Below, in pieces: positions 1-64,000 of a DNA stretch of 64,000 bases. Under the pieces are notes generated by a model, which was not told the origin of the DNA, ran no database searches, and saw only the letters and a list, made by a program, of their open reading frames with translations. The translations under genes and the position numbers were made by a program. How positions within the stretch are numbered: position 1 is the first letter of the stretch; each line of letters starts with the position of its first letter. The stretch is from an uncultured Atopobiaceae bacterium (lineage in GTDB: Bacteria > Actinomycetota > Coriobacteriia > Coriobacteriales > Atopobiaceae), in the NCBI GenBank assembly GCA_944320975.1, contig CALUJM010000005.1, positions 62,001-126,000 on the forward strand. Reading direction: 5' to 3'.

Positions 1-1399
1 GGCGGGCGGAGCCGTCGGCGCCGACCGTCGCGGCGCCCTCGAAGCGCAGCCCCTGCTTGACCTCGTCGTAGCTGTAGGCGTTTGCGAACGTGCCCGCCAG
101 GGCCTTGTCGAGGGACACGGAGAGGGTGACGTCAAAGCCGAAGGCCCCGTCGTGGGAGAGCGTCGCCTGCAGCGAGCCGAGCGTCCCGGAGACGAGGTCG
201 ACAAGGTTGGAGGGGATGCCGGTGGTATTGAGCTCGATTCCGAGGTCAATATCGGAGAGCTCGGCGTTCTTGGGGACGTCGGCGCCGTCGATCTCCCAGG
301 CAACGCCGGCGCCCATCTCAAGCCTGACCGTCACGTCACGGCCGGCGAGGGCGGCGAGCGCGGCGGCGGGGACCTCGGTCGTGCCGTCCATGTCCACGGT
401 CACGGTCGCGCCCGGCTCGGCGCCGGCGACCTCGAGGGCGACCTCGGTCCAGTTGGGGCCGGGCTCGGGGTCTGGGGTCGGATCGGGCTCGGGGTCCGGG
501 GTCGGATCGGGGTCCGGGGTCGGATCGGGCTCGGGGTCCGGCGTCGGCTCGGGCTCGGGCAGCTGCGCCTCGACCGCCTGCGCGATCAGCTTATGGCCGA
601 GCGCGTTGGGGTGGAAGTCGAGGTTGGCCCTCGTTCCCTGGACCCATGCGTTGCAGGGCGCCGCCTCGGAGGCGTCGAAGAGCGCGTACACGTCGGCAAC
701 GGGCACGCCAGCGGGCGTTGCAAGGCCCTGAAGCGCGGCGTTGAGCGTCTTGACGCCCTGGTCGAAGGCAGAGACGACAGCCGCGACCACGGTGGCGTCG
801 AGATGGCCGTAGGGGTTGTACTGGTTGGTGATGACGATCGTCACGTCGGGGTTGGCGGCCTTGATGGCCTGAACCATGCCCGCGAGGTTGGTCCCCAGCG
901 TCTTGATGGCCGAGGCGGCCTGCTCGGAGGTGGGGAAATCTGCGAGCTTGCCCATGACCAGCGCAACCACCGGATTGCTTCCGCCGAGCTCGATCTCCCC
1001 GCCGGCACCGGTCAGCATCTCCTCGATCTCCTCGGCGGTAAGGCTGCCGCCCAACTGAGCCGCGAGGTAGTCATACAGCGCGCCCATGAGGTCGTTGCCG
1101 CCGACCGTGATGGTGATGACGTCAGCGGACGCCACCTGTGCCGCCACGTTCTTGTCGCTTAGCTGCGCGAGCAGATCGGCGGACGTCAGGCCCTCGGAAG
1201 AGGCGACCGTCTTGAGCTCGTACCCGCGCTCGGCGGCGACAAGCTCCGGGAACGCCTGCTCGTCCTCGGCGAGGCCGTACCCGTCGGCGATGCTGTCGCC
1301 CAGGGCGACGTAGACCCCCTCCAGGGCGAGCGCGGGCACGGGCAGCAGCCCGACGAACAGCGCCAAGGCGCACACCAGTCCAAACAACCTTCTTCTCAT
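1..1399 (-). CDS. Secreted SGNH/GDSL-type hydrolase, 3' end beyond the window
   Basis: Reading from ATG 1399 on the minus strand, the frame stays open to the left edge, so the C-terminus is missing. A strong AAGGAGGA ribosome site precedes the start. Residues 1-25 are a signal peptide (MRRR, hydrophobic core, then Ala-Leu-Ala). The SGNH blocks are clear: GDSI with Ser36 as nucleophile, GGND at 100-103, and D261-x-H263 (block V). A Pro-Asp/Glu linker made of PTPDPEPDP units spans about 280-312. After it comes a beta-rich segment (VTVDMDGTTEVPAAAL and similar) resembling repeat domains of secreted surface proteins. Expected role: extracellular esterase or lipase acting on glycan or lipid esters. 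The substrate cannot be told. Confidence 0.85.
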   Translation of the reverse strand, partial: MRRRLFGLVCALALFVGLLPVPALALEGVYVALGDSIADGYGLAEDEQAFPELVAAERGYELKTVASSEGLTSADLLAQLSDKNVAAQVASADVITITVGGNDLMGALYDYLAAQLGGSLTAEEIEEMLTGAGGEIELGGSNPVVALVMGKLADFPTSEQAASAIKTLGTNLAGMVQAIKAANPDVTIVITNQYNPYGHLDATVVAAVVSAFDQGVKTLNAALQGLATPAGVPVADVYALFDASEAAPCNAWVQGTRANLDFHPNALGHKLIAQAVEAQLPEPEPTPDPEPDPTPDPDPTPDPEPDPTPDPEPGPNWTEVALEVAGAEPGATVTVDMDGTTEVPAAALAALAGRDVTVRLEMGAGVAWEIDGADVPKNAELSDIDLGIELNTTGIPSNLVDLVSGTLGSLQATLSHDGAFGFDVTLSVSLDKALAGTFANAYSYDEVKQGLRFEGAATVGADGSAR

Positions 1400-1720
1400 G
1401 TCGTGCTTCCTCCTTACGTCTCGAGGTTCGGGGGGAGCGCGGCGAGGCCGTCCCGCAAGGGGGGCGCATCGCGCACACCATCAACTGTAGAGACGCCACA
1501 AGGAATGCACATCACCCGTTGGAGGGCTAAATCAGGTACTGTTCAGGCTCCCGATGCGCCGGGTTCTTCTCGACCCCGGGTTCTTCTCGTCCACAGTGCC
1601 CGCCCCGTTCTCCGCGAGAAGAACGCGCGGGTCGCGCGCCCGAGCATGCCATATGTGACAGTTTCACCCGCGCCGACCGCCCGTTTTGTCCCCCATGGCA
1701 TGCTCGGCGAGCCGCGCCGC
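1400..1720. other. Intergenic stretch with REP-like pair and CTTCTCG motifs
   Basis: This 321-bp gap lies between the start side of the GDSL gene and the 3' end of the LuxR-type gene. I see no convincing gene. It carries several copies of the TTCTTCTCG / CGAGAAGAA motif (about 1565, 1582 and 1616) and one GCATGCC inverted pair, listed separately. Confidence 0.6.
1641..1706. repeat. REP-like inverted pair, GCATGCC family, copy 1
   Basis: The left arm begins CGAGCATGCCAT and continues to GTGACAG. The right arm read on the other strand also begins CGAGCATGCCAT and continues to GGGGACA. The two arms are separated by about 25 bp. The same arrangement occurs at 23272-23336 and inside mtaB at 60326-60393, so this is a dispersed family and not a simple terminator. 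Confidence 0.75.
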
Positions 1721-2911
1721 CTACGACAGCATGAACCGCTCGAGGTCCCGGCGGCGCGCGATGCCCAGCTTGCCCAGCGAGGACGAGATGTAGCTCTTCA
1801 CGGTGTTGGCCGAGACGCCCAGGTGTTCGGCGATCTCCTGGTTGGTCCAGCCGCGCGCGGCGAGCATCGAGGCGGCAAACTCGGTGGTGGTGAGGTTGTC
1901 CGCCACGTCCTCCCCGGTCGCGGGGTTGTGGACGCGCCGCCAGCCGGCGGAGAATCGGTAGGTGATGTCGATGATGCGCTTGAAGTCCTCCGGCCACGCG
2001 GGCTTGATGACGGCCTCGAGCATGCCGCCGAGAAGCCCGTGATGCTCGCCGAAGGGCTCGATGAGGTCGTCCGGGCGGGCGAGGTCCCACGCGGCGAGCA
2101 GGTGCTCGCGCGCCTCGTGCGCGCGACGCAGGGCCATGAGGTCCATGACGGCAACGAGGTGCAGGTAGATGGCCGGAATGGGATAGGTCTCCTCCTGCAT
2201 CACGAGCGCGGTCTGCGCGATGCCGAGGCTGCGGGCGTGATCTCCCGCCAGGTAGACGGCGTGCGCCTGCACGTAGCAGGCGAAGGCGCGCAGGCCCGGG
2301 GGCAGAAGCGGCAGGACGTCGCGGGGCTCGGGGGTCTGCTCCGGGGCGGGCAGGTGAAGAAGGACGCTCGCCGCCTGGGCGATGAAGCCCTCGGCGGCGC
2401 GCAGGCGCGGGTCCCTCTGGGAAGCGCGCGCAACCGCGCCGCGGGCGCCTTCGAGCGCGGCGAGCGCGCGGTCGATGCGGCCGAGCGGCAGGTTGGCATA
2501 GGCGCAAATCAGGCAGGCGGAGAGGCGCGCGCCCAGGTCGTCGCTTCCCATGTGGGGCGCGGCCTGCTTGACGGCGTCTTCGGGCCTTCCGGTGAAGTAG
2601 GCGAGCTCGGCGGCGGCGATGTCACGGCGGGGCCCCGGCTCGAGCGCGGCAACGAGGTCGCCCGCCGTGCCGGGGGAGAAGGGCGAGCTCAGGAGCGGCA
2701 TGAGGACGACGTTCGGAGGGAGCGCTGGGGCGGGGGTCGCGGCTCCAGCGGCGCGGCGCGGGTCGTCGGGCTTGGGCGCGCCCGCGGGAATGCGCCACGC
2801 CCGGCCGAAGCGCTCGGCTCCGGGCACGCGGCCCTCGGCGCAGAGACGCTGGACGCGGCGCTCGGAGACGCCCCAGCGGCGCGCAGCCTCGGCGGCGGTG
2901 ATGTAGTCCAT
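1721..2911 (-). CDS. LuxR-family regulator with an additional N-terminal HTH
   Basis: 396 aa from ATG 2911. The frame extends further upstream, but that part runs through the intergenic repeat cluster, and the protein-like sequence begins at MDYITAAEAARRWGVSERRV. Residues 1-45 form an excisionase/MerR-like helix-turn-helix (AAEAARRWGVSERRVQRLC). The middle is helical, with several alanine-rich repeats like the TPR/MalT region of transcriptional activators. Residues 340-396 are a classical LuxR C-terminal HTH (LTTTEFAASMLAARGWTNQEIAEHLGVSANTVKSYI, key run TNQEIAEHLGVSANTVKSYI). Two separate DNA-binding domains in one chain are unusual. No receiver domain is visible, so the signal is unknown. 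It is transcribed alone. Confidence 0.85.
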   Translation of the reverse strand: MDYITAAEAARRWGVSERRVQRLCAEGRVPGAERFGRAWRIPAGAPKPDDPRRAAGAATPAPALPPNVVLMPLLSSPFSPGTAGDLVAALEPGPRRDIAAAELAYFTGRPEDAVKQAAPHMGSDDLGARLSACLICAYANLPLGRIDRALAALEGARGAVARASQRDPRLRAAEGFIAQAASVLLHLPAPEQTPEPRDVLPLLPPGLRAFACYVQAHAVYLAGDHARSLGIAQTALVMQEETYPIPAIYLHLVAVMDLMALRRAHEAREHLLAAWDLARPDDLIEPFGEHHGLLGGMLEAVIKPAWPEDFKRIIDITYRFSAGWRRVHNPATGEDVADNLTTTEFAASMLAARGWTNQEIAEHLGVSANTVKSYISSSLGKLGIARRRDLERFMLS

Positions 2912-3030
2912 GAGGGGCCCCTCTCGTTTTGGTTGACCCAGCATAGCAGAGCGTGGTTCGGGAAAGCGAACAGTTTGGGCGGGCGGCACGGCGCGAGCTC
3001 GAGGTCCTTCTCGGCCGCAGGCTCCGAGGC

Positions 3031-3258
3031 GGTTGTGTGCAACAACTTTGATGCGGGACGGCGATTCGAGGCGGCGCGGGGCGCCCGCGAATCGCAAATC
3101 GCCCCAAACCCGCGCATTCTTCTCGGTTGTGTGAAACAAGTTTTATGCCGGAGGGCGCCCCACATAAAAGATGCTGCACACAATCGGCGAAAGCGGGGCT
3201 AATTTCGGGGTGAGGAGAACGACGGGGGCGCGTTTACTCACAATCGGGGTTTTGCAGC
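3031..3258. repeat. Composite TTGTGTGC repeat element, copy R1
   Basis: Four short units lie within 228 bp of the 528-bp gap 2912-3439: GGTTGTGTGCAACAACTTTG at 3031 (+), GGTTGTGTGAAACAAGTTTT at 3125 (+), a minus-strand unit at 3163-3188 (reads GATTGTGTGCAGCATCTTTT), and a shorter variant at 3238-3256 (minus, GCAAAACCCCGATTGTGAG). The consensus is GGTTGTGTGCAA-N4-TTTTATGCC. A TTCTTCTCG motif sits directly before the second unit. Related composites lie at 11797-12038 and 13380-13608. No coding region is supported here. Confidence 0.8.
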
Positions 3259-3319
3259 GCGGGGTGCGGGTGCTCATCGGGCCGCGGCGACCAAGCGGCC
3301 GGGTGATACCCGGGCTTCA

Positions 3320-3341
3320 GCCCAAATCCTCATGTGGGTCC
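3320..3341. repeat. Degenerate copy of the 24-bp palindrome
   Basis: GCCCAAATCCTCATGTGGGTCC matches the perfect palindrome seen at 50161-50184 (halves GGACCCAAATCC and GGATTTGGGTCC) with changes in the centre and left end. The 3' flank (GCGCCC then AGAAG) also matches the flank of the 50161 copy. It looks like a decayed member of that family. Confidence 0.6.
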
Positions 3342-3439
3342 GCGCCCGAGAAGAACCCGCGCGCCCGACCGCTCGCCGCGCCGCGTGTCTGAGCGCGACG
3401 CCAGGCGGGAACGATGACCCTAACGGCGAAAGGGGAGCC

Positions 3440-4975
3440 ATGGGCGAAAGCTGCTACGACGTCATCGTCATCGGCGCGGGGGTCTGCGGGTGCGCGATCG
3501 CCCGCGAGCTCTCGCGCCGCCGGCTCAGCGCGTGCGTGCTCGAGGCCGAGGAGGACGTCTGCTGCGGCACGTCAAAGGCAAACTCCGCGATCGTGCACGC
3601 GGGCTTCGACGCGGCCACGGGCACCCTGATGGCGCGCCTCAACGTGGAGGGATCGCGCCTCATGGGGCCGCTCTGCGAGGAACTCGGCGTGGACTACGAC
3701 CGCATCGGGTCGCTCGTGGTATGCGTCGACGGGGCGCAGCGCGGCGGGCTCGACGCCCTTCTCGCCCGCGGGCGGGCAAATGGCGTCGCCGACCTGCGCA
3801 TCGTTGAGCGAGAAGAGCTCCGCGCCCTGGAGCCCAACGTCGCCGACGCCGCCGTGGCCGCGCTCTGGGCCCCGACCGGCGCGATCGTGAACCCCTTCCA
3901 GCTCACCGTCGCGCTGGCGGAGACGGCGGCCGTGAACGGCGTCGAGTTCAGGTTCTTGTCACCCGTGACCGGCATCGCTCGCCGACCGGACGCCGGATGG
4001 GACGTGACCACGCCCTCCGACACGCTTGCGGCCCGCGTGGTGGTCAACGCCGCCGGCGTCCATGCCGACGAGCTGCACAACCTCGTCTGCGCGCCCGGCG
4101 ACCGCCTGGAGATCGCGCCCCGGCGCGGGCAGTACCACGTGCTCGACGTCACCGCCGGCGCGCACGTGCGGCACACGGTCTTCGCGCTGCCCACGCGCCT
4201 GGGCAAGGGCGTGCTCGTGACGCCCACCACGGGCGGCAACCTGCTCGTGGGCCCCACAGCCGAGGACATCGAGGACAAAGGCGGCGTCGACACCACGGCA
4301 GACGGCCTCGCCGAGGTCGTGCGCAAGGCCGCGCTCACGGTGCGCGGCGTCCCGTTCTCCGAGCGCATCCGCACCTTCGCGGGGCTGCGCGCCCACCAGG
4401 CGGGGCACGACTTCGTCATCGGCGAGGTCCCGGGCGCGCCGGGCTTCGTGAACTGCGCGGCCATCGAGTCCCCGGGGCTCTCGGCCGCGCCTGCGATCGG
4501 GCGCATGGTGACCGGCATCGTCTGCGAGCTGCTGGGCGGCCCGGCCGAGAAGGACGAGCTGCTCCCGCGCCCCGCGCCGATCCCGGACGTCGCGCGCCTC
4601 TCGCCCGAGGCGTGGTCGGCGCTCGCGGCGGCGCGCCCGGAGTACGGCCGCGTGGTCTGCCGCTGCCGCACGGTCACGGAGGGCCAGGTCGTCGACGCCA
4701 TCCGGCGCCCGCTGGGCGCGCGCTCGCTCGACGGCGTGAAGCGGCGCGTTGAGGCCGGCATGGGCCGGTGCCAGGGCGGGTTCTGCTCGCCGCGCGTGGC
4801 GCAGATCCTCGCGCGCGAACTGGGCTGCGACCTCGCCGCCGTCACGCTATCCGGGCCGGGCAGCGAGCTCGCCGTCGGCACGGACAAGGACGCTTGGGCC
4901 GGGGCGCCCGGGGTGCCAGCAGCACCCGGGACGCCGGCACCCGCGGCGCCCGCCGGAGAGGAGGCCTCGCGATGA
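3440..4975 (+). CDS. GlpA-like FAD-dependent oxidoreductase with BFD-type iron-sulfur domain
   Basis: 511 aa. The ATG at 3440 was chosen because AAAGGGGAG precedes it and the Rossmann motif starts at once (VIVIGAGVCG, residues 8-17); the frame's upstream extension is unsupported. The N-terminal ~380 residues are a DAO-type FAD oxidoreductase like the anaerobic glycerol-3-phosphate dehydrogenase A subunit. From about residue 405 a BFD-like [2Fe-2S] domain follows, with CRC near the start and CQGGFC near residue 445. It forms a translationally coupled trio with the next two genes (ATGA overlap at 4972). Likely role: electron transfer from a glycerol-3-phosphate-like or related hydroxy substrate. 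The true substrate is uncertain because no glycerol kinase or facilitator is adjacent. Confidence 0.88.
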   Translation: MGESCYDVIVIGAGVCGCAIARELSRRRLSACVLEAEEDVCCGTSKANSAIVHAGFDAATGTLMARLNVEGSRLMGPLCEELGVDYDRIGSLVVCVDGAQRGGLDALLARGRANGVADLRIVEREELRALEPNVADAAVAALWAPTGAIVNPFQLTVALAETAAVNGVEFRFLSPVTGIARRPDAGWDVTTPSDTLAARVVVNAAGVHADELHNLVCAPGDRLEIAPRRGQYHVLDVTAGAHVRHTVFALPTRLGKGVLVTPTTGGNLLVGPTAEDIEDKGGVDTTADGLAEVVRKAALTVRGVPFSERIRTFAGLRAHQAGHDFVIGEVPGAPGFVNCAAIESPGLSAAPAIGRMVTGIVCELLGGPAEKDELLPRPAPIPDVARLSPEAWSALAAARPEYGRVVCRCRTVTEGQVVDAIRRPLGARSLDGVKRRVEAGMGRCQGGFCSPRVAQILARELGCDLAAVTLSGPGSELAVGTDKDAWAGAPGVPAAPGTPAPAAPAGEEASR

Positions 4976-6237
4976 GACGCTACGACGTCGTGGTGGTGGG
5001 CGGCGGCCCGGCGGGCCTCGCGGCGGCCGTGGCAGCGCGCGCGGGCGGGCGGCGCTCCGTGGCCGTCATCGAGCGCGACCGCGAGCTCGGCGGGATCCTC
5101 AACCAGTGCGTGCACAGCGGCTTCGGCCTCGTCACCTTCGGCGAGGAGCTCACGGGCCCGGAGTACGCGGCCCGCTGGGCGGACGCCGCGGCAGAGTCCG
5201 GGGCGGAGGTCCTTCTCGGCAGCATGGTCCTGGACGTGTCCGCTGGGCCGGAGGGCCCCGCCGTCACGTGCGTGAGCGCCGAGCGCGGCGTGGAGCGGAT
5301 CGGGGCCGGCGCCGTGGTGCTGGCCATGGGCTGCCGCGAGCGACCCGCCGGCGCGCTGGGGATACCGGGCTTTCGCCCCGCGGGCGTCTTCACGGCCGGC
5401 TGCGCCCAGAGGCTCGTGAACCGGGAGGGGCTGCTGCCCGGCCGCGAGGTCGTGATCTTGGGCTCGGGCGACATCGGGCTCATCATGGCGCGGCGCCTCA
5501 CCCTGGAGGGCGCGCACGTGGCGTGCGTGGCCGAGCTCATGCCGTACTCGAGCGGCCTCAAGCGCAACGTTGTCCAGTGCCTCGACGACTTTGGGATCCC
5601 GCTTCTGCTCTCGCACACCGTGACGCGCGTGGAGGGGCGCCGGCGCGTGGAGGCCGTCGAGGTCTCGCGCGTGGACGGCGCCGGGCGGCCCGTCCCCGGG
5701 ACCGGCGTGCGCTACCCGTGCGACACGCTGCTGCTCTCGGTGGGGCTGCTGCCGGAGAACGAACTCTCGCGCGCCGCGGGCGTGGAGCTCTCCCCGGTGA
5801 CGCGCGGGCCCGTGGTGGACGACTCCCTCATGACGAGCGTCCCGGGCGTCTTTGCCTGCGGAAACGTCCTGCACGTGCACGACCTCGTGGACTACGTGAG
5901 CCAGGAGGCGACGCGGGCGGGGGAGTGCGCCGGTGCGTGGGCGGACGGGGCGCGCGGCTCCGGGCGGACGGTCCCGGTGGTGGCGGGCACCGGCGTGCGC
6001 TCCGCGGTGCCGCAGCGCGTCGACGTGGCGCGCATGCCCGACGAGCTGGTGGTCCGCCTGCGCGTGGACGGCGTCTACGAGCGGCGGTCGCTGGTCGCGC
6101 GGGCGGGCGGCGAGGTCGTGGCGCGGCGGCGGCGCGACATCCTCGTGCCGGGGGAGATGGAGCAGGTGACGCTGCGGCGCGAGGCCCTTCTCGGCCTGGG
6201 CGGCGTCGACGCGATCACCATAGGGCTGGAGGCATGA
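4972..6237 (+). CDS. FAD/NAD(P)-dependent oxidoreductase, partner of the GlpA-like protein
   Basis: 421 aa. The ATG overlaps the stop of the upstream gene (ATGA). The N-terminus has GGGPAG (residues 10-15) for FAD. A second dinucleotide motif (GSGDIG) lies in the middle, and a late FAD-contact stretch ends in VPGVFACGN. It resembles pyridine nucleotide-disulfide oxidoreductases and the alpha subunit of two-component sarcosine/opine-type dehydrogenases. A CxxC redox pair typical of thioredoxin reductase is not visible. Genes of this class sit between a GlpA-like gene and DUF1667 in many anaerobes, probably forming one membrane-associated complex; that assembly is inferred from context. Confidence 0.85.
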   Translation: MRRYDVVVVGGGPAGLAAAVAARAGGRRSVAVIERDRELGGILNQCVHSGFGLVTFGEELTGPEYAARWADAAAESGAEVLLGSMVLDVSAGPEGPAVTCVSAERGVERIGAGAVVLAMGCRERPAGALGIPGFRPAGVFTAGCAQRLVNREGLLPGREVVILGSGDIGLIMARRLTLEGAHVACVAELMPYSSGLKRNVVQCLDDFGIPLLLSHTVTRVEGRRRVEAVEVSRVDGAGRPVPGTGVRYPCDTLLLSVGLLPENELSRAAGVELSPVTRGPVVDDSLMTSVPGVFACGNVLHVHDLVDYVSQEATRAGECAGAWADGARGSGRTVPVVAGTGVRSAVPQRVDVARMPDELVVRLRVDGVYERRSLVARAGGEVVARRRRDILVPGEMEQVTLRREALLGLGGVDAITIGLEA

Positions 6238-6626
6238 TGGGCGCAGGCGGAGCGGGCGAGAAGAGCGACAAGGTCCTGACGTGCATCCGCTGCCCGCGGG
6301 GGTGCCGGGTCACCGTGGCCCTGGGCGCGGGCGGAAAGGTCGAGGCGGTGTCCGGCAACGCGTGCCCCCGCGGCGACTCCTACGCGCGCGCCGAGGTCAC
6401 GGCGCCGGTGCGCTCGGTCACGACGACGGTTCCGGTTGACGGGGCGCGCGACGAGGGGCGCGTTGCCGTGAAGACCGTGCGCGAGGTGCCCAAGGGCGCC
6501 GTGCTCGACGTGGTGCGCGCACTCGCCGACGTGCGGGCGACGGCGCCGGTGGAGATCGGCGACGTGATCGCGCGCGACGTCGCCGGCACCGGCGTCGACG
6601 TCGTCGCCACGAGCCGCGCCCGCTAA
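6234..6626 (+). CDS. DUF1667 family cysteine-rich protein
   Basis: 130 aa from ATG 6234 (overlaps the upstream stop); a second in-frame ATG follows at 6237. The N-terminus has CIRCPRGC and, some 30 residues on, NACPRGD, the cysteine pattern of DUF1667, which suggests a bound metal or iron-sulfur centre. It is the last gene of the oxidoreductase trio and probably the third subunit, like GlpC-position proteins in anaerobes. Its last codons and stop lie in the left arm of a perfect inverted repeat (6616-6728), so the C-terminal Ala-Arg is encoded by repeat sequence. Confidence 0.85.
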   Translation: MMGAGGAGEKSDKVLTCIRCPRGCRVTVALGAGGKVEAVSGNACPRGDSYARAEVTAPVRSVTTTVPVDGARDEGRVAVKTVREVPKGAVLDVVRALADVRATAPVEIGDVIARDVAGTGVDVVATSRAR

Positions 6627-6728
6627 AAGGGGACAGGTACAGAAGCGCAGGTAAAACCTGTCAAAAGTATGGATGACTTTTGACAGGTTTTACCTGCGCT
6701 TCTGTACCTGTCCCCTTTTAGCGGGCGC
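6616..6728. repeat. Perfect 53-bp-arm inverted repeat spanning two convergent stop codons
   Basis: Positions 6616-6668 are the exact reverse complement of 6676-6728, with a 7-nt loop ATGGATG. The arms contain AAAAGGGGACAGGTACAG and end outside in GCGCCCGC. The TAA of the DUF1667 gene (6624-6626) and the TAA of the flavodoxin gene (6718-6720) lie in mirror positions, so both proteins end in Ala-Arg. It could act as a bidirectional terminator, but its length and GGGGACAGGT core resemble REP-type elements that accompany Y1-type transposases in other bacteria. No such transposase is in this window. Confidence 0.92.
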
Positions 6729-7191
6729 GCAGGGCGTCCACCAGGGCCTCGAGGTCCTTCTCGTCCGGGTGGCCGACCGCGCGGTCGAAGTTCTCGATCA
6801 TCGGCTCGAAGCGCGCCGGGTCCTTCTCGGCCATCGCGACGTAGCGCTCGCGCACGGCGGGCGGCATCTGGCCCTGGCACATGAAGCGGCCCACCACCTG
6901 CGCGTCCGCGGGCAGCGCTGACGCAAAGCGGTCGAGCACGCGGTCGTAGTAGGCCTGGCTCCCGCCGAAGCCGCAGGTCCCAAAGAGGAAGACGCGCTTG
7001 CCCGCCAGCGCCGGCAGCTCGGGCTCCAGCGCGGGGTCCAGCCCGCCCTTGTCGGTCCACGATCCCAGCAGCACGAGGTCGGCAGCCGCGACGTCGGCGA
7101 CCTCGTTCTTCTCGCCCAGCTCGGCGCGGGCGCGATCCGCGAGCCGCTGGGTGTTGCCGGTCTTGGAGCTCACGATCACTGCGTACGACAT
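6718..7191 (-). CDS. Flavodoxin-family protein (BilS-like)
   Basis: 157 aa from ATG 7191, preceded by AAGGGAGA; an upstream in-frame ATG adds only an unlikely 9 residues. The start YAVIVSSKTGNTQRLAD is the FMN phosphate-binding loop of flavodoxins (SSKTGNT). A GSWTDKG stretch, GTCGFGGS and MCQGQMPP follow, the pattern of the short flavodoxin group that includes BilS, the accessory flavodoxin of bilirubin reduction. Assignment to BilS itself is tentative. It converges on the DUF1667 gene and may supply electrons to an unlinked reductase. Confidence 0.8.
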   Translation of the reverse strand: MSYAVIVSSKTGNTQRLADRARAELGEKNEVADVAAADLVLLGSWTDKGGLDPALEPELPALAGKRVFLFGTCGFGGSQAYYDRVLDRFASALPADAQVVGRFMCQGQMPPAVRERYVAMAEKDPARFEPMIENFDRAVGHPDEKDLEALVDALRAR

Positions 7192-7265
7192 TGCTCTCCC
7201 TTCGATGGTCACGCCCACCTTATACCCGCTTTTCTCGGATTAGTCTGCGCTCCAGGGACCGCCGG

Positions 7266-7372
7266 CGCCAAACATCACAGGTAGTCTCACGCGAAAAAAC
7301 TATCTGTCCCTATCGCTCTATTTTGTAACGTAGAACTTGTGGTACGTACCACTACCTGTGACGTTTGAGGCG
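7266..7372. repeat. REP-like imperfect inverted repeat
   Basis: CGCCAAACATCACAGGTAGT at 7266-7285 pairs with 7351-7372, whose complement reads CGCCTCAAACGTCACAGGTA. The ~65-bp centre is AT-richer and contains GGGACAGATAGTTTTTTCGC on the minus strand. It lies in the 217-bp gap between the flavodoxin and MGMT-like genes and shares the GGGACAG core with the 6616 element. Confidence 0.7.
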
Positions 7373-7408
7373 ATAAGGCCCTGGCGCCGCGGAACCACGG
7401 CAACGCGC

Positions 7409-7744
7409 CTAAACCTCCCAGGCGAAGTTCTTCATGTCGACGCGACCGTCGGGAAGAAAGCCCACGCCCTCGGCCTCCAGCATGCGCCGCTGCTCGCCCG
7501 GGCCGCCAAAGGCGAAGCCCGGCGCGAGCGACCCGTCGGCAAAGACCACGCGGTGGCACGGCACGCCGCCCGCGACGCCGGGGCTCGCGTGCATGGCAAA
7601 GCCCACCTGCCGGGCGGACCGCGGCGCCCCCATGAGGCGCGCCACCTGCCCGTAGCTGGCAACGCGTCCCTCCGGGACCTGCCGCACCACGTTGTGGGCG
7701 CGCTCGAAGAACGACTGCCCCCTCTGCTCCCTGCTCTGCTCCAT
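7409..7744 (-). CDS. MGMT/Ogt-like DNA alkyltransferase domain protein
   Basis: 111 aa, only the C-terminal DNA-binding domain of O6-alkylguanine-DNA methyltransferases. The recognition helix region (GRVASYGQVARLMGAPRSAR) and the active-site motif PCHRVV are present. Cys is retained, unlike alkyltransferase-like proteins, which have Trp or Ala there, so real transfer activity is possible. Expected role: recognition or repair of O6-alkylguanine. It stands alone between a repeat and the divergent isochorismatase gene. Confidence 0.88.
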   Translation of the reverse strand: MEQSREQRGQSFFERAHNVVRQVPEGRVASYGQVARLMGAPRSARQVGFAMHASPGVAGGVPCHRVVFADGSLAPGFAFGGPGEQRRMLEAEGVGFLPDGRVDMKNFAWEV

Positions 7745-7811
7745 GAGCCCTCCAATCCGCTATCCTTCAGGCTACCACCGCGCGGGACCGCGCCCGACCG
7801 AGAGGGAACCC

Positions 7812-8369
7812 ATGAACATCGACAAGAACGCGACCGCCCTGCTCGTCATCGACGCCATCGAGGCCGTGGGCGACGACTCGCTCTACGACCCCGACGCCGC
7901 CACCTCCGCCTACCGCGCGGCCGTCGCGCGCTCCGTGGCCGCCTGCCACGCCGCCGGCGTCCCCGTGATCTTCTGCAACGACGCGCACGTCCGCGGCCTA
8001 GACCGCGAGCTCGAGCTCTGGGGCGAGCACGGCATCGCCGGAGAGACCCGCATCTTCCCGGAGATCGAGGTCGCGCCCGGCGACCGCGTGATCCCCAAGC
8101 GCCGCTACTCGGGCTTCTTCCAGACCGACCTGGACCTCACCCTGCGCGAGCTGGGCGCCGCCACCGTCATCACCGTGGGCGCCGACACCAACATCTGCGT
8201 GCTGCACACCCTGGCCGACGCCTACTTCAACGGATACGCCTCCGTGGTGGTGACCGACGCAACGATGACCTTCCTCTGCGGCACCCAGGCCGGTGCGCTC
8301 GAGCACTGCGAGAAGTGCTACGGATCTGCGCTCGTGACCGTGGCAGAGCTGGAGGCCGCGCTGGCGTAG
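7812..8369 (+). CDS. Isochorismatase-like cysteine hydrolase
   Basis: 185 aa, ATG 7812 with GAGAGGGA upstream. The catalytic triad of the family is visible: Asp14 (LLVIDAIEAV), Lys96 (VIPKRRYSGF) and Cys129 (GADTNICVLHT), together with the cis-peptide region. Enzymes of this superfamily hydrolyse amides or vinyl ethers (nicotinamide, N-carbamoyl compounds, isochorismate). The full triad means it is probably active. The substrate is not deducible, since the neighbours are unrelated repair and regulatory genes. Divergent from the MGMT-like gene. Confidence 0.9.
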   Translation: MNIDKNATALLVIDAIEAVGDDSLYDPDAATSAYRAAVARSVAACHAAGVPVIFCNDAHVRGLDRELELWGEHGIAGETRIFPEIEVAPGDRVIPKRRYSGFFQTDLDLTLRELGAATVITVGADTNICVLHTLADAYFNGYASVVVTDATMTFLCGTQAGALEHCEKCYGSALVTVAELEAALA

Positions 8370-8391
8370 CCGCACGCGAATGAGCCCCGCT

Positions 8392-8463
8392 CGCCGAGTA
8401 AGAGTTATTTGCAGAAAGTGACTCGAAATCACGGTACTTCTCGCAAATTACTCTTACTCGGCG
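8392..8463. repeat. 28-bp-arm inverted repeat
   Basis: CGCCGAGTAAGAGT(T/A)ATTTGC arms at 8392-8419 and 8436-8463 pair over 24 of 28 positions around a 16-bp centre. It lies downstream of the isochorismatase gene in an AT-richer 248-bp gap (8370-8617). It could be a terminator or a REP-like unit; there is no clear T-run on either side. Confidence 0.7.
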
Positions 8464-8617
8464 CTCGTCTGTGTCGATGTTGTTCTTTGCTGACGTTGCG
8501 TCACCAATTTCTCTGCCAAGTGATTTAATCAAACGCTCGGTCAAAATAACCGCACACAACTCTCGGGCGCAGCCCATGAGGCCCGTTGTCGGCGAGCAGC
8601 GGCCCTAGTTCGTTGCC

Positions 8618-9493
8618 TCACGCTCCCCAGCGGTTACGAATCGCTCCGAGAAAGGCCTCTGCCGCGGGGGAGAAGGACTGGTAGCGCTTCCAGGCAACGA
8701 AAACGTCCGCGGAGATGGCCGGCTCGAGGGGTCTGAACGCCAGGCCCGAGCCCGCGCTCGTGTCGACGATGCCCTCGAGGCTCACCACCACACCGATTCC
8801 GCGTCGGGCGAGAAGTGCCGCGTTGTAGAGTAGGTTATAGGTAGCTACGACATCGAGGTCTTCGAGGTCTCGATGGAACCAGGCACCCATCTCCCGGCCG
8901 GCCTGCTCGGAAAGGATGAGCGAGCGACTTGCCAGGTCAGCTGGAGTCACGCAGGCAAGCTCCGCGAGCGGGTCGTCCTCGCGCATGAAGGCGCCCCAGC
9001 GGTCATGCGCGGGCAGCTGGAGAAACTCATAGCGCGACAGGTCCGCGTGACCGACGAACACGCCAAAGTCGAGTCGCCCGCTGTCCAGCCGTTCGCTCAC
9101 GCTCTCGGCGTTGCCGCTGAAGAGCGAGAAGCGCACCAGCGGGTAGGCGTCGACGAACCCCGACATGACGTCGGCGAGAAGGCCCATCGCGGGCGTCTCG
9201 CCGCCGCCAATACGCACCTCGCCAGCGAGGGTGTCCGCCGTGAGACGAAACTCGTCCTCGGTGCGTCCCACAAGATCGATGATCTCCTCGGCGCGGCGGC
9301 GCAGGCGCATGCCGGGCTCGGTGAGCGTGACGCGCCGGCTGCCCCGGTCGAAGAGGCGCACGCCCAGGTCGCGCTCAAGCTCTTGCATCTGGCGCGAGAG
9401 CGAGGGCTGCGAGACGTGCAGCGCGGCCGCGGCGCCGGAGATCGTGCCCTCGCGCGCGATCATGAGGAAGTACCTGAGGTGTCTCAGCTCCAC
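8618..9493 (-). CDS. LysR-family transcriptional regulator
   Basis: 291 aa. The N-terminal winged HTH is textbook (MELRHLRYFLMIAREGTISG, then AAALHVSQPSLSRQMQELE), followed by a periplasmic-binding-protein-like effector domain to the C-terminus. Length is normal. It is divergent from the three-gene operon 9596-11708, with a 102-bp gap (9494-9595) that is AT-richer than its surroundings. That is the usual position of a LysR operator, so it probably controls the operon. The inducer is unknown. Confidence 0.93.
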   Translation of the reverse strand: MELRHLRYFLMIAREGTISGAAAALHVSQPSLSRQMQELERDLGVRLFDRGSRRVTLTEPGMRLRRRAEEIIDLVGRTEDEFRLTADTLAGEVRIGGGETPAMGLLADVMSGFVDAYPLVRFSLFSGNAESVSERLDSGRLDFGVFVGHADLSRYEFLQLPAHDRWGAFMREDDPLAELACVTPADLASRSLILSEQAGREMGAWFHRDLEDLDVVATYNLLYNAALLARRGIGVVVSLEGIVDTSAGSGLAFRPLEPAISADVFVAWKRYQSFSPAAEAFLGAIRNRWGA

Positions 9494-9595
9494 GTTCTTC
9501 TCGCCTTTCTATGCTAAATCTGCATGGAATCGCATTCAATATAGGAATTATACATGTCGACGCGACGTCGCTAAACTGAGCGCAGGGAGGATCTG

Positions 9596-9841
9596 ATGGG
9601 AGACCTGACGAGTGACATCGAGCGCTGCCTCGGCGACTGTGCCTGCGACGAGGCAACGGCTCTTCGCGCACGAAGCTGCTGCGAGGAGGGTCGGGTGCGC
9701 GAGACCAAGCGCGCATTGCTTGAGGAGCGCTCGCGACTCGTTGAAGAGATGCGCGCCAGCCAGCGTGGCATCGATGCCATAGACTACCTGCTCGCCCGCG
9801 TTTCCTCAGAGATTCCCACGCGCCGAAAGGAGAAATCATGA
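9596..9841 (+). CDS. Small coiled-coil protein, MerR C-terminal-like
   Basis: 81 aa with a good AGGGAGG site before ATG 9596. The last 45 residues (KRALLEERSRLVEEMRASQR, then GIDAIDYLLARV) look like the dimerisation coiled coil and 'DxIDYK' end of MerR-type regulators, but the winged HTH is absent. The N-terminus is Cys-rich (CLGDCACDE, CC). The stop overlaps the start of the hydrolase (ATGA), so expression is coupled. It may be a trimmed regulator that acts as a partner or sensor. No function can be assigned. Confidence 0.75.
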   Translation: MGDLTSDIERCLGDCACDEATALRARSCCEEGRVRETKRALLEERSRLVEEMRASQRGIDAIDYLLARVSSEIPTRRKEKS

Positions 9842-10821
9842 CCGAGGAGAAGCTCGCTCTCACCACAGAATGGGACAAGACGTTCCCGAAGTCAGCCGCC
9901 GTCGAACATGAGAAGGTGACGTTCCACAACCGCTACGGCATCACGCTGGCCGCGGACCTGTATCGGCCCCTCGACGCCACGACGCCTCTGCCCGCGATCG
10001 CTGTCTGCGGCCCCTTCGGCGCTGTGAAGGAGCAGTGCTCGGGCCTCTATGCGCAGACGCTCGCCGAGCGCGGTTTCCTCACGATCGCCTTCGACCCGTC
10101 CTACACAGGCGAGTCCGGCGGGGAACCGCGCTACATGGCGAGCCCGGACATCAACACCGAGGACTTTCTGGCTTCGGTGGATTACCTCAACTGCCGCGAT
10201 GACGTTGATGCAGAGCGCGTGGGCGTCGTCGGCATCTGCGGATGGGGAGGGCTAGCGATAAACGCGGCGGCGCTCGACCCACGCATAAAGGCGACCGTCG
10301 CCTCCACCATGTACGACATAAGCCGCGTTACCGCCAAGGGCTACTTCGACGAGAACGACAGCGCCGAAGAGCGCCAGGCCCAGCGCCGCGCCCTCGCCGT
10401 GCAGCGAACAAGGGACTACGCAGCCGGAGGCTACGACCGTGCCGGCGGCGTCGTGGACCCGCTCCCCGAGGACGCGCCGTGGTTCGTGCGCGACTACTAC
10501 GATTACTACAAGACCCCGCGCGGCTATCACCCCCGCAGCCTCAACTCAAACGAGGGCTGGAACGTCATCGGCACGCAGAGCTTCCTCAACCAGCCGCTCC
10601 TTGCCTACGCAGACGAGATAGAGAGTGCCGTCATGGTGCTTCACGGCGACGCGGCGCACTCCTGCTACATGGGCAAGGAAGCCTTCGCACAGCTCAAGGG
10701 AGACAACAAGGAGCTCGTGCTCGTCCCGGGCGCTACGCACACCGACCTCTATGACGGAGGCAGCAAGAGCGCCATCCCCTGGAACCAGATTCAGGGGTTC
10801 TTCGAGAGGTACCTGCAGTAG
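9838..10821 (+). CDS. Alpha/beta hydrolase with Cys nucleophile
   Basis: 327 aa. The nucleophile elbow reads GICGWGG, with Cys in place of the usual Ser, as in dienelactone hydrolase-like enzymes. The acid/His end is visible as VMVLHGDAAHS and PGATHTDLYD near the C-terminus. A YRP segment followed by GPFGAVKEQ forms the oxyanion side. Start ATG 9838 overlaps the upstream stop, with AAAGGAG before it. Probably hydrolyses a small ester or lactone. It is the middle gene of the LysR-flanked operon. Confidence 0.87.
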   Translation: MTEEKLALTTEWDKTFPKSAAVEHEKVTFHNRYGITLAADLYRPLDATTPLPAIAVCGPFGAVKEQCSGLYAQTLAERGFLTIAFDPSYTGESGGEPRYMASPDINTEDFLASVDYLNCRDDVDAERVGVVGICGWGGLAINAAALDPRIKATVASTMYDISRVTAKGYFDENDSAEERQAQRRALAVQRTRDYAAGGYDRAGGVVDPLPEDAPWFVRDYYDYYKTPRGYHPRSLNSNEGWNVIGTQSFLNQPLLAYADEIESAVMVLHGDAAHSCYMGKEAFAQLKGDNKELVLVPGATHTDLYDGGSKSAIPWNQIQGFFERYLQ

Positions 10822-10832
10822 AAGAAGGGCTT

Positions 10833-11708
10833 ATGAGCGAGAAGATCATCGAGAGCCGGACCTTTGACGAAGAGCGCGCGCTCTACGGCGTGCGCGACGT
10901 GACCGTGCGGAACTGCCGCTTCGACGGGCCGGCCGACGGCGAGAGCGCCTTCAAGGAGTGCGAGGACGTCACCGTTGACGGGGCCTTCATGAACCTGCGC
11001 TACCCGTTCTGGCACGACCACGGGCTCACGCTGCGCAATGTCGAGATGACCGAGCTCTGCCGCGCCGCGCTCTGGTACAGCGAGGACGTGGCCATCGAGG
11101 ACAGCCGCCTGCACGGCATCAAGGCGCTGCGCGAGTGCGCCGACGTGCGGATGCGCGGCTGCGACGTCGTGTCTCCGGAGTTCGGCTGGTCGACGCGCGG
11201 GCTTGAGATGGAGTCGTGCACGGCGGAGAGCGAGTACTTCCTCATGCGCGCCACCGGCCTCACCCTGCGCGACGTGCACTTCCAGGGCAAGTACTCGTTC
11301 CAGTACGTCGAGGACGTCGTGATCGAGGACAGCGAGCTCGACACCAAGGACGCCTTCTGGCACGCCAAGAACGTCGTCGTGCGCAACTCGCTCGTACGCG
11401 GCGAGTACCTCGGCTGGTACAGCGAGGACCTCACCTTCGAGAACTGCCTCATCCAGGGCACGCAGCCGCTGTGCTACTGCAAGGACCTGCGTCTCGTTAA
11501 CTGCCAGATGGTCGACTGCGACCTCGCCTTCGAGCGGTCGCACGTCCAGGCCGAGGTCACGACGTCGATCGACAGCGTCAAGAACCCGCTCGAGGGGAGC
11601 CGCATCACGCTGCCCGCCGTCGGCGAGGTCATCCGCGACATCGACGGAGCCACGGGCGTCGTCGAGATCGCGGGCGAGAAGGACGCGCAGGTCCGCGCCT
11701 GCGCGTAG
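10833..11708 (+). CDS. DUF3737 family right-handed beta-helix protein
   Basis: 291 aa, starting 11 bp after the hydrolase stop. Repeating strands of the type 'EDVTVDGAFMNLRYPFWHD', 'EDVAIEDSRLHG' and 'KNVVVRNSLVRG' give a regular ~20-residue coil expected of a parallel beta-helix, as in DUF3737. Function in the family is unknown; the fold suggests carbohydrate or surface binding. No signal peptide is seen, so it is probably cytoplasmic. It is the last gene of the operon with the small coiled-coil protein and the hydrolase. Confidence 0.85.
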   Translation: MSEKIIESRTFDEERALYGVRDVTVRNCRFDGPADGESAFKECEDVTVDGAFMNLRYPFWHDHGLTLRNVEMTELCRAALWYSEDVAIEDSRLHGIKALRECADVRMRGCDVVSPEFGWSTRGLEMESCTAESEYFLMRATGLTLRDVHFQGKYSFQYVEDVVIEDSELDTKDAFWHAKNVVVRNSLVRGEYLGWYSEDLTFENCLIQGTQPLCYCKDLRLVNCQMVDCDLAFERSHVQAEVTTSIDSVKNPLEGSRITLPAVGEVIRDIDGATGVVEIAGEKDAQVRACA

Positions 11709-11796
11709 CGGGGCGAGACGGCGTCGCCACGGCTGGAAGCGGCCTCATCCCGGCCGGGGGTGGCCCCGCCCCGATACGTCCTCTCCGGCCCAACCT

Positions 11797-12038
11797 GCCG
11801 ATTGTGTGCAAAACGTTTGATGGACCCGACCTCAGGACATAAAACCTTTTGCACACAACCGCGATTAGGTCCCAAGCCCGCCCGTTCTTCTCGCCAGACG
11901 CCGAGAAGAACGGGCGGGGTGAGCGCGTCAGCCCGAACCGGGCATAAAACGTGTTGCACACAACCGCCCTCTGGGGGCCGTATGACGCCGCCGCCGAAAC
12001 ACGCCGCGGCCGAAAACCCACAATCGAGCTTTTGCGGC
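11797..12038. repeat. Composite TTGTGTGC repeat element, copy R2
   Basis: The 363-bp gap 11709-12071 contains four units: 11797-11823 (+, GATTGTGTGCAAAACGTTTG), 11838-11862 (minus), 11941-11968 (minus) and the short variant 12013-12035 (minus). A perfect 15-bp stem sits between units two and three: CGCCCGTTCTTCTCG at 11879-11893 with its complement at 11902-11916. Unit order +,-,stem,-,short- matches copy R3 read from the opposite strand. Confidence 0.85.
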
Positions 12039-12071
12039 AGCCAGGCCCCATTCGCTCGATTCGCCGGGCCG

Positions 12072-13139
12072 TCACCGCTCGTCGATGTGCGCGATGAGCT
12101 TGTTCCTGAGCCTGGCCCTGCGCGTCGCCAGCTTCGCGCCCGGGGCTCGCCACGTGAGGCCAAGCAGTCTCGTGACCGACTTGGCCACCTCGTCCATGAG
12201 GCCCTGCCTTGAGAGCATCGACCTGTCCATCTCGACGACGGGCCTGCCGTCCGCCGCCAGCACGTTGCCCTTTCGCATGTCGTACGCCCTCCTGCTCCGA
12301 ATCTTGTGCTGCGAGCCCTGGTACTCGAGCACGCGGCCGCCGTCCCAGCTCAGGTCGCAGATGAAGGAGTCGATGCCGAAGAGCCGCGCCGCCTCAGCGC
12401 TCAGCCGGACCCGCTCGTTGAGCGCAGCCCGAGGCAGCCCGTAGCCGCCCAGGCGACAGGGAAGCGTGAGCACCATCGAGACAACGGCCTCCTCGGGGGA
12501 CGCAGCATGGTCGCGGATGTGGCCAAGCGCCCGCCGCGCCTGGCCGAGCCCCCACGGGCTGCCCTCTCCGCGCTCCCGCCTCAAGACCTCGAGCCTGTCG
12601 AGGTACTCGGCGATCCTCGCAGCCGACGTCAGCGGAGGGCAGTTGACGAAGCCGGGGTCCTGCGAGGCGCGGGCGAAGTAGCCGCAGAGCTCGTGGCCGT
12701 AAAGGACGAGAAGGTCAAAGTCGAGCTCGCGAGCCATCTGGAGGAACGTCAGCTCCGGGGAGGCGAGCAGTGCGCCGTCCGAGAGCCGGTAGAACGACCC
12801 GATGGGATAGCTTCCCGTAACGAGGCGGCAGTCGGCCGCGGAGACGAAGCGCCTCCCGTTGCGCGAGGAGACGCAGAGCTGCTGCGACGTCGCGGCCAGC
12901 TCCGGCTCGGCGCGGCGCAGGTCCGAGAGCGCCGTCACGTCCACCCGCGACGGGATCTTGGTCGCGCGGGAGCGGGCCGGCATCGAGCCCATGTCAACTG
13001 GCTCCCCCGTCTCGAAGAGCAGCCGCACGAGCAGGGGAGAAGTACCGTTTGCCGGGGGTTTTTCCTGCGCGACCCTCATGCCCACGAGTCGCCACGCCTC
13101 CTGCGCGCTCTCGAAGCCGATGCAGACCGACCCTGCCAT
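12072..13139 (-). CDS. AbiEi/DUF559-like PD-(D/E)xK domain protein, paralog 1
   Basis: 355 aa from ATG 13139 with GAGAGGGG upstream. The middle (GSFYRLSDGALLASPELTFL, then ELCGYF and PLTSAARIAEYLDR) matches the second paralog at 30873-31982 closely. The C-terminal half has the outline of a PD-(D/E)xK nuclease of the Vsr/DUF559 type: Glu in SPEEAV, Asp in FICDLSWD, then LEYQGSQH in place of E-x-DG-x-H, and a basic RRAYDMRKGNVL helix. The lysine of the canonical motif is replaced by Gln, so catalysis is doubtful. Related actinobacterial proteins join AbiEi-type antitoxin regions to such domains. It stands alone, bracketed by R2 and R3. Function is unknown. Confidence 0.7.
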   Translation of the reverse strand: MAGSVCIGFESAQEAWRLVGMRVAQEKPPANGTSPLLVRLLFETGEPVDMGSMPARSRATKIPSRVDVTALSDLRRAEPELAATSQQLCVSSRNGRRFVSAADCRLVTGSYPIGSFYRLSDGALLASPELTFLQMARELDFDLLVLYGHELCGYFARASQDPGFVNCPPLTSAARIAEYLDRLEVLRRERGEGSPWGLGQARRALGHIRDHAASPEEAVVSMVLTLPCRLGGYGLPRAALNERVRLSAEAARLFGIDSFICDLSWDGGRVLEYQGSQHKIRSRRAYDMRKGNVLAADGRPVVEMDRSMLSRQGLMDEVAKSVTRLLGLTWRAPGAKLATRRARLRNKLIAHIDER

Positions 13140-13379
13140 GGGACCCCTCTCAATGACGCCGTCAGTTCAGGGCAGGGTAGCCATTTGGCGCGAGCTTCGC
13201 TGAGGGAGCTGCGTGCAAGCTGCGGCGCAGCTCCGCGTAACGTTGTTTCCATTGCTTGAGATGAGTATCGTTTGATTTGATGAATGATGTTATTTCGACC
13301 GACGTTTGGCGACCGGGGCCGAGATCACACAAAAATGCCATAGCTGCTGGTGGCACGTACCGCGGACGACGCGAGCCCG

Positions 13380-13608
13380 GTGCAAAACCTCGGTTGTGAG
13401 TTTTCCGGCCCGCCATGCGCGCCCGATCGCCCGCGGCGAGCCCCAAGAGGCGGTTGTGTGCAAAAGGTTTTATGCCGAGAACCCCGACAGCTCGTTCTTC
13501 TCGCCAAATGGGGCGAGAAGAACGAGCATCCACCGATTGTGGGCAATATCTTTGATGTCAGGCGGCCCCTTGCTCCGGGCGGCATCAAAGTTGTTGCACA
13601 CAACCGCC
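13380..13608. repeat. Composite TTGTGTGC repeat element, copy R3 (inverted relative to R2)
   Basis: The 590-bp gap 13140-13729 holds the short variant at 13381-13404 (+), full units at 13451-13477 (+) and 13533-13559 (+), and one at 13581-13608 (minus). A perfect 16-bp stem lies at 13490-13505 / 13512-13527 (GCTCGTTCTTCTCGCC). Read on the minus strand, the order is identical to R2. The rest of the gap (13140-13379) is AT-richer and shows no gene. Confidence 0.85.
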
Positions 13609-13691
13609 ACCCCCGCGGCGGGGCCCTCGACGGGGCCCGGGGCCGCGGCCCTCGAGCACGAGGCCAGAGCGCGGCGGTCCGCGCATAGGAA

Positions 13692-13720
13692 AGGGGCCTG
13701 GGAACGTGTCCCAGGCCCCT
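13692..13720 (-). terminator. Hairpin downstream of tRNA-Pro
   Basis: AGGGGCCTGGGA at 13692-13703 and its exact complement at 13709-13720 form a 12-bp stem with a 5-nt loop. On the minus strand it comes just after the tRNA 3' end and is followed by TTCCTAT, so it is a plausible factor-independent terminator. Confidence 0.8.
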
Positions 13721-13729
13721 GAAGTTACG

Positions 13730-13806
<77 letters not shown>

Positions 13807-14012
13807 TTGTGCGAGGAAGAACTATAGCACCCTTCACATCGGGTGGCAAGTGTCATTTTTCGCACGCAGTCAGCCGCCGCGTCCCCGGCCTCTTTTCGTG
13901 TGTCGGGCGCGTTTCGGACCGGCAAACGCCGTGTGGCCGGGTGGCCGGCGCCCCGTGCGGCCGTCATAAGATGGGACTCGCACGTGAACGCGCCGAGACA
14001 CAGGAGGAAGAC

Positions 14013-15089
14013 ATGGCACGCGTGTACAACTTCTCCGCCGGTCCCGCCGTGCTGCCCGAGGAGGTCCTCAGGGAGTGCGCGGACGAGATGCTCGACTACG
14101 CCGGCTGCGGCATGAGCGTCATGGAGATGAGCCACCGATCTTCCGTCTTCCAGAAGATCATCGACGACGCCGAGGCCACGCTGCGCGACCTCATGGGCAT
14201 CCCGGATAACTACAAGGTCATCTTCACGCAGGGCGGCGACTCGCTGCTCTTCTCGACGGTCTTCATGAACCTCGCGACCAACGGCAAGGCCGACTACGTC
14301 ATCACCGGCAACTGGGCCAAGAAGGCCTTCCAGGAGGCGCAGATCCTCGGCGACGCCGTGGCGGTGGCGAGCTCGGCCGACAAGAACTTCTCGTACATCC
14401 CCGACTGCTCCGACCTGCCCATCCGCGAGGACGCGAGCTACCTCTACATCTGCGAGAACAACACCATCTACGGCACCAAGTTCCCGGAGCTGCCCAACAC
14501 CAAGGGCCACGTCCTGGTGGCCGATCAAAGCTCGATGTTCCTCTCCGAGCCTGTCGACGTCACGCGTTACGGCCTGATCCACGCCGGCGTCCAGAAGAAC
14601 GTCGGTCCCGCGGGCGTGCAGATCGTGATCGTGCGCGAGGACCTCATCCCCGAGGACCTGCCCGGCGTGCCCACGATGCTGCGCCTCAAGACGCAGGCCG
14701 ACGCCGGCTCGCTCTACAACACGCCCAACTGCTGGGGCATCTACGTCTGCGGCAAGGTCTTCAAGTGGATCGAGAAGAACGGTGGGCTCGCTGCGATGGG
14801 GGAGCGCAACGCCGAGAAGGCGGCCCTGCTCTACGACTTCCTCGACGAGTCGGAGCTCTTCTCGTCCACCGTCGAGCCGCGCGACCGCTCGCTCATGAAC
14901 GTGCCGTTCGTGACCGGGGACAAGGAGCTCGACGCCGAGTTCGTCGCCGAGGCGGCCAAGGCGGGCCTCGTGAGCCTCAAGGGGCACCGCTCCGTCGGCG
15001 GGATGCGCGCCTCGATCTACAACGCCATGCCGCGCGCCGGCGTGGAGGCGCTCGTCGCGTTCATGAAGGACTTCGAGCTCGCACACTGA
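14013..15089 (+). CDS. serC: Phosphoserine aminotransferase
   Basis: 358 aa, ATG 14013 after AGGAGGA. It converts 3-phosphohydroxypyruvate and glutamate to phosphoserine (PLP-dependent). MARVYNFSAGPAVLPEEVL is the family signature start. The PLP lysine lies in HAGVQKNVGPAG. MSVMEMSHRS and the C-terminal LKGHRSVGGMRASIYN (substrate phosphate binding) are present. The next gene is serA, 55 bp away, so the two form a serine biosynthesis unit; a serB was not seen here. Confidence 0.97.
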   Translation: MARVYNFSAGPAVLPEEVLRECADEMLDYAGCGMSVMEMSHRSSVFQKIIDDAEATLRDLMGIPDNYKVIFTQGGDSLLFSTVFMNLATNGKADYVITGNWAKKAFQEAQILGDAVAVASSADKNFSYIPDCSDLPIREDASYLYICENNTIYGTKFPELPNTKGHVLVADQSSMFLSEPVDVTRYGLIHAGVQKNVGPAGVQIVIVREDLIPEDLPGVPTMLRLKTQADAGSLYNTPNCWGIYVCGKVFKWIEKNGGLAAMGERNAEKAALLYDFLDESELFSSTVEPRDRSLMNVPFVTGDKELDAEFVAEAAKAGLVSLKGHRSVGGMRASIYNAMPRAGVEALVAFMKDFELAH

Positions 15090-15090
15090 C

Positions 15091-15132
15091 CTGCAAAAAG
15101 GGGACGTGTTATTTCGTGCAGACTTTTTGCAG
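15091..15132. repeat. Hairpin with GGGGACGTG core between serC and serA
   Basis: CTGCAAAAAG (15091-15100) pairs perfectly with CTTTTTGCAG (15123-15132) around GGGACGTGTTATTTCGTGCAGA. The right arm ends just before the serA ribosome site. It may be an intra-operon attenuator or a short relative of the AAAAGGGGAC element at 6616. Confidence 0.65.
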
Positions 15133-15144
15133 AGGGAGGAAGCC

Positions 15145-16317
15145 ATGTACAAGATCTGCTGCCTCAACAACATCGCGAAGGTCGGCACCGACCACCTCGG
15201 GGCCGGCTACGAGTTCGTCGCGGAGCCCGAGGGCGCCGACGCCCTGCTCGTTCGCAGCGCCAACCTCCACGAGCTCGAGCTCGGCGGCGGCCTGCTCGCC
15301 ATCGCCCGCGCCGGCGCGGGCGTGAACAACATCCCCGTGGACCGCTGCGCCGAGGCCGGGGTCGTGGTCTTCAACACCCCGGGCGCAAACTCCAACGCCG
15401 TGAAGGAGCTCGTCGTCTGCGGCATGCTGCTCGCCTGCCGCGACGTCATCGGCGGCGCCGCGTGGGTGGCCGAGAACAGCGACGACCCGGAGATCGCCAA
15501 GCGCGCCGAGAAGGCCAAGAAGCAGTTCGGCGGCTGCGAGCTCGCGGGCAAGCGCGTGGGCGTGGTGGGCCTCGGCGCCATCGGGGCAGCCGTGGCCAAC
15601 GCCCTGATCGACCTCGGCTGCGAGGTCATGGGCTACGACCCCTACCTCTCGATCAACGCCGCGTGGAGCCTCGACCGGCGCATCGAGCACGTCACCGACC
15701 TCGGTGAGCTCCTCTCGCGCTGCGACTTCGTGACGCTGCACGTGCCCGCCACCGACGCCACGCGCGGGATGATCTCGGCCGAGGCCATCGCCCGCATGCC
15801 GCGCGGGGCCGTCCTTCTCAACTTCGCCCGAGACGCGCTCGTGGACGAGCAGGCCCTCGCCGAGGCGCTCGACGACGGGCGCGTGGGGCGCTACGTCACC
15901 GACTTCGCCAACCCCGCGAGCGCCAACATGAAAAACGCCATCGTCCTGCCGCACCTCGGCGCCTCCACCGGCGAGGCTGAGGACAACTGCGCCGTGATGG
16001 CCGCCAACGAGCTCAAGGACTACCTCGAGAACGGCAACATCAGGAACTCCGTCAACTACGGGCAGGTGGACCTCGGCGAGCTCGCGCCCGGCAACGAGCG
16101 CATCGCCATCTTCCACGAGAACGTCCAGGGCGTGATCGGCCTGGTCTCGGCCGCCATCGCCGCATCGGGGCTCAACATCGAGAACATGACCAACAAGAGC
16201 CGCGGCTCCAACGCCTACACCCTCATCGAGGTCTCCGGAGACCTCACCGACGGGCTGCGCGCCCAGCTCATGGGCCTCGCGGGCATCCGTCGCGTGCGCC
16301 TCATCGAGCGGGCGTAG
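15145..16317 (+). CDS. serA: D-3-phosphoglycerate dehydrogenase
   Basis: 390 aa. ATG 15145 was chosen because GAGGGAGGA precedes it and MYKICCLNNIAKVG begins the domain. First step of serine synthesis. The NAD Rossmann motif GVVGLGAIGAAVANAL is visible. Catalytic positions include Arg in the NFARDALVDE region, and His in LPHLGASTGEAEDN. The C-terminal ~70 residues (AIAASGLNIENMTNKSRGSN) are an ACT domain, so serine feedback is possible. Shorter than enzymes with an intervening ASB domain. Confidence 0.95.
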   Translation: MYKICCLNNIAKVGTDHLGAGYEFVAEPEGADALLVRSANLHELELGGGLLAIARAGAGVNNIPVDRCAEAGVVVFNTPGANSNAVKELVVCGMLLACRDVIGGAAWVAENSDDPEIAKRAEKAKKQFGGCELAGKRVGVVGLGAIGAAVANALIDLGCEVMGYDPYLSINAAWSLDRRIEHVTDLGELLSRCDFVTLHVPATDATRGMISAEAIARMPRGAVLLNFARDALVDEQALAEALDDGRVGRYVTDFANPASANMKNAIVLPHLGASTGEAEDNCAVMAANELKDYLENGNIRNSVNYGQVDLGELAPGNERIAIFHENVQGVIGLVSAAIAASGLNIENMTNKSRGSNAYTLIEVSGDLTDGLRAQLMGLAGIRRVRLIERA

Positions 16318-16529
16318 CCCAGTGCGCGTCTTTGTCCCCTCCAGAGGGCGACGACGGGGCCCGACGGGTCGAATCCGGCCCCGAGGGCCCCGTTCTTGTC
16401 CTCCGCGAAGGTCAAGAACTGCCGAGAAGGACGAGGGCCCGCGGCCCGCCGGCGCGCGGGCGCGGAATCTTTTTACGCTAAGATGGGTAACCTGAGGGAG
16501 GGAAGAAACCTCGAGTCCGAGAGGCCGCA

Positions 16530-17261
16530 ATGTCAGAGCGTTCCGAGCACATCAAGTCCGAGATCAAGAGCATCGCCGACGCGGATGCAGCCGAGCGCCA
16601 ACGCTCCGGCCGCACCGACGTTCCGGTGGGCACGTCCGGCAACCCCTCCACCCAGATCCTCACCGTCGCCAACGTCATCACCTTCTGCCGCCTGGCGCTC
16701 ACCATCGTCTTTCTCGTCCTGTTCGCCGGCGGCGAGCACCGCGCCCTCGCGCTGGTGTGCTACGTCGTGGCGGCAACGACCGACTTCCTCGACGGGCAGA
16801 TCGCCCGCCGCACGCAGACCGTCAGCTGGCTCGGCAAGATCATGGACCCGATCATGGACCGCGTCCTGCTGTTCACCGGCGTCATCGGCCTGCTCATCGT
16901 CGGCGAGCTGCCGCTGTGGGTCCCCGTCTTCGTCATCGGGCGCGACGCCTACCTCGCCGCGGGCAGCATGGTCCTGCAGCGCTACCGCCGCCGCCCCGTC
17001 GACGTCTCCTACGTCGGCAAGGCGGCCACGGCGCTGCTGATGTTCGGCTTCTGCGACCTTTTGCTGGGCCTGCCGCAGGTGGGCGGGCTCGGGCTCGTGG
17101 ACGTCTCGTGGCTGCCCGGCCTGAACGACCAGCCCGCCGCCCTCGGCATCTTCTTCGTCTACGCCGGCGCGCTCTTCTCGGCCGCCGCCGCGGTCATCTA
17201 CACCAAGGAGGGCGCCGAGCTGCGCCGAGAGGCCATCGAGGCCCGAGGGGACGCGCGATGA
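16530..17261 (+). CDS. CDP-alcohol phosphatidyltransferase family protein
   Basis: 243 aa integral membrane enzyme. The CDP-alcohol signature D-x2-DG-x2-AR...G-x3-D-x3-D is complete: D85, D88, G89, then D106 and D110 (DFLDGQIARR, LGKIMDPIMD). About six hydrophobic segments follow a polar 40-residue N-terminus. A second member, probably the true pgsA, lies at 41692-42285, so this one may make a different phospholipid. First gene of a run ending in apt; its stop overlaps the next start (ATGA). A degenerate GGGCCC-flanked hairpin lies in the gap before it. Confidence 0.9.
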   Translation: MSERSEHIKSEIKSIADADAAERQRSGRTDVPVGTSGNPSTQILTVANVITFCRLALTIVFLVLFAGGEHRALALVCYVVAATTDFLDGQIARRTQTVSWLGKIMDPIMDRVLLFTGVIGLLIVGELPLWVPVFVIGRDAYLAAGSMVLQRYRRRPVDVSYVGKAATALLMFGFCDLLLGLPQVGGLGLVDVSWLPGLNDQPAALGIFFVYAGALFSAAAAVIYTKEGAELRREAIEARGDAR

Positions 17262-18103
17262 GCGCGCCGCGCGCAGGGCTGCTCCACGAGGAGCACCTGC
17301 TGCTCGGGGCCGAGCTCATGCCCTCCGATGTCACCGACGGCCTCGTCGTGGGCTCCTACGCCCGCGAGGCCCCGGTCTCCTGGGCGCGCGAGGGCGCCCT
17401 TCTCGCCGACCTCACCGGATCCGCCTACCTGCTCGTGAGCGGCGCCTGCGCGCCCGAGCTCGCCGGGGCCGCGCTCTGCGGCAGGGAGCTCGCGGTGGGG
17501 GAGGCCGCCTTCGAGGGGTGCCTCTCCGGCGACGGCGGCCTCATCGCCGCGCCGCTCGCCCTGCGGACCGGCGACGGGGAGGTCGTCGTCATCGACCCCA
17601 CCGCCCGGGGCGCTGCGCTGTCGGGCTGGCTCGGCTTCCTCGCGAACCTGCAGGGGGAGGGCGGTCCCGCGTTCCCCGGCACCTCGGTCGAGGATGCGGC
17701 CGGGATGCTCGTTCCCCTCGTGCTCGCCGGCGAGGCCTCGGAGGCGGTGCTCTCCGACTACGCGCGAACCGAGCCCCTGCCGGGCGAGGGCGCGGTGGCT
17801 TCCGTCCGCCTCGACGCGATCGGGGCGCTCGTGGCGCGCCTGCCGCGCGCAGGCGCGATCGCGGGCTTCGTCCTTCTCGTCCCGCCCGCCTCGGCGCGCG
17901 TCCTGTGGAGGAGCCTGCTGTCGTTCCAGGAGGTCGCGCCGGTGGGCACCCGCGCCCTGCGCGAGCTCGCTCGGGAGGCGCTGCCCTGGGGCCCCGAGCT
18001 CGCCCAGGACGGCCCTCGGCGCGTCTCGCGGGAGCGGCTTGGGGCATGGGGGCTTCTGAGGGACGGGGACGGATACGTGGGCGCGCGGGCGCTCGAGGCG
18101 TGA
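17258..18103 (+). CDS. GcvT/YgfZ-like folate-binding fold protein
   Basis: 281 aa, coupled to the preceding transferase gene. The start LLHEEHLLLGAELM, then SYAREAPVSWAREGALLADL, resembles the N-terminus of glycine cleavage T-protein (HxxLGA..., PVxYxxEH..., LxDLS). The rest is divergent and shorter than GcvT (about 360 aa), and no other glycine cleavage genes are nearby. It may be a YgfZ-like helper or a diverged aminomethyltransferase. The family call rests mainly on the N-terminal region. Confidence 0.65.
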   Translation: MSAPRAGLLHEEHLLLGAELMPSDVTDGLVVGSYAREAPVSWAREGALLADLTGSAYLLVSGACAPELAGAALCGRELAVGEAAFEGCLSGDGGLIAAPLALRTGDGEVVVIDPTARGAALSGWLGFLANLQGEGGPAFPGTSVEDAAGMLVPLVLAGEASEAVLSDYARTEPLPGEGAVASVRLDAIGALVARLPRAGAIAGFVLLVPPASARVLWRSLLSFQEVAPVGTRALRELAREALPWGPELAQDGPRRVSRERLGAWGLLRDGDGYVGARALEA

Positions 18104-18146
18104 CGCCCGCCGGCATTCCGGGGCCCGCCCCGGAGAGGGGAGCGAG

Positions 18147-18527
18147 ATGAAGTACGCGATAAACGCGCAGGGCGCGCCCGAGGCCATCGGGCCGTACTCG
18201 CAGGGGACCACCGCGGGCCGGCTCGTCTTCGCCTCCGGCCAGCTCCCCATCTCGGAGCGCGACTCTCATGCGCTCGTTGAGGGCGGCGTGACCGAGCAGA
18301 CCGAGCGGGTCATCGACATCATCGAGTCCATCCTCTCCGAGGTGGGCTGCACGCTCGCCGACGTCGCGCAGACCACCGTCTACCTCGCCTCCCTCGACGA
18401 CCTCGATGCTATGAACGAGGTGTACGGGAGGCGCTTCGGATCTCCCGCGCCGGCGCGCGCCGTCGTGGGCGTCTCGGAGCTGCCGCTCGGCTCGCTCGTC
18501 GAGATGGACTGCGTCGCGTGCAGATAA
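18147..18527 (+). CDS. ridA: RidA (YjgF/YER057c) family deaminase
   Basis: 126 aa. Removes reactive enamine/imine intermediates formed by PLP enzymes such as threonine dehydratase. GPYSQGTTAGRLVFASGQLP and the C-terminal PARAVVGVSELPLGSLVEMD are the family blocks; the Arg of PARA is the catalytic/carboxylate-binding residue. GGAGAGGGG-type site precedes ATG 18147. It sits in the six-gene run 16530-20320. Confidence 0.95.
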   Translation: MKYAINAQGAPEAIGPYSQGTTAGRLVFASGQLPISERDSHALVEGGVTEQTERVIDIIESILSEVGCTLADVAQTTVYLASLDDLDAMNEVYGRRFGSPAPARAVVGVSELPLGSLVEMDCVACR

Positions 18528-18567
18528 GCGCGCTATCATATAGGCTGAGACCGAAGAGGGGAGACAC

Positions 18568-18987
18568 ATGCCCAACACCAATCCCGGGGCAACCGAGATC
18601 TTCAGGATGCCCGCCGCCGACTCGACCGTGCCCGACCTCATGGGGGGCTCCAAGCCCTCTCACCCCACGCTGACCATCGTGAAGGGCCCGCAGATCGGGC
18701 AGACCTTCGAGCTCGACGCGCCTGAGATCACCCTCGGCCGCGACCCCAAGAACAGCGTCTTCCTGAACGACATGACGGTCTCGCGCCACCACGCGCGCAT
18801 GGACCTCTCCAACGTCGCGCTCGGCCTCGCCACGATCGAGGACCTCGGCTCGCTCAACGGCACCTGGGTCGACGGCGCCATCGTGAGCAAGGCGAGCCTC
18901 AAGGACGGCTCGACCATCCAGATCGGCACGTTCCGCATGGTCTTCCACGCGAGCGCCCGCCCGCGCAGGATCGACGTCGGGGCATAG
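18568..18987 (+). CDS. FHA-domain protein, GarA/OdhI-like
   Basis: 139 aa. Residues ~50-125 are an FHA domain with the phosphothreonine-binding GR-x-SRHHA-xLNGTW pattern (LGRDPKNSVFLNDMTVSRHH, then SLNGTWVDG). The N-terminal tail includes a Thr-containing TEIFRMP stretch, comparable to the kinase-targeted ETT motif of GarA/OdhI, which in Actinobacteria inhibit 2-oxoglutarate dehydrogenase when unphosphorylated. The adjacent MerR gene matches the odhI-ftsR order of corynebacteria, which supports the call. Binding targets here are not known. Confidence 0.85.
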   Translation: MPNTNPGATEIFRMPAADSTVPDLMGGSKPSHPTLTIVKGPQIGQTFELDAPEITLGRDPKNSVFLNDMTVSRHHARMDLSNVALGLATIEDLGSLNGTWVDGAIVSKASLKDGSTIQIGTFRMVFHASARPRRIDVGA

Positions 18988-18996
18988 GGCAGCGCC

Positions 18997-19788
18997 ATGG
19001 CCGACGCCGGATACCTCACCATCGGCAAGGTCGTCAAGAAGCTGCAGCAGCAGTACCCCGACCTCTCGGTCTCCAAGGTGCGCTACCTCCAGGAGGAGGG
19101 GCTGCTCAACCCCTCGCGCACGCCGAGCGGCTACCGGCTCTACTCGCAGCGCGACGTCCACCGCCTCGAGACGGTCCTCTACCTGCAGAAGAACCGCTTC
19201 CTGCCCCTCTCGGTGATCCGCGAGGAGCTCGAGCGCCAGGACAACGGCCTGCCGGCGCCCGCCGCGGCCTCGCCCGCCCTGGCCGACGCGGTGTCGCTGC
19301 CGGTGGACGACGAGGAGACGGCGGGCAAGCTCCACCCGATCGACCGCATGCCCGAGCTGGTGGGCGCGTCCGTGAGCTTCGTCCGCCAGCTCTCCGAGGC
19401 CGGCGTCATCACGCTGACGCGCTCCCCGCACGGCCGCGACCTCGTTGACGGCCGCGACTTCCCGCTGATCCGCGTGTGCGACGAGCTGCGCCACTTCGGC
19501 ATCGGCCCGAAGAACCTGCGCCAGTACGTCATCGCCGCAAACCGCGAGTCCGCCATGTTCGAGCAGGCGCTCGTCGTGTACGCCAAGAAGGGCGGCGGCG
19601 TCGAGCTCGAGGACACCGAGGAGGCGCGCCAGCGCTTCGACCAGGCGTTCTCGAGGATGCTCGGCCTCACCAACACCGTGCGCGACGAGCTCATCGCCCG
19701 CCGCATCAAGGAGCCGTTCAAAGACAGGGGCGCCGCCCGCGACGAGTCCGGCGCCGCGAGCACAGGAAGAGGGACCTCACGTGTCTGA
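18997..19788 (+). CDS. MerR-family regulator, FtsR-like
   Basis: 263 aa, starting 9 bp after the FHA gene. The N-terminal winged HTH reads YLTIGKVVKKLQQQYPDLSV, then SKVRYLQEEGLLNPSRTPSGYRLY. A second MerR-like HTH (LVGASVSFVRQLSEAGVITL) lies near 135, followed by helices. This double arrangement is typical of the actinobacterial group containing FtsR, the activator of ftsZ, which is also downstream of an FHA gene. The gene name is inferred from neighbourhood. The 3' end overlaps apt by 8 bp. Confidence 0.85.
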   Translation: MADAGYLTIGKVVKKLQQQYPDLSVSKVRYLQEEGLLNPSRTPSGYRLYSQRDVHRLETVLYLQKNRFLPLSVIREELERQDNGLPAPAAASPALADAVSLPVDDEETAGKLHPIDRMPELVGASVSFVRQLSEAGVITLTRSPHGRDLVDGRDFPLIRVCDELRHFGIGPKNLRQYVIAANRESAMFEQALVVYAKKGGGVELEDTEEARQRFDQAFSRMLGLTNTVRDELIARRIKEPFKDRGAARDESGAASTGRGTSRV

Positions 19789-20320
19789 GCAGGAGTTCGA
19801 CTTCGAGAGCCGCATCATCGACATCCCCGACTACCCCGAGCCGGGAGTGGTCTTCAAGGACATCACCCCGCTGTTCGACGACGCCGAGGCGCTCGCGGCC
19901 CTCGTTGACGCCATCGCCGGGCACTTCGCCGGGCGCGGCGTGACCAAGGTCGTGGGCGCCGAGGCGCGCGGCTTTCTCGTGGGGGCGCCCGTGGCCTACC
20001 GCCTGGGGTGCGGCTTCGTCCCCGCGCGCAAGCCGGGCAAGCTCCCGCGCGCCGTCTACTCGCAGACCTACGACCTCGAGTACGGCACCGACGAGCTCCA
20101 GATGCACCAGGACGCCCTGACCGAGGGCGACCGCGTGCTGGTGGTCGACGACCTCGTGGCGACCGGCGGGACCGCCGTCGCCGCGGCCAAGCTCGTGGAG
20201 CAGACCGGCGCCGAGGTGGAGGGCTTCGCCTTCATCCTCGAGCTCGAGTTCCTGAAGCCGCGCGAGGTCATCGCGAAGGACTATACTCAGGAGGTCTTCA
20301 CGCTCGTCAAGGTTCGGTAG
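19781..20320 (+). CDS. apt: Adenine phosphoribosyltransferase
   Basis: 179 aa with GTG start 19781. Salvages adenine to AMP with PRPP. The PRPP motif is VLVVDDLVATGGTA. IIDIPDYPEPGVVFKDITPL and ARKPGKLP are Apt-specific blocks. The N-terminus overlaps the MerR gene's end. Last gene of the run; the next gene begins 116 bp on. Confidence 0.96.
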   Translation: MSEQEFDFESRIIDIPDYPEPGVVFKDITPLFDDAEALAALVDAIAGHFAGRGVTKVVGAEARGFLVGAPVAYRLGCGFVPARKPGKLPRAVYSQTYDLEYGTDELQMHQDALTEGDRVLVVDDLVATGGTAVAAAKLVEQTGAEVEGFAFILELEFLKPREVIAKDYTQEVFTLVKVR

Positions 20321-20435
20321 CTCGCGGCGGACGGTTCCCAAGCCCTTTGGAATCGTGACCATCGTATGGAGCACCGCGCCTCGAAGGAAACCGCAGCCTA
20401 GAATGTACCAGTACGCCTTCGAAAGGACATCGTTT

Positions 20436-21665
20436 ATGACGATCAGACATAAGGCCGTCTCCGCAGGCATCGCGCTCGTCCTCGCGGGCGCGGTGTCGTT
20501 TGGCGCGGCCCCCGCGCAGACCGCCCTCGCGGACCCCGCCAGCGAGCTCGCCGCGGTCTCCCAGCAGCTCGACAGCCTCGGCGCCCAGCTCGCCGACTCC
20601 CAGGCCCAGCTCGCCGAGGCCACCACGCAGCTCGAGAACACCGACTACGAGATCGCCGAGAAGCAGGCCGACATCGAGGAGAAGCGCGCGACGCTCTCCG
20701 AGAAGCAGGCCGCCCTCGGCGCGGGCATGAAGAGCTCCTACAAGTCCGGCCCGGCTTCCCTTCTCGACTTCATCCTCGGCTCCACGAGCGCCGAGGACCT
20801 CGCGAACCGCGTCTACTACCTCGACAAGGTCAACGAGCAGCAGTCCGCCGCCATCGAGGAGGTCCGCACGCTCACCCAGCAGCTCGAGGCCGAGATGGGC
20901 GAGCTCCAGGAGAAGCAGGCGAGCCAGCAGCAGCAGGTCGACTCCCTCAACGGCCAGGTCGCTGCCTACCAGGGCCAGGTCTCCGAGGCCACCGCGCTCT
21001 ACCAGTCGCTCGACGCCGAGGTGCAGGCGCAGCTCGCCGCCGAGGCCGCCGAGAACTCCAACGTGACCACCGCCATCGAGGCCGTGGAGAACAACCAGAA
21101 CCAGCAGAACAACGGCGGCGGCACCGGAACCACCGGCACCGATCAGGGCGGCAACGCCGGCGACCAGGGCGGCGACCAGACGCCCGACCAGGACACGGAG
21201 ATCAACGAGCCCGCAGCCGACCCCACGCCCGAGCCCACGCCGGAGCCCGAGCCCGATCCCGAGCCCACGCCGGAGCCCGCGCCCGAGCCCGAGCCCGAGC
21301 CGGAGCCCGACCCCGCGCCCTCCGCGCCGTCCGGCGGCGGCCTCGCGACCGCCTACGCGCAGCTCGGAAAGCCCTACGTGTACGGCGCCACCGGCCCCAA
21401 CGCGTTCGACTGCTCCGGCCTCATCTGCTACTGCTACGGCTACGCGCGCGGCCGCACCACCTACGCCATGATCTCCTCGCTGCAGGCCACGGGCGACTGG
21501 AAGACCGATATGAGCCAGCTCAACGTTGGCGACCTCGTCTTCCCGCACTCCGGCCACGTGGGCATCTACGTCGGCAACGGCAACTACCTCCACGCCGCGA
21601 ACCCGAGCTCCGGCGTCATCGTCGGCAAGCTCTACAGCTTCTACGGCGGCGGCTCCTACTACTAG
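20436..21665 (+). CDS. Secreted NlpC/P60 peptidoglycan hydrolase with coiled coil
   Basis: 409 aa. ATG 20436 follows GAAAGGA and starts a signal peptide (MTIRHKAVSAGIALVLAGAV). Residues ~35-220 form a long Gln/Glu-rich coiled coil as in PcsB/CwlO proteins. A PEP-type Pro-Glu linker (~260-295) follows. The NlpC/P60 domain occupies ~300-409, with Cys326 (NAFDCSG) and His374 (SGHVGIY) as catalytic residues. It cleaves stem peptides during growth or division, likely controlled by FtsEX-like partners not seen here. The linker resembles that of the GDSL protein at the left edge. Confidence 0.92.
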   Translation: MTIRHKAVSAGIALVLAGAVSFGAAPAQTALADPASELAAVSQQLDSLGAQLADSQAQLAEATTQLENTDYEIAEKQADIEEKRATLSEKQAALGAGMKSSYKSGPASLLDFILGSTSAEDLANRVYYLDKVNEQQSAAIEEVRTLTQQLEAEMGELQEKQASQQQQVDSLNGQVAAYQGQVSEATALYQSLDAEVQAQLAAEAAENSNVTTAIEAVENNQNQQNNGGGTGTTGTDQGGNAGDQGGDQTPDQDTEINEPAADPTPEPTPEPEPDPEPTPEPAPEPEPEPEPDPAPSAPSGGGLATAYAQLGKPYVYGATGPNAFDCSGLICYCYGYARGRTTYAMISSLQATGDWKTDMSQLNVGDLVFPHSGHVGIYVGNGNYLHAANPSSGVIVGKLYSFYGGGSYY

Positions 21666-21666
21666 G

Positions 21667-23253
21667 ATGGCGGGGGAGTCCTCCGGCTCCGAGGTCGGGC
21701 GTCGCCTCTCCCGGGGCCTCCAGGTCGCCCTTGTCGGCGAGGGCGCGCTCGTGGGCCTCGCCGGGGGCGCCGTCGTCACGCTCTACCGCATAGCGCTCTC
21801 GGGGACGGAGGACGCGCTCCGCTCCCTCACGGCCGCCGCGGCGGGAAGCCTCCCGCTCGTGGCGGCCTGGTTCGTCGCGCTCGCCGTCATCCTCGTCATC
21901 GTCTCGAAGCTCATCCGCTGGGAGCCCGCGACGTCCGGCTCCGGCATCCCGCAGGTCGATGCCGAGGTCGTCGACCGCTTCGACGCCCCGTGGCACCGCG
22001 TCATACCTGCCAAGTTCGCCGAGGGCACCCTCCTTGCGCTCGCCGGCCTCTCCATGGGGCGCGAGGGCCCGTCCGTGCAGCTCGGCGGCATGTCGGGCAA
22101 GGCGGTCTCGCGCGCGCTGAGGCGCGGCAGGGGAGAGGAGCGGCTCCTGGTCACCTGCGGTGCGGCCGCCGGCATGTCCGCCGCCTTCCACGCCCCCTTC
22201 ACCGGCGTGCTCTTTGCCCTGGAGGAGATCCACAAGGAGTTCACCGCCCCGCTCATCATCTCCGTGATGTGCTCGGCGATCGTCTCCGATCTTCTCGTCT
22301 CGCAGGTGCTGGGTATCGAGCCCGTCATGGCCCTCGCGTTTGCACAGGACCTCCCGCATCCCGACTACGTGCTCGTGGTTCTTCTCGGCATCGCCTGCGG
22401 GCTGCTGGGCGCCCTGCACAACAGGGGGATGTTCCTCTGCCAGGACCTCTTCGGCCGCATCCGGACGCACCTGCCGTACGCCCGGCTCGCAGCGCCCTTT
22501 GCGCTCGCGGGCGCCGCCGCCTTCGTCTGGCCCGAACTCATGTGCGGGGGAGACGCCATCATCGAGCAGGTCCTCGGGCCCGCCGCGCCCGGCCTCGCGA
22601 CCCTGCTCGCACTGCTCGCGGGAAAGTACGTCTTCACCGCCGTCTGCTTCGGCTCCGGCGCTCCCGGCGGCACGCTGTTCCCGCTCGTCGTGCTCGGGGC
22701 GCTCGTCGGCGGGATCTTTGCCTCCGCCTGCGGCGGCCTCGTGGGCCTGGAGCCGTGGTTCTTCTCGAACTTCGTGGCGCTGGGCGTGGCGGGGCTCTTC
22801 TCGGGCGTCGTGCGCGCGCCGGTTACGGCCGTCGTGCTGGTCTTCGAGCTCACGGGCTCGCTCGACGCGCTGCTCTCCGTGTCCATCGTGTCCATCGTGG
22901 CGTACGTGACGTCGAGCCTCACGCGCACGGACGCCTTCTACGAGCACCTGCTCGCCGCGCTGCTCCACACCACGACCGACGACCCCGCCGTGAGCGGCAT
23001 GGGGGAGTCCAAGACGCTGAGGACGGTCCGCGTGGGCTCCGGAAGCAGGCTCGAGGGGATGCTCCTGCGCGACGTCCCGTGGCCCGACGGCATGCGCGTC
23101 GTGACCATCGAGCGCGCCGGCGGCGAGATCGTGCCCACGGGAGGCACGCGCATCGAGGCGCTCGACGAGCTTCTCGTCATCGTCGACGGGGGCGCCGCGG
23201 ACGACGCGCTGCTCAAGGTCAGGCTGATGGCCGAGCAGCGCGTGCGGGAGTGA
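21667..23253 (+). CDS. CLC chloride channel/H+ antiporter with C-terminal TrkA-C domain
   Basis: 528 aa. Chloride-coordinating motifs are all present: GSGIPQVDAE, GREGPSVQLG and GSGAPGGTLFPLVVLG. The gating Glu of GREGP and the inner Glu of LEEIHKEF are kept, which points to an antiporter. About ten or more hydrophobic helices precede a ~75-residue soluble TrkA-C/RCK_C end (VRVGSGSRLEGMLLRDVPW). ATG lies 1 bp after the NlpC/P60 stop with only a weak ribosome site, so it may depend on translational coupling. Confidence 0.93.
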   Translation: MAGESSGSEVGRRLSRGLQVALVGEGALVGLAGGAVVTLYRIALSGTEDALRSLTAAAAGSLPLVAAWFVALAVILVIVSKLIRWEPATSGSGIPQVDAEVVDRFDAPWHRVIPAKFAEGTLLALAGLSMGREGPSVQLGGMSGKAVSRALRRGRGEERLLVTCGAAAGMSAAFHAPFTGVLFALEEIHKEFTAPLIISVMCSAIVSDLLVSQVLGIEPVMALAFAQDLPHPDYVLVVLLGIACGLLGALHNRGMFLCQDLFGRIRTHLPYARLAAPFALAGAAAFVWPELMCGGDAIIEQVLGPAAPGLATLLALLAGKYVFTAVCFGSGAPGGTLFPLVVLGALVGGIFASACGGLVGLEPWFFSNFVALGVAGLFSGVVRAPVTAVVLVFELTGSLDALLSVSIVSIVAYVTSSLTRTDAFYEHLLAALLHTTTDDPAVSGMGESKTLRTVRVGSGSRLEGMLLRDVPWPDGMRVVTIERAGGEIVPTGGTRIEALDELLVIVDGGAADDALLKVRLMAEQRVRE

Positions 23254-23271
23254 CCGATAGGTTAAATGGGG

Positions 23272-23336
23272 CGAGCATGCCATAGAGGACAGTTTCCCTC
23301 TCTTAGAGCCAAAGACCGTCCCATACGGCATGCTCG
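23272..23336. repeat. REP-like inverted pair, GCATGCC family, copy 2
   Basis: Arms CGAGCATGCCATAGAGGACA (left) and, on the other strand, CGAGCATGCCGTATGGGAC (right) flank a short AT-richer centre. It directly precedes the terminator at 23342. Same family as 1641-1706 and 60326-60393. Confidence 0.8.
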
Positions 23337-23341
23337 ATAAG

Positions 23342-23374
23342 AAGGAGGGGCCTCGATGGGAGAGGCCCCTCCTT
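23342..23374. terminator. Bidirectional rho-independent terminator
   Basis: AAGGAGGGGCCTC (23342-23354) and GAGGCCCCTCCTT (23362-23374) form a 13-bp stem with a 7-nt loop, followed by TTCT. It separates the convergent CLC (+) and trxB (-) genes. The stretch to 23420 is markedly AT-rich and has no gene. Confidence 0.85.
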
Positions 23375-23466
23375 TTCTGCGATTATCTCTACTTTACATA
23401 AGATATATTATCACGGTTTTAAGCGAGAAGAGCGCGGGGCCGAGAAGGACCTGGAGCCGGGGCCTC

Positions 23467-24417
23467 TCAGCCCTCCACCGGCAGCCCGAGGTACGCCGCC
23501 GCGCTCGTCGCGGCCACAGCGCCGTCAGAGGCCGCGGTCACGATCTGCCTCAGCGGCTTGGCCCGCGCGTCGCCCGCGACGAACAGCCCCGGGGTCCTTG
23601 TCGCCATGCGCTCGTCCGTGACCGCGTACCCGGACTCGTCGAGCTCCACGAGTCCGCTCACGAGCTCGGTCTCGGGCACGCGCCCCACGAGCACGAAGAT
23701 CCCGAACGAGCCCTCGTCGAAGGTCTCGACGTACGTGGAGCCCGTCGCGTTGTCCCTGAACGTCACCGAGCCGGGCAGCTCGCCGCCGTCTACGGCAACG
23801 ACGCTCGTGAGCAGGCGCAGCTCGACCTTCTCGTTCTGCTCGAGCTCGCGGACGACCGCCGCCTGGGCCCTCAGGTGGTCCTTGCGCACGATGACCGTCA
23901 CCTTGCTCGCCAGGCGCGCCAGGAACAGCGCCTCCTCGGCCGCAGAGTTTCCTCCCCCGATTACGAACACGTGTTTGCCTCGATAGAACATGCCGTCGCA
24001 GGTGGCGCAGTACGAGACGCCATGGCCCGCGAAGCGGTCCTCGCCCTCGAAGCCGGCCTTGCGGGGGCGCGCGCCGGCGGCGACGATGACCGACGCCGCG
24101 TCATAGCGGGCGCCGGAGGCGTCCACGAGGAAGCGTCCCGTGGCCTCGTCGACCGTGACGGAGCTCACGGGGTCGAGCACGATCTGGGCGCCGAGGCCCT
24201 CAGCCTGGGCGCGCATGGCGTCCGAGAGCGTGAAGCCGTCGGTGTGCGGGAGCCCCGGGTAGTTGTCGATCTCGCTCGTGAGGATGGCCTGGCCGCCGAG
24301 GGCCTCGCGCTCGAGCGTCACCGCGTCGAGCAGCGAGCGGCGGGCGTATATCGCTGCGGAGAGCCCCGCGGGGCCGCCGCCGACGATGACGAGGTCCTTG
24401 CTGATTCGGTCGGACAT
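23467..24417 (-). CDS. trxB: Thioredoxin-disulfide reductase
   Basis: 316 aa. ATG 24417 was chosen for GAAAGGGGAGA upstream and the GGGPAGLSAA FAD motif at residues 13-22; the frame is open far upstream but only as antisense of the permease. Redox pair C137-A-T-C140 with following D. NADPH motif VIGGGNSAAEEALFL. The C-terminal TRTPGLFVAGDAR is the FAD end block. It reduces thioredoxin with NADPH. Single-gene unit before the uracil permease. Confidence 0.95.
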   Translation of the reverse strand: MSDRISKDLVIVGGGPAGLSAAIYARRSLLDAVTLEREALGGQAILTSEIDNYPGLPHTDGFTLSDAMRAQAEGLGAQIVLDPVSSVTVDEATGRFLVDASGARYDAASVIVAAGARPRKAGFEGEDRFAGHGVSYCATCDGMFYRGKHVFVIGGGNSAAEEALFLARLASKVTVIVRKDHLRAQAAVVRELEQNEKVELRLLTSVVAVDGGELPGSVTFRDNATGSTYVETFDEGSFGIFVLVGRVPETELVSGLVELDESGYAVTDERMATRTPGLFVAGDARAKPLRQIVTAASDGAVAATSAAAYLGLPVEG

Positions 24418-24485
24418 GTCTCTCCCCTTTCGTTCAGGTCGTTGATGGAGGGATACCCCGCTCTCCCCCATCCTAGTCAAAATGA

Positions 24486-24516
24486 GAGGCGGCGACCAGC
24501 ATTTGGTCGCCGCCTC
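24486..24516 (-). terminator. Hairpin terminator after the uracil permease gene
   Basis: GAGGCGGCGACCA (24486-24498) pairs with TGGTCGCCGCCTC (24504-24516). On the minus strand it lies 30 bp past the permease stop and is followed by TCATTTTGAC. Confidence 0.8.
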
Positions 24517-24545
24517 GGAGGGATTCCCCGCTCGGGGCGTCCGCA

Positions 24546-25817
24546 CTAGGACTCGGAGGCGTCTGCGGGACGCGGGAGCACGAGGTTCATGATGATGCCC
24601 ACGAGCGTGGAGGTGGCCATGCCGGGCAGCGTGTAGTCGCCGATGGGGATGGCGATGCCGGAGGTCTCCATGCCGACGCCCAGGATGATCACGACCGAGG
24701 CGATCATGAGGTTGCGGTTGACGTCGAAGTCGACGCGGTTGGAGACGAGCATGCGCAGGCCGTTGGAGGCGATCAGGCCGAAGAGCAGCAGCGATACGCC
24801 GCCCATGACCGGGCTCGGGATGGACTGGATGAGGGCGGCAAGCTTGGGGCAGAAGCCGCCGACGACCAGGGCGAAGCCGGCCGCATACCAGAAGATCTGG
24901 GTCGAGTAGACGCGCGTGACGCTCATGACGCCGATGTTCTCGGCATAGGTGGTCGTGGGAGGACCGCCGAGGAAGCCGGAGATCATGGTGGAGATGCCGT
25001 CTCCGGCGAGCGAGCGCGGGAGCATCTCGCGGTAGTCCTTGCCAACGATCTCGCCGACGGCGAGGAGGTGCCCGATGTGCTCGATGACCACGACGACGGC
25101 GACGGGGGCCACCAGGGCGATCGCGCCGAGGTCGAAGCGCGGCATCGAGACGTGCGGCAGGCCGATCCAGGCCGCCTCTGCCACGGGGGCAAAATCCACG
25201 AGGCCCAGCGCGAGCGAGAGCAGGTAGCCCACGATGATGGCGAGGAGGACGGGCACGGTCCCGACGATGCCGCTCATGCCGGAGAAGATGACGGCGGCCG
25301 CGAGCGTGACGGCGGCGACGATGGCGCCCGTGCCGAAGAAGACGCTCGTGCCGTCGGCCGCGTCCGTCATGAAGGCCATGTCCGCGGCCGTGGCCGCGAG
25401 GCCGACGCCGATGACGACCATAACCGAGGCCACCAGGACCGGCGGCAGGAGCCGGTCGAGCCAGCCGGTGCCCACCATGCGGATGATGCCCGCCACGACG
25501 AGAAACACCATGCCGGCCACGATGACGCCGGACATGGCGGCGTCGAGGCCCTTGGTGGCGCCGACGGCGAGGATGGGGCTGATGAAGGCGAACGAGCTGC
25601 CCAGGTAGCTGGGGATCTTGTTGCCCGTGACGAGCAGGTAGCAGATGGTTCCGATGCCCGAGCACATGATGGCAACGTTGGGGTCGAGGCCGGTGAGGAC
25701 CGGGACGAGCACCGTCGAGCCGAACATCGACATCATGTGCTGGATGCCCAGGGGAATGGCGCGGCCCACGGAAACGCGGTCATCGACGCCGATGACCTCG
25801 CGCTCATGCGCGCTCAT
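24546..25817 (-). CDS. Uracil/xanthine permease, NCS2 family (UraA-like)
   Basis: 423 aa. ATG 25817 was preferred over the one 21 bp upstream because TAGGAGA precedes it. About 12-14 membrane segments. UraA-type signatures: the Glu of VVVVIEHIGHLLAVGEI (substrate-binding helix) and GGPPTTTYAENIGV. Early block GIQHMMSMFGSTVLVPVLTG. Imports uracil with protons. It lies next to, but separate from, an AzgA-type purine permease, with a terminator between. Confidence 0.93.
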   Translation of the reverse strand: MSAHEREVIGVDDRVSVGRAIPLGIQHMMSMFGSTVLVPVLTGLDPNVAIMCSGIGTICYLLVTGNKIPSYLGSSFAFISPILAVGATKGLDAAMSGVIVAGMVFLVVAGIIRMVGTGWLDRLLPPVLVASVMVVIGVGLAATAADMAFMTDAADGTSVFFGTGAIVAAVTLAAAVIFSGMSGIVGTVPVLLAIIVGYLLSLALGLVDFAPVAEAAWIGLPHVSMPRFDLGAIALVAPVAVVVVIEHIGHLLAVGEIVGKDYREMLPRSLAGDGISTMISGFLGGPPTTTYAENIGVMSVTRVYSTQIFWYAAGFALVVGGFCPKLAALIQSIPSPVMGGVSLLLFGLIASNGLRMLVSNRVDFDVNRNLMIASVVIILGVGMETSGIAIPIGDYTLPGMATSTLVGIIMNLVLPRPADASES

Positions 25818-25860
25818 AGGCTCTCCTATCTCTTGCATGCCGAAGCTGCTTACAGAAAAA

Positions 25861-25882
25861 GGGGCCCGGAAGACCGGGCCCC
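25861..25882 (-). terminator. Terminator of the AzgA-type permease gene
   Basis: GGGGCCCGG-AAGA-CCGGGCCCC forms a 9-bp stem with a 4-nt loop 14 bp past the stop. On the minus strand it is followed by TTTTTCTG. Confidence 0.93.
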
Positions 25883-25895
25883 GACCTCGAGCGTA

Positions 25896-27209
25896 CTAGA
25901 CGACGAGGAAGTAGACGAGGAAGGCGAAGGCCGCGACCCACATGAGCGGCTTGACCTTCTTGAGCTGACCGGTGACGGCGGCGACCGCGACGTAGGCGAT
26001 GAAGCCGAAGCCGATGCCGTTGGAGATGGAGTAGGTCAGCGGCACGCCGGCGACGATGAGGAAGGCCGGCAGGCCCTCGAGGAGGTCGGACCAGTCGATC
26101 TCGGTGACCTCGCTCATCATGAGGTAGCCGACGAACACGAGGGCGCCGCAGGTCGCGGCGGAGCTCACCACGGAGATCAGCGGCGAGAAGAACGCGGCGA
26201 CGATGAAGAGCACGCCCGCGACGACCGAGGAGAGGCCGGTGCGGCCGCCGTCGGCGGCGCCGGAGGCGGACTCGACGAAGGTGGTGATGGAGGACGCGCC
26301 CACGAGGCCGCCCACCGCGGCGGCGGCGGAGTCGACGATCAGGATGGGCTTGATGTCCTGGACGCGGCCGTCGGGCTCGAGGAACTCGCCCTGCTTGGCC
26401 ACCGCCATGGCGGTGCCCATCGTGTCGAAGAAGTCGGACATCATGAGCGAGAAGGCGAAGACGAGCAGCGTCGGGTTGGTGACGACCTTGGCGATGCCCA
26501 TGACGCCGGCCTCGTCGGACTGGAACGGGGCGCCGAACGTGGTGAAGTCGAGGCCGGAGACGATGCCGGAGGGCATCTGGGTGACGCCGAGCGGGATGCC
26601 GGCGACGACGGCGATCACGATGCCGAGCAGCAGCGAGCCCTTGACGTTCATGGCGTACAGCACGATCGTGACGATGATCGAGATGAGGCCGACGAGGAAC
26701 GTGGGGCTGAAGACGTCGCCGAGGGCGACCATCGTGGACTCGTCAGCGACGATGATCCCGGCGTCGGCGAGACCGATCATGGCGATGAAGAGACCCAGGC
26801 CGACGGAGATGGCGTGGCGCAGCGAGACGGGGATGGCATCCATGATGGCCTCGCGCAGGCCGCAGAGGACCAGGATGAGAATCGCGACGCCCTCGATGAA
26901 GATGACGGCGCTCGCGGCGTGCCAGTCGCCGCCGGCAAGCCCGGTGAGCGTGTAGGCGAAGACGGCGTTGACGCCCATGCCGGAGGCGCAGGCGAGCGGT
27001 CGGTTGGCGAAGATGCCCATGAGGATGGTCATGATGCCAGCGCCGATGCACGTCGACGTGACGGCGGCCGCGGCGGGGATGCCCGCCGCCACGAGCAGCG
27101 AGGGGTTGACCGCGATGATGTACGCCATCGCGAGGAACGTGGTCAGGCCAGCACGGATCTCCTGACCGACGCTCGAGCCCCTCTCACCTGCCTTGAAGAA
27201 AGTTTCCAT
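25896..27209 (-). CDS. Adenine/guanine/hypoxanthine permease, AzgA-type NCS2
   Basis: 437 aa. It has the early block RAGLTTFLAMAYIIAVNPSL and ANRPLACASGMGVNAVFAYT typical of the AzgA/GhxP branch, plus SSITTFVESASGAADGGRTG. About 13 membrane segments. Proton-driven uptake of purine bases, fitting apt at 19.8 kb. AAAGGGA lies 11 bp before ATG 27209. No purine-riboswitch core was recognised in the 76-bp leader up to dut. Confidence 0.93.
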   Translation of the reverse strand: METFFKAGERGSSVGQEIRAGLTTFLAMAYIIAVNPSLLVAAGIPAAAAVTSTCIGAGIMTILMGIFANRPLACASGMGVNAVFAYTLTGLAGGDWHAASAVIFIEGVAILILVLCGLREAIMDAIPVSLRHAISVGLGLFIAMIGLADAGIIVADESTMVALGDVFSPTFLVGLISIIVTIVLYAMNVKGSLLLGIVIAVVAGIPLGVTQMPSGIVSGLDFTTFGAPFQSDEAGVMGIAKVVTNPTLLVFAFSLMMSDFFDTMGTAMAVAKQGEFLEPDGRVQDIKPILIVDSAAAAVGGLVGASSITTFVESASGAADGGRTGLSSVVAGVLFIVAAFFSPLISVVSSAATCGALVFVGYLMMSEVTEIDWSDLLEGLPAFLIVAGVPLTYSISNGIGFGFIAYVAVAAVTGQLKKVKPLMWVAAFAFLVYFLVV

Positions 27210-27285
27210 GCAAAAACATCCCTTTCAGTTGGTACGTACACTATGTTCTGCCTCGCGGCCGGGCCGCGGGCGCAAAACCAGGTGA

Positions 27286-27724
27286 TCAGACGCCGCTCGA
27301 GCCGAAGCCTCCGGCGCCGCGGTCCGTCTCGTCGAGCTCGTCGACCTCGACGAGGCTCACGACGGGGACGCGCTGGATGACGAGCTGGGCGATGCGGTCG
27401 CCGCGCGAGATGGAGATGGGGCGCTCGTCGTCGAGGTTGACGGCGCACACCTTGAGCTCGCCGCGATAGTGGGAGTCCACGAGGCCGGGCGTGTTGGCCA
27501 TCGAGAGGCCCTCGCGAAGGGCGAGGCCACTTCGCGGCTGGACGAAGCCCGCATAGCCCTCGGGGATGGCGACGGCAAGGCCCGTGGAGACGAGCCTGCG
27601 CTCGTGAGGCGCGAGGGTGACGTCCTCGTTGGCCCTGAGGTCGAGGCCGGCGTCGCCCTCGTAGGCATAGGTGGGAAGCTCGACCGTCGGGTCGAGGCGC
27701 TTGATCGGAAGCTCGATCTTGTCA

Positions 27725-27732
<8 letters not shown>
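27286..27732 (-). CDS. dut: dUTP diphosphatase
   Basis: 148 aa, trimeric dUTPase. All five motifs are visible: [36 protein letters not shown] and the C-terminal [10 protein letters not shown] that closes over the substrate. Hydrolyses dUTP to dUMP, keeping uracil out of DNA. The start overlaps the end of nrdR by 8 bp, so the two are cotranscribed. Confidence 0.96.
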
Positions 27733-28174
<442 letters not shown>

Positions 28175-28277
28175 CTAACCTCCTCGTGAAAACGCACCAT
28201 GAGAAGGTATCACAAAACGTTCAAATCTCGCAGCCGCCGAGGCTTCTCGAAACGAAGTGGAAAGGCTGGGGACCGGC

Positions 28278-28727
28278 CTAGTCGACGCCGCCGACGGGAA
28301 CCACGAGACGCTGACCGGGCACGATGAGACCGCCCTCGATGCCGTTGCGCTCCTGGATCCAATCCACGACCTCGCGCGAGGAGGCGGCCTCTCCGCACCG
28401 CCGGGCGATGTCCCAGAGAGAGTCCCCCTCCTGGACGACGACCGTCTGCGTTGGGAGCGCGTCGATCGCCTCCAGGGAGCGGACGGAGCGCGCCGGCTCC
28501 GCGAGGGCGGAGGCGAGCACGACGGCGAGGATGACGGCAGCGCCCGCAAGCAGCGCGCGAAGGGCCTGCCCGGCCTCGAGGACCGCGGGACGACGGGGGG
28601 CGCGCCTCGCAGGCGCCTGCCGGTGCCGAGCGCGACCGCCCTCGATCAGGACGAGCCCGCAGGGCCGCGCGCTCAGGGCCGCCGTGCCGTCGAACGCAGG
28701 AAGTGATGCGAAGGTGCGAGTGGTCAT
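28278..28727 (-). CDS. LysM-domain membrane protein, YneA-like SOS division inhibitor candidate
   Basis: 149 aa. ATG 28727 follows AAAGGGG; the longer frame upstream is not used because it crosses the promoter. One transmembrane segment at ~57-74 (ALLAGAAVILAVVLASAL), then a single LysM motif at ~95-145 (QTVVVQEGDSLWDIARRCG). This topology and the divergent position next to lexA are those of YneA, the SOS-induced cell-division suppressor of Firmicutes. An SOS box lies between its -35 and -10. Function is inferred from topology and regulation. Confidence 0.82.
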   Translation of the reverse strand: MTTRTFASLPAFDGTAALSARPCGLVLIEGGRARHRQAPARRAPRRPAVLEAGQALRALLAGAAVILAVVLASALAEPARSVRSLEAIDALPTQTVVVQEGDSLWDIARRCGEAASSREVVDWIQERNGIEGGLIVPGQRLVVPVGGVD

Positions 28728-28814
28728 CGTAGTCCCCTTTCGTCTCTGTGCCGAGACGGTTATAGCGCGGCGACCGGACAGAAATTGAAGGTGCAAACAG
28801 AACGCTTGTACCCT

Positions 28815-28842
28815 ATTATGTAAGTACAGTTGTTCGTGTCAA
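28815..28842 (-). promoter_or_regulatory. Promoter of the LysM gene with embedded SOS box
   Basis: On the minus strand TTGACA (28842-28837) and CATAAT (28820-28815) are 16 bp apart. The spacer holds CGAACAACTGTACT (28836-28823), close to the Gram-positive LexA box CGAAC-N4-GTTC. LexA binding there would block polymerase directly. Confidence 0.85.
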
Positions 28843-28849
28843 GACAAAA

Positions 28850-28889
28850 CGAACATCTGTTTGCAATTTTCAGGACGGTGCGCTAAGAT
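28850..28889 (+). promoter_or_regulatory. lexA promoter with SOS box
   Basis: CGAACATCTGTTTG (28850-28863) matches the LexA box. It overlaps a -35 TTGCAA (28861-28866) followed 17 bp later by TAAGAT (28884-28889). Autoregulation of lexA is the normal arrangement. Confidence 0.82.
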
Positions 28890-28914
28890 GGCAGCAACGA
28901 CGAAGGAGGCTCCC

Positions 28915-29562
28915 ATGGCACGCGGAAAGCTCGGCAAGCGCCAGCTCGCCATCTACGACTTCATCAGGTCCTACTCTGACGAGCACGGCTATCCCCCCTC
29001 GGTGAGGGAGATCGGCGCGGCGGTGGGGCTCGCCTCGCCCTCGACCGTCCACATGCACCTCAAGGTCCTCGAGGAGCAGGGGCTCATCAAGCGCGACTCC
29101 AAGAAGCCCCGCACCATCGAGGTCATGGACAAGGGCGAGGACCCGGACCAGCCGCTCGCCAGCGTCACCCAGGACGTGGACCGCGACGTCATGCGCCTCC
29201 CCCTGGTCGGCCGCGTCGCGGCGGGCACGCCCATCCTCGCGGAGCAGAACATCGAGGACACGCTGAGCCTGCCCACCTCAATCGTCGGCGATGCCAGCTC
29301 CTTCATCCTGCGCGTGCGCGGCGAGTCCATGATCAAGGCCGGCATCTTCGACGGCGACTACATCGTCGTCAAGGAGCAGCACGACGCTCATGACGGGGAG
29401 ATCGTGGTCGCCCTCATCGACGACTCCGCCACCGTCAAGACCTTCTATCGAGAGCGCGACCGCATCCGCCTCCAGCCCGAGAACGACTCGATGGAGCCCA
29501 TCTACGTTGACGACCCCGTCATCCTCGGTCGCGTCACCGCCCTCATCCGCTCGATCGGCTAG
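28915..29562 (+). CDS. lexA: LexA repressor
   Basis: 215 aa. ATG 28915 was chosen over 28888 because AAGGAGG lies 6 bp before it. N-terminal winged HTH (GYPPSVREIGAAVGLASPST). Self-cleavage site A103-G104 in VAAGTP, nucleophile Ser138 (RGESM) and general base Lys175 (SATVKTF). It represses SOS genes until RecA filaments trigger its autoproteolysis. recA with a matching box lies at 41 kb. Confidence 0.97.
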   Translation: MARGKLGKRQLAIYDFIRSYSDEHGYPPSVREIGAAVGLASPSTVHMHLKVLEEQGLIKRDSKKPRTIEVMDKGEDPDQPLASVTQDVDRDVMRLPLVGRVAAGTPILAEQNIEDTLSLPTSIVGDASSFILRVRGESMIKAGIFDGDYIVVKEQHDAHDGEIVVALIDDSATVKTFYRERDRIRLQPENDSMEPIYVDDPVILGRVTALIRSIG

Positions 29563-29566
29563 GCCC

Positions 29567-30334
29567 GTGGGAGCATCCCCCGAAAAGGCGACTCAGGCCC
29601 CGGCGCGCCCGCGCGTCGGGGCTTTCGACGTCGCGCGGGGAGCGGCCGTCATCTCGATGGTCGCCTTCCATCTCTGCTACGACCTGAAGTTCATCGCGGG
29701 GGCGGACCTCGCCTGGTTCGCACCTCCCCTCCAGGACGTCTGGCGGGCGAGCATCTCCTGGACGTTCCTGTTCATCGCGGGGTGCATGTGCCCGCTCTCG
29801 CACTCCAACCTCAGGCGCGCGCTCCAGTATGGGGCGGTCGCGCTGCTGATCTGGGCGGCGACCACGCTCGTCGCCGTCGACGCGCCCATCTCCTTCGGCA
29901 TCATCTACTGCATGGCGGCCTGCACGCTCGTCGCGTGGGCGCTCGGCCATGCGGGCGCGCTCCCAACGGGCCCCGTCGCCGCCGCCGCGCTCTTCATTGC
30001 GTTTCTCGCCCTGCAGGGCCTAAGGGACGGCATCATCGGCGTGCCCCCTGCCTCCGTCGAGCTCCCCTCCTGGCTCTACGAGACGGAATGGCTCTCCTGG
30101 CTCGGGTTTCCGGGGCCCGGGTTCTCATCGGGGGATTACTATCCGCTTCTCCCCCACCTTCTGCTCTTCCTCTCCGGGGCCTCGATGGGATCGTTCTGGG
30201 CGAGGCGCGGCTACCCGCGCTGGGCGTGCGAGGCGCATCTGGAGCCGCTTACCTGGTTCGGCCGCCATGCGCTTCTCGTCTACATCGTGCATCAGCCCGT
30301 GCTCCTGCTGATAGCCCTAGCGGCCTCATCCTAG
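29567..30334 (+). CDS. DUF1624/HGSNAT-type acyltransferase-like membrane protein
   Basis: 255 aa from GTG 29567, 4 bp after the lexA stop; the frame has no better start. VGAFDVARGAAVISMVAFHL is the family's opening block (DxxRG...M...H). About seven hydrophobic helices follow, ending in FGRHALLVYIVHQPVLLL, the C-terminal signature of the heparan-alpha-glucosaminide acetyltransferase/YeiB superfamily. Such proteins move acyl groups across the membrane to glycans. The substrate is unknown. Read-through from lexA would place it under damage control. Confidence 0.82.
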   Translation: MGASPEKATQAPARPRVGAFDVARGAAVISMVAFHLCYDLKFIAGADLAWFAPPLQDVWRASISWTFLFIAGCMCPLSHSNLRRALQYGAVALLIWAATTLVAVDAPISFGIIYCMAACTLVAWALGHAGALPTGPVAAAALFIAFLALQGLRDGIIGVPPASVELPSWLYETEWLSWLGFPGPGFSSGDYYPLLPHLLLFLSGASMGSFWARRGYPRWACEAHLEPLTWFGRHALLVYIVHQPVLLLIALAASS

Positions 30335-30432
30335 CCTCAGGCCAAGGCTCACGGGCAACCTGAGGGTTCATGCTCGACCGCAGCCTCAAGGTTCTTCTCG
30401 CCCCGCATCCCTCGAGCAGCCTCCCCGCCCGC

Positions 30433-30590
30433 GGACCCAAATCCGGATTTGGGTCCGAAAACGAGCGCACCTCTCGACATAAGATGATCTCCACAGGCGA
30501 ATGGCACATTGGGTTGTAAGTTCTTAATCTACTAGAACATTCTCTCTTGCAGACCCCTGCGGTACAGGACCCAAATCCGGATTTGGGTCC
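30433..30590. repeat. Two copies of the 24-bp palindrome, 134 bp apart
   Basis: Perfect palindromes (GGACCCAAATCC and its complement) lie at 30433-30456 and 30567-30590; the second extends to 28 bp with CA/TG. Thirty-two bases into the first unit stands GCGCACCTCTCG, the counterpart of GCGCACTTCTCG at the same offset in the 32-kb array. The remainder of the 538-bp gap 30335-30872 is AT-richer, with a small GTTCT/AGAAC inverted repeat near 30515-30540, and shows no gene. Confidence 0.9.
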
Positions 30591-30837
30591 TGAGGCATCC
30601 CGAAAGGCACCGGCGTCATCGAAGCGACGCATGCGTAGCGCTCGGTCACGCCTGAGAACGCCGAAATCCGCATCGAGCCGCAACCGGTCGGTCCTTCTCT
30701 GCCAACGGTAGGTCCCGGAGAAGCTTTTGATTTAAGTTTCGATCTGCAATCATGGGCCTCCCCGTACCGGCACATCACCTTCCCGCACAGCGTCAGATAA
30801 CTGCAAGTTGCGTGCAAGCATCCCGAATTCAATTTAC

Positions 30838-30873
30838 TTCACAGCAGCTCAACATAGCTGTATTCTTCTCACA
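30838..30873 (+). promoter_or_regulatory. Possible leaderless promoter for paralog 2
   Basis: TTCACA (30838-30843), a 17-bp spacer and TATTCT (30861-30866) end 6 bp before the ATG at 30873. The normal transcription start would fall on or next to the A of the ATG, and there is no ribosome-binding sequence. A leaderless message is therefore likely. Confidence 0.55.
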
Positions 30874-31982
30874 TGGATATCATCGTTTCACATATCACCG
30901 CCCTTGAGGTCCTCCGGAGATGGGACTCGTTCAAGCTCGTCGAGACGTCTGAGGCAGTACGGAATCCCACCCTGCCCAACCGCATGCCCACGGCGCGCGA
31001 GATCAAGGCGAGCCTCGAGCAGCTGCGCCCGCTCTCCGGCGCGACGCTCCCCCTCCACGTGCTCGTGGCATCGACCGCCGGCCGCCACCCGTCGCCCAAA
31101 GCAGTCGCCCATCTGGCGCAGCGAGACCTCCCCGACGGCTCGTTCTTCTCACTTGCCCCGGGCGTCTTCTGCTCGTCCCCCGAGCTCGCCGCGCTGCAGA
31201 TGGCCGAGTACGCGAGCGACCTCGAGCTTCTCATGCTCGTTGACGAGCTCTGCGGTCACTACGGCGTCCAGCCCCGCTCGAGCAAGGGTCTCGTCAAGCG
31301 CCGCGACCCCCTCACCAGCGTCGCCCGCATTTCCTCCTATCTTGACAAGGTGGGAGCCGCGCGATGCGCCGCCAAGCTGAGAAGGGCACTCGAGCGGGCG
31401 CGCGACCGATCCGGGTCGCCGATGGAGAGCCGCTGCGCCCACCGCCTCGAGTTCGAACCGATCCGCGGCGGCTACGGCCTCGAAGTCGTCGCGCTCAACG
31501 ACCCCGTTGCCGTCGAGCGCTCGGACGCGCTGCTCGTGGGCATGTCGACGCGCGTGCGAAAACCAGACATCATCCTGCTCGCTCCGGGGGACGACGCGTA
31601 CGCCCGGACCCCGTTTCGTGGCGTCGCCTTGGACTACCAGAGCGAATACCATCGTGAGGAGGCACAGGAGGCGCGCGACATCAACCGCAGAAACGAACTG
31701 CTCGCCGTCGACGTCAAGGACTACGAGATAGACAAGGAGCACTACGACGACGTCGACTACCTCGACTGGCTCGTATCGCGCATCCGAAGCGACCTCGGCA
31801 TCCCCGAGCCATGCCTCTCCGCCCGCTCACAGGCGACGTGGCGCGACCGTCGCGTGCGGCTGTGCAGGGATCTCGCGGCGGCCGACGGGCTTCACTGGAC
31901 AGGCAGGAAGCGTGGCATAGTCATGGCCGGGACCGCCGACTTCAAGGGGGAATCGCTCCCGAGACTGGACGCTCGGGACTGA
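30873..31982 (+). CDS. AbiEi/DUF559-like PD-(D/E)xK domain protein, paralog 2
   Basis: 369 aa, clear paralog of 12072-13139: GSFFSLAPGVFCSSPELAAL, ELCGHYG and PLTSVARISSYLDK match blocks there in the same order. The C-terminal nuclease-like core shows Glu in SPMESR, Asp in RKPDIILL and LDYQSEYH (canonical E-x-K replaced by D-x-Q), then the basic RDINRRNELLAVD helix and a Tyr/Asp-rich end. The N-terminus (IIVSHITALEVLRRWDS) resembles AbiEi-type antitoxin openings. Catalysis is uncertain, so it may be a DNA-binding regulator instead. It stands alone, flanked by palindrome repeats on both sides, in locally lower GC. Confidence 0.72.
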   Translation: MDIIVSHITALEVLRRWDSFKLVETSEAVRNPTLPNRMPTAREIKASLEQLRPLSGATLPLHVLVASTAGRHPSPKAVAHLAQRDLPDGSFFSLAPGVFCSSPELAALQMAEYASDLELLMLVDELCGHYGVQPRSSKGLVKRRDPLTSVARISSYLDKVGAARCAAKLRRALERARDRSGSPMESRCAHRLEFEPIRGGYGLEVVALNDPVAVERSDALLVGMSTRVRKPDIILLAPGDDAYARTPFRGVALDYQSEYHREEAQEARDINRRNELLAVDVKDYEIDKEHYDDVDYLDWLVSRIRSDLGIPEPCLSARSQATWRDRRVRLCRDLAAADGLHWTGRKRGIVMAGTADFKGESLPRLDARD

Positions 31983-32007
31983 TGGGCGCGGCATCTGGGT
32001 TCCGAGG

Positions 32008-32302
32008 GGACCCAAATCCGGATTTGGGTCCGGGGCGGGGCGCACTTCTCGGGTTGCGGATGCTTTCCCGGGCTGAGAATAACCTTGCAGTTGATGCTTT
32101 TAGTCTATGGAAGGTGTCGGCGGCTGGTGCCCCCTACGAGCCAGGACCCAAATCCGGATTTGGGTCCGGGGCAGCGCGCACTTCTCGGGTTGCGAATGTT
32201 TTCCCAGGCTGAGAATAACCTTGCAGTTGATACTTTTAGTCCTCGAGTGCCTGCTGGCACTCGAGGCCCGTTTGATCAGGACCCAAATCCGGATTTGGGT
32301 CC
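32008..32302. repeat. Array of three 24-bp palindromes at 135-136 bp spacing
   Basis: Perfect palindromes start at 32008, 32144 and 32279. The first two head 98-bp direct repeats (32008-32105 and 32144-32241) that differ at about 6 positions and share GCGCACTTCTCGGGTTGCG, then AATAACCTTGCAGTTGAT. The third palindrome follows an inverted stem CCTCGAGTGC/GCACTCGAGG at 32241-32266. The third palindrome, the stem and the end of unit 2 lie inside the 3' end of hflX. Confidence 0.93.
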
Positions 32303-33600
32303 GAAGCCTCGTCCTCGACGCGATAGGGCTCGAGCGTCGATGCCATGCGGGGGTCGGCCTTGACGGTGGCGAGCAGGCCCTCCTGGACGTAGGTCTCGCG
32401 CATGACCTGGCAGCGCTCGTGGACCATCTTCATGAGCAGGCCCTTCTCGTAGGGCACGAGCACGCTCATCGTGACGCTGCCGCTCGCCGCCTCCTGGGCG
32501 ATGCGGTAGAGCAGGCCCCTGATGCCGGTGCCCTCGCGCGCGGAGATGGCCTGGGCGTCGGGATGGGCGAGAAGGGCCTCGCGCAGCACGTCCGCGTCGA
32601 CGAGGTCGCACTTGTTGAGCACGGTCACGCAGCGGATCTTGTCCGCATCGATGTCGGCGAGCACGGAGCGGACGGCCTCGATCTCGAGCTCGCGATGCGG
32701 GTCGGAGACGTCGACGACGAGCAGGATGAGGTCGGCCGCGCGCACCTCGGCGAGCGTGGACTTGAAGGACTCGACGAGCATGGTCGGGAGCTTCTGGATG
32801 AAGCCGACCGTGTCGGTCACCGTGATCTTGCGCCCCTCGTCGAGGTCGAGCGCGCGCGTCGTGGGGTCGAGCGTGGCGAAGAGCTCGTCTCGGACGTAGA
32901 CGTCGGCGCCCGTGAGGCGGTTGAGCAGCGTGGACTTGCCGGCGTTGGTGTAGCCCACGAGCGCGACGCGATAGACGCCGGAGTCCCAGCGCGCCTTGCT
33001 CTGCACGCCGCGCCTCCGCTCGAGGCGCTCGAGCTCGCGCCGCAGCGTCGAGATGCGCGCCCGCACCAGGCGCCGGTCCACCTCGAGCTGGCTCTCGCCC
33101 TGGCCGAAGCGGCTGCCGATGCCGCCGCGCGTCTGCTCCCCCACCAGGTGGCTCCACATGCCGCGCAGGCGCGGGAGCACGTACTGGAGCTGGGCGAGCT
33201 GCACCTGGAGGCGGCCCTCGTGGGTCTTGGCGTGCACGCCGAAGATGTCGAGGATAAGCGCCGTCCGGTCGATGATCTTGACGGGCTCGCCGACGATCTT
33301 CTCGAGGTTGGCCTGCTGCGAGGGGGTGAGCTCGTCGTCGAAGATGACGACGTCCGCCTCGAGGTTGCGCACGTAGGAGCAGAGCTCCTCGACCTTGCCC
33401 TTGCCGATGAAGGTCTTGGGCACGGGCGCGTCGAGGCGCTGCGTGAGCGTCATCACGACCTCGGCGCCGTCGGTCTCCGCGAGGCGCGCGAGCTCGGCGA
33501 GCGACTCCTCGCACGTCCACTCGGAGCGTCCCAGGTCCACACCGACGAGGATGGCGCGCTCGGGCACCGGTGCGGTCGAATGCGGCTTAAACCTCCCCAT
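32236..33600 (-). CDS. hflX: Ribosome-associated GTPase HflX
   Basis: 454 aa. N-terminal HflX domain (TFIGKGKVEELC), coiled region, then the G domain with GYTNAGKSTLLNRL (G1), DTVGFIQKLP (G3) and NKCDLVD (G4). It splits stalled or stress-inactivated 70S ribosomes. The last ~22 residues (SDPNPDLGPDQTGLECQQAL) are not family sequence: DPNPDLGP is the palindrome and the stop codon TAA comes from the repeat unit CTTTTAGTC. So the array has replaced the native tail. The start overlaps the miaA stop by 14 bp, placing it last in a spoVS-miaB-miaA-hflX operon. Confidence 0.95.
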   Translation of the reverse strand: MGRFKPHSTAPVPERAILVGVDLGRSEWTCEESLAELARLAETDGAEVVMTLTQRLDAPVPKTFIGKGKVEELCSYVRNLEADVVIFDDELTPSQQANLEKIVGEPVKIIDRTALILDIFGVHAKTHEGRLQVQLAQLQYVLPRLRGMWSHLVGEQTRGGIGSRFGQGESQLEVDRRLVRARISTLRRELERLERRRGVQSKARWDSGVYRVALVGYTNAGKSTLLNRLTGADVYVRDELFATLDPTTRALDLDEGRKITVTDTVGFIQKLPTMLVESFKSTLAEVRAADLILLVVDVSDPHRELEIEAVRSVLADIDADKIRCVTVLNKCDLVDADVLREALLAHPDAQAISAREGTGIRGLLYRIAQEAASGSVTMSVLVPYEKGLLMKMVHERCQVMRETYVQEGLLATVKADPRMASTLEPYRVEDEASDPNPDLGPDQTGLECQQALED

Positions 33601-34531
33601 CGGGCGCCTCCTCCCGCAGCTCGGACACGATCTGCCGCGCGGCGCCCTCGACGTCGCAGGCGTCGAGGTCGATCCACCTCACGCGCCCGTCGTGGCGAAA
33701 CCACGAGAGCTGCCGCTTGGCGTAGCGCCGCGAGCGCAGCTTGACCTGCTCGATAGCCTCGTCGATCGTGCACGCCCCGGCGAGCACCTCGAGGACCTCC
33801 TTGTAGCCGATGGCCTGGCCGGCGGTGCACTCGGTCGTGAGCCCGCGCCCGGCGAGACCGCGGACCTCCTCCACGAGCCCCGCCGCGACCATCTGGTCGA
33901 CGCGCTCGTCGATGCGCGCGTAGAGGCGCTCCCGCGCCATCGTGAGGCCCCAGATGCGAGCGCCGTAGTGCGGCCGCCGCTCATGGAGCCCCTCGTGGTG
34001 CCGGGCGTAGGAGACGCCCTCGTCGAGCATCTCGAGTGCGCGCACGACGCGACGGACGTTGTTGGGATGGATGAGCGCCGCGCTCTCGGGGTCGCGCTCG
34101 GCGAGAAGGGCGTGGAGCCCCTCAGGTCCCCGTTCGGCGGCGAGCGCCTCGTAGGAGCGGCGGCGCTCGTCGTCCTTCTCGCCCGACGGGAAGCTCATCT
34201 CGTCTATGACAGCGTTGAGGTAGAGGCCCGTGCCGCCCGCGAGGACCGGCAAGCGGCCCTCCGCGAGCAGCGCGTCGACGCAGGAGCGCGCCTGGGCCTG
34301 GAAGAGCTGGACGGAGTAGCTCTCGAGCGGGTCCGCCACGTCGACCATGAGCAGCGGGGCGCGCCGCTCGGCGACGGGCGTCTTGGCGGTGCCCACGTTC
34401 ATGCCGCGATACACCTGCATCGCGTCGACCGAGACCACCGACGAGCCGAGCTCGAGCGCAACGAGCTCGGAGACGGCGCTCTTGCCCGAGGCGGTGGGGC
34501 CGACGACGCAGGCGACGCGCGGCAGGCTCAT
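33587..34531 (-). CDS. miaA: tRNA dimethylallyltransferase
   Basis: 314 aa from ATG 34531, which overlaps the miaB stop (ATGA). P-loop GPTASGKS at 11-18, VDAMQVYRGM, GTGLYLNAV and the tRNA-binding region (TAGQAIGYKEV). Adds dimethylallyl to A37 of tRNAs reading UNN codons. miaB then thiomethylates the product, so the coupling is functional. Confidence 0.96.
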   Translation of the reverse strand: MSLPRVACVVGPTASGKSAVSELVALELGSSVVSVDAMQVYRGMNVGTAKTPVAERRAPLLMVDVADPLESYSVQLFQAQARSCVDALLAEGRLPVLAGGTGLYLNAVIDEMSFPSGEKDDERRRSYEALAAERGPEGLHALLAERDPESAALIHPNNVRRVVRALEMLDEGVSYARHHEGLHERRPHYGARIWGLTMARERLYARIDERVDQMVAAGLVEEVRGLAGRGLTTECTAGQAIGYKEVLEVLAGACTIDEAIEQVKLRSRRYAKRQLSWFRHDGRVRWIDLDACDVEGAARQIVSELREEAPDGEV

Positions 34532-35892
34532 CGAGGCTCGCCCTCGACGGTGCCGCGCAGGTACCACGTGCGCGCCTCCTCGACGCGCACGTCGACGATC
34601 TTGCCGACGTAGTCCTCGGGAGAGGCGCCCTCGGGCAGCGAGAAGTGCACGGTGCGGTTCTTCTCGCTGTGCCCCACCATCACGTCGCCGTCGCGCTTGG
34701 AGGAGCCCTCCACCAGGACGCTCACGAGCGCCCCGAGGTCCGCCTGGTTGGCGTCGTGCGCCTGCTGGGCAACGAGATCGGCGAGGCGGTCGAAGCGGTC
34801 CTGGATGACCTCGTGCGGGGTGTCGTCGGGCATCTTGGCCGCCGGCGTGCCGGGGCGGCGGGAGTAGATGAACGTGAAGGCCGAGGAGAACGCGGCCTCG
34901 CGCACGAGCGAGAGCGTGTCCAGGAAGTCCTCCTCGGTCTCCCCCGGAAATCCCACGATGATGTCGGTCGAGAGGGCGAGCCCGGGGACCTGGGCGCGCA
35001 GGCGTCGCACGAGGTCGAGGTACTCCTCGCGGGTGTAGCTGCGGTTCATGGCCTTGAGGACGCGCGTGGAGCCGCTCTGGACCGCGAGGTGCAGGTGCGG
35101 CATCACGGCGGGGAGCTCCGCCATGGCGGCGATGGTCTCGTCGGAGAGGTCCTTGGGGTTAGACGAGGTGAAGCGGATGCGCTCCACGCCCGTGGCCGCG
35201 ACGCGGCGCAGCAGCTCGGCGAAACGGGGCTCGCCGTAGATGTTGCGCCCGTAGGAGTTGACGTTCTGGCCCAGCAGCGTCACCTCGCGCACGCCGTCGG
35301 CGACGAGGTGCTCGACCTCGGCGACGACGCTCTCCATCGTGCGGCTCTTCTCGCGGCCGCGCACGTAGGGGACGATGCAGTAGGTGCAGAAGTTGTTGCA
35401 CCCGGTCATGATGGGCACCCAGGCGTGGAAAGGGCTCTCGCGGCGGCTGGGGAGGTCGGTGGAGAAGGGGCGGTCCTCCTCGACGGTGTCAACCTCCACG
35501 GCGCGGCCGTCTCCCTCGAAGGCCTCGGCGAGAAGGGCGGGCAGGCTCGCGAGCGCGCTCGTGCCGAACACGACGTCGGCGCAGGCGATGTGCTCCCGGA
35601 TGCGCTCGCCGTCGCGCTGGGCGATGCAGCCGCCGATGGCCACCACGCGCCGTCCCGAGGGCGGCTTAGGGGCGGACACCATGGCGGACGCCTGGCCGTA
35701 GAGGCGCTGGTCGGCGTTCTCTCGGACGCAGCAGGTCATGAAGACAACGATGTCGGCGTCGTCGGCCTCGGGGACGCAGATGCAGCCGCAGGAGTCCAGC
35801 AGGCCCGCCACGCGCTCGGAGTCGTGGAGGTTCATCTGGCAGCCGAAGGTCTTGACGCAGTAGGTCTTGCCTACGAGCACGGGAGGCGTCAT
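34528..35892 (-). CDS. miaB: tRNA-2-methylthio-N6-dimethylallyladenosine synthase
   Basis: 454 aa. ATG 35892 overlaps the spoVS stop; the frame continues upstream only as shadow. Auxiliary cluster ligands C18 (KTFGCQMN), C54 and C89 (IGGC); radical SAM ligands C165, C169 and C172 (GCNNFCTYC). GQNVNSYG and SGSTRVLKAMNR are MiaB hallmarks. C-terminal TRAM domain. Adds the 2-methylthio group to i6A37. Confidence 0.96.
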   Translation of the reverse strand: MTPPVLVGKTYCVKTFGCQMNLHDSERVAGLLDSCGCICVPEADDADIVVFMTCCVRENADQRLYGQASAMVSAPKPPSGRRVVAIGGCIAQRDGERIREHIACADVVFGTSALASLPALLAEAFEGDGRAVEVDTVEEDRPFSTDLPSRRESPFHAWVPIMTGCNNFCTYCIVPYVRGREKSRTMESVVAEVEHLVADGVREVTLLGQNVNSYGRNIYGEPRFAELLRRVAATGVERIRFTSSNPKDLSDETIAAMAELPAVMPHLHLAVQSGSTRVLKAMNRSYTREEYLDLVRRLRAQVPGLALSTDIIVGFPGETEEDFLDTLSLVREAAFSSAFTFIYSRRPGTPAAKMPDDTPHEVIQDRFDRLADLVAQQAHDANQADLGALVSVLVEGSSKRDGDVMVGHSEKNRTVHFSLPEGASPEDYVGKIVDVRVEEARTWYLRGTVEGEPR

Positions 35893-36200
35893 CGGGCCAT
35901 CAGCTCCGGGGCGTCGGAGGCCACGGAGGGCGCGGCGAGGCGGTGGACGTAGACGGCGATGCGGATCGCCGTGCGGCTCTCCCCGCCGATCTCGATGTCC
36001 GAGAAGGTCGGCGCGCAGGAGATGTCGATCCCGGTGGGGATGAGGAAGCCGCGCGCGATGGCGATGGCCTTGATCGCCTGGTTGACGGCGCCGGCCCCGA
36101 CGCACTGGATGTTGACGGGCACCTCGTCCTTGACGAGGCCCGCGATGGCGCCGGCGACGGAGGCCGGCGACGACTTGCTCGACACCTTCAGATAGTCCAT
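35889..36200 (-). CDS. spoVS: Stage V sporulation protein S family (Alba-like)
   Basis: 103 aa. MDYLKVSSKSSPASVAGAIA, then VGAGAVNQAIKAIAIARGFL and FSDIEIGGESRTAIRI, match SpoVS, a small Alba-fold nucleic-acid-binding protein. It occurs in many non-sporulating bacteria. The C-terminal ~18 residues are an extra Ala/Ser-rich tail. The gene leads the miaB-miaA-hflX operon, near rny, which suggests an RNA-linked role. Confidence 0.93.
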   Translation of the reverse strand: MDYLKVSSKSSPASVAGAIAGLVKDEVPVNIQCVGAGAVNQAIKAIAIARGFLIPTGIDISCAPTFSDIEIGGESRTAIRIAVYVHRLAAPSVASDAPELMAR

Positions 36201-36300
36201 GTCAATCTCCTGCTGCGTGGCTCCCGTGAGCTGCTGCGAATCTGCTTCATGAGTTCTCGAAGAATTCTACTGGTTATGGCGGTCGTTGAGAAGTGCGGGG

Positions 36301-37383
36301 CTAGTCGCTCTCCTCGAGGTCGAAGGTGACGGTGATCTTGCGCCGGCCGACCCTGATCTTGGGATCGGATGAGAGCGAGAGGTAGTAGCGGTCGGCGAGA
36401 AGCCCGAAGTCGCGCTCGAGGGCGCGGGAGAACTCGGCGAGGTCCTCCCGGGAGACCCGAAGGCCGCGGCGGTCCCGCTCGAGGTCGACCTCTCGCGGGC
36501 CGCAGGCGGGCGCCTCCGAGCGAGTGAGCCGCGAGAGGACGCTCCTGAGCGGCCTGACCTCCCCCGAGACGATGCGGTGGGCGGTGCGCTCGGACATGTC
36601 CAGCCCCACGGCGAGCGCCTGGGCGCGCAGCTCCGAGGCGTCCGCGGCGGCGCGGAGGCGCTCGAGGACGGGAAGCTCGGAGAGGGAGTCGAGGAAGAGG
36701 AGCTCGGAGGCGTCGACCGTGCTCCGGGCGCGGGCGCGCGCGGTGGCGGCGATCTCAGCGGGGGAGCCCACGTAGACCTCGCACGAGGAGCGCTCCTCGA
36801 GGGCGAACTCGCAGCACGTGCGCACGATGTTGTGGGGTCCTCGGACGCAGGCGAGCTCGCCGTCCCCTCCCCGCTCGACGACCGGCCAGCTGGACTGGTC
36901 GGCGCGCTCGGGCAGCTCCCGGGCGTCGGTCACCACGCGGATGGCGGCTCCCCTGCCGGGCGCGGAGCTGACCACCTCGGCGCTGACGGCGTTCTCGCGG
37001 ATGGAGAAGAGCGCCATGCCGCGCCCGTGGACGCCCCAGCGGTCCATGTGGACGCTGTCGAGCTTGGAGGTCACGCGCGCCTCGAAGACGCGCTCGTGCA
37101 TGTCCTCGGGGATGCCGGCGCCGTCATCGAGCATCGTCGTGGTGCGCAGGTCCCCGTCGCGGGTCGTCGCCACGTAGATGTGGCGCGCCCCGGCGTCACG
37201 GGCGTTGCGCAGCATCTCGATGACGGCGTCCTCCACGCAGCGGACGTCGTGCTTGGCCTGGCGGCGCTCCGCCTCCGCGACCCGGAGGCGGACGTAGCCC
37301 TCGCCGAGGCTCTCCTCGACGCGCAGCGCGCGCTCCCCTCCCATGGAGGAGACGAAGGCGACGAGGTCCTCCGCGGCGGCCAT
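36301..37383 (-). CDS. GHKL-type ATP-binding protein
   Basis: 360 aa. The Bergerat fold motifs are clear: N box E56-MLRN60-ARDAG, G1 DDGAGIP (86-92), G2 GVHGRGMAL (117-125). The C-terminal ~200 residues are helical with a DLERDRRGLRVSREDLAEFS stretch and match no family I know; there is no histidine kinase H box or MutL-type C-terminal domain. It begins 6 bp after the rny stop, so the two are probably cotranscribed. Possible roles: chaperone-like or topoisomerase VI-B-like ATP switch linked to RNA metabolism. Function not assigned. Confidence 0.8.
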   Translation of the reverse strand: MAAAEDLVAFVSSMGGERALRVEESLGEGYVRLRVAEAERRQAKHDVRCVEDAVIEMLRNARDAGARHIYVATTRDGDLRTTTMLDDGAGIPEDMHERVFEARVTSKLDSVHMDRWGVHGRGMALFSIRENAVSAEVVSSAPGRGAAIRVVTDARELPERADQSSWPVVERGGDGELACVRGPHNIVRTCCEFALEERSSCEVYVGSPAEIAATARARARSTVDASELLFLDSLSELPVLERLRAAADASELRAQALAVGLDMSERTAHRIVSGEVRPLRSVLSRLTRSEAPACGPREVDLERDRRGLRVSREDLAEFSRALERDFGLLADRYYLSLSSDPKIRVGRRKITVTFDLEESD

Positions 37384-37389
37384 GGGCGG

Positions 37390-38943
37390 CTACTTCGCGA
37401 CGTCGACGGCGCGGGACTCGCGGATCACGACGACGCGGACCTGGCCGGGATACTCCATCTCGTCCTCGATCTGCTTGGCGATGTCGTGGGCGAGGACGGT
37501 CGCCTGGGCGTCGGAGATCTTCTCGGGCTCGACCATGACGTGGAGCTCGCGGCCGGCCTGCATGGCGTAGGTGCGCTCGACGCCGTCGTGGGCGTTGGAG
37601 ATCTCCTCAAGCTTCTCGAGGCGCTTGATGTAGTTCTCTGCGGACTCGCGGCGGGCGCCGGGACGGGCGGCGGAGATGGCGTCGGCGGCCTGCACGAGGA
37701 CGTCGAGGACGGTGTCCGGGTCGACGTCGGCGTGGTGCGCCTCGATGGCGTGGACGATGTCGGGACGCTCGCCGTAGCGGCGGGCGAGGTCGGCGCCGAT
37801 CACGGCGTGCGGGCCCTCGACCTCATGGTCGATTGCCTTGCCGAGGTCGTGCAGGAGGCCGGCGCGCTTGGCGGGCGCCTCGTCGAGGCCGAGCTCGGAG
37901 GCCATGATGCCGCAGAGCGCGGAGACCTGGACGGAGTGGGAGAGCACGTTCTGGCCGAAGGAGGTGCGGTAGCGCAGGGCGCCGAGGGTCTTCACGAGCT
38001 CGGGGTGCAGGTCGTGGATGCCGGCATCGAAGGCGGCCTGCTCGCCGGCCTCGCGGACGCGCTCGGCGACCAGCGCCTCGGCCTTCTTGTAGAGCTCCTC
38101 GATGCGCGCGGGGTGGATGCGCCCGTCGGCGATGAGGTTCTCCAGGGCGACGCGGGCGGTCTCGCGGCGGACCGGGTCGAAGCTGGAGAGGACGACGGTC
38201 TCGGGGGTGTCGTCGATGACGAGGGAGACGCCGGAGACCTGCTCAAACGTGCGGATGTTGCGGCCCTCGCGGCCGATGATGCGGCCCTTGAGGTCGTCGG
38301 AGGGGATGTGGACGGAGGTGACGGTGATCTCGCCGGCCTGGTCGGCGGCGCAGCGCTGGATGGCGGTGGAGATGATCTCGCGGGCCGTCTTGTCGGCCTT
38401 GGCGCGCACGGACTGCTCGGCCTCGCGCAGGATCTGGGCCTCCTCGCGGACGGACTCGGCGCGGACGCGGGCGAGCAGCTCGTCGTGGGCCTCGTCGGAG
38501 GAGAGGCCGGCGATGCGCTCGAGCTCGGCGGACTGGCGCTCGACCATCTCGTCGAGGTCCGCCTTGCGGCGGTCGAGCTGGCCCTGGAGGCTGGAGAGCT
38601 GGTGCTCGCGGCGGTCGAGGGCGTCGTTTCTGTGGTCGAGCGACTCCTCGCGCTGCATGATGCGGTTCTCGAGGTTCTGGAGCTCGTGCTTGCGCTTCTT
38701 CTCCTCGGCCTCGGAGCTCTGCTTCAGGGCGAGGATCTGCTCCTTGGCCTCTAGGATGGCCTCCTTCTTGGAGCTCTCGGCCTGGCGCCTGGCCTCGGAG
38801 GCGATGCGCTCGGCCTCCCCGTGCGCGGCGGCGAGCTTGGCCTCGGCGTCCTTGAGCTTGGAGTCGCTCTGGCCGGCTAGGATGAAGTAGACGATGACGG
38901 CGCCGACTGCCAGGCCGACCGCCCCTGCGATGACAAATTCCAT
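37390..38943 (-). CDS. rny: Ribonuclease Y
   Basis: 517 aa. One N-terminal transmembrane helix (EFVIAGAVGLAVGAVIVYFI), a ~180-residue coiled coil, a KH domain (IIGREGRNIRTFEQVSG) and an HD domain (LLHDLGKAIDHE). Membrane-anchored endonuclease that starts mRNA decay. With rnj, pnp and ybeY also in the window, most of the RNA-decay set is close together. ATG 38943 is the first residue of the anchor. Confidence 0.96.
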   Translation of the reverse strand: MEFVIAGAVGLAVGAVIVYFILAGQSDSKLKDAEAKLAAAHGEAERIASEARRQAESSKKEAILEAKEQILALKQSSEAEEKKRKHELQNLENRIMQREESLDHRNDALDRREHQLSSLQGQLDRRKADLDEMVERQSAELERIAGLSSDEAHDELLARVRAESVREEAQILREAEQSVRAKADKTAREIISTAIQRCAADQAGEITVTSVHIPSDDLKGRIIGREGRNIRTFEQVSGVSLVIDDTPETVVLSSFDPVRRETARVALENLIADGRIHPARIEELYKKAEALVAERVREAGEQAAFDAGIHDLHPELVKTLGALRYRTSFGQNVLSHSVQVSALCGIMASELGLDEAPAKRAGLLHDLGKAIDHEVEGPHAVIGADLARRYGERPDIVHAIEAHHADVDPDTVLDVLVQAADAISAARPGARRESAENYIKRLEKLEEISNAHDGVERTYAMQAGRELHVMVEPEKISDAQATVLAHDIAKQIEDEMEYPGQVRVVVIRESRAVDVAK

Positions 38944-39200
38944 GGCTGCTCCTCAGGTGTTGCGTTCTTTTTGTAGCGTGGTTCAGGAGACCATGGCGCA
39001 CGCGCCATGGAACCCGCCATCGGAGGTGCAGTCCTGGCGCCTTCGCAGAGAACGATCCTATGAACAGCTAGCGTGACGGTTCCGAGAATATGGACATCAG
39101 CTGGCCAACCAGCGTGAGAATGCGCTCCAATAGCCCTCTCATCCTAGCGTCAGGACGGGCGTGCTGTCAAATGCGCCTGAGGTAGCGAGGGCCACGAGGC
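38944..39200. other. Gap between recX and rny, with a possible 24-residue peptide
   Basis: 257 bp, AT-richer than its surroundings. On the minus strand ATG 39142 to TAG 39068 would encode MRGLLERILTLVGQLMSIFS plus EPSR, an amphipathic hydrophobic peptide. No strong ribosome site precedes it, so translation is doubtful. Nothing else was recognised. Confidence 0.3.
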
Positions 39201-39851
39201 CTAGTCTGCGGAGCCGACGACCTCGCGCGCGACGTCGGACGCCACGCCGTAGGAAAAGCCCCTGCCCACGAGGAAGCGGGCCACCTTCTGATAGTCGTTC
39301 CGCCCGGTGAGGCGGCGCCGGGACGCCAGGGCAAGGGCCCGGGAGCGCTCGTCCTCGCCGTCTGTGAACTCCTCGGGCCAGCCCGCGATGGCCCCCGGGT
39401 CGACGCCGCGGCGCTCGAGCTCGCGCTCGACGCGCAGCCTCCCCCATCCCGAGAGCACCTTGGAGCGCGCGAAGGCCGCTCCGTAGCGGGCATCGTCGAC
39501 CAGGCCGCACTCGCGCGCCCACGCAAGCGCCTCCCCCGCGACGGAATCGCGGTAGCCCTCCTCGCGAAGCCTCTGGGAGACCTCGAGGGAGGTGTAGTCG
39601 CGCCGCCCGAGCAGCTCGGCGATGCGGGCGCGGGCGCATGAGAGGGCGCACTCGTCGAGAAGGGCGAGCAGCTCGGACCGGGTGGCGGGGGCAGCATCGG
39701 CGGCGGACAGGCGCCTCCCCACGGCCACGGGCACGCGGAGCTCCTCGCTGCCGCGCTCCGTCGTCAGCCTGAGGGTCGAGCGGCGCAGCCGGGCGGGGCG
39801 GCGCCCCGCCTCGGGGGCTGCGACCTCCCAGCCCGTGAGACGCTCGCTCAC
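39201..39851 (-). CDS. recX: Regulatory protein RecX
   Basis: 216 aa from GTG 39851, which overlaps the recA stop (GTGA); longer frame extensions lie inside recA. Tandem three-helix repeats are visible: [35 protein letters not shown]...[16 protein letters not shown], and the final [20 protein letters not shown]. The N-terminal ~60 residues are extra. It modulates RecA filaments. Coupled expression with recA is typical of Actinobacteria. Confidence 0.93.
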
Positions 39852-40948
39852 AGCCCGGCGCCCTCCGGCGCGGCATCGAGGTCGACGACCTCGCCGACGC
39901 GCTCGTCGCCCAGCTCGAGGCCGCACGCGACGCGCACGCGATGGTCGATCTCCTCCATGAGGTCGGGATTGGAGGCGAGGAACTCCTTGGCGGCCTCGCG
40001 ACCCTGGCCGAGGCGCTCCTTGTCGTAGGTGAACCACGCGCCCGACTTGCTCACGATGCCGTGGTCGACCGCCATGTCCAGGATCGAGCCCTCCTTGGAG
40101 ATGCCCTGGCCGTACATGATGTCGAACTCGGCCTGCTTGAAGGGCGGGGCCACCTTGTTCTTGACGACCTTCACGCGGACGCGGTTGCCCACGACCTCGC
40201 TGTTGACCTTGATGGAGTCGACGCGGCGGATGTCCATGCGTACGGAGGCGAAGAACTTGAGCGCGCGGCCGCCCGGCGTGGTCTCGGGGTTGCCGAACAT
40301 GACGCCGATCTTCTCGCGCAGCTGGTTGATGAAGATGCAGGTGGTGTTTGACTTGGCCAGCGAGCCCGCGAGCTTGCGGAGGGCCTGGCTCATGAGGCGC
40401 GCCTGGAGGCCGACGGTGGAGTCTCCGATCTCGCCCTCGATCTCCGCGCGCGGGGTGAGGGCGGCCACCGAGTCGACGACCACGACGTCGATGGCGCCGG
40501 AGCGCACGAGCATGTCGCAGATCTCGAGCGCCTGCTCGCCGTAGTCCGGCTGGGAGATGAGGACCTCGTCGATGTCCACGCCGATGCGGGCGGCGTAGCC
40601 CGGGTCGAGCGCGTGCTCCGCGTCGATGAAGGCGACGACGCCGCCCATGGCCTGCGCCTCGGCGAGGATCTCGAGGGAGAGGGTGGTCTTGCCCGAGGAC
40701 TCCGGCCCGTAGATCTCTATGATGCGGCCGCGCGGGACGCCGCCGATGCCCAGCGCCGCGTCGAGCGCGATCGAGCCGGTGGGGATGGCCTCGACCTCGT
40801 AGCTGGGGCCGTCGTCCCCGAAGCGCATGATGGCCCCCTTGCCGAAGCGCTTCTCGATCTCCTCGGTGGTTGCGGTGAGGACCTGCTCGCGCTCCTCGCC
40901 GGTGGTGCGCGGACGAATCTCCTTGGTGATGCCCTTGGTCTTGGCCAT
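39848..40948 (-). CDS. recA: Recombinase A
   Basis: 366 aa. ATG 40948 begins [10 protein letters not shown]; Walker A GPESSGKT at 81-88, DNA-binding loop [20 protein letters not shown] and [18 protein letters not shown] are intact. Drives homologous recombination and LexA cleavage. An SOS box sits in the promoter. The ~14-residue N-terminal extension before the core is modest. recX follows with overlap. Confidence 0.98.
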
Positions 40949-40978
40949 GCTCACTCCCTCGCTCGTTCTGTCGCCGTG

Positions 40979-41007
40979 ATGGTATACGAACAACCGTTCT
41001 GAGTCAA
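40979..41007 (-). promoter_or_regulatory. recA promoter with SOS box
   Basis: On the minus strand TTGACT (41007-41002), a 17-bp spacer and TACCAT (40984-40979). The spacer contains AGAACGGTTGTTCG (41000-40987), a perfect CGAAC-N4-GTTC(T) LexA box. Confidence 0.85.
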
Positions 41008-41152
41008 GCCTCATGGCCCGAGGGTAGCAGGGCGGGCTTGCGCCGGGCTGCGCCCCGGCTCGCACCCGACTTCACGGCAGCCGCCGCGCGTCTGCCGGCC
41101 GCGTGCCGAGAAGCACGTGGGGGCGCCGGCACCGGCGGCGCGCCGCGGGCGC

Positions 41153-41689
41153 CTAGAGGTCCGCCGCCCCCGTGTTCTCCACAACACCTTCACGAAGGAG
41201 CTCGACGGCGCGGGCCGCGGCGGCGTGGCGCACCGCCGCGCGGTCGCCCTCGAGGGAAAGAAGGGCGCTGCGCTCCCCCGCCGGCGTGGAGAGCCCCAGC
41301 CAGACGGTCCCCACGGGCTTGCCGGGCTCCTCGCCGCCCGGGCCGGCGATGCCGGTCACCGAGACGGCGACGTCGCATCCCAGGACGAAGCGGGCGCCGC
41401 GGGCCATCTGCTCGGCGCACTCCGCCGAGACGGCCCCGAGGGAGGCGTCGTCGAACACGTCGTCCGATACGCCCAGCACCGCGCGCTTGACGTCGATCGC
41501 GTAGCTCACCACGCCGCCGCGCACGACGTCGGAGGAGCCGGGCACGGCCGTGAGGCAGGCGCTCACCAGGCCGCCGGTGCAGGACTCGGCGGTGCCGAGC
41601 GTGAGGCCCCGCCCGCGGGCCGCCTCGAGCAGCTCGGCGCAGGACGCGAAGAGGTCCGGGTCGTCGGAGAAGATCTCGTTGTCCGCCAT
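41153..41689 (-). CDS. CinA C-terminal domain protein (nicotinamide-nucleotide amidohydrolase)
   Basis: 178 aa, only the PncC-type amidohydrolase domain; the N-terminal molybdopterin-like domain of full CinA is absent. GTAESCTGGLVSACLTAVPG holds the catalytic Ser, and SVTGIAGPGG and PVGTVWLGLS are family blocks. Deamidates NMN in the pyridine nucleotide cycle. Two bp from pgsA and upstream of recA, the classic cinA-recA neighbourhood. Confidence 0.93.
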   Translation of the reverse strand: MADNEIFSDDPDLFASCAELLEAARGRGLTLGTAESCTGGLVSACLTAVPGSSDVVRGGVVSYAIDVKRAVLGVSDDVFDDASLGAVSAECAEQMARGARFVLGCDVAVSVTGIAGPGGEEPGKPVGTVWLGLSTPAGERSALLSLEGDRAAVRHAAAARAVELLREGVVENTGAADL

Positions 41690-41691
41690 GG

Positions 41692-42285
41692 CTACCTCCC
41701 GAAGACGACGTGGCGGGCGTTCCAGAAGTACTGGACGCCGGAGACCACGGTGAGCACCACGGCGGCGATCATGAGCGCCCAGGAGACGAAGCCGATCTGG
41801 ATCCCAAAGTCTACGAGGCCGACCGCGTACAGCGCGAAGGCGAGGTAGTAGCCGCACAGCGACACCATCGTGACCGCGGTCTTGGCCTTGCCGAGGCTGT
41901 CGGCTGCGATGACCTCGCCGGTCGAGGCCGCGACCATGCGCAGCGCGCTCACGAGGAACTCGCGCACGAGAATCACGAAGACGACCCACACGCCCACCTC
42001 GCCGCGGTCGAGCAGCATGAGCAGCGCGGAGAAGACCAGCAGCTTGTCGGCGATGGGATCGAGGAACTTGCCGAAGTCGGTGATCTCGTTGCGGGAGCGG
42101 GCGAGGTATCCGTCGACCTTGTCCGTGAGGGAGAGCGTGACGTAGATGACGAAGGCGGCCACGGCGAGCGGCGCGTCGACCGGGCCGTCTGCGGCGGCGG
42201 CCACGAGCATGAAAACCGGGATGAACGCGATCCTCACGCAGGTCACGATGTTAGCCAGCGTCCAGACGCCCTTCTCGGCAGCCAT
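41692..42285 (-). CDS. pgsA: CDP-diacylglycerol-glycerol-3-phosphate 3-phosphatidyltransferase
   Basis: 197 aa membrane enzyme. Signature residues D55, D58, G59, then D76 and D80 (TDKVDGYLAR, FGKFLDPIADK). ANIVTCVRIAFIPVF is the usual PgsA start. Makes phosphatidylglycerophosphate. It sits between rimO (1-bp gap) and cinA, the order common in Actinobacteria and Firmicutes, which marks it as the true pgsA over the 16.5-kb paralog. Confidence 0.94.
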   Translation of the reverse strand: MAAEKGVWTLANIVTCVRIAFIPVFMLVAAAADGPVDAPLAVAAFVIYVTLSLTDKVDGYLARSRNEITDFGKFLDPIADKLLVFSALLMLLDRGEVGVWVVFVILVREFLVSALRMVAASTGEVIAADSLGKAKTAVTMVSLCGYYLAFALYAVGLVDFGIQIGFVSWALMIAAVVLTVVSGVQYFWNARHVVFGR

Positions 42286-42286
42286 C

Positions 42287-43609
42287 TCAGTCGTCCTCCT
42301 TCACGATCTCGCCGACCATCTCGTAGCAGAAGGAGTCCACGAGGTCGACGGTCACGACGTCGCCGACGCAGGCCTCGCCCTCGGCGATGTGAACCGCGCC
42401 GTCGGAGTCGGGCGCCTGGAACCAGGCGTGGCCGATGAGCTCGGGGCCGTCCTCGGTCTGCTCGACGCCGTCCACGATCACGCGGACGCGCTCGCCGACG
42501 TGGGAGGCCGTGGCGGCGAAGCCGAGCTGCTCGGTGAGGTCGATCAGGCGCTGCGTGCGCTCGAGCTTCACGGCCTCGTCGACCTGGCAGTCCATGCGGG
42601 CGGCGGCGGTGCCGTCCTCCTGCGAGTAGGCGAAGACGGAGCAGTAGTCGAACTCCTGCTCGGCGATGAAGTCGTAGAGCTCGTCGGCCTCCTCGTCCGT
42701 CTCGCCGGGAAAGCCCGCCATGCCCGTCGTGCGCAGCACCATGCCCGGGATCTCGGCGCGCAGGCGCGCGAAGAGGGCGCGCAGCTCGTCCGGGGACCCG
42801 GAGCGGCCCATGGCCGCCAGGACGCGCGCGGAGCAGTGCTGGATGGGGATGTCGATGTAGGGAAGCACCTCGGGCACGTCGCGGATCGTGGCGACGAGCT
42901 CGTCGGTCATGCCCTCGGGCTGGAGGTAGAGCACGCGCACCCAGCCGTCGTAGGGGCGGACTGCCTCGGCGACGCGGCGCAGCAGAGAGGCGAGCGTGTC
43001 CTTCTCGCCCAGGTCCCGTCCCCACACGCCGGTGTCCTGGCCGATGAGAACGACCTCGCGCACGCCGCCCTCCATGAGGGCGCGCACCTCGGAGACGACC
43101 TCCTCGGCGGGGCGCGAGTGGTAGCGGCCGCGGATGTAGGGGATCGCGCAGAAGGTGCAGAAGCGGTCGCAGCCCTCGGAGATCTTGACGAAGGCGCTCG
43201 TACCCTCGACGGTGCGCAGGGTCTCGGGGGCCTCCCCCGCCGCCGCGGCGCCCAGGCCGAGCACCTCGCGGACGACGCCGACGATGCCGTCCTCGTCCTC
43301 GGCGCGCACGAAGGCCGCGACCTCGGGGAGCTCGTCGGCGAGCGCGTCGCCGTAGCGGGAGGGGACGCAGCCGCACATCACGATCGGGCACGCGCGGACG
43401 CCCTCCGAGCGCTCCTCGGCGAGCTCGAGCGTGGCCTCCACCGACTCCTCGGTCGCGGCGGCGAGAAACGAGCAGGTGTTGACGATCGCGACGTCGGCCT
43501 CGGCGGCGTCGGCCGTCTCGGAGAAGCCGTCGTCGAGCAGCAGGGCGCGCATGCGGTCGGAGTCGACCTCGTTCTTGGCGCAGCCAAGCGTGACGATGAG
43601 AAAGCGCAC
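42287..43609 (-). CDS. rimO: Ribosomal protein S12 methylthiotransferase
   Basis: 440 aa. Auxiliary cluster Cys C10 (TLGCAKN), C46 (NTCSF) and C81; radical SAM Cys C147, C151 and C154 (GCDRFCTFC). IPIQHCSARVLAAMGR separates it from MiaB/MtaB, and a C-terminal TRAM domain ends in VDLVDSFCYEMVGEI. Adds a methylthio group to an Asp of S12. One of three methylthiotransferases in this window. Confidence 0.96.
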   Translation of the reverse strand: MRFLIVTLGCAKNEVDSDRMRALLLDDGFSETADAAEADVAIVNTCSFLAAATEESVEATLELAEERSEGVRACPIVMCGCVPSRYGDALADELPEVAAFVRAEDEDGIVGVVREVLGLGAAAAGEAPETLRTVEGTSAFVKISEGCDRFCTFCAIPYIRGRYHSRPAEEVVSEVRALMEGGVREVVLIGQDTGVWGRDLGEKDTLASLLRRVAEAVRPYDGWVRVLYLQPEGMTDELVATIRDVPEVLPYIDIPIQHCSARVLAAMGRSGSPDELRALFARLRAEIPGMVLRTTGMAGFPGETDEEADELYDFIAEQEFDYCSVFAYSQEDGTAAARMDCQVDEAVKLERTQRLIDLTEQLGFAATASHVGERVRVIVDGVEQTEDGPELIGHAWFQAPDSDGAVHIAEGEACVGDVVTVDLVDSFCYEMVGEIVKEDD

Positions 43610-43622
43610 GGTATCGACCTCG

Positions 43623-44120
43623 CTAGCGATAGTTGACGAACTGGAGGGGCTGGCCGTAGTCGCGCTGCCTGAGCTCCCCGATCACGGACTGCAGGACGTC
43701 CTTGGAGGCCGAGCTCACGCGGAGCTTGTCGCCCTCGACCGTGGCCTTCGCCTTGAGCTTGAGGTCGCGGATGTCCTTGGAGATCTTCTTGGCGGTGTCC
43801 TGGTCGATGCCCTGGACCACGGTGCCGGTCTGGCGCACGCTCATGCCGGAGGCCGCCTGCGGGTCCGCCCAGCGCACGGCCGCGAGGTCCACGCCGCGCT
43901 TGACGAGCTTGGAGCCCAGGATGTCGCGCACCTGGGAGGCGACGAACTCGGAGGGCGCGGAGATCTTGAGGACGCCGTCCTTCTTGGAGAGCTCGAGCGC
44001 GGCGCCCGTGCCCTTCAGGTCGTAGCGCTGGGAGAGCTCGCGCGCGGCCTGCTGGCAGGCGTTGTCGACCTCCTGCATGTCCACAACGGACACGACGTCG
44101 AAGCTGGATTCCTTGGCCAT
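43623..44120 (-). CDS. YajQ/UPF0234 family nucleotide-binding protein
   Basis: 165 aa. SSFDVVSVVDMQEVDNACQQ, LSQRYDLKGTGA and the C-terminal SVIGELRQRDYGQPLQFVNY are the defining blocks. Two ferredoxin-like domains. YajQ proteins bind nucleotides, c-di-GMP in some species, and act with other regulators; the role here is unknown. Good GGAGG site before ATG 44120. Confidence 0.94.
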   Translation of the reverse strand: MAKESSFDVVSVVDMQEVDNACQQAARELSQRYDLKGTGAALELSKKDGVLKISAPSEFVASQVRDILGSKLVKRGVDLAAVRWADPQAASGMSVRQTGTVVQGIDQDTAKKISKDIRDLKLKAKATVEGDKLRVSSASKDVLQSVIGELRQRDYGQPLQFVNYR

Positions 44121-44146
44121 GGGTGGCCTCCTTTCGTGTTCGCCCG

Positions 44147-45757
44147 CTAGAGGGCGCTGTCGTACTGTGCGGCGTCGGCGTCCTGCCCGCCCTGCTCGGC
44201 GGCGCCTTCGCCCTCGGGGTCCTCCTCGGGGACGGGCGTGCCCTTAATCGTCACGCTCTCGACGCCGCCGGCGGACGAGGTGAACTCCACGTGCTCGCCG
44301 TTCTCGGTGACGGTCACGACGGAGGAGTCGCCCACCTGCACCGTGATCGACTCATGGACCGTGAACTCCTGCGACCAGGGGCCGGTGGTCCCCTCGGCGA
44401 TCACGCTCTGCCCGTCGCAGACGATCTCGAGCCAGGAGTAGCCCCCGCTCGCCACCTCGACGGAGACGACCGTCTCCTGGGGCTCCTCGGGCTCGTCCGC
44501 CTCGGCGGAGGGGTCCTGCGCCTCGGGGTCGCCGTCCTGGGCGTCGGCGCCGGCATCGGCATCGGCGTCCGCGTCGGCGTCCGCATCCTGGTCCGCGGCG
44601 TCGTCCTCGTCCTCGTCGGCCGCCGGGGCGTCGCCCGTGGCGGAGGGGCCGCCCGACGTGGCGCTGTTGACCTCGACGGTCTGGGAGCCGGCGCGCGGCT
44701 CCCCTCCCCTCACGCACGAGCTCACCGAGAAGAGCAGGATGGCCGTCAGCACGGCAGTGAGCAGGATGACCAGGGCGAAGAGCGCGCGGCGCGGGTCCGA
44801 GAAGAACTCCTCGACCGCTCCGAGCGCGCCGCCGCGGGCGGGCGGGCGCCTGCCTCCGCGCCCCTGCCGCTGCGGGGAGCCGGAGCGGCGGCGCACGTTG
44901 GGGCGCTCGACCTGGGCGATGTTTCGCGACGAGCGCCGCCCGGAGATCGTCGAGGCGGGCGCGTAGGGGTTGGCGCGGTCGTCGTAGCGCATGTCGTCGG
45001 TGTACTCGCCGCCGCGCACCTGGCGCGTGCTCACGTCGTCGCGGCGGTAGGGCCGGCCGGAGCGCGCCCGGTCGCGCGCCGCGCGTGCCCGGGCTCGGGC
45101 GTCGCCGACGGGGCGCCCCGCCTGGTCCTCGGCGCGCCTGCGGCGGCGCGCCCCGTCGTAGGGGGCGCGGTCGCGCTCGGTGCGGCTGTTGTAGGGGCGG
45201 CGGTGGTCGTCGGTGCGCGCGTAGCCCGCGGCGGGCAGCGCCGGGGAGCCGCCCTCGTAGCCCGAGCGGGAGCTGGGCAGCGCCGAGCCCATGCCCACCA
45301 GCGGCACGGAGGAGCGAGAGCGCACCGGCGCCGTGGTGGCGAAGTAGCCCATGTCGCCGGCCGGGCCGCCCGAGGTGGGCAGCAGGGGCCGGTACTCCAC
45401 GTAGGCCTTGGGGCGCGAGCCGGCCTCGTTCACGAGGTCGTAGCCGGAGACGCCGCGCCCCGCCTGGGTGTCGCGCGTGCGGCGGCGCAGCTCGTGCGAG
45501 GCGGTGCCCGTCTGGTGGACGTAGAGGTCCTCCTGGAACAGGTCCACGATCTCGCGGGCGTTGAGGCCGAGGTAGCGAGCGTAGCTCGACAGCATGCCCT
45601 GGGCGTAGCCGCTCTGGGGCAGGTGATCGTAGTCGCCCTCCTCGAAGGCTATGAGCACGTCCTCGCGGAGCTTCAAGATCTTTGAGGCCTGCGAGACGGA
45701 GAGCCCGAGCTCGTGCCTGCGCATGACGAGGGCCTCGCTGAAGCGCGGACGGGCCAT
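44147..45757 (-). CDS. RodZ-like HTH/membrane protein with DUF4115 domain
   Basis: 536 aa. Residues ~5-70 are an Xre-type HTH (LSVSQASKILKLREDVLIAF...YAQGMLSSYARYLGL). A long Arg-rich disordered stretch runs to ~330. One transmembrane helix follows (ALFALVILLTAVLTAILLFS), then an Asp/Ala-rich acidic linker (DQDADADADADADA) and an extracytoplasmic beta domain with SWLEIVCDGQSVIAEGTTGP typical of DUF4115. RodZ links MreB to the wall machinery, but its role in Actinobacteria is unclear. Adjacent to ftsK with a 1-bp gap. Confidence 0.88.
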   Translation of the reverse strand: MARPRFSEALVMRRHELGLSVSQASKILKLREDVLIAFEEGDYDHLPQSGYAQGMLSSYARYLGLNAREIVDLFQEDLYVHQTGTASHELRRRTRDTQAGRGVSGYDLVNEAGSRPKAYVEYRPLLPTSGGPAGDMGYFATTAPVRSRSSVPLVGMGSALPSSRSGYEGGSPALPAAGYARTDDHRRPYNSRTERDRAPYDGARRRRRAEDQAGRPVGDARARARAARDRARSGRPYRRDDVSTRQVRGGEYTDDMRYDDRANPYAPASTISGRRSSRNIAQVERPNVRRRSGSPQRQGRGGRRPPARGGALGAVEEFFSDPRRALFALVILLTAVLTAILLFSVSSCVRGGEPRAGSQTVEVNSATSGGPSATGDAPAADEDEDDAADQDADADADADADAGADAQDGDPEAQDPSAEADEPEEPQETVVSVEVASGGYSWLEIVCDGQSVIAEGTTGPWSQEFTVHESITVQVGDSSVVTVTENGEHVEFTSSAGGVESVTIKGTPVPEEDPEGEGAAEQGGQDADAAQYDSAL

Positions 45758-45758
45758 G

Positions 45759-48299
45759 CTACTCCACCTCCCTGTAAGCCGCTTCCTGCACCCTCAGGTC
45801 CTCGAGGGCGTCCTTGTCGAGCAGGACCTCGCGGGGCTTGGACCCGTTGGCCGGCCCCACGACGCCCTTGGCCTCGAGCATGTCCATGATCCTGCCGGCG
45901 CGCGCGTAGCCAACCGAGAGGGCGCGCTGCAGGCTCGAGGTCGAGCCCAGCTGGGACTCCACGACGATGCGCGCGGCCTCCCAGACGAGCGGGTCGTCGT
46001 CCTTGGCCGCGCCCGGGTCGCCGGGGGCGCCGGGGGCGTTGGGCACCACGGCGGTGAGGATGTCCTCGTGGTAGTCCGCCGTGACCTGGCCGCGCACGAA
46101 CTCGACGGTCTTCTCGATCTCCTCGTCGGAGACCCAGCAGCCCTGGGCGCGCCGGGGCTTCTTGCCGCGGAGCTTCACGAGCATGTCGCCCTTGCCCAGG
46201 AGCTGCTCGGCGCCCTTCTGGTCGAGGATGATGCGCGAGTTGATGGAGTTGTCGACGGAGAGCGCCACGCGGTTGTCGATGTTGGCGCGGATGAGACCCG
46301 TGACGACGTCGGCCGACGGGCGCTGCGTGGCCACGATCAGGTGGATGCCGGCGGCGCGTCCCAGCTGGGCGATGCGCACGATCGAGGACTCGACGTCCTT
46401 ACCGGCGACCATCATGAGGTCGGCGAGCTCGTCGATCACGATGACGAAGTAGGGCATGTGCTTCGGGGGGTTCTCCATCTCGTCGTACTTGCCCCCGTCG
46501 ACGTTGCCGTTGTAGGTCTTGATGTCGCGCACCTTGTAGTGCTCGAAGACCTTGAGGCGCCGCTCCATCTCGGTCACGCCCCACTGCAGGGCGCTCGCAG
46601 CCTGGCGCGGCTCGGTGACCACGGGCACGTAGAGGTGCGGGAGCCCCGCGTAGCCCGTGAACTCGACGCGCTTGGGGTCCACCATGATCAGGCGCACCTG
46701 CTCGGGCGTGGCGCGCATGAGCATGGACATGATGATGGCGTTGAGCAGGACCGACTTGCCCGAGCCGGTGGTGCCGGCGACGAGCAGGTGCGGCAGGCCG
46801 GCGAGGTCCACGACGATGGGCTTGCCCTCGGAGTCGCGGCCGAAGGCGCAGTCGAGCGGCCCGCCCGTGGCGTACGGGAGCACGTCGGAGAGGAAGACCG
46901 GCTGCGGCTTCTCGTTGGGGATCTCGATGCCCACGAGCGAGGTGCCGGGGATGGGGGCGAAGATGCGCACGGACTTGGCGGCGAGCGACAGCGCGATGTC
47001 GTCCTCGAGGTTGACGATCTTGTTGACGCGCTCGCCCTCCCCCATCGAGATCTTGAAGGTGGTGACCGAGGGGCCGGCGATCCAGCCCTCGACGCGCGAG
47101 CTCAGGCCGAACTCCTCGAGCGTGCCCTGGAGCTTGGCCGCCGTGGCCGCGAGCTCCTCGTCGTTGGCGAAGGTGCCGTCGAACTGGTCGTTGACGCGCA
47201 GGATGGAGAGCGGCGGGAGCTGGTAGGACTCGTCGCCGTCGCCCGGGCGCGTGATGGCCTCGGGGGCCGGCGCGGCCTTGCCCGCGGGGGCGGCGTCCCC
47301 GCCTGCGGCCCCCTTCTTCCCGCCGCGCCTCTTGGCGGCCTCGCCGCGCAGGAACGTCGGGACGCCCGCGTCCTTCTCGGCAGCCTTCTCGGCGGCCTTC
47401 TTGGAAGCGGCGCGCTTGGGCTTGGCGTCGGTGCGGGCCTGGGCCGGGTCGTCGTCCCTGAAGAGCGCCGGCGCCGGCGCGGCGTCGCGCTCGAGGACCG
47501 TGGTCCGGGGCTCGTCCTCGGAGAGGAGCTTGGCGCGGCCGCGCTTGAGGACGGTGGTCTTGCGGTCCCCGATGAAGCTGGTCGAGCCCTGGCCGTTCTC
47601 GTCGAACAGCGACGCCTGGCCGCGTGCGGGGGCGACGAGGTCCTCGTCTGCCGCGGCGTCGATGATGGCCTGGGCGCGGCGCTCCTCGGCGCGGGCGCGG
47701 CGCTCATCGGCGAGGTCGCGGGCGCGCTCGCGCGCGGAGGTCACGGCCCCGGTGATGGAGAAGCCGCACACCACGACGCCCGCCAGCACGCAGCCCACGA
47801 GCGCCACGTTGCCCACGACGTTGCCCACGAGCGAGAGCAGCGCGAAGGCGATCGCGCCGCCCACGTAGCCGCCCGCGAGCTCGGCCGTGGCGGGCTGCAG
47901 CACGACGCCGGGGTCCTCGGCGGCGCCGGCGGTGTTGAGCGAGAGCATGGTGAGAAGGGCGAGGAGCACCAGCGTGAGGCCCCCCGCGACGCGCCCGGAG
48001 ACCGGGGCGTCGTTCTCGACGAAGAAGGTCATCGCGAAGGCGAACAGCGCCACGGGCACGAGCAGCGCGCCGGTCCCGAAGGACAGGGCGAGGAAGTCGT
48101 GGACGGCGCTGGTCACCACCGCGGAGGACGGCGCGACCACGGAGACGAGCATCGCCACCGCGATGACCGCCAGGACCACGCCGAGGATGTCGGACTGCAT
48201 GGGGCCGAGCGCCACCGCGCCGCCCTGCTGGGCGCGCGCCGGCCGCCTGGATGCCCCCTTCTTTCCCTTTGCTGCGTTTGAGGTGCGCTTAGCGGGCAT
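45759..48299 (-). CDS. ftsK: DNA translocase FtsK/SpoIIIE
   Basis: 846 aa. Basic start, four hydrophobic helices within ~30-190, a charged linker, then the motor: alpha/beta domains with GTTGSGKSVLLNAIIMSMLM (Walker A), VIDELADLMMV (Walker B). The C-terminal gamma winged helix reads SQLGSTSSLQRALSVGYARA, the part that reads polarity sequences (KOPS/SRS). It pumps chromosome ends through the closing septum. It lies between rodZ-like and rnj genes. Confidence 0.96.
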   Translation of the reverse strand: MPAKRTSNAAKGKKGASRRPARAQQGGAVALGPMQSDILGVVLAVIAVAMLVSVVAPSSAVVTSAVHDFLALSFGTGALLVPVALFAFAMTFFVENDAPVSGRVAGGLTLVLLALLTMLSLNTAGAAEDPGVVLQPATAELAGGYVGGAIAFALLSLVGNVVGNVALVGCVLAGVVVCGFSITGAVTSARERARDLADERRARAEERRAQAIIDAAADEDLVAPARGQASLFDENGQGSTSFIGDRKTTVLKRGRAKLLSEDEPRTTVLERDAAPAPALFRDDDPAQARTDAKPKRAASKKAAEKAAEKDAGVPTFLRGEAAKRRGGKKGAAGGDAAPAGKAAPAPEAITRPGDGDESYQLPPLSILRVNDQFDGTFANDEELAATAAKLQGTLEEFGLSSRVEGWIAGPSVTTFKISMGEGERVNKIVNLEDDIALSLAAKSVRIFAPIPGTSLVGIEIPNEKPQPVFLSDVLPYATGGPLDCAFGRDSEGKPIVVDLAGLPHLLVAGTTGSGKSVLLNAIIMSMLMRATPEQVRLIMVDPKRVEFTGYAGLPHLYVPVVTEPRQAASALQWGVTEMERRLKVFEHYKVRDIKTYNGNVDGGKYDEMENPPKHMPYFVIVIDELADLMMVAGKDVESSIVRIAQLGRAAGIHLIVATQRPSADVVTGLIRANIDNRVALSVDNSINSRIILDQKGAEQLLGKGDMLVKLRGKKPRRAQGCWVSDEEIEKTVEFVRGQVTADYHEDILTAVVPNAPGAPGDPGAAKDDDPLVWEAARIVVESQLGSTSSLQRALSVGYARAGRIMDMLEAKGVVGPANGSKPREVLLDKDALEDLRVQEAAYREVE

Positions 48300-48303
48300 G
48301 TGG

Positions 48304-49968
48304 CTAGACCTCCATCACGACCGGGATGATCATCGGCCGCGTGTGCGTCCTGTTCCAGAGCTGGTTGGAGAGCGCGTTGCGGACGCCGCGGCGCAGCGCG
48401 TCGATGTTGGCGCCGCCGGAGGAGGTGAGCTTGGCCACCTGGGCGCGCACGAGCTCCTGGGCCTCGCCGAGCAGCAGGTCGTCTGTGGAGCTGGCCACGC
48501 CGCGCGAGGTGACCTCCACGGCCTCGACCGCGCCGCGGCGCTTGGAGACGATGACGGTGCAGGTGACCACGCCGTCCTGGGCGAGCTTCTGGCGGTCGCG
48601 CAGGACCACGGGGTTGGCCTCGGTCACGGTGCCGCCGTCCACGTAGACCACGCCGGACTCCACGGCGCGGCCGCGGCGCACCTTGTGCTTGACCATCTCG
48701 AGCGTGTCGCCGTTGTCCAGAACGAAGATGCGGTTGGCCGGGACGCCCATCTGCTTGCCCAGCTCGGCGTGGGCGCGCAGGTGCTGAGCCTCGCCGTGGA
48801 CGGGCATGAAGTGGCGCGGCTTGGCCATCGCGAGCATGAGCTTGAGCTCCTCGGCGCTCGCGTGCCCGGAGACGTGCACGAGGCCCTTGCTCTTGTCGTA
48901 GATCTCGCAGCCCACCTTGGAGAGCGAGTTGACGATCGCCTGGACGCTCTTCTCGTTGCCCGGGATCGGCGTGGCCGAGATGATCACGGTGTCCGTCTCG
49001 TGGATCGAAAGGGACTTGTGCTCGCCGTTGGCCATGCGCGCGAGCGCCGAGAGCGGCTCGCCCTGGCTGCCGGTGCACAGCACCACGATCTTCTCGTCCG
49101 GGATGCGGTCGACGTCGTAGGCGTCGATGATGTTCTCCTCATCGATCTTGAGGTAGCCGAGCTCGCGGGCGACCTTGGTGTTGGTCACCATGGAGCGGCC
49201 GGTCACGACGACCTTGCGGCCCACGGCCACGGAGGCGTCGCAGATCTGCTGGAGGCGGTGGATGTGGCTCGAGAACGCCGCCACGAAGACGCGGCCCGGG
49301 GCGTTCTTGATGACGTGGCGCAGGTCGCGGCCCACGGCGGCCTCCGACGGCGTGAAGCCCGGGCGGCAGGCGTTGGTGGAGTCGGAGAGCAGGAGGTCGA
49401 CCCCCGAGGAGCCGAACTTGTTGATGGCCTGGAAGTTGGGGCGCTGGCCGTCGATGGGCGTCTGGTCGAACTTGAAGTCGCCGGTGTGCATGACGGTGCC
49501 CGCGGGGGTTGACATGAAGACGCCGAAGGCCGCCGGGATCGAGTGCGTCATCGAGAAGAACGTGATGGTGAAGGCGCCCAGCGTGATGGTGGAGCCGTCG
49601 TTCACCTCGCGGAACTTGGGCGAGCGGATGTTGTGCTCGGCGAGCTTGCCCTGGATGAAGCCCAGCGTGAGCTTGCTCGAGTAGATGGGCACCTTGCGGG
49701 TGAGGTCGGCCAGCAGGTACGGCAGGGCGCCGGTGTGGTCCTCGTGGCCGTGGGTGATGATGACGCCGCGGAGCTTCTCCTCGTTCTCCAGGACGTAGGT
49801 GTAGTCGGGCAGGATGAGGTCGATGCCGGGCTGCCCCTCGTCGGGGAACATCAGGCCGGCGTCGACGAGGACCATGTCGTCCCCGTACTCGAAGGCGGTC
49901 ATGTTCTTGCCGATGCCGTCAAGGCCCCCGAGGGGGATGATCTTGAGCGCTATGTCCTTCTTTGGCAT
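48304..49968 (-). CDS. rnj: Ribonuclease J
   Basis: 554 aa. Metallo-beta-lactamase motif THGHEDHTGALPYLLADL with zinc ligands, later DSTNACRPGFTPSE (substrate monophosphate pocket) and the beta-CASP region, then SGHASAEELKLML and MPVHGEAQHLRAHAEL. 5'-3' exonuclease and endonuclease acting on mRNA and rRNA. Four bp from ftsK, so cotranscription is likely. Confidence 0.95.
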   Translation of the reverse strand: MPKKDIALKIIPLGGLDGIGKNMTAFEYGDDMVLVDAGLMFPDEGQPGIDLILPDYTYVLENEEKLRGVIITHGHEDHTGALPYLLADLTRKVPIYSSKLTLGFIQGKLAEHNIRSPKFREVNDGSTITLGAFTITFFSMTHSIPAAFGVFMSTPAGTVMHTGDFKFDQTPIDGQRPNFQAINKFGSSGVDLLLSDSTNACRPGFTPSEAAVGRDLRHVIKNAPGRVFVAAFSSHIHRLQQICDASVAVGRKVVVTGRSMVTNTKVARELGYLKIDEENIIDAYDVDRIPDEKIVVLCTGSQGEPLSALARMANGEHKSLSIHETDTVIISATPIPGNEKSVQAIVNSLSKVGCEIYDKSKGLVHVSGHASAEELKLMLAMAKPRHFMPVHGEAQHLRAHAELGKQMGVPANRIFVLDNGDTLEMVKHKVRRGRAVESGVVYVDGGTVTEANPVVLRDRQKLAQDGVVTCTVIVSKRRGAVEAVEVTSRGVASSTDDLLLGEAQELVRAQVAKLTSSGGANIDALRRGVRNALSNQLWNRTHTRPMIIPVVMEV

Positions 49969-50160
49969 TCCCGAGTGGTTCCTTTCGCGCGCGTTCGGTC
50001 AGGGTATATGAGACGGCCGTTCGGGCCGCACCAATTCGGTTTCACAGACCGGTTAATTGTAGTCGAGAAGGACGGCGCGCTCGCCGGCTCCACGATGGCT
50101 TCACGGGAGCTGCGCGCGCCGCGCCGGGGCGCGGCGGTGGCGCGGTGGTGGCGCGGCGGC

Positions 50161-50184
50161 GGACCCAAATCCGGATTTGGGTCC
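50161..50184. repeat. 24-bp perfect palindrome, distal copy
   Basis: Exact match to the copies at 30.4-32.3 kb (halves GGACCCAAATCC / GGATTTGGGTCC), extended here to 28 bp by GC/GC. It is isolated, 18 kb from the array, and has no paralogous nuclease gene beside it. Confidence 0.95.
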
Positions 50185-50240
50185 GCGCCCAGAAGAGCCG
50201 CCAAGCAAAACAACCAGTTCGAAGGCCTCGCCGACAGACG

Positions 50241-50310
50241 GGGCCGCCCCCGGCGTTCCGAAAGGAAGTTCCACGAAGTGCACTTCCTGGAGGAACGCCG
50301 GGGGCGGCCC
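50241..50310 (-). terminator. Long hairpin after pnp
   Basis: GGGCCGCCCCCGGCGTTCC (50241-50259) pairs perfectly over 19 bp with 50292-50310; the interior can form a second stem from GGAAGT/ACTTCC. It begins 22 bp past the pnp stop. No T-run follows on the minus strand, so it may protect the 3' end or act with a factor. Confidence 0.75.
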
Positions 50311-50331
50311 TAATCGCGTCAGAGTATGAGC

Positions 50332-52572
<2,241 letters not shown>

Positions 52573-52665
52573 GTCTTTTCCCTTATCTCCGCCTGCCCCA
52601 TTGCAGGCGGGCCGTCGTGGCGGCCGTGCTGCCGGCCGCCGCCCGCTGCGCGGGCTAAACCAAAA

Positions 52666-52691
52666 GAGGGGGCACCCGCGGGCGCCCCCTC
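52666..52691 (-). terminator. rpsO terminator
   Basis: GAGGGGGC (52666-52673) and GCCCCCTC (52684-52691) form the stem; on the minus strand TTTTGG follows. It lies 10 bp past the rpsO stop and would limit read-through into pnp. Confidence 0.85.
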
Positions 52692-52701
52692 GTAAAGCCG
52701 C

Positions 52702-52980
52702 TTACTGGATGTTGTCGCGGATGCCGAGGCTCTTGATGAGGGTACGGTAGGCCTCGATGTCGTTGCCCTTGATGTAGGAGAGCAGGCGACGACGCTTGCC
52801 GACGAGCATCAGGAGGCCGCGACGGGTGTGGAAGTCCTTCTTGTGGGTCTTCATGTGCTCGGTCAGGCCCTTGATGCGCTCGGTGAGCAGGGCGACCTGC
52901 ACGGCCGCGGAACCGGAGTCCTTCTCGTCCTTGCCGTACTGGGCGACGAGCTCGGCCTTGCGCTCCTTGGTGACTGCCAT
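52702..52980 (-). CDS. rpsO: 30S ribosomal protein S15
   Basis: 92 aa from ATG 52980 (AAAGGTGG upstream). [20 protein letters not shown], then [20 protein letters not shown] and YLIKGNDI-like [20 protein letters not shown] are diagnostic. Primary 16S rRNA binder. Three residues longer than the usual 89 at the N-terminus. Confidence 0.98.
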
Positions 52981-53148
52981 GTCAAAACCACCTTTCACAT
53001 AGATTCGCCCCGAACTGGGATGGCCGTCAGGCAGTTGGCGGGCCTCCAGGTACGGGGTACTGACCTGTGGCAGTGTAGCACAAGCTCGGACGCGGGTCCT
53101 TCTCGGCAGAAAATCCACGAGTCGCGCGGGAGGCGGCGCGCGAGCGCG

Positions 53149-53871
53149 CTACCCCTCGCGGGCGGCCTCCACGAGGGCCGAGAAGATCTTTCGGCTCGGC
53201 TCGTCCACCCTGTGGGCGAACTCCGGGTGCCACTGCACCGCCCAGAGGAAGCGCGAGGCGGGCCGCCAGACGGCCTCGACCACGCCGTCGCCTGCCTCGG
53301 CCATGACCGAAAGGCCCGGGGCCACGTCGCGCAGCGCCTGGTGGTGGTAGCTGTTCACCGGCAGCTCGCCGGCGCCCACGCACACGGCGAGTGGCGTGCC
53401 CGGAAGCACCCTGGCCACGTGGACGGGCTGGTCGTAGGGCGGCTGCCCGTGGTGCTCCACGTCGGAGGGGCGCTGCCTGGGCAGGTCCTGCCAGAGCGTG
53501 CCGCCGAGCACGGCGTTGATCACCTGGATGCCGCGGCAGATGCCGAGCGTGGGCACGTCGCGCGCCACGAGCTCGGGCACGAGAAGGGCCTCCATGGCGT
53601 CGCGCTCGCCGCAGAGCTCGCCGCAGAGGGCGACGGCCTCGGGGTCCTTCTCGCCGTAGAGGGCGGGGCCCACGTCCTGACCGCCGCTCACCACCACGCC
53701 GTCGACCACGTCGAGCGCGCGGGAGAGCACCTCGGCGTCGGCGGTCAGCGGAAGCATCACGGGCACGCCGCCGGCCTCTGACACGGCGTCGAAGTAGCCT
53801 GGCAGCATCCAGAGGCTCTCGAGCTTGTGGTCGACGAGCGGCACGACGCCGATGACGGGACGCTTGGGCAT
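53149..53871 (-). CDS. Gamma-glutamyl hydrolase-like class I glutamine amidotransferase (PuuD-like)
   Basis: 240 aa. Nucleophile Cys in LGICRGIQVINAVLGGTLWQ, oxyanion SGGQDVGPALYGE and the His-Glu pair in AVQWHPEF define peptidase C26/PuuD-like hydrolases, which split gamma-glutamyl amides such as gamma-glutamyl-GABA. No putrescine catabolic genes are adjacent, so the substrate is open. Alone between rpsO and the divergent nuclease gene. Confidence 0.9.
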   Translation of the reverse strand: MPKRPVIGVVPLVDHKLESLWMLPGYFDAVSEAGGVPVMLPLTADAEVLSRALDVVDGVVVSGGQDVGPALYGEKDPEAVALCGELCGERDAMEALLVPELVARDVPTLGICRGIQVINAVLGGTLWQDLPRQRPSDVEHHGQPPYDQPVHVARVLPGTPLAVCVGAGELPVNSYHHQALRDVAPGLSVMAEAGDGVVEAVWRPASRFLWAVQWHPEFAHRVDEPSRKIFSALVEAAREG

Positions 53872-54006
53872 GGGTCTCCCCTCCTGACGGTTTTTCTCGG
53901 CCGCCCATTATGCCGCAAACCTGCCCGTGCCGGCGAGAAGAGCGTAGGCGCGAGACGACCCATCGTACAATTAGTCAAAACCATGTCGAGAGAGGCGGCG
54001 ATACCG

Positions 54007-55020
54007 ATGCGAATCCACTACTTCCAGCGCTATCACCAGAAGGAGAACGTGGCGACCGCCAACACGATGCTGCTCCTCTCCCGGCTTTACCAGTACTCCC
54101 CCGATAAGTTCTACGAGATGCTCGGGTCGCTTATGGAGCTTGACGAGTTCGAGCCAAGCCCCGTCTTCGCCATCCAGGAGAAGGACGAGCTGAGCGTGCC
54201 GGACGCGACGATCTCCCAGGAGGGGTTCAAAATCGTCGTGGAGACCAAGCTTGGGGAATCCTTCAGTTTAGACCAGCTGGAGAACCACCTCGCCGCATTT
54301 ACCGACGAGACGGCGAACAAGGTGCTCGTAACACTGGCACCACGCCCGATGAAGGAGGCACAGCTCGAGAGGTTCAGGGAGGTCCTCGCCCGTCACAACC
54401 GGTCCACGCGTCACCCCATCAAGCATGTCAACTCAACCTTTGCCAAGGTCATCGACGCATGTGCAGACGTCCTGGACGAGCGCGACTACGACATGAAAGA
54501 CGTGCTCGACGACTTCCGTGAGTTCTGTGAGCACGACGGGCTCGTCAACGTCTCAGGCGCGGACAACCTCATGCGCATGCAGCTTGCAGGCAGAACTTTT
54601 GAGGCCAACGTCTCCGGCTCGATCTACCATTGCCACGCCAAGACCAAGCTGCGCGACTTTGCGTACCTCGGCCTCTACAAGGACAAGTCAATTCGCGCCA
54701 TCGGCAAGGTCACTGCCGTAGCGCTGAGCTCATGCGAGGGCGACGAGCTCCGCTGCGAGCTTGTGTCTGGCCAGCCTCCCGCAGACTGGGTCGAGAAGAT
54801 CGAGGCGAGCACCGAGGCGGAGGCGCGCGCCGGCTACCCGCGCGAAGACCCACGTCGCTTCTTCTTCGTCGAGCGCTTCTACCCCACGGACTTTCGCAAG
54901 ACGACCCCCCGTGCCCCTATGGGGGGCAGGGTCTTTGACCTGAAAAAGGTCCTTGGGGTCGACCAGTTGCCTGACACAAGGACCATAGCCGAGCGACTAA
55001 ACGGGAGAGAGTGGTCGTAG
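54007..55020 (+). CDS. Stand-alone PD-(D/E)xK nuclease-like protein
   Basis: 337 aa. ATG 54007 was preferred to 53983 because GAGAGG lies upstream and MRIHYFQRYHQKENVATANT is a natural start. A PD-(D/E)xK core is visible near residues 60-90: PDATISQEGFKIVVETKLGE with D, then E-x-K. The C-terminal half (FAYLGLYKDKSIRAIGKVTA, RFFFVERFYPTDF) contains no recognised domain. Such proteins occur as lone anti-phage or mobile nucleases. GC is lower and codons are more varied than in neighbours, which suggests transfer. It is on the opposite strand to the flanking conserved genes and next to a PIN toxin. Confidence 0.75.
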   Translation: MRIHYFQRYHQKENVATANTMLLLSRLYQYSPDKFYEMLGSLMELDEFEPSPVFAIQEKDELSVPDATISQEGFKIVVETKLGESFSLDQLENHLAAFTDETANKVLVTLAPRPMKEAQLERFREVLARHNRSTRHPIKHVNSTFAKVIDACADVLDERDYDMKDVLDDFREFCEHDGLVNVSGADNLMRMQLAGRTFEANVSGSIYHCHAKTKLRDFAYLGLYKDKSIRAIGKVTAVALSSCEGDELRCELVSGQPPADWVEKIEASTEAEARAGYPREDPRRFFFVERFYPTDFRKTTPRAPMGGRVFDLKKVLGVDQLPDTRTIAERLNGREWS

Positions 55021-55089
55021 CCAAAGAGACCCTGTCACGGCCCCGGCAGCGCTCCGTCCCAAGGCTCGAGCCCTTCTCGCCACGCAGGG

Positions 55090-55593
55090 TCACGCCGTGG
55101 CGGCCCGATGATCCCTGATGAGCTCCACGGCGCGCGACGCATTCACGCAGGGGACCGGAGAGCGGCGCGCAAGCGCAGCGTCCGCCGTGACCACGTAGTC
55201 CACGCCGGCCCGATAGGCGGCACTCAGCAGGAGGTCATCCTCGAAGTCGTCGTGCGCTGACCGCAGCGTAAACGCCTGGAGCACCTCGGCGTGACCCACC
55301 GGGACAACAAGCGCCTTGTCGACCACGGCGCGGACGCACCCCCAGGCGGTCTCGCGCGCCGCTGCGGCCGCTTTGGGCGAGACATCGCCTGCGGAGTCGC
55401 GCACGTCCCTTCGAAACATGTTCTCAAGAAGATTGGCGAGATCCTTGAGGGAAAGCGACGCGGCGTAGAGGACGACGTCCTCGGTCCCGAAGACAAGCCT
55501 CACGAGCTCGACCGCCTCGCGGTGCGGCTCCTGGCGCACGAGGAAGTAGTCCATCCACACGTTGGTGTCCACGAGCAGCTTGAGCGGCGTCAT
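55090..55593 (-). CDS. PIN-domain ribonuclease toxin
   Basis: 167 aa from ATG 55593. PIN acidic residues: Asp in KLLVDTNVWMDYF, Glu/Asp in the LKDLANLLENMF region, and the Asp cluster AHDDFEDDLLLSAAYRAGVD with VVTADAAL. Expected Mg-dependent RNase of the VapC superfamily. Its start overlaps the upstream small ORF stop (ATGA), the normal toxin-antitoxin layout. Located between the nuclease gene and recO. Confidence 0.88.
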   Translation of the reverse strand: MTPLKLLVDTNVWMDYFLVRQEPHREAVELVRLVFGTEDVVLYAASLSLKDLANLLENMFRRDVRDSAGDVSPKAAAAARETAWGCVRAVVDKALVVPVGHAEVLQAFTLRSAHDDFEDDLLLSAAYRAGVDYVVTADAALARRSPVPCVNASRAVELIRDHRAATA

Positions 55594-55748
55594 GCAAACC
55601 CCCACTCACGGAGCCGGTCGAGCGCGGCGTCCTCGCGCAGCCTCTCGTAGTTCACGGGAACCTCGGGCTGCCCGATTCCCACCCGCTCGCAGAATTCCGC
55701 CACGATGCGCTCCCCCTCGTCAACGACAGAGTCTGGCGAGGCTGGCAC
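55590..55748 (-). CDS. Small acidic ORF coupled to the PIN toxin, possible truncated antitoxin
   Basis: From GTG 55748 the frame gives 52 residues (ending YERLREDAALDRLREWGFA) and overlaps the toxin start. It is acidic, as antitoxins are, but no ribbon-helix-helix, AbrB or Phd DNA-binding part is visible. The frame is closed by TAG 12 bp upstream of the GTG. It may be a non-DNA-binding antitoxin or a remnant whose 5' half was lost when the locus joined recO. Confidence 0.5.
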   Translation of the reverse strand: MPASPDSVVDEGERIVAEFCERVGIGQPEVPVNYERLREDAALDRLREWGFA

Positions 55749-55797
55749 GTCCTCAAGGTCCTAATTGTCAGGGGACCGGGGCGCGACGCCCGCGACC

Positions 55798-56547
55798 TCA
55801 CACGCCGGCCATGAACTCCATGGCGCGCAGGCGGGCGTCGAGGTGGGTGGCCGCCCAGGAGTGCGCGAGCGCGAGCAGCAGGGAGGAGGTCTGCGCGTCG
55901 ACCCCAGAGCCGAGGAGCTCGTCGAACGTGCAGGCGAGCGTCGCGCGCAGCCAGGCCAGCTCCCCGGCCGCGAGCGGCTGGGCCCCGGCGACCTCCCGGG
56001 CGCAGCTCTCGCAGAGCGCCCCTCCCGCCGCCGGCGAGAAGAACGTCACGGCCGCGTCCCCGCAGGCGCAGCAGCCCTCCAGCTCGGGACGCCAGCCGCC
56101 GTGGGCCAGCACCTTCCACGCATACGCCGCCACCACGAGGTCGAGGTGCGCGCGGTCGGCGGCCTGCTCGCAGGCGGAGAGGGCGCGCGAGCAGATGGCG
56201 TGCAGGAAGGGGTCGGGCGCGTCCTCGTAGCAGGTGAGTCGCGCGACCTCGGCCACGGCGCTCGCAGCGCAGACGCGGTCGTAGTCGCCGCGCAGCCCGG
56301 CATGCGCCTCCACGAGGGAGGCCTCGGACACCACGTCGAGCGAGCGGCCGGCGGCGAGCAGGAAGTCCGTCTCGCAGAAGAGCTCCGCCCGGGCGGCGAG
56401 CCTGCCGCCCGGCTTGCGCGCGCCCTTCGCGACGGCGCGGATCTGGGAGCCGTCGGCCGCGAGCAGCGTCAGGATGAGGTCCGTCTCGCCGAGCTTGGTG
56501 CGGTCGAGCACGATGGCGCGCGTCCGGTAGGTGCGCCTGCCGGCCAC
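55798..56547 (-). CDS. recO: DNA repair protein RecO
   Basis: 249 aa. N-terminal OB fold (RTRAIVLDRTKLGETDLILT, AVAKGARKPGGRLAARAELF), helical domain, and a four-Cys zinc site (EGCCACGD...CESCAREV). Loads RecA with RecFR and anneals strands. The era gene ends 2 bp upstream, the common era-recO pair. Confidence 0.95.
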   Translation of the reverse strand: MAGRRTYRTRAIVLDRTKLGETDLILTLLAADGSQIRAVAKGARKPGGRLAARAELFCETDFLLAAGRSLDVVSEASLVEAHAGLRGDYDRVCAASAVAEVARLTCYEDAPDPFLHAICSRALSACEQAADRAHLDLVVAAYAWKVLAHGGWRPELEGCCACGDAAVTFFSPAAGGALCESCAREVAGAQPLAAGELAWLRATLACTFDELLGSGVDAQTSSLLLALAHSWAATHLDARLRAMEFMAGV

Positions 56548-56548
56548 G

Positions 56549-57472
56549 CTACTCCTCCAGGCCGTAGCCGAGGCGGCGGATCTCGCGCTCGTCGCGGCGC
56601 CACTGCGGGGCCACGCGGACCGTGAGGTCGAGGAAGACCTTGCAGCCGAGCAGCCGCTCGATGTCGCGGCGCGCCTCGATGCCCACGCGCTTGATCATCT
56701 GGCCGCCGCGCCCGAGCACGATGCCCTTCTGGCCGTCGCGCTCCACGAGGATCGTGGCGCAGATAGAGGCGTGCCCGTCGTCGGCGTAGTCGATCTCGTC
56801 GCAGAGCACGCCCACCGAGTGCGGCAGCTCCTGGCGCAGGTGCAAGAAGAGCTTCTCGCGCACGAACTCGGCCACGAGGTCCTCGGGGGTGGCGTCCACG
56901 TCCATCCCCTCCGGAAACCACCGCGGCCCCTCGGGCAGGTGCGCCGATACCAGGGCGAGAAACGCATCGACGTTGAAGCCCTCGGTCGCCGAGACCACGA
57001 GCTCGTCGTCGAAGCGGCAGAGGGCCCGGGCGGCCTCGAGCTGGGCTGCGACCTGCTCGGGCCCGGCGATGTCGGCCTTGGTCAGCACGAGCAGCTTGTA
57101 GTCCGCCTCGGCCGAGTCCACGTGGCGCGCCACCCACTCGTCGCCGCGGCCCACGGGCTTGGTGGCGTCCACGAGGAAGGCCACGGCGTCGGCGTCGGCG
57201 AGCTCGGCGAGCGCGGCCTTGTTGAGCTCGGAGCCCAGCGCGTCCTTGGGCTTGTGCAGGCCCGGGGTGTCGATGATCACGAGCTGGCTCGCGGGCGTGT
57301 TGATGACCGCGCGCATGCGGCGGCGCGTGGTCTGGGCCACGGGGCTCGTGATGGCCACCTTCTCGCCCATGCAGGCGTTGAGCAGCGTGGACTTGCCGGC
57401 GTTGGGGCGGCCCACCAGGGCCACGAAGCCGCTGCGGAACGGCTCGTCCTTCTCGGCGTTCTTCTCGGGCAT
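56549..57472 (-). CDS. era: GTPase Era
   Basis: 307 aa from ATG 57472 with AGGAGG upstream; the longer frame reads back into dgkA. G1 GRPNAGKST (21-29), TTRRRMRAV switch, DTPGLHKP (G3), TKAD (G4), C-terminal KH domain (VERDGQKGIVLGRGGQMIKR). Matures the 3' end of 16S rRNA in the 30S subunit. In one run phoH-ybeY-dgkA-era-recO. Confidence 0.97.
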   Translation of the reverse strand: MPEKNAEKDEPFRSGFVALVGRPNAGKSTLLNACMGEKVAITSPVAQTTRRRMRAVINTPASQLVIIDTPGLHKPKDALGSELNKAALAELADADAVAFLVDATKPVGRGDEWVARHVDSAEADYKLLVLTKADIAGPEQVAAQLEAARALCRFDDELVVSATEGFNVDAFLALVSAHLPEGPRWFPEGMDVDATPEDLVAEFVREKLFLHLRQELPHSVGVLCDEIDYADDGHASICATILVERDGQKGIVLGRGGQMIKRVGIEARRDIERLLGCKVFLDLTVRVAPQWRRDEREIRRLGYGLEE

Positions 57473-57495
57473 GGAACCTCCTCGGGGCGGCGCCC

Positions 57496-57870
57496 CTAGC
57501 TGAAGATGGCGTTGGCGTAGACGAGCACGCCCACGATCGCGACGACAAACGACAGGAACCACACGGCGGCCGCGGCGATGTCCTTGGCGCGGCCGGCGAG
57601 CGGGTGGAACTCGGGCGAGACGAGGTCGACCACGGTCTCGATGGCGGTGTTGAACAGCTCCGCCATGATGACGACGGCGCAGCACAGCAAGATGACGGCC
57701 CAGCTCACGAGGTCGAGCCCGATCACGAGGCCGGCAGCCACCGCGAGCGCGCCCACGGCGAGCATGACCTTGATGTTGCGCTCGGTGGCGACGGCGGTCC
57801 GGAAGCCCTGGATGGCGAAGAGGAAGCTCTTGCGGAAGCCCGGGTGGTCGCTCTTGGACCCGGGGATCAT
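57496..57870 (-). CDS. dgkA: Diacylglycerol/undecaprenol kinase
   Basis: 124 aa, three membrane helices. GFRTAVATERNIKVMLAVGA and the active-site helix AELFNTAIETVVDLVSPEFH with KDIAAAAV are DgkA signatures. In Gram-positives this type usually phosphorylates undecaprenol for wall lipid recycling. ATG overlaps the ybeY stop (ATGA). Confidence 0.95.
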   Translation of the reverse strand: MIPGSKSDHPGFRKSFLFAIQGFRTAVATERNIKVMLAVGALAVAAGLVIGLDLVSWAVILLCCAVVIMAELFNTAIETVVDLVSPEFHPLAGRAKDIAAAAVWFLSFVVAIVGVLVYANAIFS

Positions 57871-58365
57871 GCGTCGCCGTCCTCGCGGTGGCGGGTCAGC
57901 ACGACGTGGTCGATGGGCCGATCGCAGGGCATGAGGGCGAGAAGCTCCTCCTCCCGCGCCTCCATGGCCTCGGCCTCCTGCTCATCGAGGTGGTCGTGGC
58001 CCAGCAGGTGCAGCAGGCCGTGGGTGAGCAGCAGGCGGAACTCGTCGGCCTCGGTGGTGCCGAACTCGGCCGCCTGGCGCGCGATGTAGGCGGGCGCGAG
58101 CACGATGTCGCCGAGCTCGCAGGGCTCGCCGGGGGCGAGGTCGGGGTCGTCGGGGCGCTCGCACTCCAGGGAGATGACGTCGGTGGCGCGGTCGACGTCG
58201 CGCCAGGCGTCGTTGAGCGCGCGGATGCGCTCCTCGCTCACCAGCGAGATCGAGACCATGCACGGGCGCCCGACGCCCTCGTGCTCGAGCACCAGGTCGC
58301 AGTCGGCGCAGATCTCCTCGTCGGGGATGGGGGCGGCGACGCCCTCCTCGCAGGAGAGGTCGTAC

Positions 58366-58376
<11 letters not shown>
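57867..58376 (-). CDS. ybeY: Endoribonuclease YbeY
   Basis: 169 aa. Zinc motif HGLLHLLGHDH and upstream LNDAWRDVDRATDVISLE are the family marks. Acts in 16S rRNA 3' processing and quality control. The N-terminal ~30 residues are acidic and Cys-containing (CADCDLVLE), longer than in many homologues. Overlaps phoH by 11 bp and dgkA by 4 bp. Confidence 0.95.
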
Positions 58377-59334
<958 letters not shown>

Positions 59335-59421
59335 GCTCCTCCTGTGACGACGGTTGCTACCCTGATGATACCCGAACGCCGCGCCCCGGGGCGCCTACCC
59401 CGTGGGGCACTCGCCCCGTCT

Positions 59422-60774
59422 CTAGAGGGGCTCGGCGGCGAGGGTGGCGTCGCCCGCGACGCCGGTGAGGCGCACCGGGACGAGGGAGTCCACGGGCACC
59501 GACGGGTCGAGCGTCGCGTCGAAGAGCCCGCCGGTGACGCCGCGGCCGGGATACTGCACCACCACGAGGTCCTTCTCGCCCACCAGGCGGCGCGCCTCGG
59601 CGAGGCGCATCCGGTCCGCGAGCTCGCGGGCCGCGCGGCTCCGGTCCGCCATCGCATGCGGGTCGACCTGGCCGGGCATCGTCGCCGCCGGCGTGCCGGG
59701 GCGCCGGGAGTAGCGGAAGACGTGCATCTTGGCGAAGCGCATCTCGCGGCAGAAGTCGAGGCTGCGCTCGAACTCCCCGTCCGTCTCGCCCGGAAAGCCC
59801 ACGATGAGGTCCGTGCCCAGCGCGATGCCCGGCACGTGCTCGCGAGCGGTCTCGACGACGCGGCGGAAGAGGTCGGTGCGGTAGACGCGCGCCATCCGGC
59901 GCAGGGTCTCGTCGCATCCGGACTGCAGGCAGACGTGCAGGAAGGGCGCGACGCGCTCCCCGGCGGCCGCCATCACCGAGCAGAGCTCGGGCGTGACGTC
60001 GGGCGGCTCGATCGAGGAGAGGCGGATGCGCCCCACGTCCGTGCGCTCGAGCAGGAGGTCGAGAAGGCCCGGCAGCCCGAGCTCGCGCCCGCCCGGGCCG
60101 GCGGCGCGGTAGCAGCCCAGGTTGATGCCCGTGAGCACGACCTCGCGCGCGCCCCTGCCCTGGGCCTGCCGCACGGCGAGAAGGACCTCGTCGACGGGAA
60201 GCGACCGGGCGGCGCCGCGGGCCTTCCAGACGATGCAGTAGGTGCAGCGGTTGTCGCAGCCGTCCTGCACCTTGATGCCGGGGCGGGTGCGGCCGGTGGG
60301 CGTGGGGGTCGCGGCGGCGCAGCCCTCGGGCATGCCGTCGCGGATAGAATCGCCGACTTCCGTGCCGGATTCCGTCCCCTGGGGCATGCTCGGCGCGGCT
60401 GCGTCGCCCGTCGAGGGGGACGCCAGGCCCAGGCGCTCGAGCACGAGCCCTGCCACGCGGGACTTGTCACGCTCGACCACGACGTTGGGGGCGAGGGCCT
60501 CGAGCTCGTCGGCGAAGAGGTTCGCCACGCAGCCGGTGGCCACGACGACCGGACCGCCGGGCAGCATTGCCGCGCGGCGCACGGCCTTGCGCGTCTTGGC
60601 CTCGGCCTCGCCCGTCACCGCGCAGGTGTTGACCACCACGACCGACGCCTCGCGCTCGCCCACGATCCGGACACCCGCCCGCTCGAGCTGCGAGGCCATG
60701 AGGTCGAGCTCCACGCGGTTGACGCGGCAGCCCAGGTTGACCAGGGCCGCCGCGGGCGCGGCGGGCGCCCTCAC
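59422..60774 (-). CDS. mtaB: tRNA t6A37 methylthiotransferase MtaB
   Basis: 450 aa from GTG 60774, which overlaps the dnaJ stop (GTGA). Auxiliary Cys in NLGCRVN, NTCAVT and TGCVA; radical SAM C173, C177 and C180 (GCDNRCTYC). TGINLGCY and [16 protein letters not shown] are MtaB-type blocks. C-terminal TRAM domain. Adds 2-methylthio to t6A37. Residues ~128-150 ([19 protein letters not shown], then GMPEG) are an insertion exactly encoded by a GCATGCC REP-like pair, falling in the loop between the UPF0004 and SAM domains. Confidence 0.93.
60326..60393. repeat. REP-like inverted pair inside mtaB, GCATGCC family, copy 3
   Basis: Left arm TCGGGCATGCCGTCGCGGA and right arm CCTGGGGCATGCTCG mirror the arms at 1641 and 23272, including the GTCCC / GGGAC inner segment. 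The 68-bp unit is read in frame and keeps mtaB open. Confidence 0.75.
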
Positions 60775-62000
60775 TTACGGCTCCTGAACGGGTTTCTGGG
60801 GGCGTGCCAGCGCTCCTTGGCGAAGTGCTCCGCGGCGTTCTCCGCCGCGGCGGAGAAGCCCTCGGCCTCGGCGTCCTTCTCGGCGCCAGCCTTTGCGTCG
60901 GGCTCAGCGTCGAGCGAGCGCTCGGCCACGAGCGCGGCCACGTCGAGCAGCTGCTTCTTGGTGAGGTCCGTCGGGGTCTCCACCTGCACGACGGCCACGA
61001 GGTTGCCGCGCGCGATCATGCCCATGCGCGGCATGCCCTTGCGCTCCACCACGACCTGCTGGCCGAACTGGCAGCCCGCGGGGACTTCGACGGTGACGTG
61101 CTCGCCCTCCATGATGCCGTCGATGGTCACCGAGGTGCCCACGATAGCCTGGAGCGCGTCGACGCGCACGGTGCAGAACAGGTCGTCGCCGCGGCGCTCG
61201 AAGCGGTCGCTCTCCGCCACCTCGACGCTCACCACGAGGTCGCCCGAGGCGTCCCCGCGCACGCCCGCCTCGCCCTTGCCGGAGACGGTGATGGTCTGGC
61301 CGGAGTGCACGCCCGCGGGAACCTGGACCTCGACCTTCTCGCGCGAGGGGGCGCGGCCCTGGCCCTCGCAGGTCTCGCAGGGGTGGTCGATGACCTGGCC
61401 CTGGCCGTGGCAGACCGGGCAGGTCGCCTGGGTCTGCATCTGGCCGAAGATCGTGCGCTGGACCTCGACAACGCGGCCGGTTCCGTGGCAGCGCTCGCAG
61501 GTCCGAGCGCGCCCGCCCTCGGCCGCGCCGGTGCCGCCGCAGTCCTCGCAGGGGGCGAGGCGCGTGTAGGCGACGGTCTTCTTGCAGCCGGAGGCCGCCT
61601 CCTCGAGGGTCACCGTGAGGCGGATGCCCATGTCGCGGCCGCGCGTGCGCGCCTGGGCGCCCGCGCGCCCGGCCCCGCCGCCGAAGAAGGAGTCGAAGAT
61701 GTCGCCGAAGCCGAAGCCGCCCCCGCCGAAGATGTCGGAGACGTCCACGTAGTCGGAACCGAAGCCGCCGGGGCCGGACGGGTCGCCGTAGCGGTCGTAG
61801 TTGGCGCGCTTCTGGTCGTCGGAGAGGACGGCGTAGGCCTCGTTGACCTCCTTGAAGCGCTCCTCGGCGTCCGGCGCCTTGTTGACGTCGGGGTGCAGGG
61901 TGCGGGCCTTCTTGAGGAAGGCGCGCTTGATCGTCTTGGCGTCCGCGTCGCGAGGCACCTCGAGCACCTCGTAGTAGTCCTTCTTCGGTTCCACGTGCAT
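60771..62000 (-). CDS. dnaJ: Chaperone DnaJ
   Basis: 409 aa from ATG 62000 ([20 protein letters not shown]). J domain with HPD 36-38, Gly/Phe-rich segment ([18 protein letters not shown]), four zinc motifs ([32 protein letters not shown]) and two substrate-binding domains. The last ~50 residues are an extra Ala/Glu-rich tail. Stimulates DnaK. No dnaK or grpE is in the window. Confidence 0.95.
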
Positions 62001-62049
62001 ACTCCAGAGACTCGTCAGTTCACGTCCGTGGGTGTTATACCCCGAAAAA

Positions 62050-62069
62050 GGCGGGGGCGAGCCCCCGCC
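62050..62069 (-). terminator. Terminator after the membrane-anchored DnaJ gene
   Basis: GGCGGGGGC and GCCCCCGCC are paired around GA; on the minus strand CTTTTTCGG follows. It separates the two dnaJ-type genes. Confidence 0.85.
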
Positions 62070-62162
62070 GTCCACAAAGCTAGCACTTTTCTGAAACTGT
62101 CCCGCGCGCAGCCGGCGCGGCTGCCCGGGATGCGACGATCCAACCTGCCCTAATCGTCACGC

Positions 62163-63269
62163 CTACCAGTAGTAGGGGTAGCCCATGTAGCCGCCGCGGC
62201 CGAGCCCCGAGGTGCACGAGAACATCAGCGCGAAGACCAGGGCGATCATCAGGCCGTTGGAGATGCCGTTGGCCACGGCCACGCCGGCGTTTCTCCACCA
62301 GCGCGCCCGAAGGCGGATGCCGTCGCGCACCACGAGCACAGCCCCCACGACCACCGGGATGATCACCATGAGCGAGAGCGACGCGAGCGTGGATGTGGCC
62401 AGCCCCAGCACCAGGAACGGGATCGCGAAGCCGATGAAGTTGAAGCCGCTCGCCTGAGAGCGCGTGAGGCGCTCCTCGGGCACGCAGACGCGGCAGACGA
62501 AGTCGCCCGCGGAGGAGCCGTTGGTGCCGGCGTTGCCCATGCCCGAAACACGGACCTCGTCCCCGTCGTGGCTGCCCGCGGGCACGTCCACGACGACCTC
62601 GCTGGCAGTGAGCGTGCGGCCCGAGCCGCCGCAGGCCGAGCACGGGTCGGCGACGACCTTGCCGGTGCCCTCGCATTCCGGGCACGTCATCATCATCACG
62701 CCGAAAAGGCCGGTGTCCACGGTGATGTGGCCCGCGCCGCCGCAGGTGGGGCAGGTCTCAGGGCGGTCGGACTCGACCGAGCCGGAGCCGTGGCACGCGT
62801 CGCAGGCGGAGTAGCGCTGGTAGGTGACGCCGCGGCGCACGCCCTTCTCGGCGGCCTCCGCGTCGAGCGTGAGCTCGTAGACCACGTCCGCGCCGGCGCG
62901 CGGCCGGTAGGCGCGGGAGCGGCGGCGCTGCGAGGCCCCGCCGAAGCCCGAGCCGAAGGGGCCCCACCCGAAGGGGCTGCCGCCGAACGGGTCGCCGTAG
63001 CCGCCCGAGCCGGCGGGCGAGCCGTACGCGCCGCCCGCGAAGGGGCTGCCGGAGCGCATGGCGTCGTAGCGCTTGCGCTTATCGGGGTCGGAGAGGACGG
63101 CGTAGGCCTCGGAGACCTCCTTGAAGCGCTCCTCGGCGTCGGGCGCCTTGTTGACGTCGGGGTGGAGCTTGCGGGCCTTGGTCTGGAAGGCCTTGCGGAT
63201 CTCCTCGGTGGAGGCGTCCTTCTCGACGCCGAGTATGGCGTAGTAGTCCTTGTCGTTCATCGATGCCAT
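62163..63269 (-). CDS. Second DnaJ-type protein with C-terminal membrane segments
   Basis: 368 aa. J domain with HPD 36-38, Gly/Pro/Phe-rich region (GGYGDPFGGSPFGWGPFGSG), four zinc motifs (CDACHGSG, CPTCGGAG, CPECEGTG, CSACGGSG) and one substrate-binding domain. The second substrate-binding and dimerisation parts are replaced from ~270 on by two or three hydrophobic helices (FIGFAIPFLVLGLATSTLAS, LMVIIPVVVGAVLVV, LMIALVFALMFSC) and a GYMGYPYYW end. It probably recruits DnaK to the membrane. An in-frame ATG 9 bp later is an alternative start. Confidence 0.88.
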   Translation of the reverse strand: MASMNDKDYYAILGVEKDASTEEIRKAFQTKARKLHPDVNKAPDAEERFKEVSEAYAVLSDPDKRKRYDAMRSGSPFAGGAYGSPAGSGGYGDPFGGSPFGWGPFGSGFGGASQRRRSRAYRPRAGADVVYELTLDAEAAEKGVRRGVTYQRYSACDACHGSGSVESDRPETCPTCGGAGHITVDTGLFGVMMMTCPECEGTGKVVADPCSACGGSGRTLTASEVVVDVPAGSHDGDEVRVSGMGNAGTNGSSAGDFVCRVCVPEERLTRSQASGFNFIGFAIPFLVLGLATSTLASLSLMVIIPVVVGAVLVVRDGIRLRARWWRNAGVAVANGISNGLMIALVFALMFSCTSGLGRGGYMGYPYYW

Positions 63270-63398
63270 GTGGCATGTCTCCCTGCTGGCGATACGTCAC
63301 AGATGGGTGAAGTATACCCGGCATTCAGGCGCTTGAGGGAAACGCCACGGTATCCGCGCAGTTGGGGCGAGCGCGTACGGGGCCGGTGCGCCGGAGGG

Positions 63399-63869
63399 CT
63401 ACTCCTCGAGCTCCATCTGGCGGTAAGTCACGCCGCAGCGGTCGAGGATGTTCTTGGAGATGCGGTTGTCCTCGGTGCCGTCGTACTTGTCGTCGAGGTA
63501 GACGACCTCACCGATGCCCGCCTGCACGAGGGTCTTGGCGCACTCGTGGCACGGGAAGAGCGTGACGTAGATCGTGGCGCCCGTCATGTCCTTGAGGGTG
63601 CCGCGGTAGTTGAGGATGGCGTTGGCCTCGGCGTGGATGACGTAGTTGTGCTTGTCGTAGAGCGGGTCGTCCGCGGTGCCCCAGGGAAACTCGTCGTCGC
63701 CCAGGCCGCGCGGCGTGCCGTTGTAGCCCACCGAGAGGATGCGGTGGTTGGTGTCGGCGATGCAGGCGCCGACCTGCGTGTTGGGGTCCTTGCTGCGAAG
63801 GCTCGCCGCGACGGCGGCCTTCATGAAGAACTCGTCCCAGCTGATGACGTCGGTGCGCTTGCCCGGCAT
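63399..63869 (-). CDS. dCMP deaminase family protein
   Basis: 156 aa. Zinc site HAEANAIL and PCHECAKTL, with family-specific SKDPNTQVGACIADTNHRIL and SVGYNGTPRG. Deaminates dCMP to dUMP for dTMP synthesis, complementing Dut. ComEB of competent Gram-positives belongs to the same family. Lies alone, 129 bp upstream of the second DnaJ gene. Confidence 0.95.
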   Translation of the reverse strand: MPGKRTDVISWDEFFMKAAVAASLRSKDPNTQVGACIADTNHRILSVGYNGTPRGLGDDEFPWGTADDPLYDKHNYVIHAEANAILNYRGTLKDMTGATIYVTLFPCHECAKTLVQAGIGEVVYLDDKYDGTEDNRISKNILDRCGVTYRQMELEE

Positions 63870-63941
63870 GGCTGCCTCCCTCTCGTGTTTCCGCTGCTAG
63901 CATGGCGCATTTGCGCCGCGCGCGCAAGGGGCGGGAAGGAC

Positions 63942-63981
63942 GGGCGGGGCGCGGGGCCCAAAGCGGCGCCGCGCCCCGCCC
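63942..63981. terminator. GC-rich hairpin near the right edge
   Basis: GGGCGGGGCGCGG (63942-63954) pairs perfectly with CCGCGCCCCGCCC (63969-63981). It probably ends a minus-strand gene entering from the right; a TAG at 63989-63987 on that strand could be its stop, but too little is visible to call it. Confidence 0.6.
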
Positions 63982-64000
63982 CCGCACTAGATCTGGTTAG

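Follow-up and report, generated by a model that had tools for sequence, protein, structure and literature searches.

What is the relation between a multi-copy, nuclease-like protein and the short repeats that surround its gene? The question is raised by a 64-kb stretch of DNA (the window), part of the 2.32-Mb genome G000. One gene of the window, 30873..31982 on the plus strand, encodes such a protein of 369 amino acids and is flanked by five exact copies of GGACCCAAATCCGGATTTGGGTCC, a perfect 24-bp palindrome; two copies are located upstream (30433..30456 and 30567..30590, spacing 134) and three downstream (32008..32031, 32144..32167 and 32279..32302, spacings 136 and 135), at the coordinates given in the preliminary description. 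The palindromes enclose spacer cores, listed on the minus strand, of 110 nt in the upstream unit (30457..30566) and of 112 nt (32032..32143) and 111 nt (32168..32278) in the two downstream units. A search of the window with up to four mismatches added a single further copy, exact and intergenic, at 50161..50184, of which G012 has a copy too. The gene and its palindromes make up an insertion block with approximate edges 30335..32305, located between the 3′-ends of two convergent genes, those of an HGSNAT-type acyltransferase and of an HflX-type GTPase. The C-terminal tail of the HflX-type GTPase (32236-33600, minus strand) includes the last palindrome (32279-32302) within its last codons; relatives have a different tail.

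The paralogous gene, 12072..13139 on the minus strand, encodes a 355-amino acid protein and has its own repeat, of the TTGTGTGC family, with inverted repeats on its 3′ side (11799..11966) and on its 5′ side (13450..13608). The two proteins were said to be paralogues residing in separate repeat families; both points were confirmed, by an alignment with 30% identity over 341 columns (E-value 3e-24) and by the presence of TTGTGTGC units at 12072-13139 and of palindromes at 30873-31982.

The fold predicted for the 369-amino acid protein joins an AbiEi-antitoxin-like domain (residues 1-177) to an EDxHD/Vsr-type nuclease-like domain (residues 182-310). The AbiEi/DUF559 likeness guessed earlier is borne out by this model, in which both the AbiEi antitoxin-domain fold and the EDxHD catalytic domain were recognized and a Y1/HUH feature was not. 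The similarity covers AbiEi residues 67-195 only; with the domain order taken from an abstract and the boundary inferred, this part would belong mainly to the antitoxicity domain at the C-terminus and not to the DNA-binding domain at the N-terminus. The putative nuclease site is kept in most of the 101 family members analysed; Asp is absent at position 269 in 13 of them (12 have Thr), which counts against a nuclease role throughout the family. The members listed in this survey of position 269 and the E/D/H/D set include L073-L076, L079, L080, L087 and L091. In several members that lack part of the set, the inverted repeats are confined to one side.

Database searches gave little. There was no Pfam match for the two window proteins and no NCBIfam match in the five members scanned; some relatives had weak Pfam matches only (AbiEi_1 was matched by 1 of 53 sequences, E-value 0.024), and PADLOC had no family that matched either window protein at E ≤0.1. 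An AbiEii (DUF1814) toxin partner was not found among the seven ORFs near the two window genes; these ORFs code for the HGSNAT acyltransferase, the HflX-type GTPase, a LysM protein, an IPP transferase, a DUF3737 protein and others.

The nuclease-like family is large: it has 7-19 matches per genome in 31 genomes of an Olsenella-like genus and is present in 47 of the 94 genera sampled in the class. In G000 a single-protein search found 10 members and an alignment search gave 12 matches. Repeats of their own were seen at eight of the 10 members, namely the window gene, the TTGTGTGC gene, members on contigs C2, C4 and C6, and three members on C1 (the latter three with the repeat on one side only); none was found at C16:1569 and C5:135296, the second being near a contig end. 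Four of the eight repeat families had no copy away from the gene within 208 kb (9%) of the genome, which counts against dispersal as a general rule.

We collected 108 unique members (104 full-length), and 101 of them, those for which each flank extended over 600 bp or more, were compared with 300 control windows, all of which came from the 64-kb sequence of one genome and overlapped each other. A match of at least 15 bp between two 700-bp flanks was observed in 59 of the 101 members vs 2 of the 300 control windows; with an inverted repeat within one flank accepted as well, the figures were 82 and 19. The remaining 19 members (vs 281 control windows) had neither feature at ≥15 bp, a fraction that counts against a universal association. 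Judged by these flanks, a copy of the family tends to be surrounded by short repeats that are private to it and differ from one copy to the next. The window gene itself is flanked by cognate palindromic repeats, 'cognate' meaning here association in sequence.

If protein and repeat belong together, a link between protein clade and repeat sequence is to be seen, as had been suggested, and we saw it. Repeat sharing was defined as shared 9-mers after masking a common GTTCTTCTCG-like motif; among the 101 members it rises with protein identity (Mantel r 0.34, computed on pairs with <90% protein identity; 0 of 999 permutations as high), from 0.3% of pairs with <25% identity to 17 of 17 pairs with >80%. 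Orthologues located at the same place could explain such a correlation; therefore syntenic pairs were removed. The link persisted in non-syntenic pairs alone (r 0.24, again with 0 of 999 permutations as high), where the repeat was shared by 1.8% of 3933 pairs with <30% identity, by 15% of 217 pairs at 50-60% and by 40% of 62 pairs at 60-70%. Place alone does not preserve the repeat, since syntenic pairs at 50-60% identity had it in common in only 6% of 49 cases.

The clade of the window protein (53-80% identical) provides the clearest picture of what is kept and what is changed. A half-site, CnCAnnTCCGG, was present in the 900-bp flanks of all 10 members (3-12 strand matches per member), and none of 200 control windows had it; six of the 10 members also had the full frame, ACnCAnnTCCGGAnnTGnGT. 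The frame of the half-site is kept and three positions are free, with variants ACCCAAATCC in G000 and G021, ACCCAGATCC in G009, ACTCATTTCC in G022, ACTCAGTTCC in G029, G008 and G015, GCTCAATTCC in G010 and GCACAAATCC in G025. At the level of sequence, pairing and co-divergence of protein and repeat are well supported.

The masked motif is a subject of its own. On both strands of the window there are 20 copies of GTTCTTCTCG and 22 copies of GTCCTTCTCG, while an order-3 Markov model expects 1.2 and 1.6, respectively (examples are at 11884/11902, 13494/13514 and 30391). Nine of the 20 GTTCTTCTCG copies are in intergenic DNA, itself 13% of the window; the motif was found within repeat cores too, and as inverted pairs. 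Perhaps GTTCTTCTCG is an uptake-signal-like or other genome-wide motif, due in part to codon bias.

The palindromes are not confined to the 369-amino acid protein gene; they form arrays across G000. With up to three mismatches allowed we counted 53 sites in this genome, 28 of them exact (as counted from the listing); the reversed-pattern control gave 0 sites across G000 at the same threshold, so chance is excluded. Among 31 genomes (≤2 mismatches), G000 and G021, the only ones with an orthologue of ≥80% identity, had 47 and 29 palindromes, vs 3 in G017, 1 in G012 and zero in 27 genomes. Genomes without the gene thus do not have the palindrome as often as those with it. The 27 genomes with zero counts include eight that carry clade-mates with 53-61% identity. 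G009, whose protein is 58% identical, has its own variant of the palindrome, located both around its gene and at other places. This variant has 11 strand matches in G009, and four of these lie at places other than the gene; G021 has 3 matches, G000 has 1 and the other 28 genomes have none. G017 counts against a strict dependence on the gene, as it has two near-identical units and its closest protein match is 44% identical (the genome is about 94% complete).

A similar count was made for TTGTGTGC with up to one mismatch: 41 matches in G000 and 32 in G017, which hold members with 100% and 85% identity, respectively; 9 to 1 matches in G011, G021, G002, G010, G009 and G006; and 0 in 23 genomes. 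The repeat is dispersed in G000. A clade member (≥54%) is present in seven of the eight genomes with TTGTGTGC, the exception being G021 (6 matches and no member). On the other hand, 8 of the 15 genomes with a member of the TTGTGTGC clade have zero TTGTGTGC, which weighs against strict pairing; as these eight, out of 23 repeat-less genomes, keep a clade member, the repeat there has another form or is missing. The G017 orthologue of 12072-13139 (L215, G017:C3:6835-7479) is 85% identical and matched over residues 142-355 only, with the 32 TTGTGTGC matches remaining; judging by its sequence, it is perhaps a decaying gene.

What is dispersed has a defined anatomy. In the stretches of G000, G021 and G017, distances between palindrome copies were 135 bp (31 times), 134 or 136 bp (four times), 29 bp (25 times) or sums of these; the repeat unit is therefore a core flanked on each side by one palindrome or by a pair of palindromes 5 bp apart. 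The length of the unit is fixed: 31 of the 36 cores are exactly 111 nt long, and these 31 have a mean pairwise identity of 55%. The palindrome units thus have two conserved ends and a fixed-length spacer. The core alignment included 30 of the 36 cores; the six excluded ones were near-duplicates or differed in length, which makes its gapless appearance partly a matter of choice. RNAalifold, run on 30 of the 36 cores alone, i.e. without the palindromic ends, gave 0 pairs; no shared fold is predicted. Some cores at different places in G000 are 78-81% alike, which suggests older copying. On contig C10 of G000 (L040, 2014-2230 and 3474-3690) two units 1.46 kb apart have cores that are 99% alike, perhaps a local duplication.

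None of the 30 arrays in the stretches of G000, G021 and G017 was located inside a called ORF. The gaps that hold them (20 tandem, 5 convergent and 5 divergent) are similar in type to the window's own gaps; in tandem gaps, 16 of the 20 arrays were nearer to the 3′-end of the upstream gene, some orthologous sites being counted twice. The gene caller was a simple codon-usage model, which missed the HflX-type ORF 32236-33600 with the rightmost palindrome in its last codons. Dispersal of the palindrome in extragenic space was thus observed with one overlap, that of copy 5 with the missed ORF tail.

Comparison of sites between genomes shows the block as a discrete insertion. In G012, G001, G008 and G009 the gene block is absent and the acyltransferase and HflX genes are no more than 120 bp apart (by BLAST ends); in G021 the block is present at the same site; and in G017 a gene-less unit with a diverged palindrome is there instead. 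Occupied, unit-only and empty alleles thus co-occur at one intergenic site. A second G017 unit, 37 kb away, is 89% identical to the first over 200 bp and has unrelated flanks; the similar stretch has its start no more than about 7 bp from the first palindrome and its end at the last. This pair is the clearest sign, as far as sequences can tell, of a unit copied as such; ectopic recombination could have made the copy as well. Dispersal is apparent from the positions of three repeats at the minimum, namely the palindrome, TTGTGTGC and the G009 variant, and near-identical units occupy two non-homologous places in G017.

Some sites differ between G000 and G021 by whole units. Several arrays occupy the same place in two species and most cores are diverged, so the spread of units must be rare and old; maintenance of sites by selection could explain much. 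L045 of G000 (11764-12086) and array L253 of G009 are in the same intergene, the latter with the G009 variant and a shorter spacing, a pattern that speaks for replacement of the variant in place; L037 of G000 and array L251 of G009 (also the G009 variant) have the right-hand neighbour in common, and on the other side of L037 there is about 1.4 kb of further DNA in G000. At the place that corresponds to 50161 of the window, the flanks in G017 (L247, C3:42765-47218) match G000 but are separated by about 4.4 kb of additional DNA; near the end of this DNA is a 73-bp, 90% match to the G017 unit.

The private repeats and their co-divergence with the clade, the extragenic palindromes, the discrete-ended unit and the empty site of the block are features of the sequences themselves. 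Taken together, they lead us to favour, with some reserve, the reading that the nuclease-like protein and its private repeats are a pair of the REPIN/RAYT type built on a different enzyme fold, in which the protein likely recognises the repeat and would drive its spread. As the anatomy is that of REPINs and the enzyme is different, we propose that the protein recognises and nicks or cuts the palindrome, and that repair or strand transfer copies and homogenises the units. The palindrome would be recognised by the AbiEi-like and nuclease domains, probably when replication exposes it in hairpin or cruciform form; recognition is suggested by the co-divergence of repeat and protein. The EDxHD site could then nick or cut at the palindrome, as the predicted fold and the conserved residues would allow. 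Subsequent repair or strand transfer may copy the whole unit, a fixed-length core with a palindrome on each side, to a new extragenic position, the role of the protein in this step being suggested by association. Repeats would be kept in step with the gene as long as it stays and would outlast it after its loss. From the sequence patterns we regard such a mechanism as likely. A broader idea is that the AbiEi/EDxHD family evolved independently as a second system of the REPIN type in bacteria. Every paralogue would then recognise, copy and homogenise a palindromic repeat of its own, and up to a dozen enzyme-repeat populations, whose specificity changes rapidly, would exist in parallel in one genome. 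We put this idea forward tentatively, as a possibility that may well fail.

One could argue instead that nothing is mobile here: the protein would be a DNA-binding regulator or a chromosome organiser and the palindromes fixed operators or architectural sites matched to it by selection. AbiEi antitoxins do autoregulate through inverted repeats in their promoter (PMC7319586), and the N-terminal half of the protein resembles AbiEi; besides, palindromes are kept (28 of 53 exact) while cores drift, and the array variant has changed within an intergene shared by G000 and G009. However, the similarity to AbiEi, at residues 67-195, would mainly concern the antitoxicity domain rather than the DNA-binding one, given the domain order mentioned above, and most members keep the putative nuclease site. 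Operators would not be expected nearer to the 3′-end of the upstream gene than to the next promoter, where 16 of the 20 tandem-gap arrays are; whole units on both sides of the gene, the unit at two G017 places and array lengths varying by whole units fit fixed sites no better. This main rival appears to us unlikely.

Two other explanations do involve mobility. In a selfish homing scenario the gene would encode an endonuclease that cuts the empty intergenic site, after which repair would carry the gene into it; the repeats would be no more than recombination ends or debris. Dozens of gene-less units elsewhere, as well as the gene-less unit at the very same site in G017, would be left unexplained, and the insertion is between two genes, not in an intron. 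We find this improbable. Still less probable, in our view, is that the repeats are those of a different agent (either a RAYT or some other transposase, encoded elsewhere) and that nuclease genes were inserted into them or carried along. The REPIN-like anatomy would agree with such an agent; still, the link between repeat and nuclease clade holds in copies that are not syntenic, and the repeat differs from one nuclease clade to the next, whereas only one type of repeat would be expected from a single agent of this kind.

If the paired reading is true, with a nuclease of another fold that has the same genomic behaviour, populations of the REPIN kind would seem to have had two origins; natural pairs of enzyme and target whose specificity changes would become available in large number, with a recognition code that is directly testable because the CnCAnnTCCGG frame is kept with three free positions; and a multi-copy protein family of Coriobacteriales with few or no database matches would get a role. 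A pairing of AbiEi/DUF559-type nucleases with private repeats was not found in the open-licence literature, judged by title and abstract opening; as only open-licence papers were covered, this is weak evidence of novelty.

Among known systems, type IV antitoxins of the AbiEi kind differ in that only AbiEi residues 67-195 are matched here, a nuclease domain is joined to them, and the neighbours are an acyltransferase and an HflX-type GTPase, with no AbiEii/DUF1814 toxin among seven ORFs. Unlike EDxHD homing endonucleases (I-Bth0305I) and DUF559/MTES_1575 nucleases, the family described here is not intron-borne; it is tied to private, partly dispersed repeats, of which the accessible portion of PMC3943268 makes no mention for I-Bth0305I. 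The dedicated enzyme-repeat pairs of the REPIN/RAYT papers cited here rest on Y1/HUH transposases, while the enzyme here would be an AbiEi-like protein with an EDxHD/Vsr-like nuclease domain; other differences are the 7-19 family matches per genome in the genus, the perfect 24-bp palindromes of one family at 29- and 135-bp spacing, and the core, in which no conserved hairpin was found (RNAalifold, 30 cores without ends). In other respects the likeness to REPIN/RAYT (TnpAREP, 'REPtron') is close. In both, a dedicated gene is flanked by cognate palindromic repeats and several gene-repeat groups are present per genome; in both, dispersed extragenic units have two conserved ends and, between them, a fixed-length spacer that is less conserved, which in REPINs of P. 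fluorescens measures 71 or 110 bp (PMC3116915). The co-evolution of enzyme and repeat (PMC8266576) and the smaller number of repeats where the RAYT gene is missing, in E. coli (PMC8049555), have their counterparts here in the repeats that follow the protein clade and in the palindromes that are fewer where the gene is absent.
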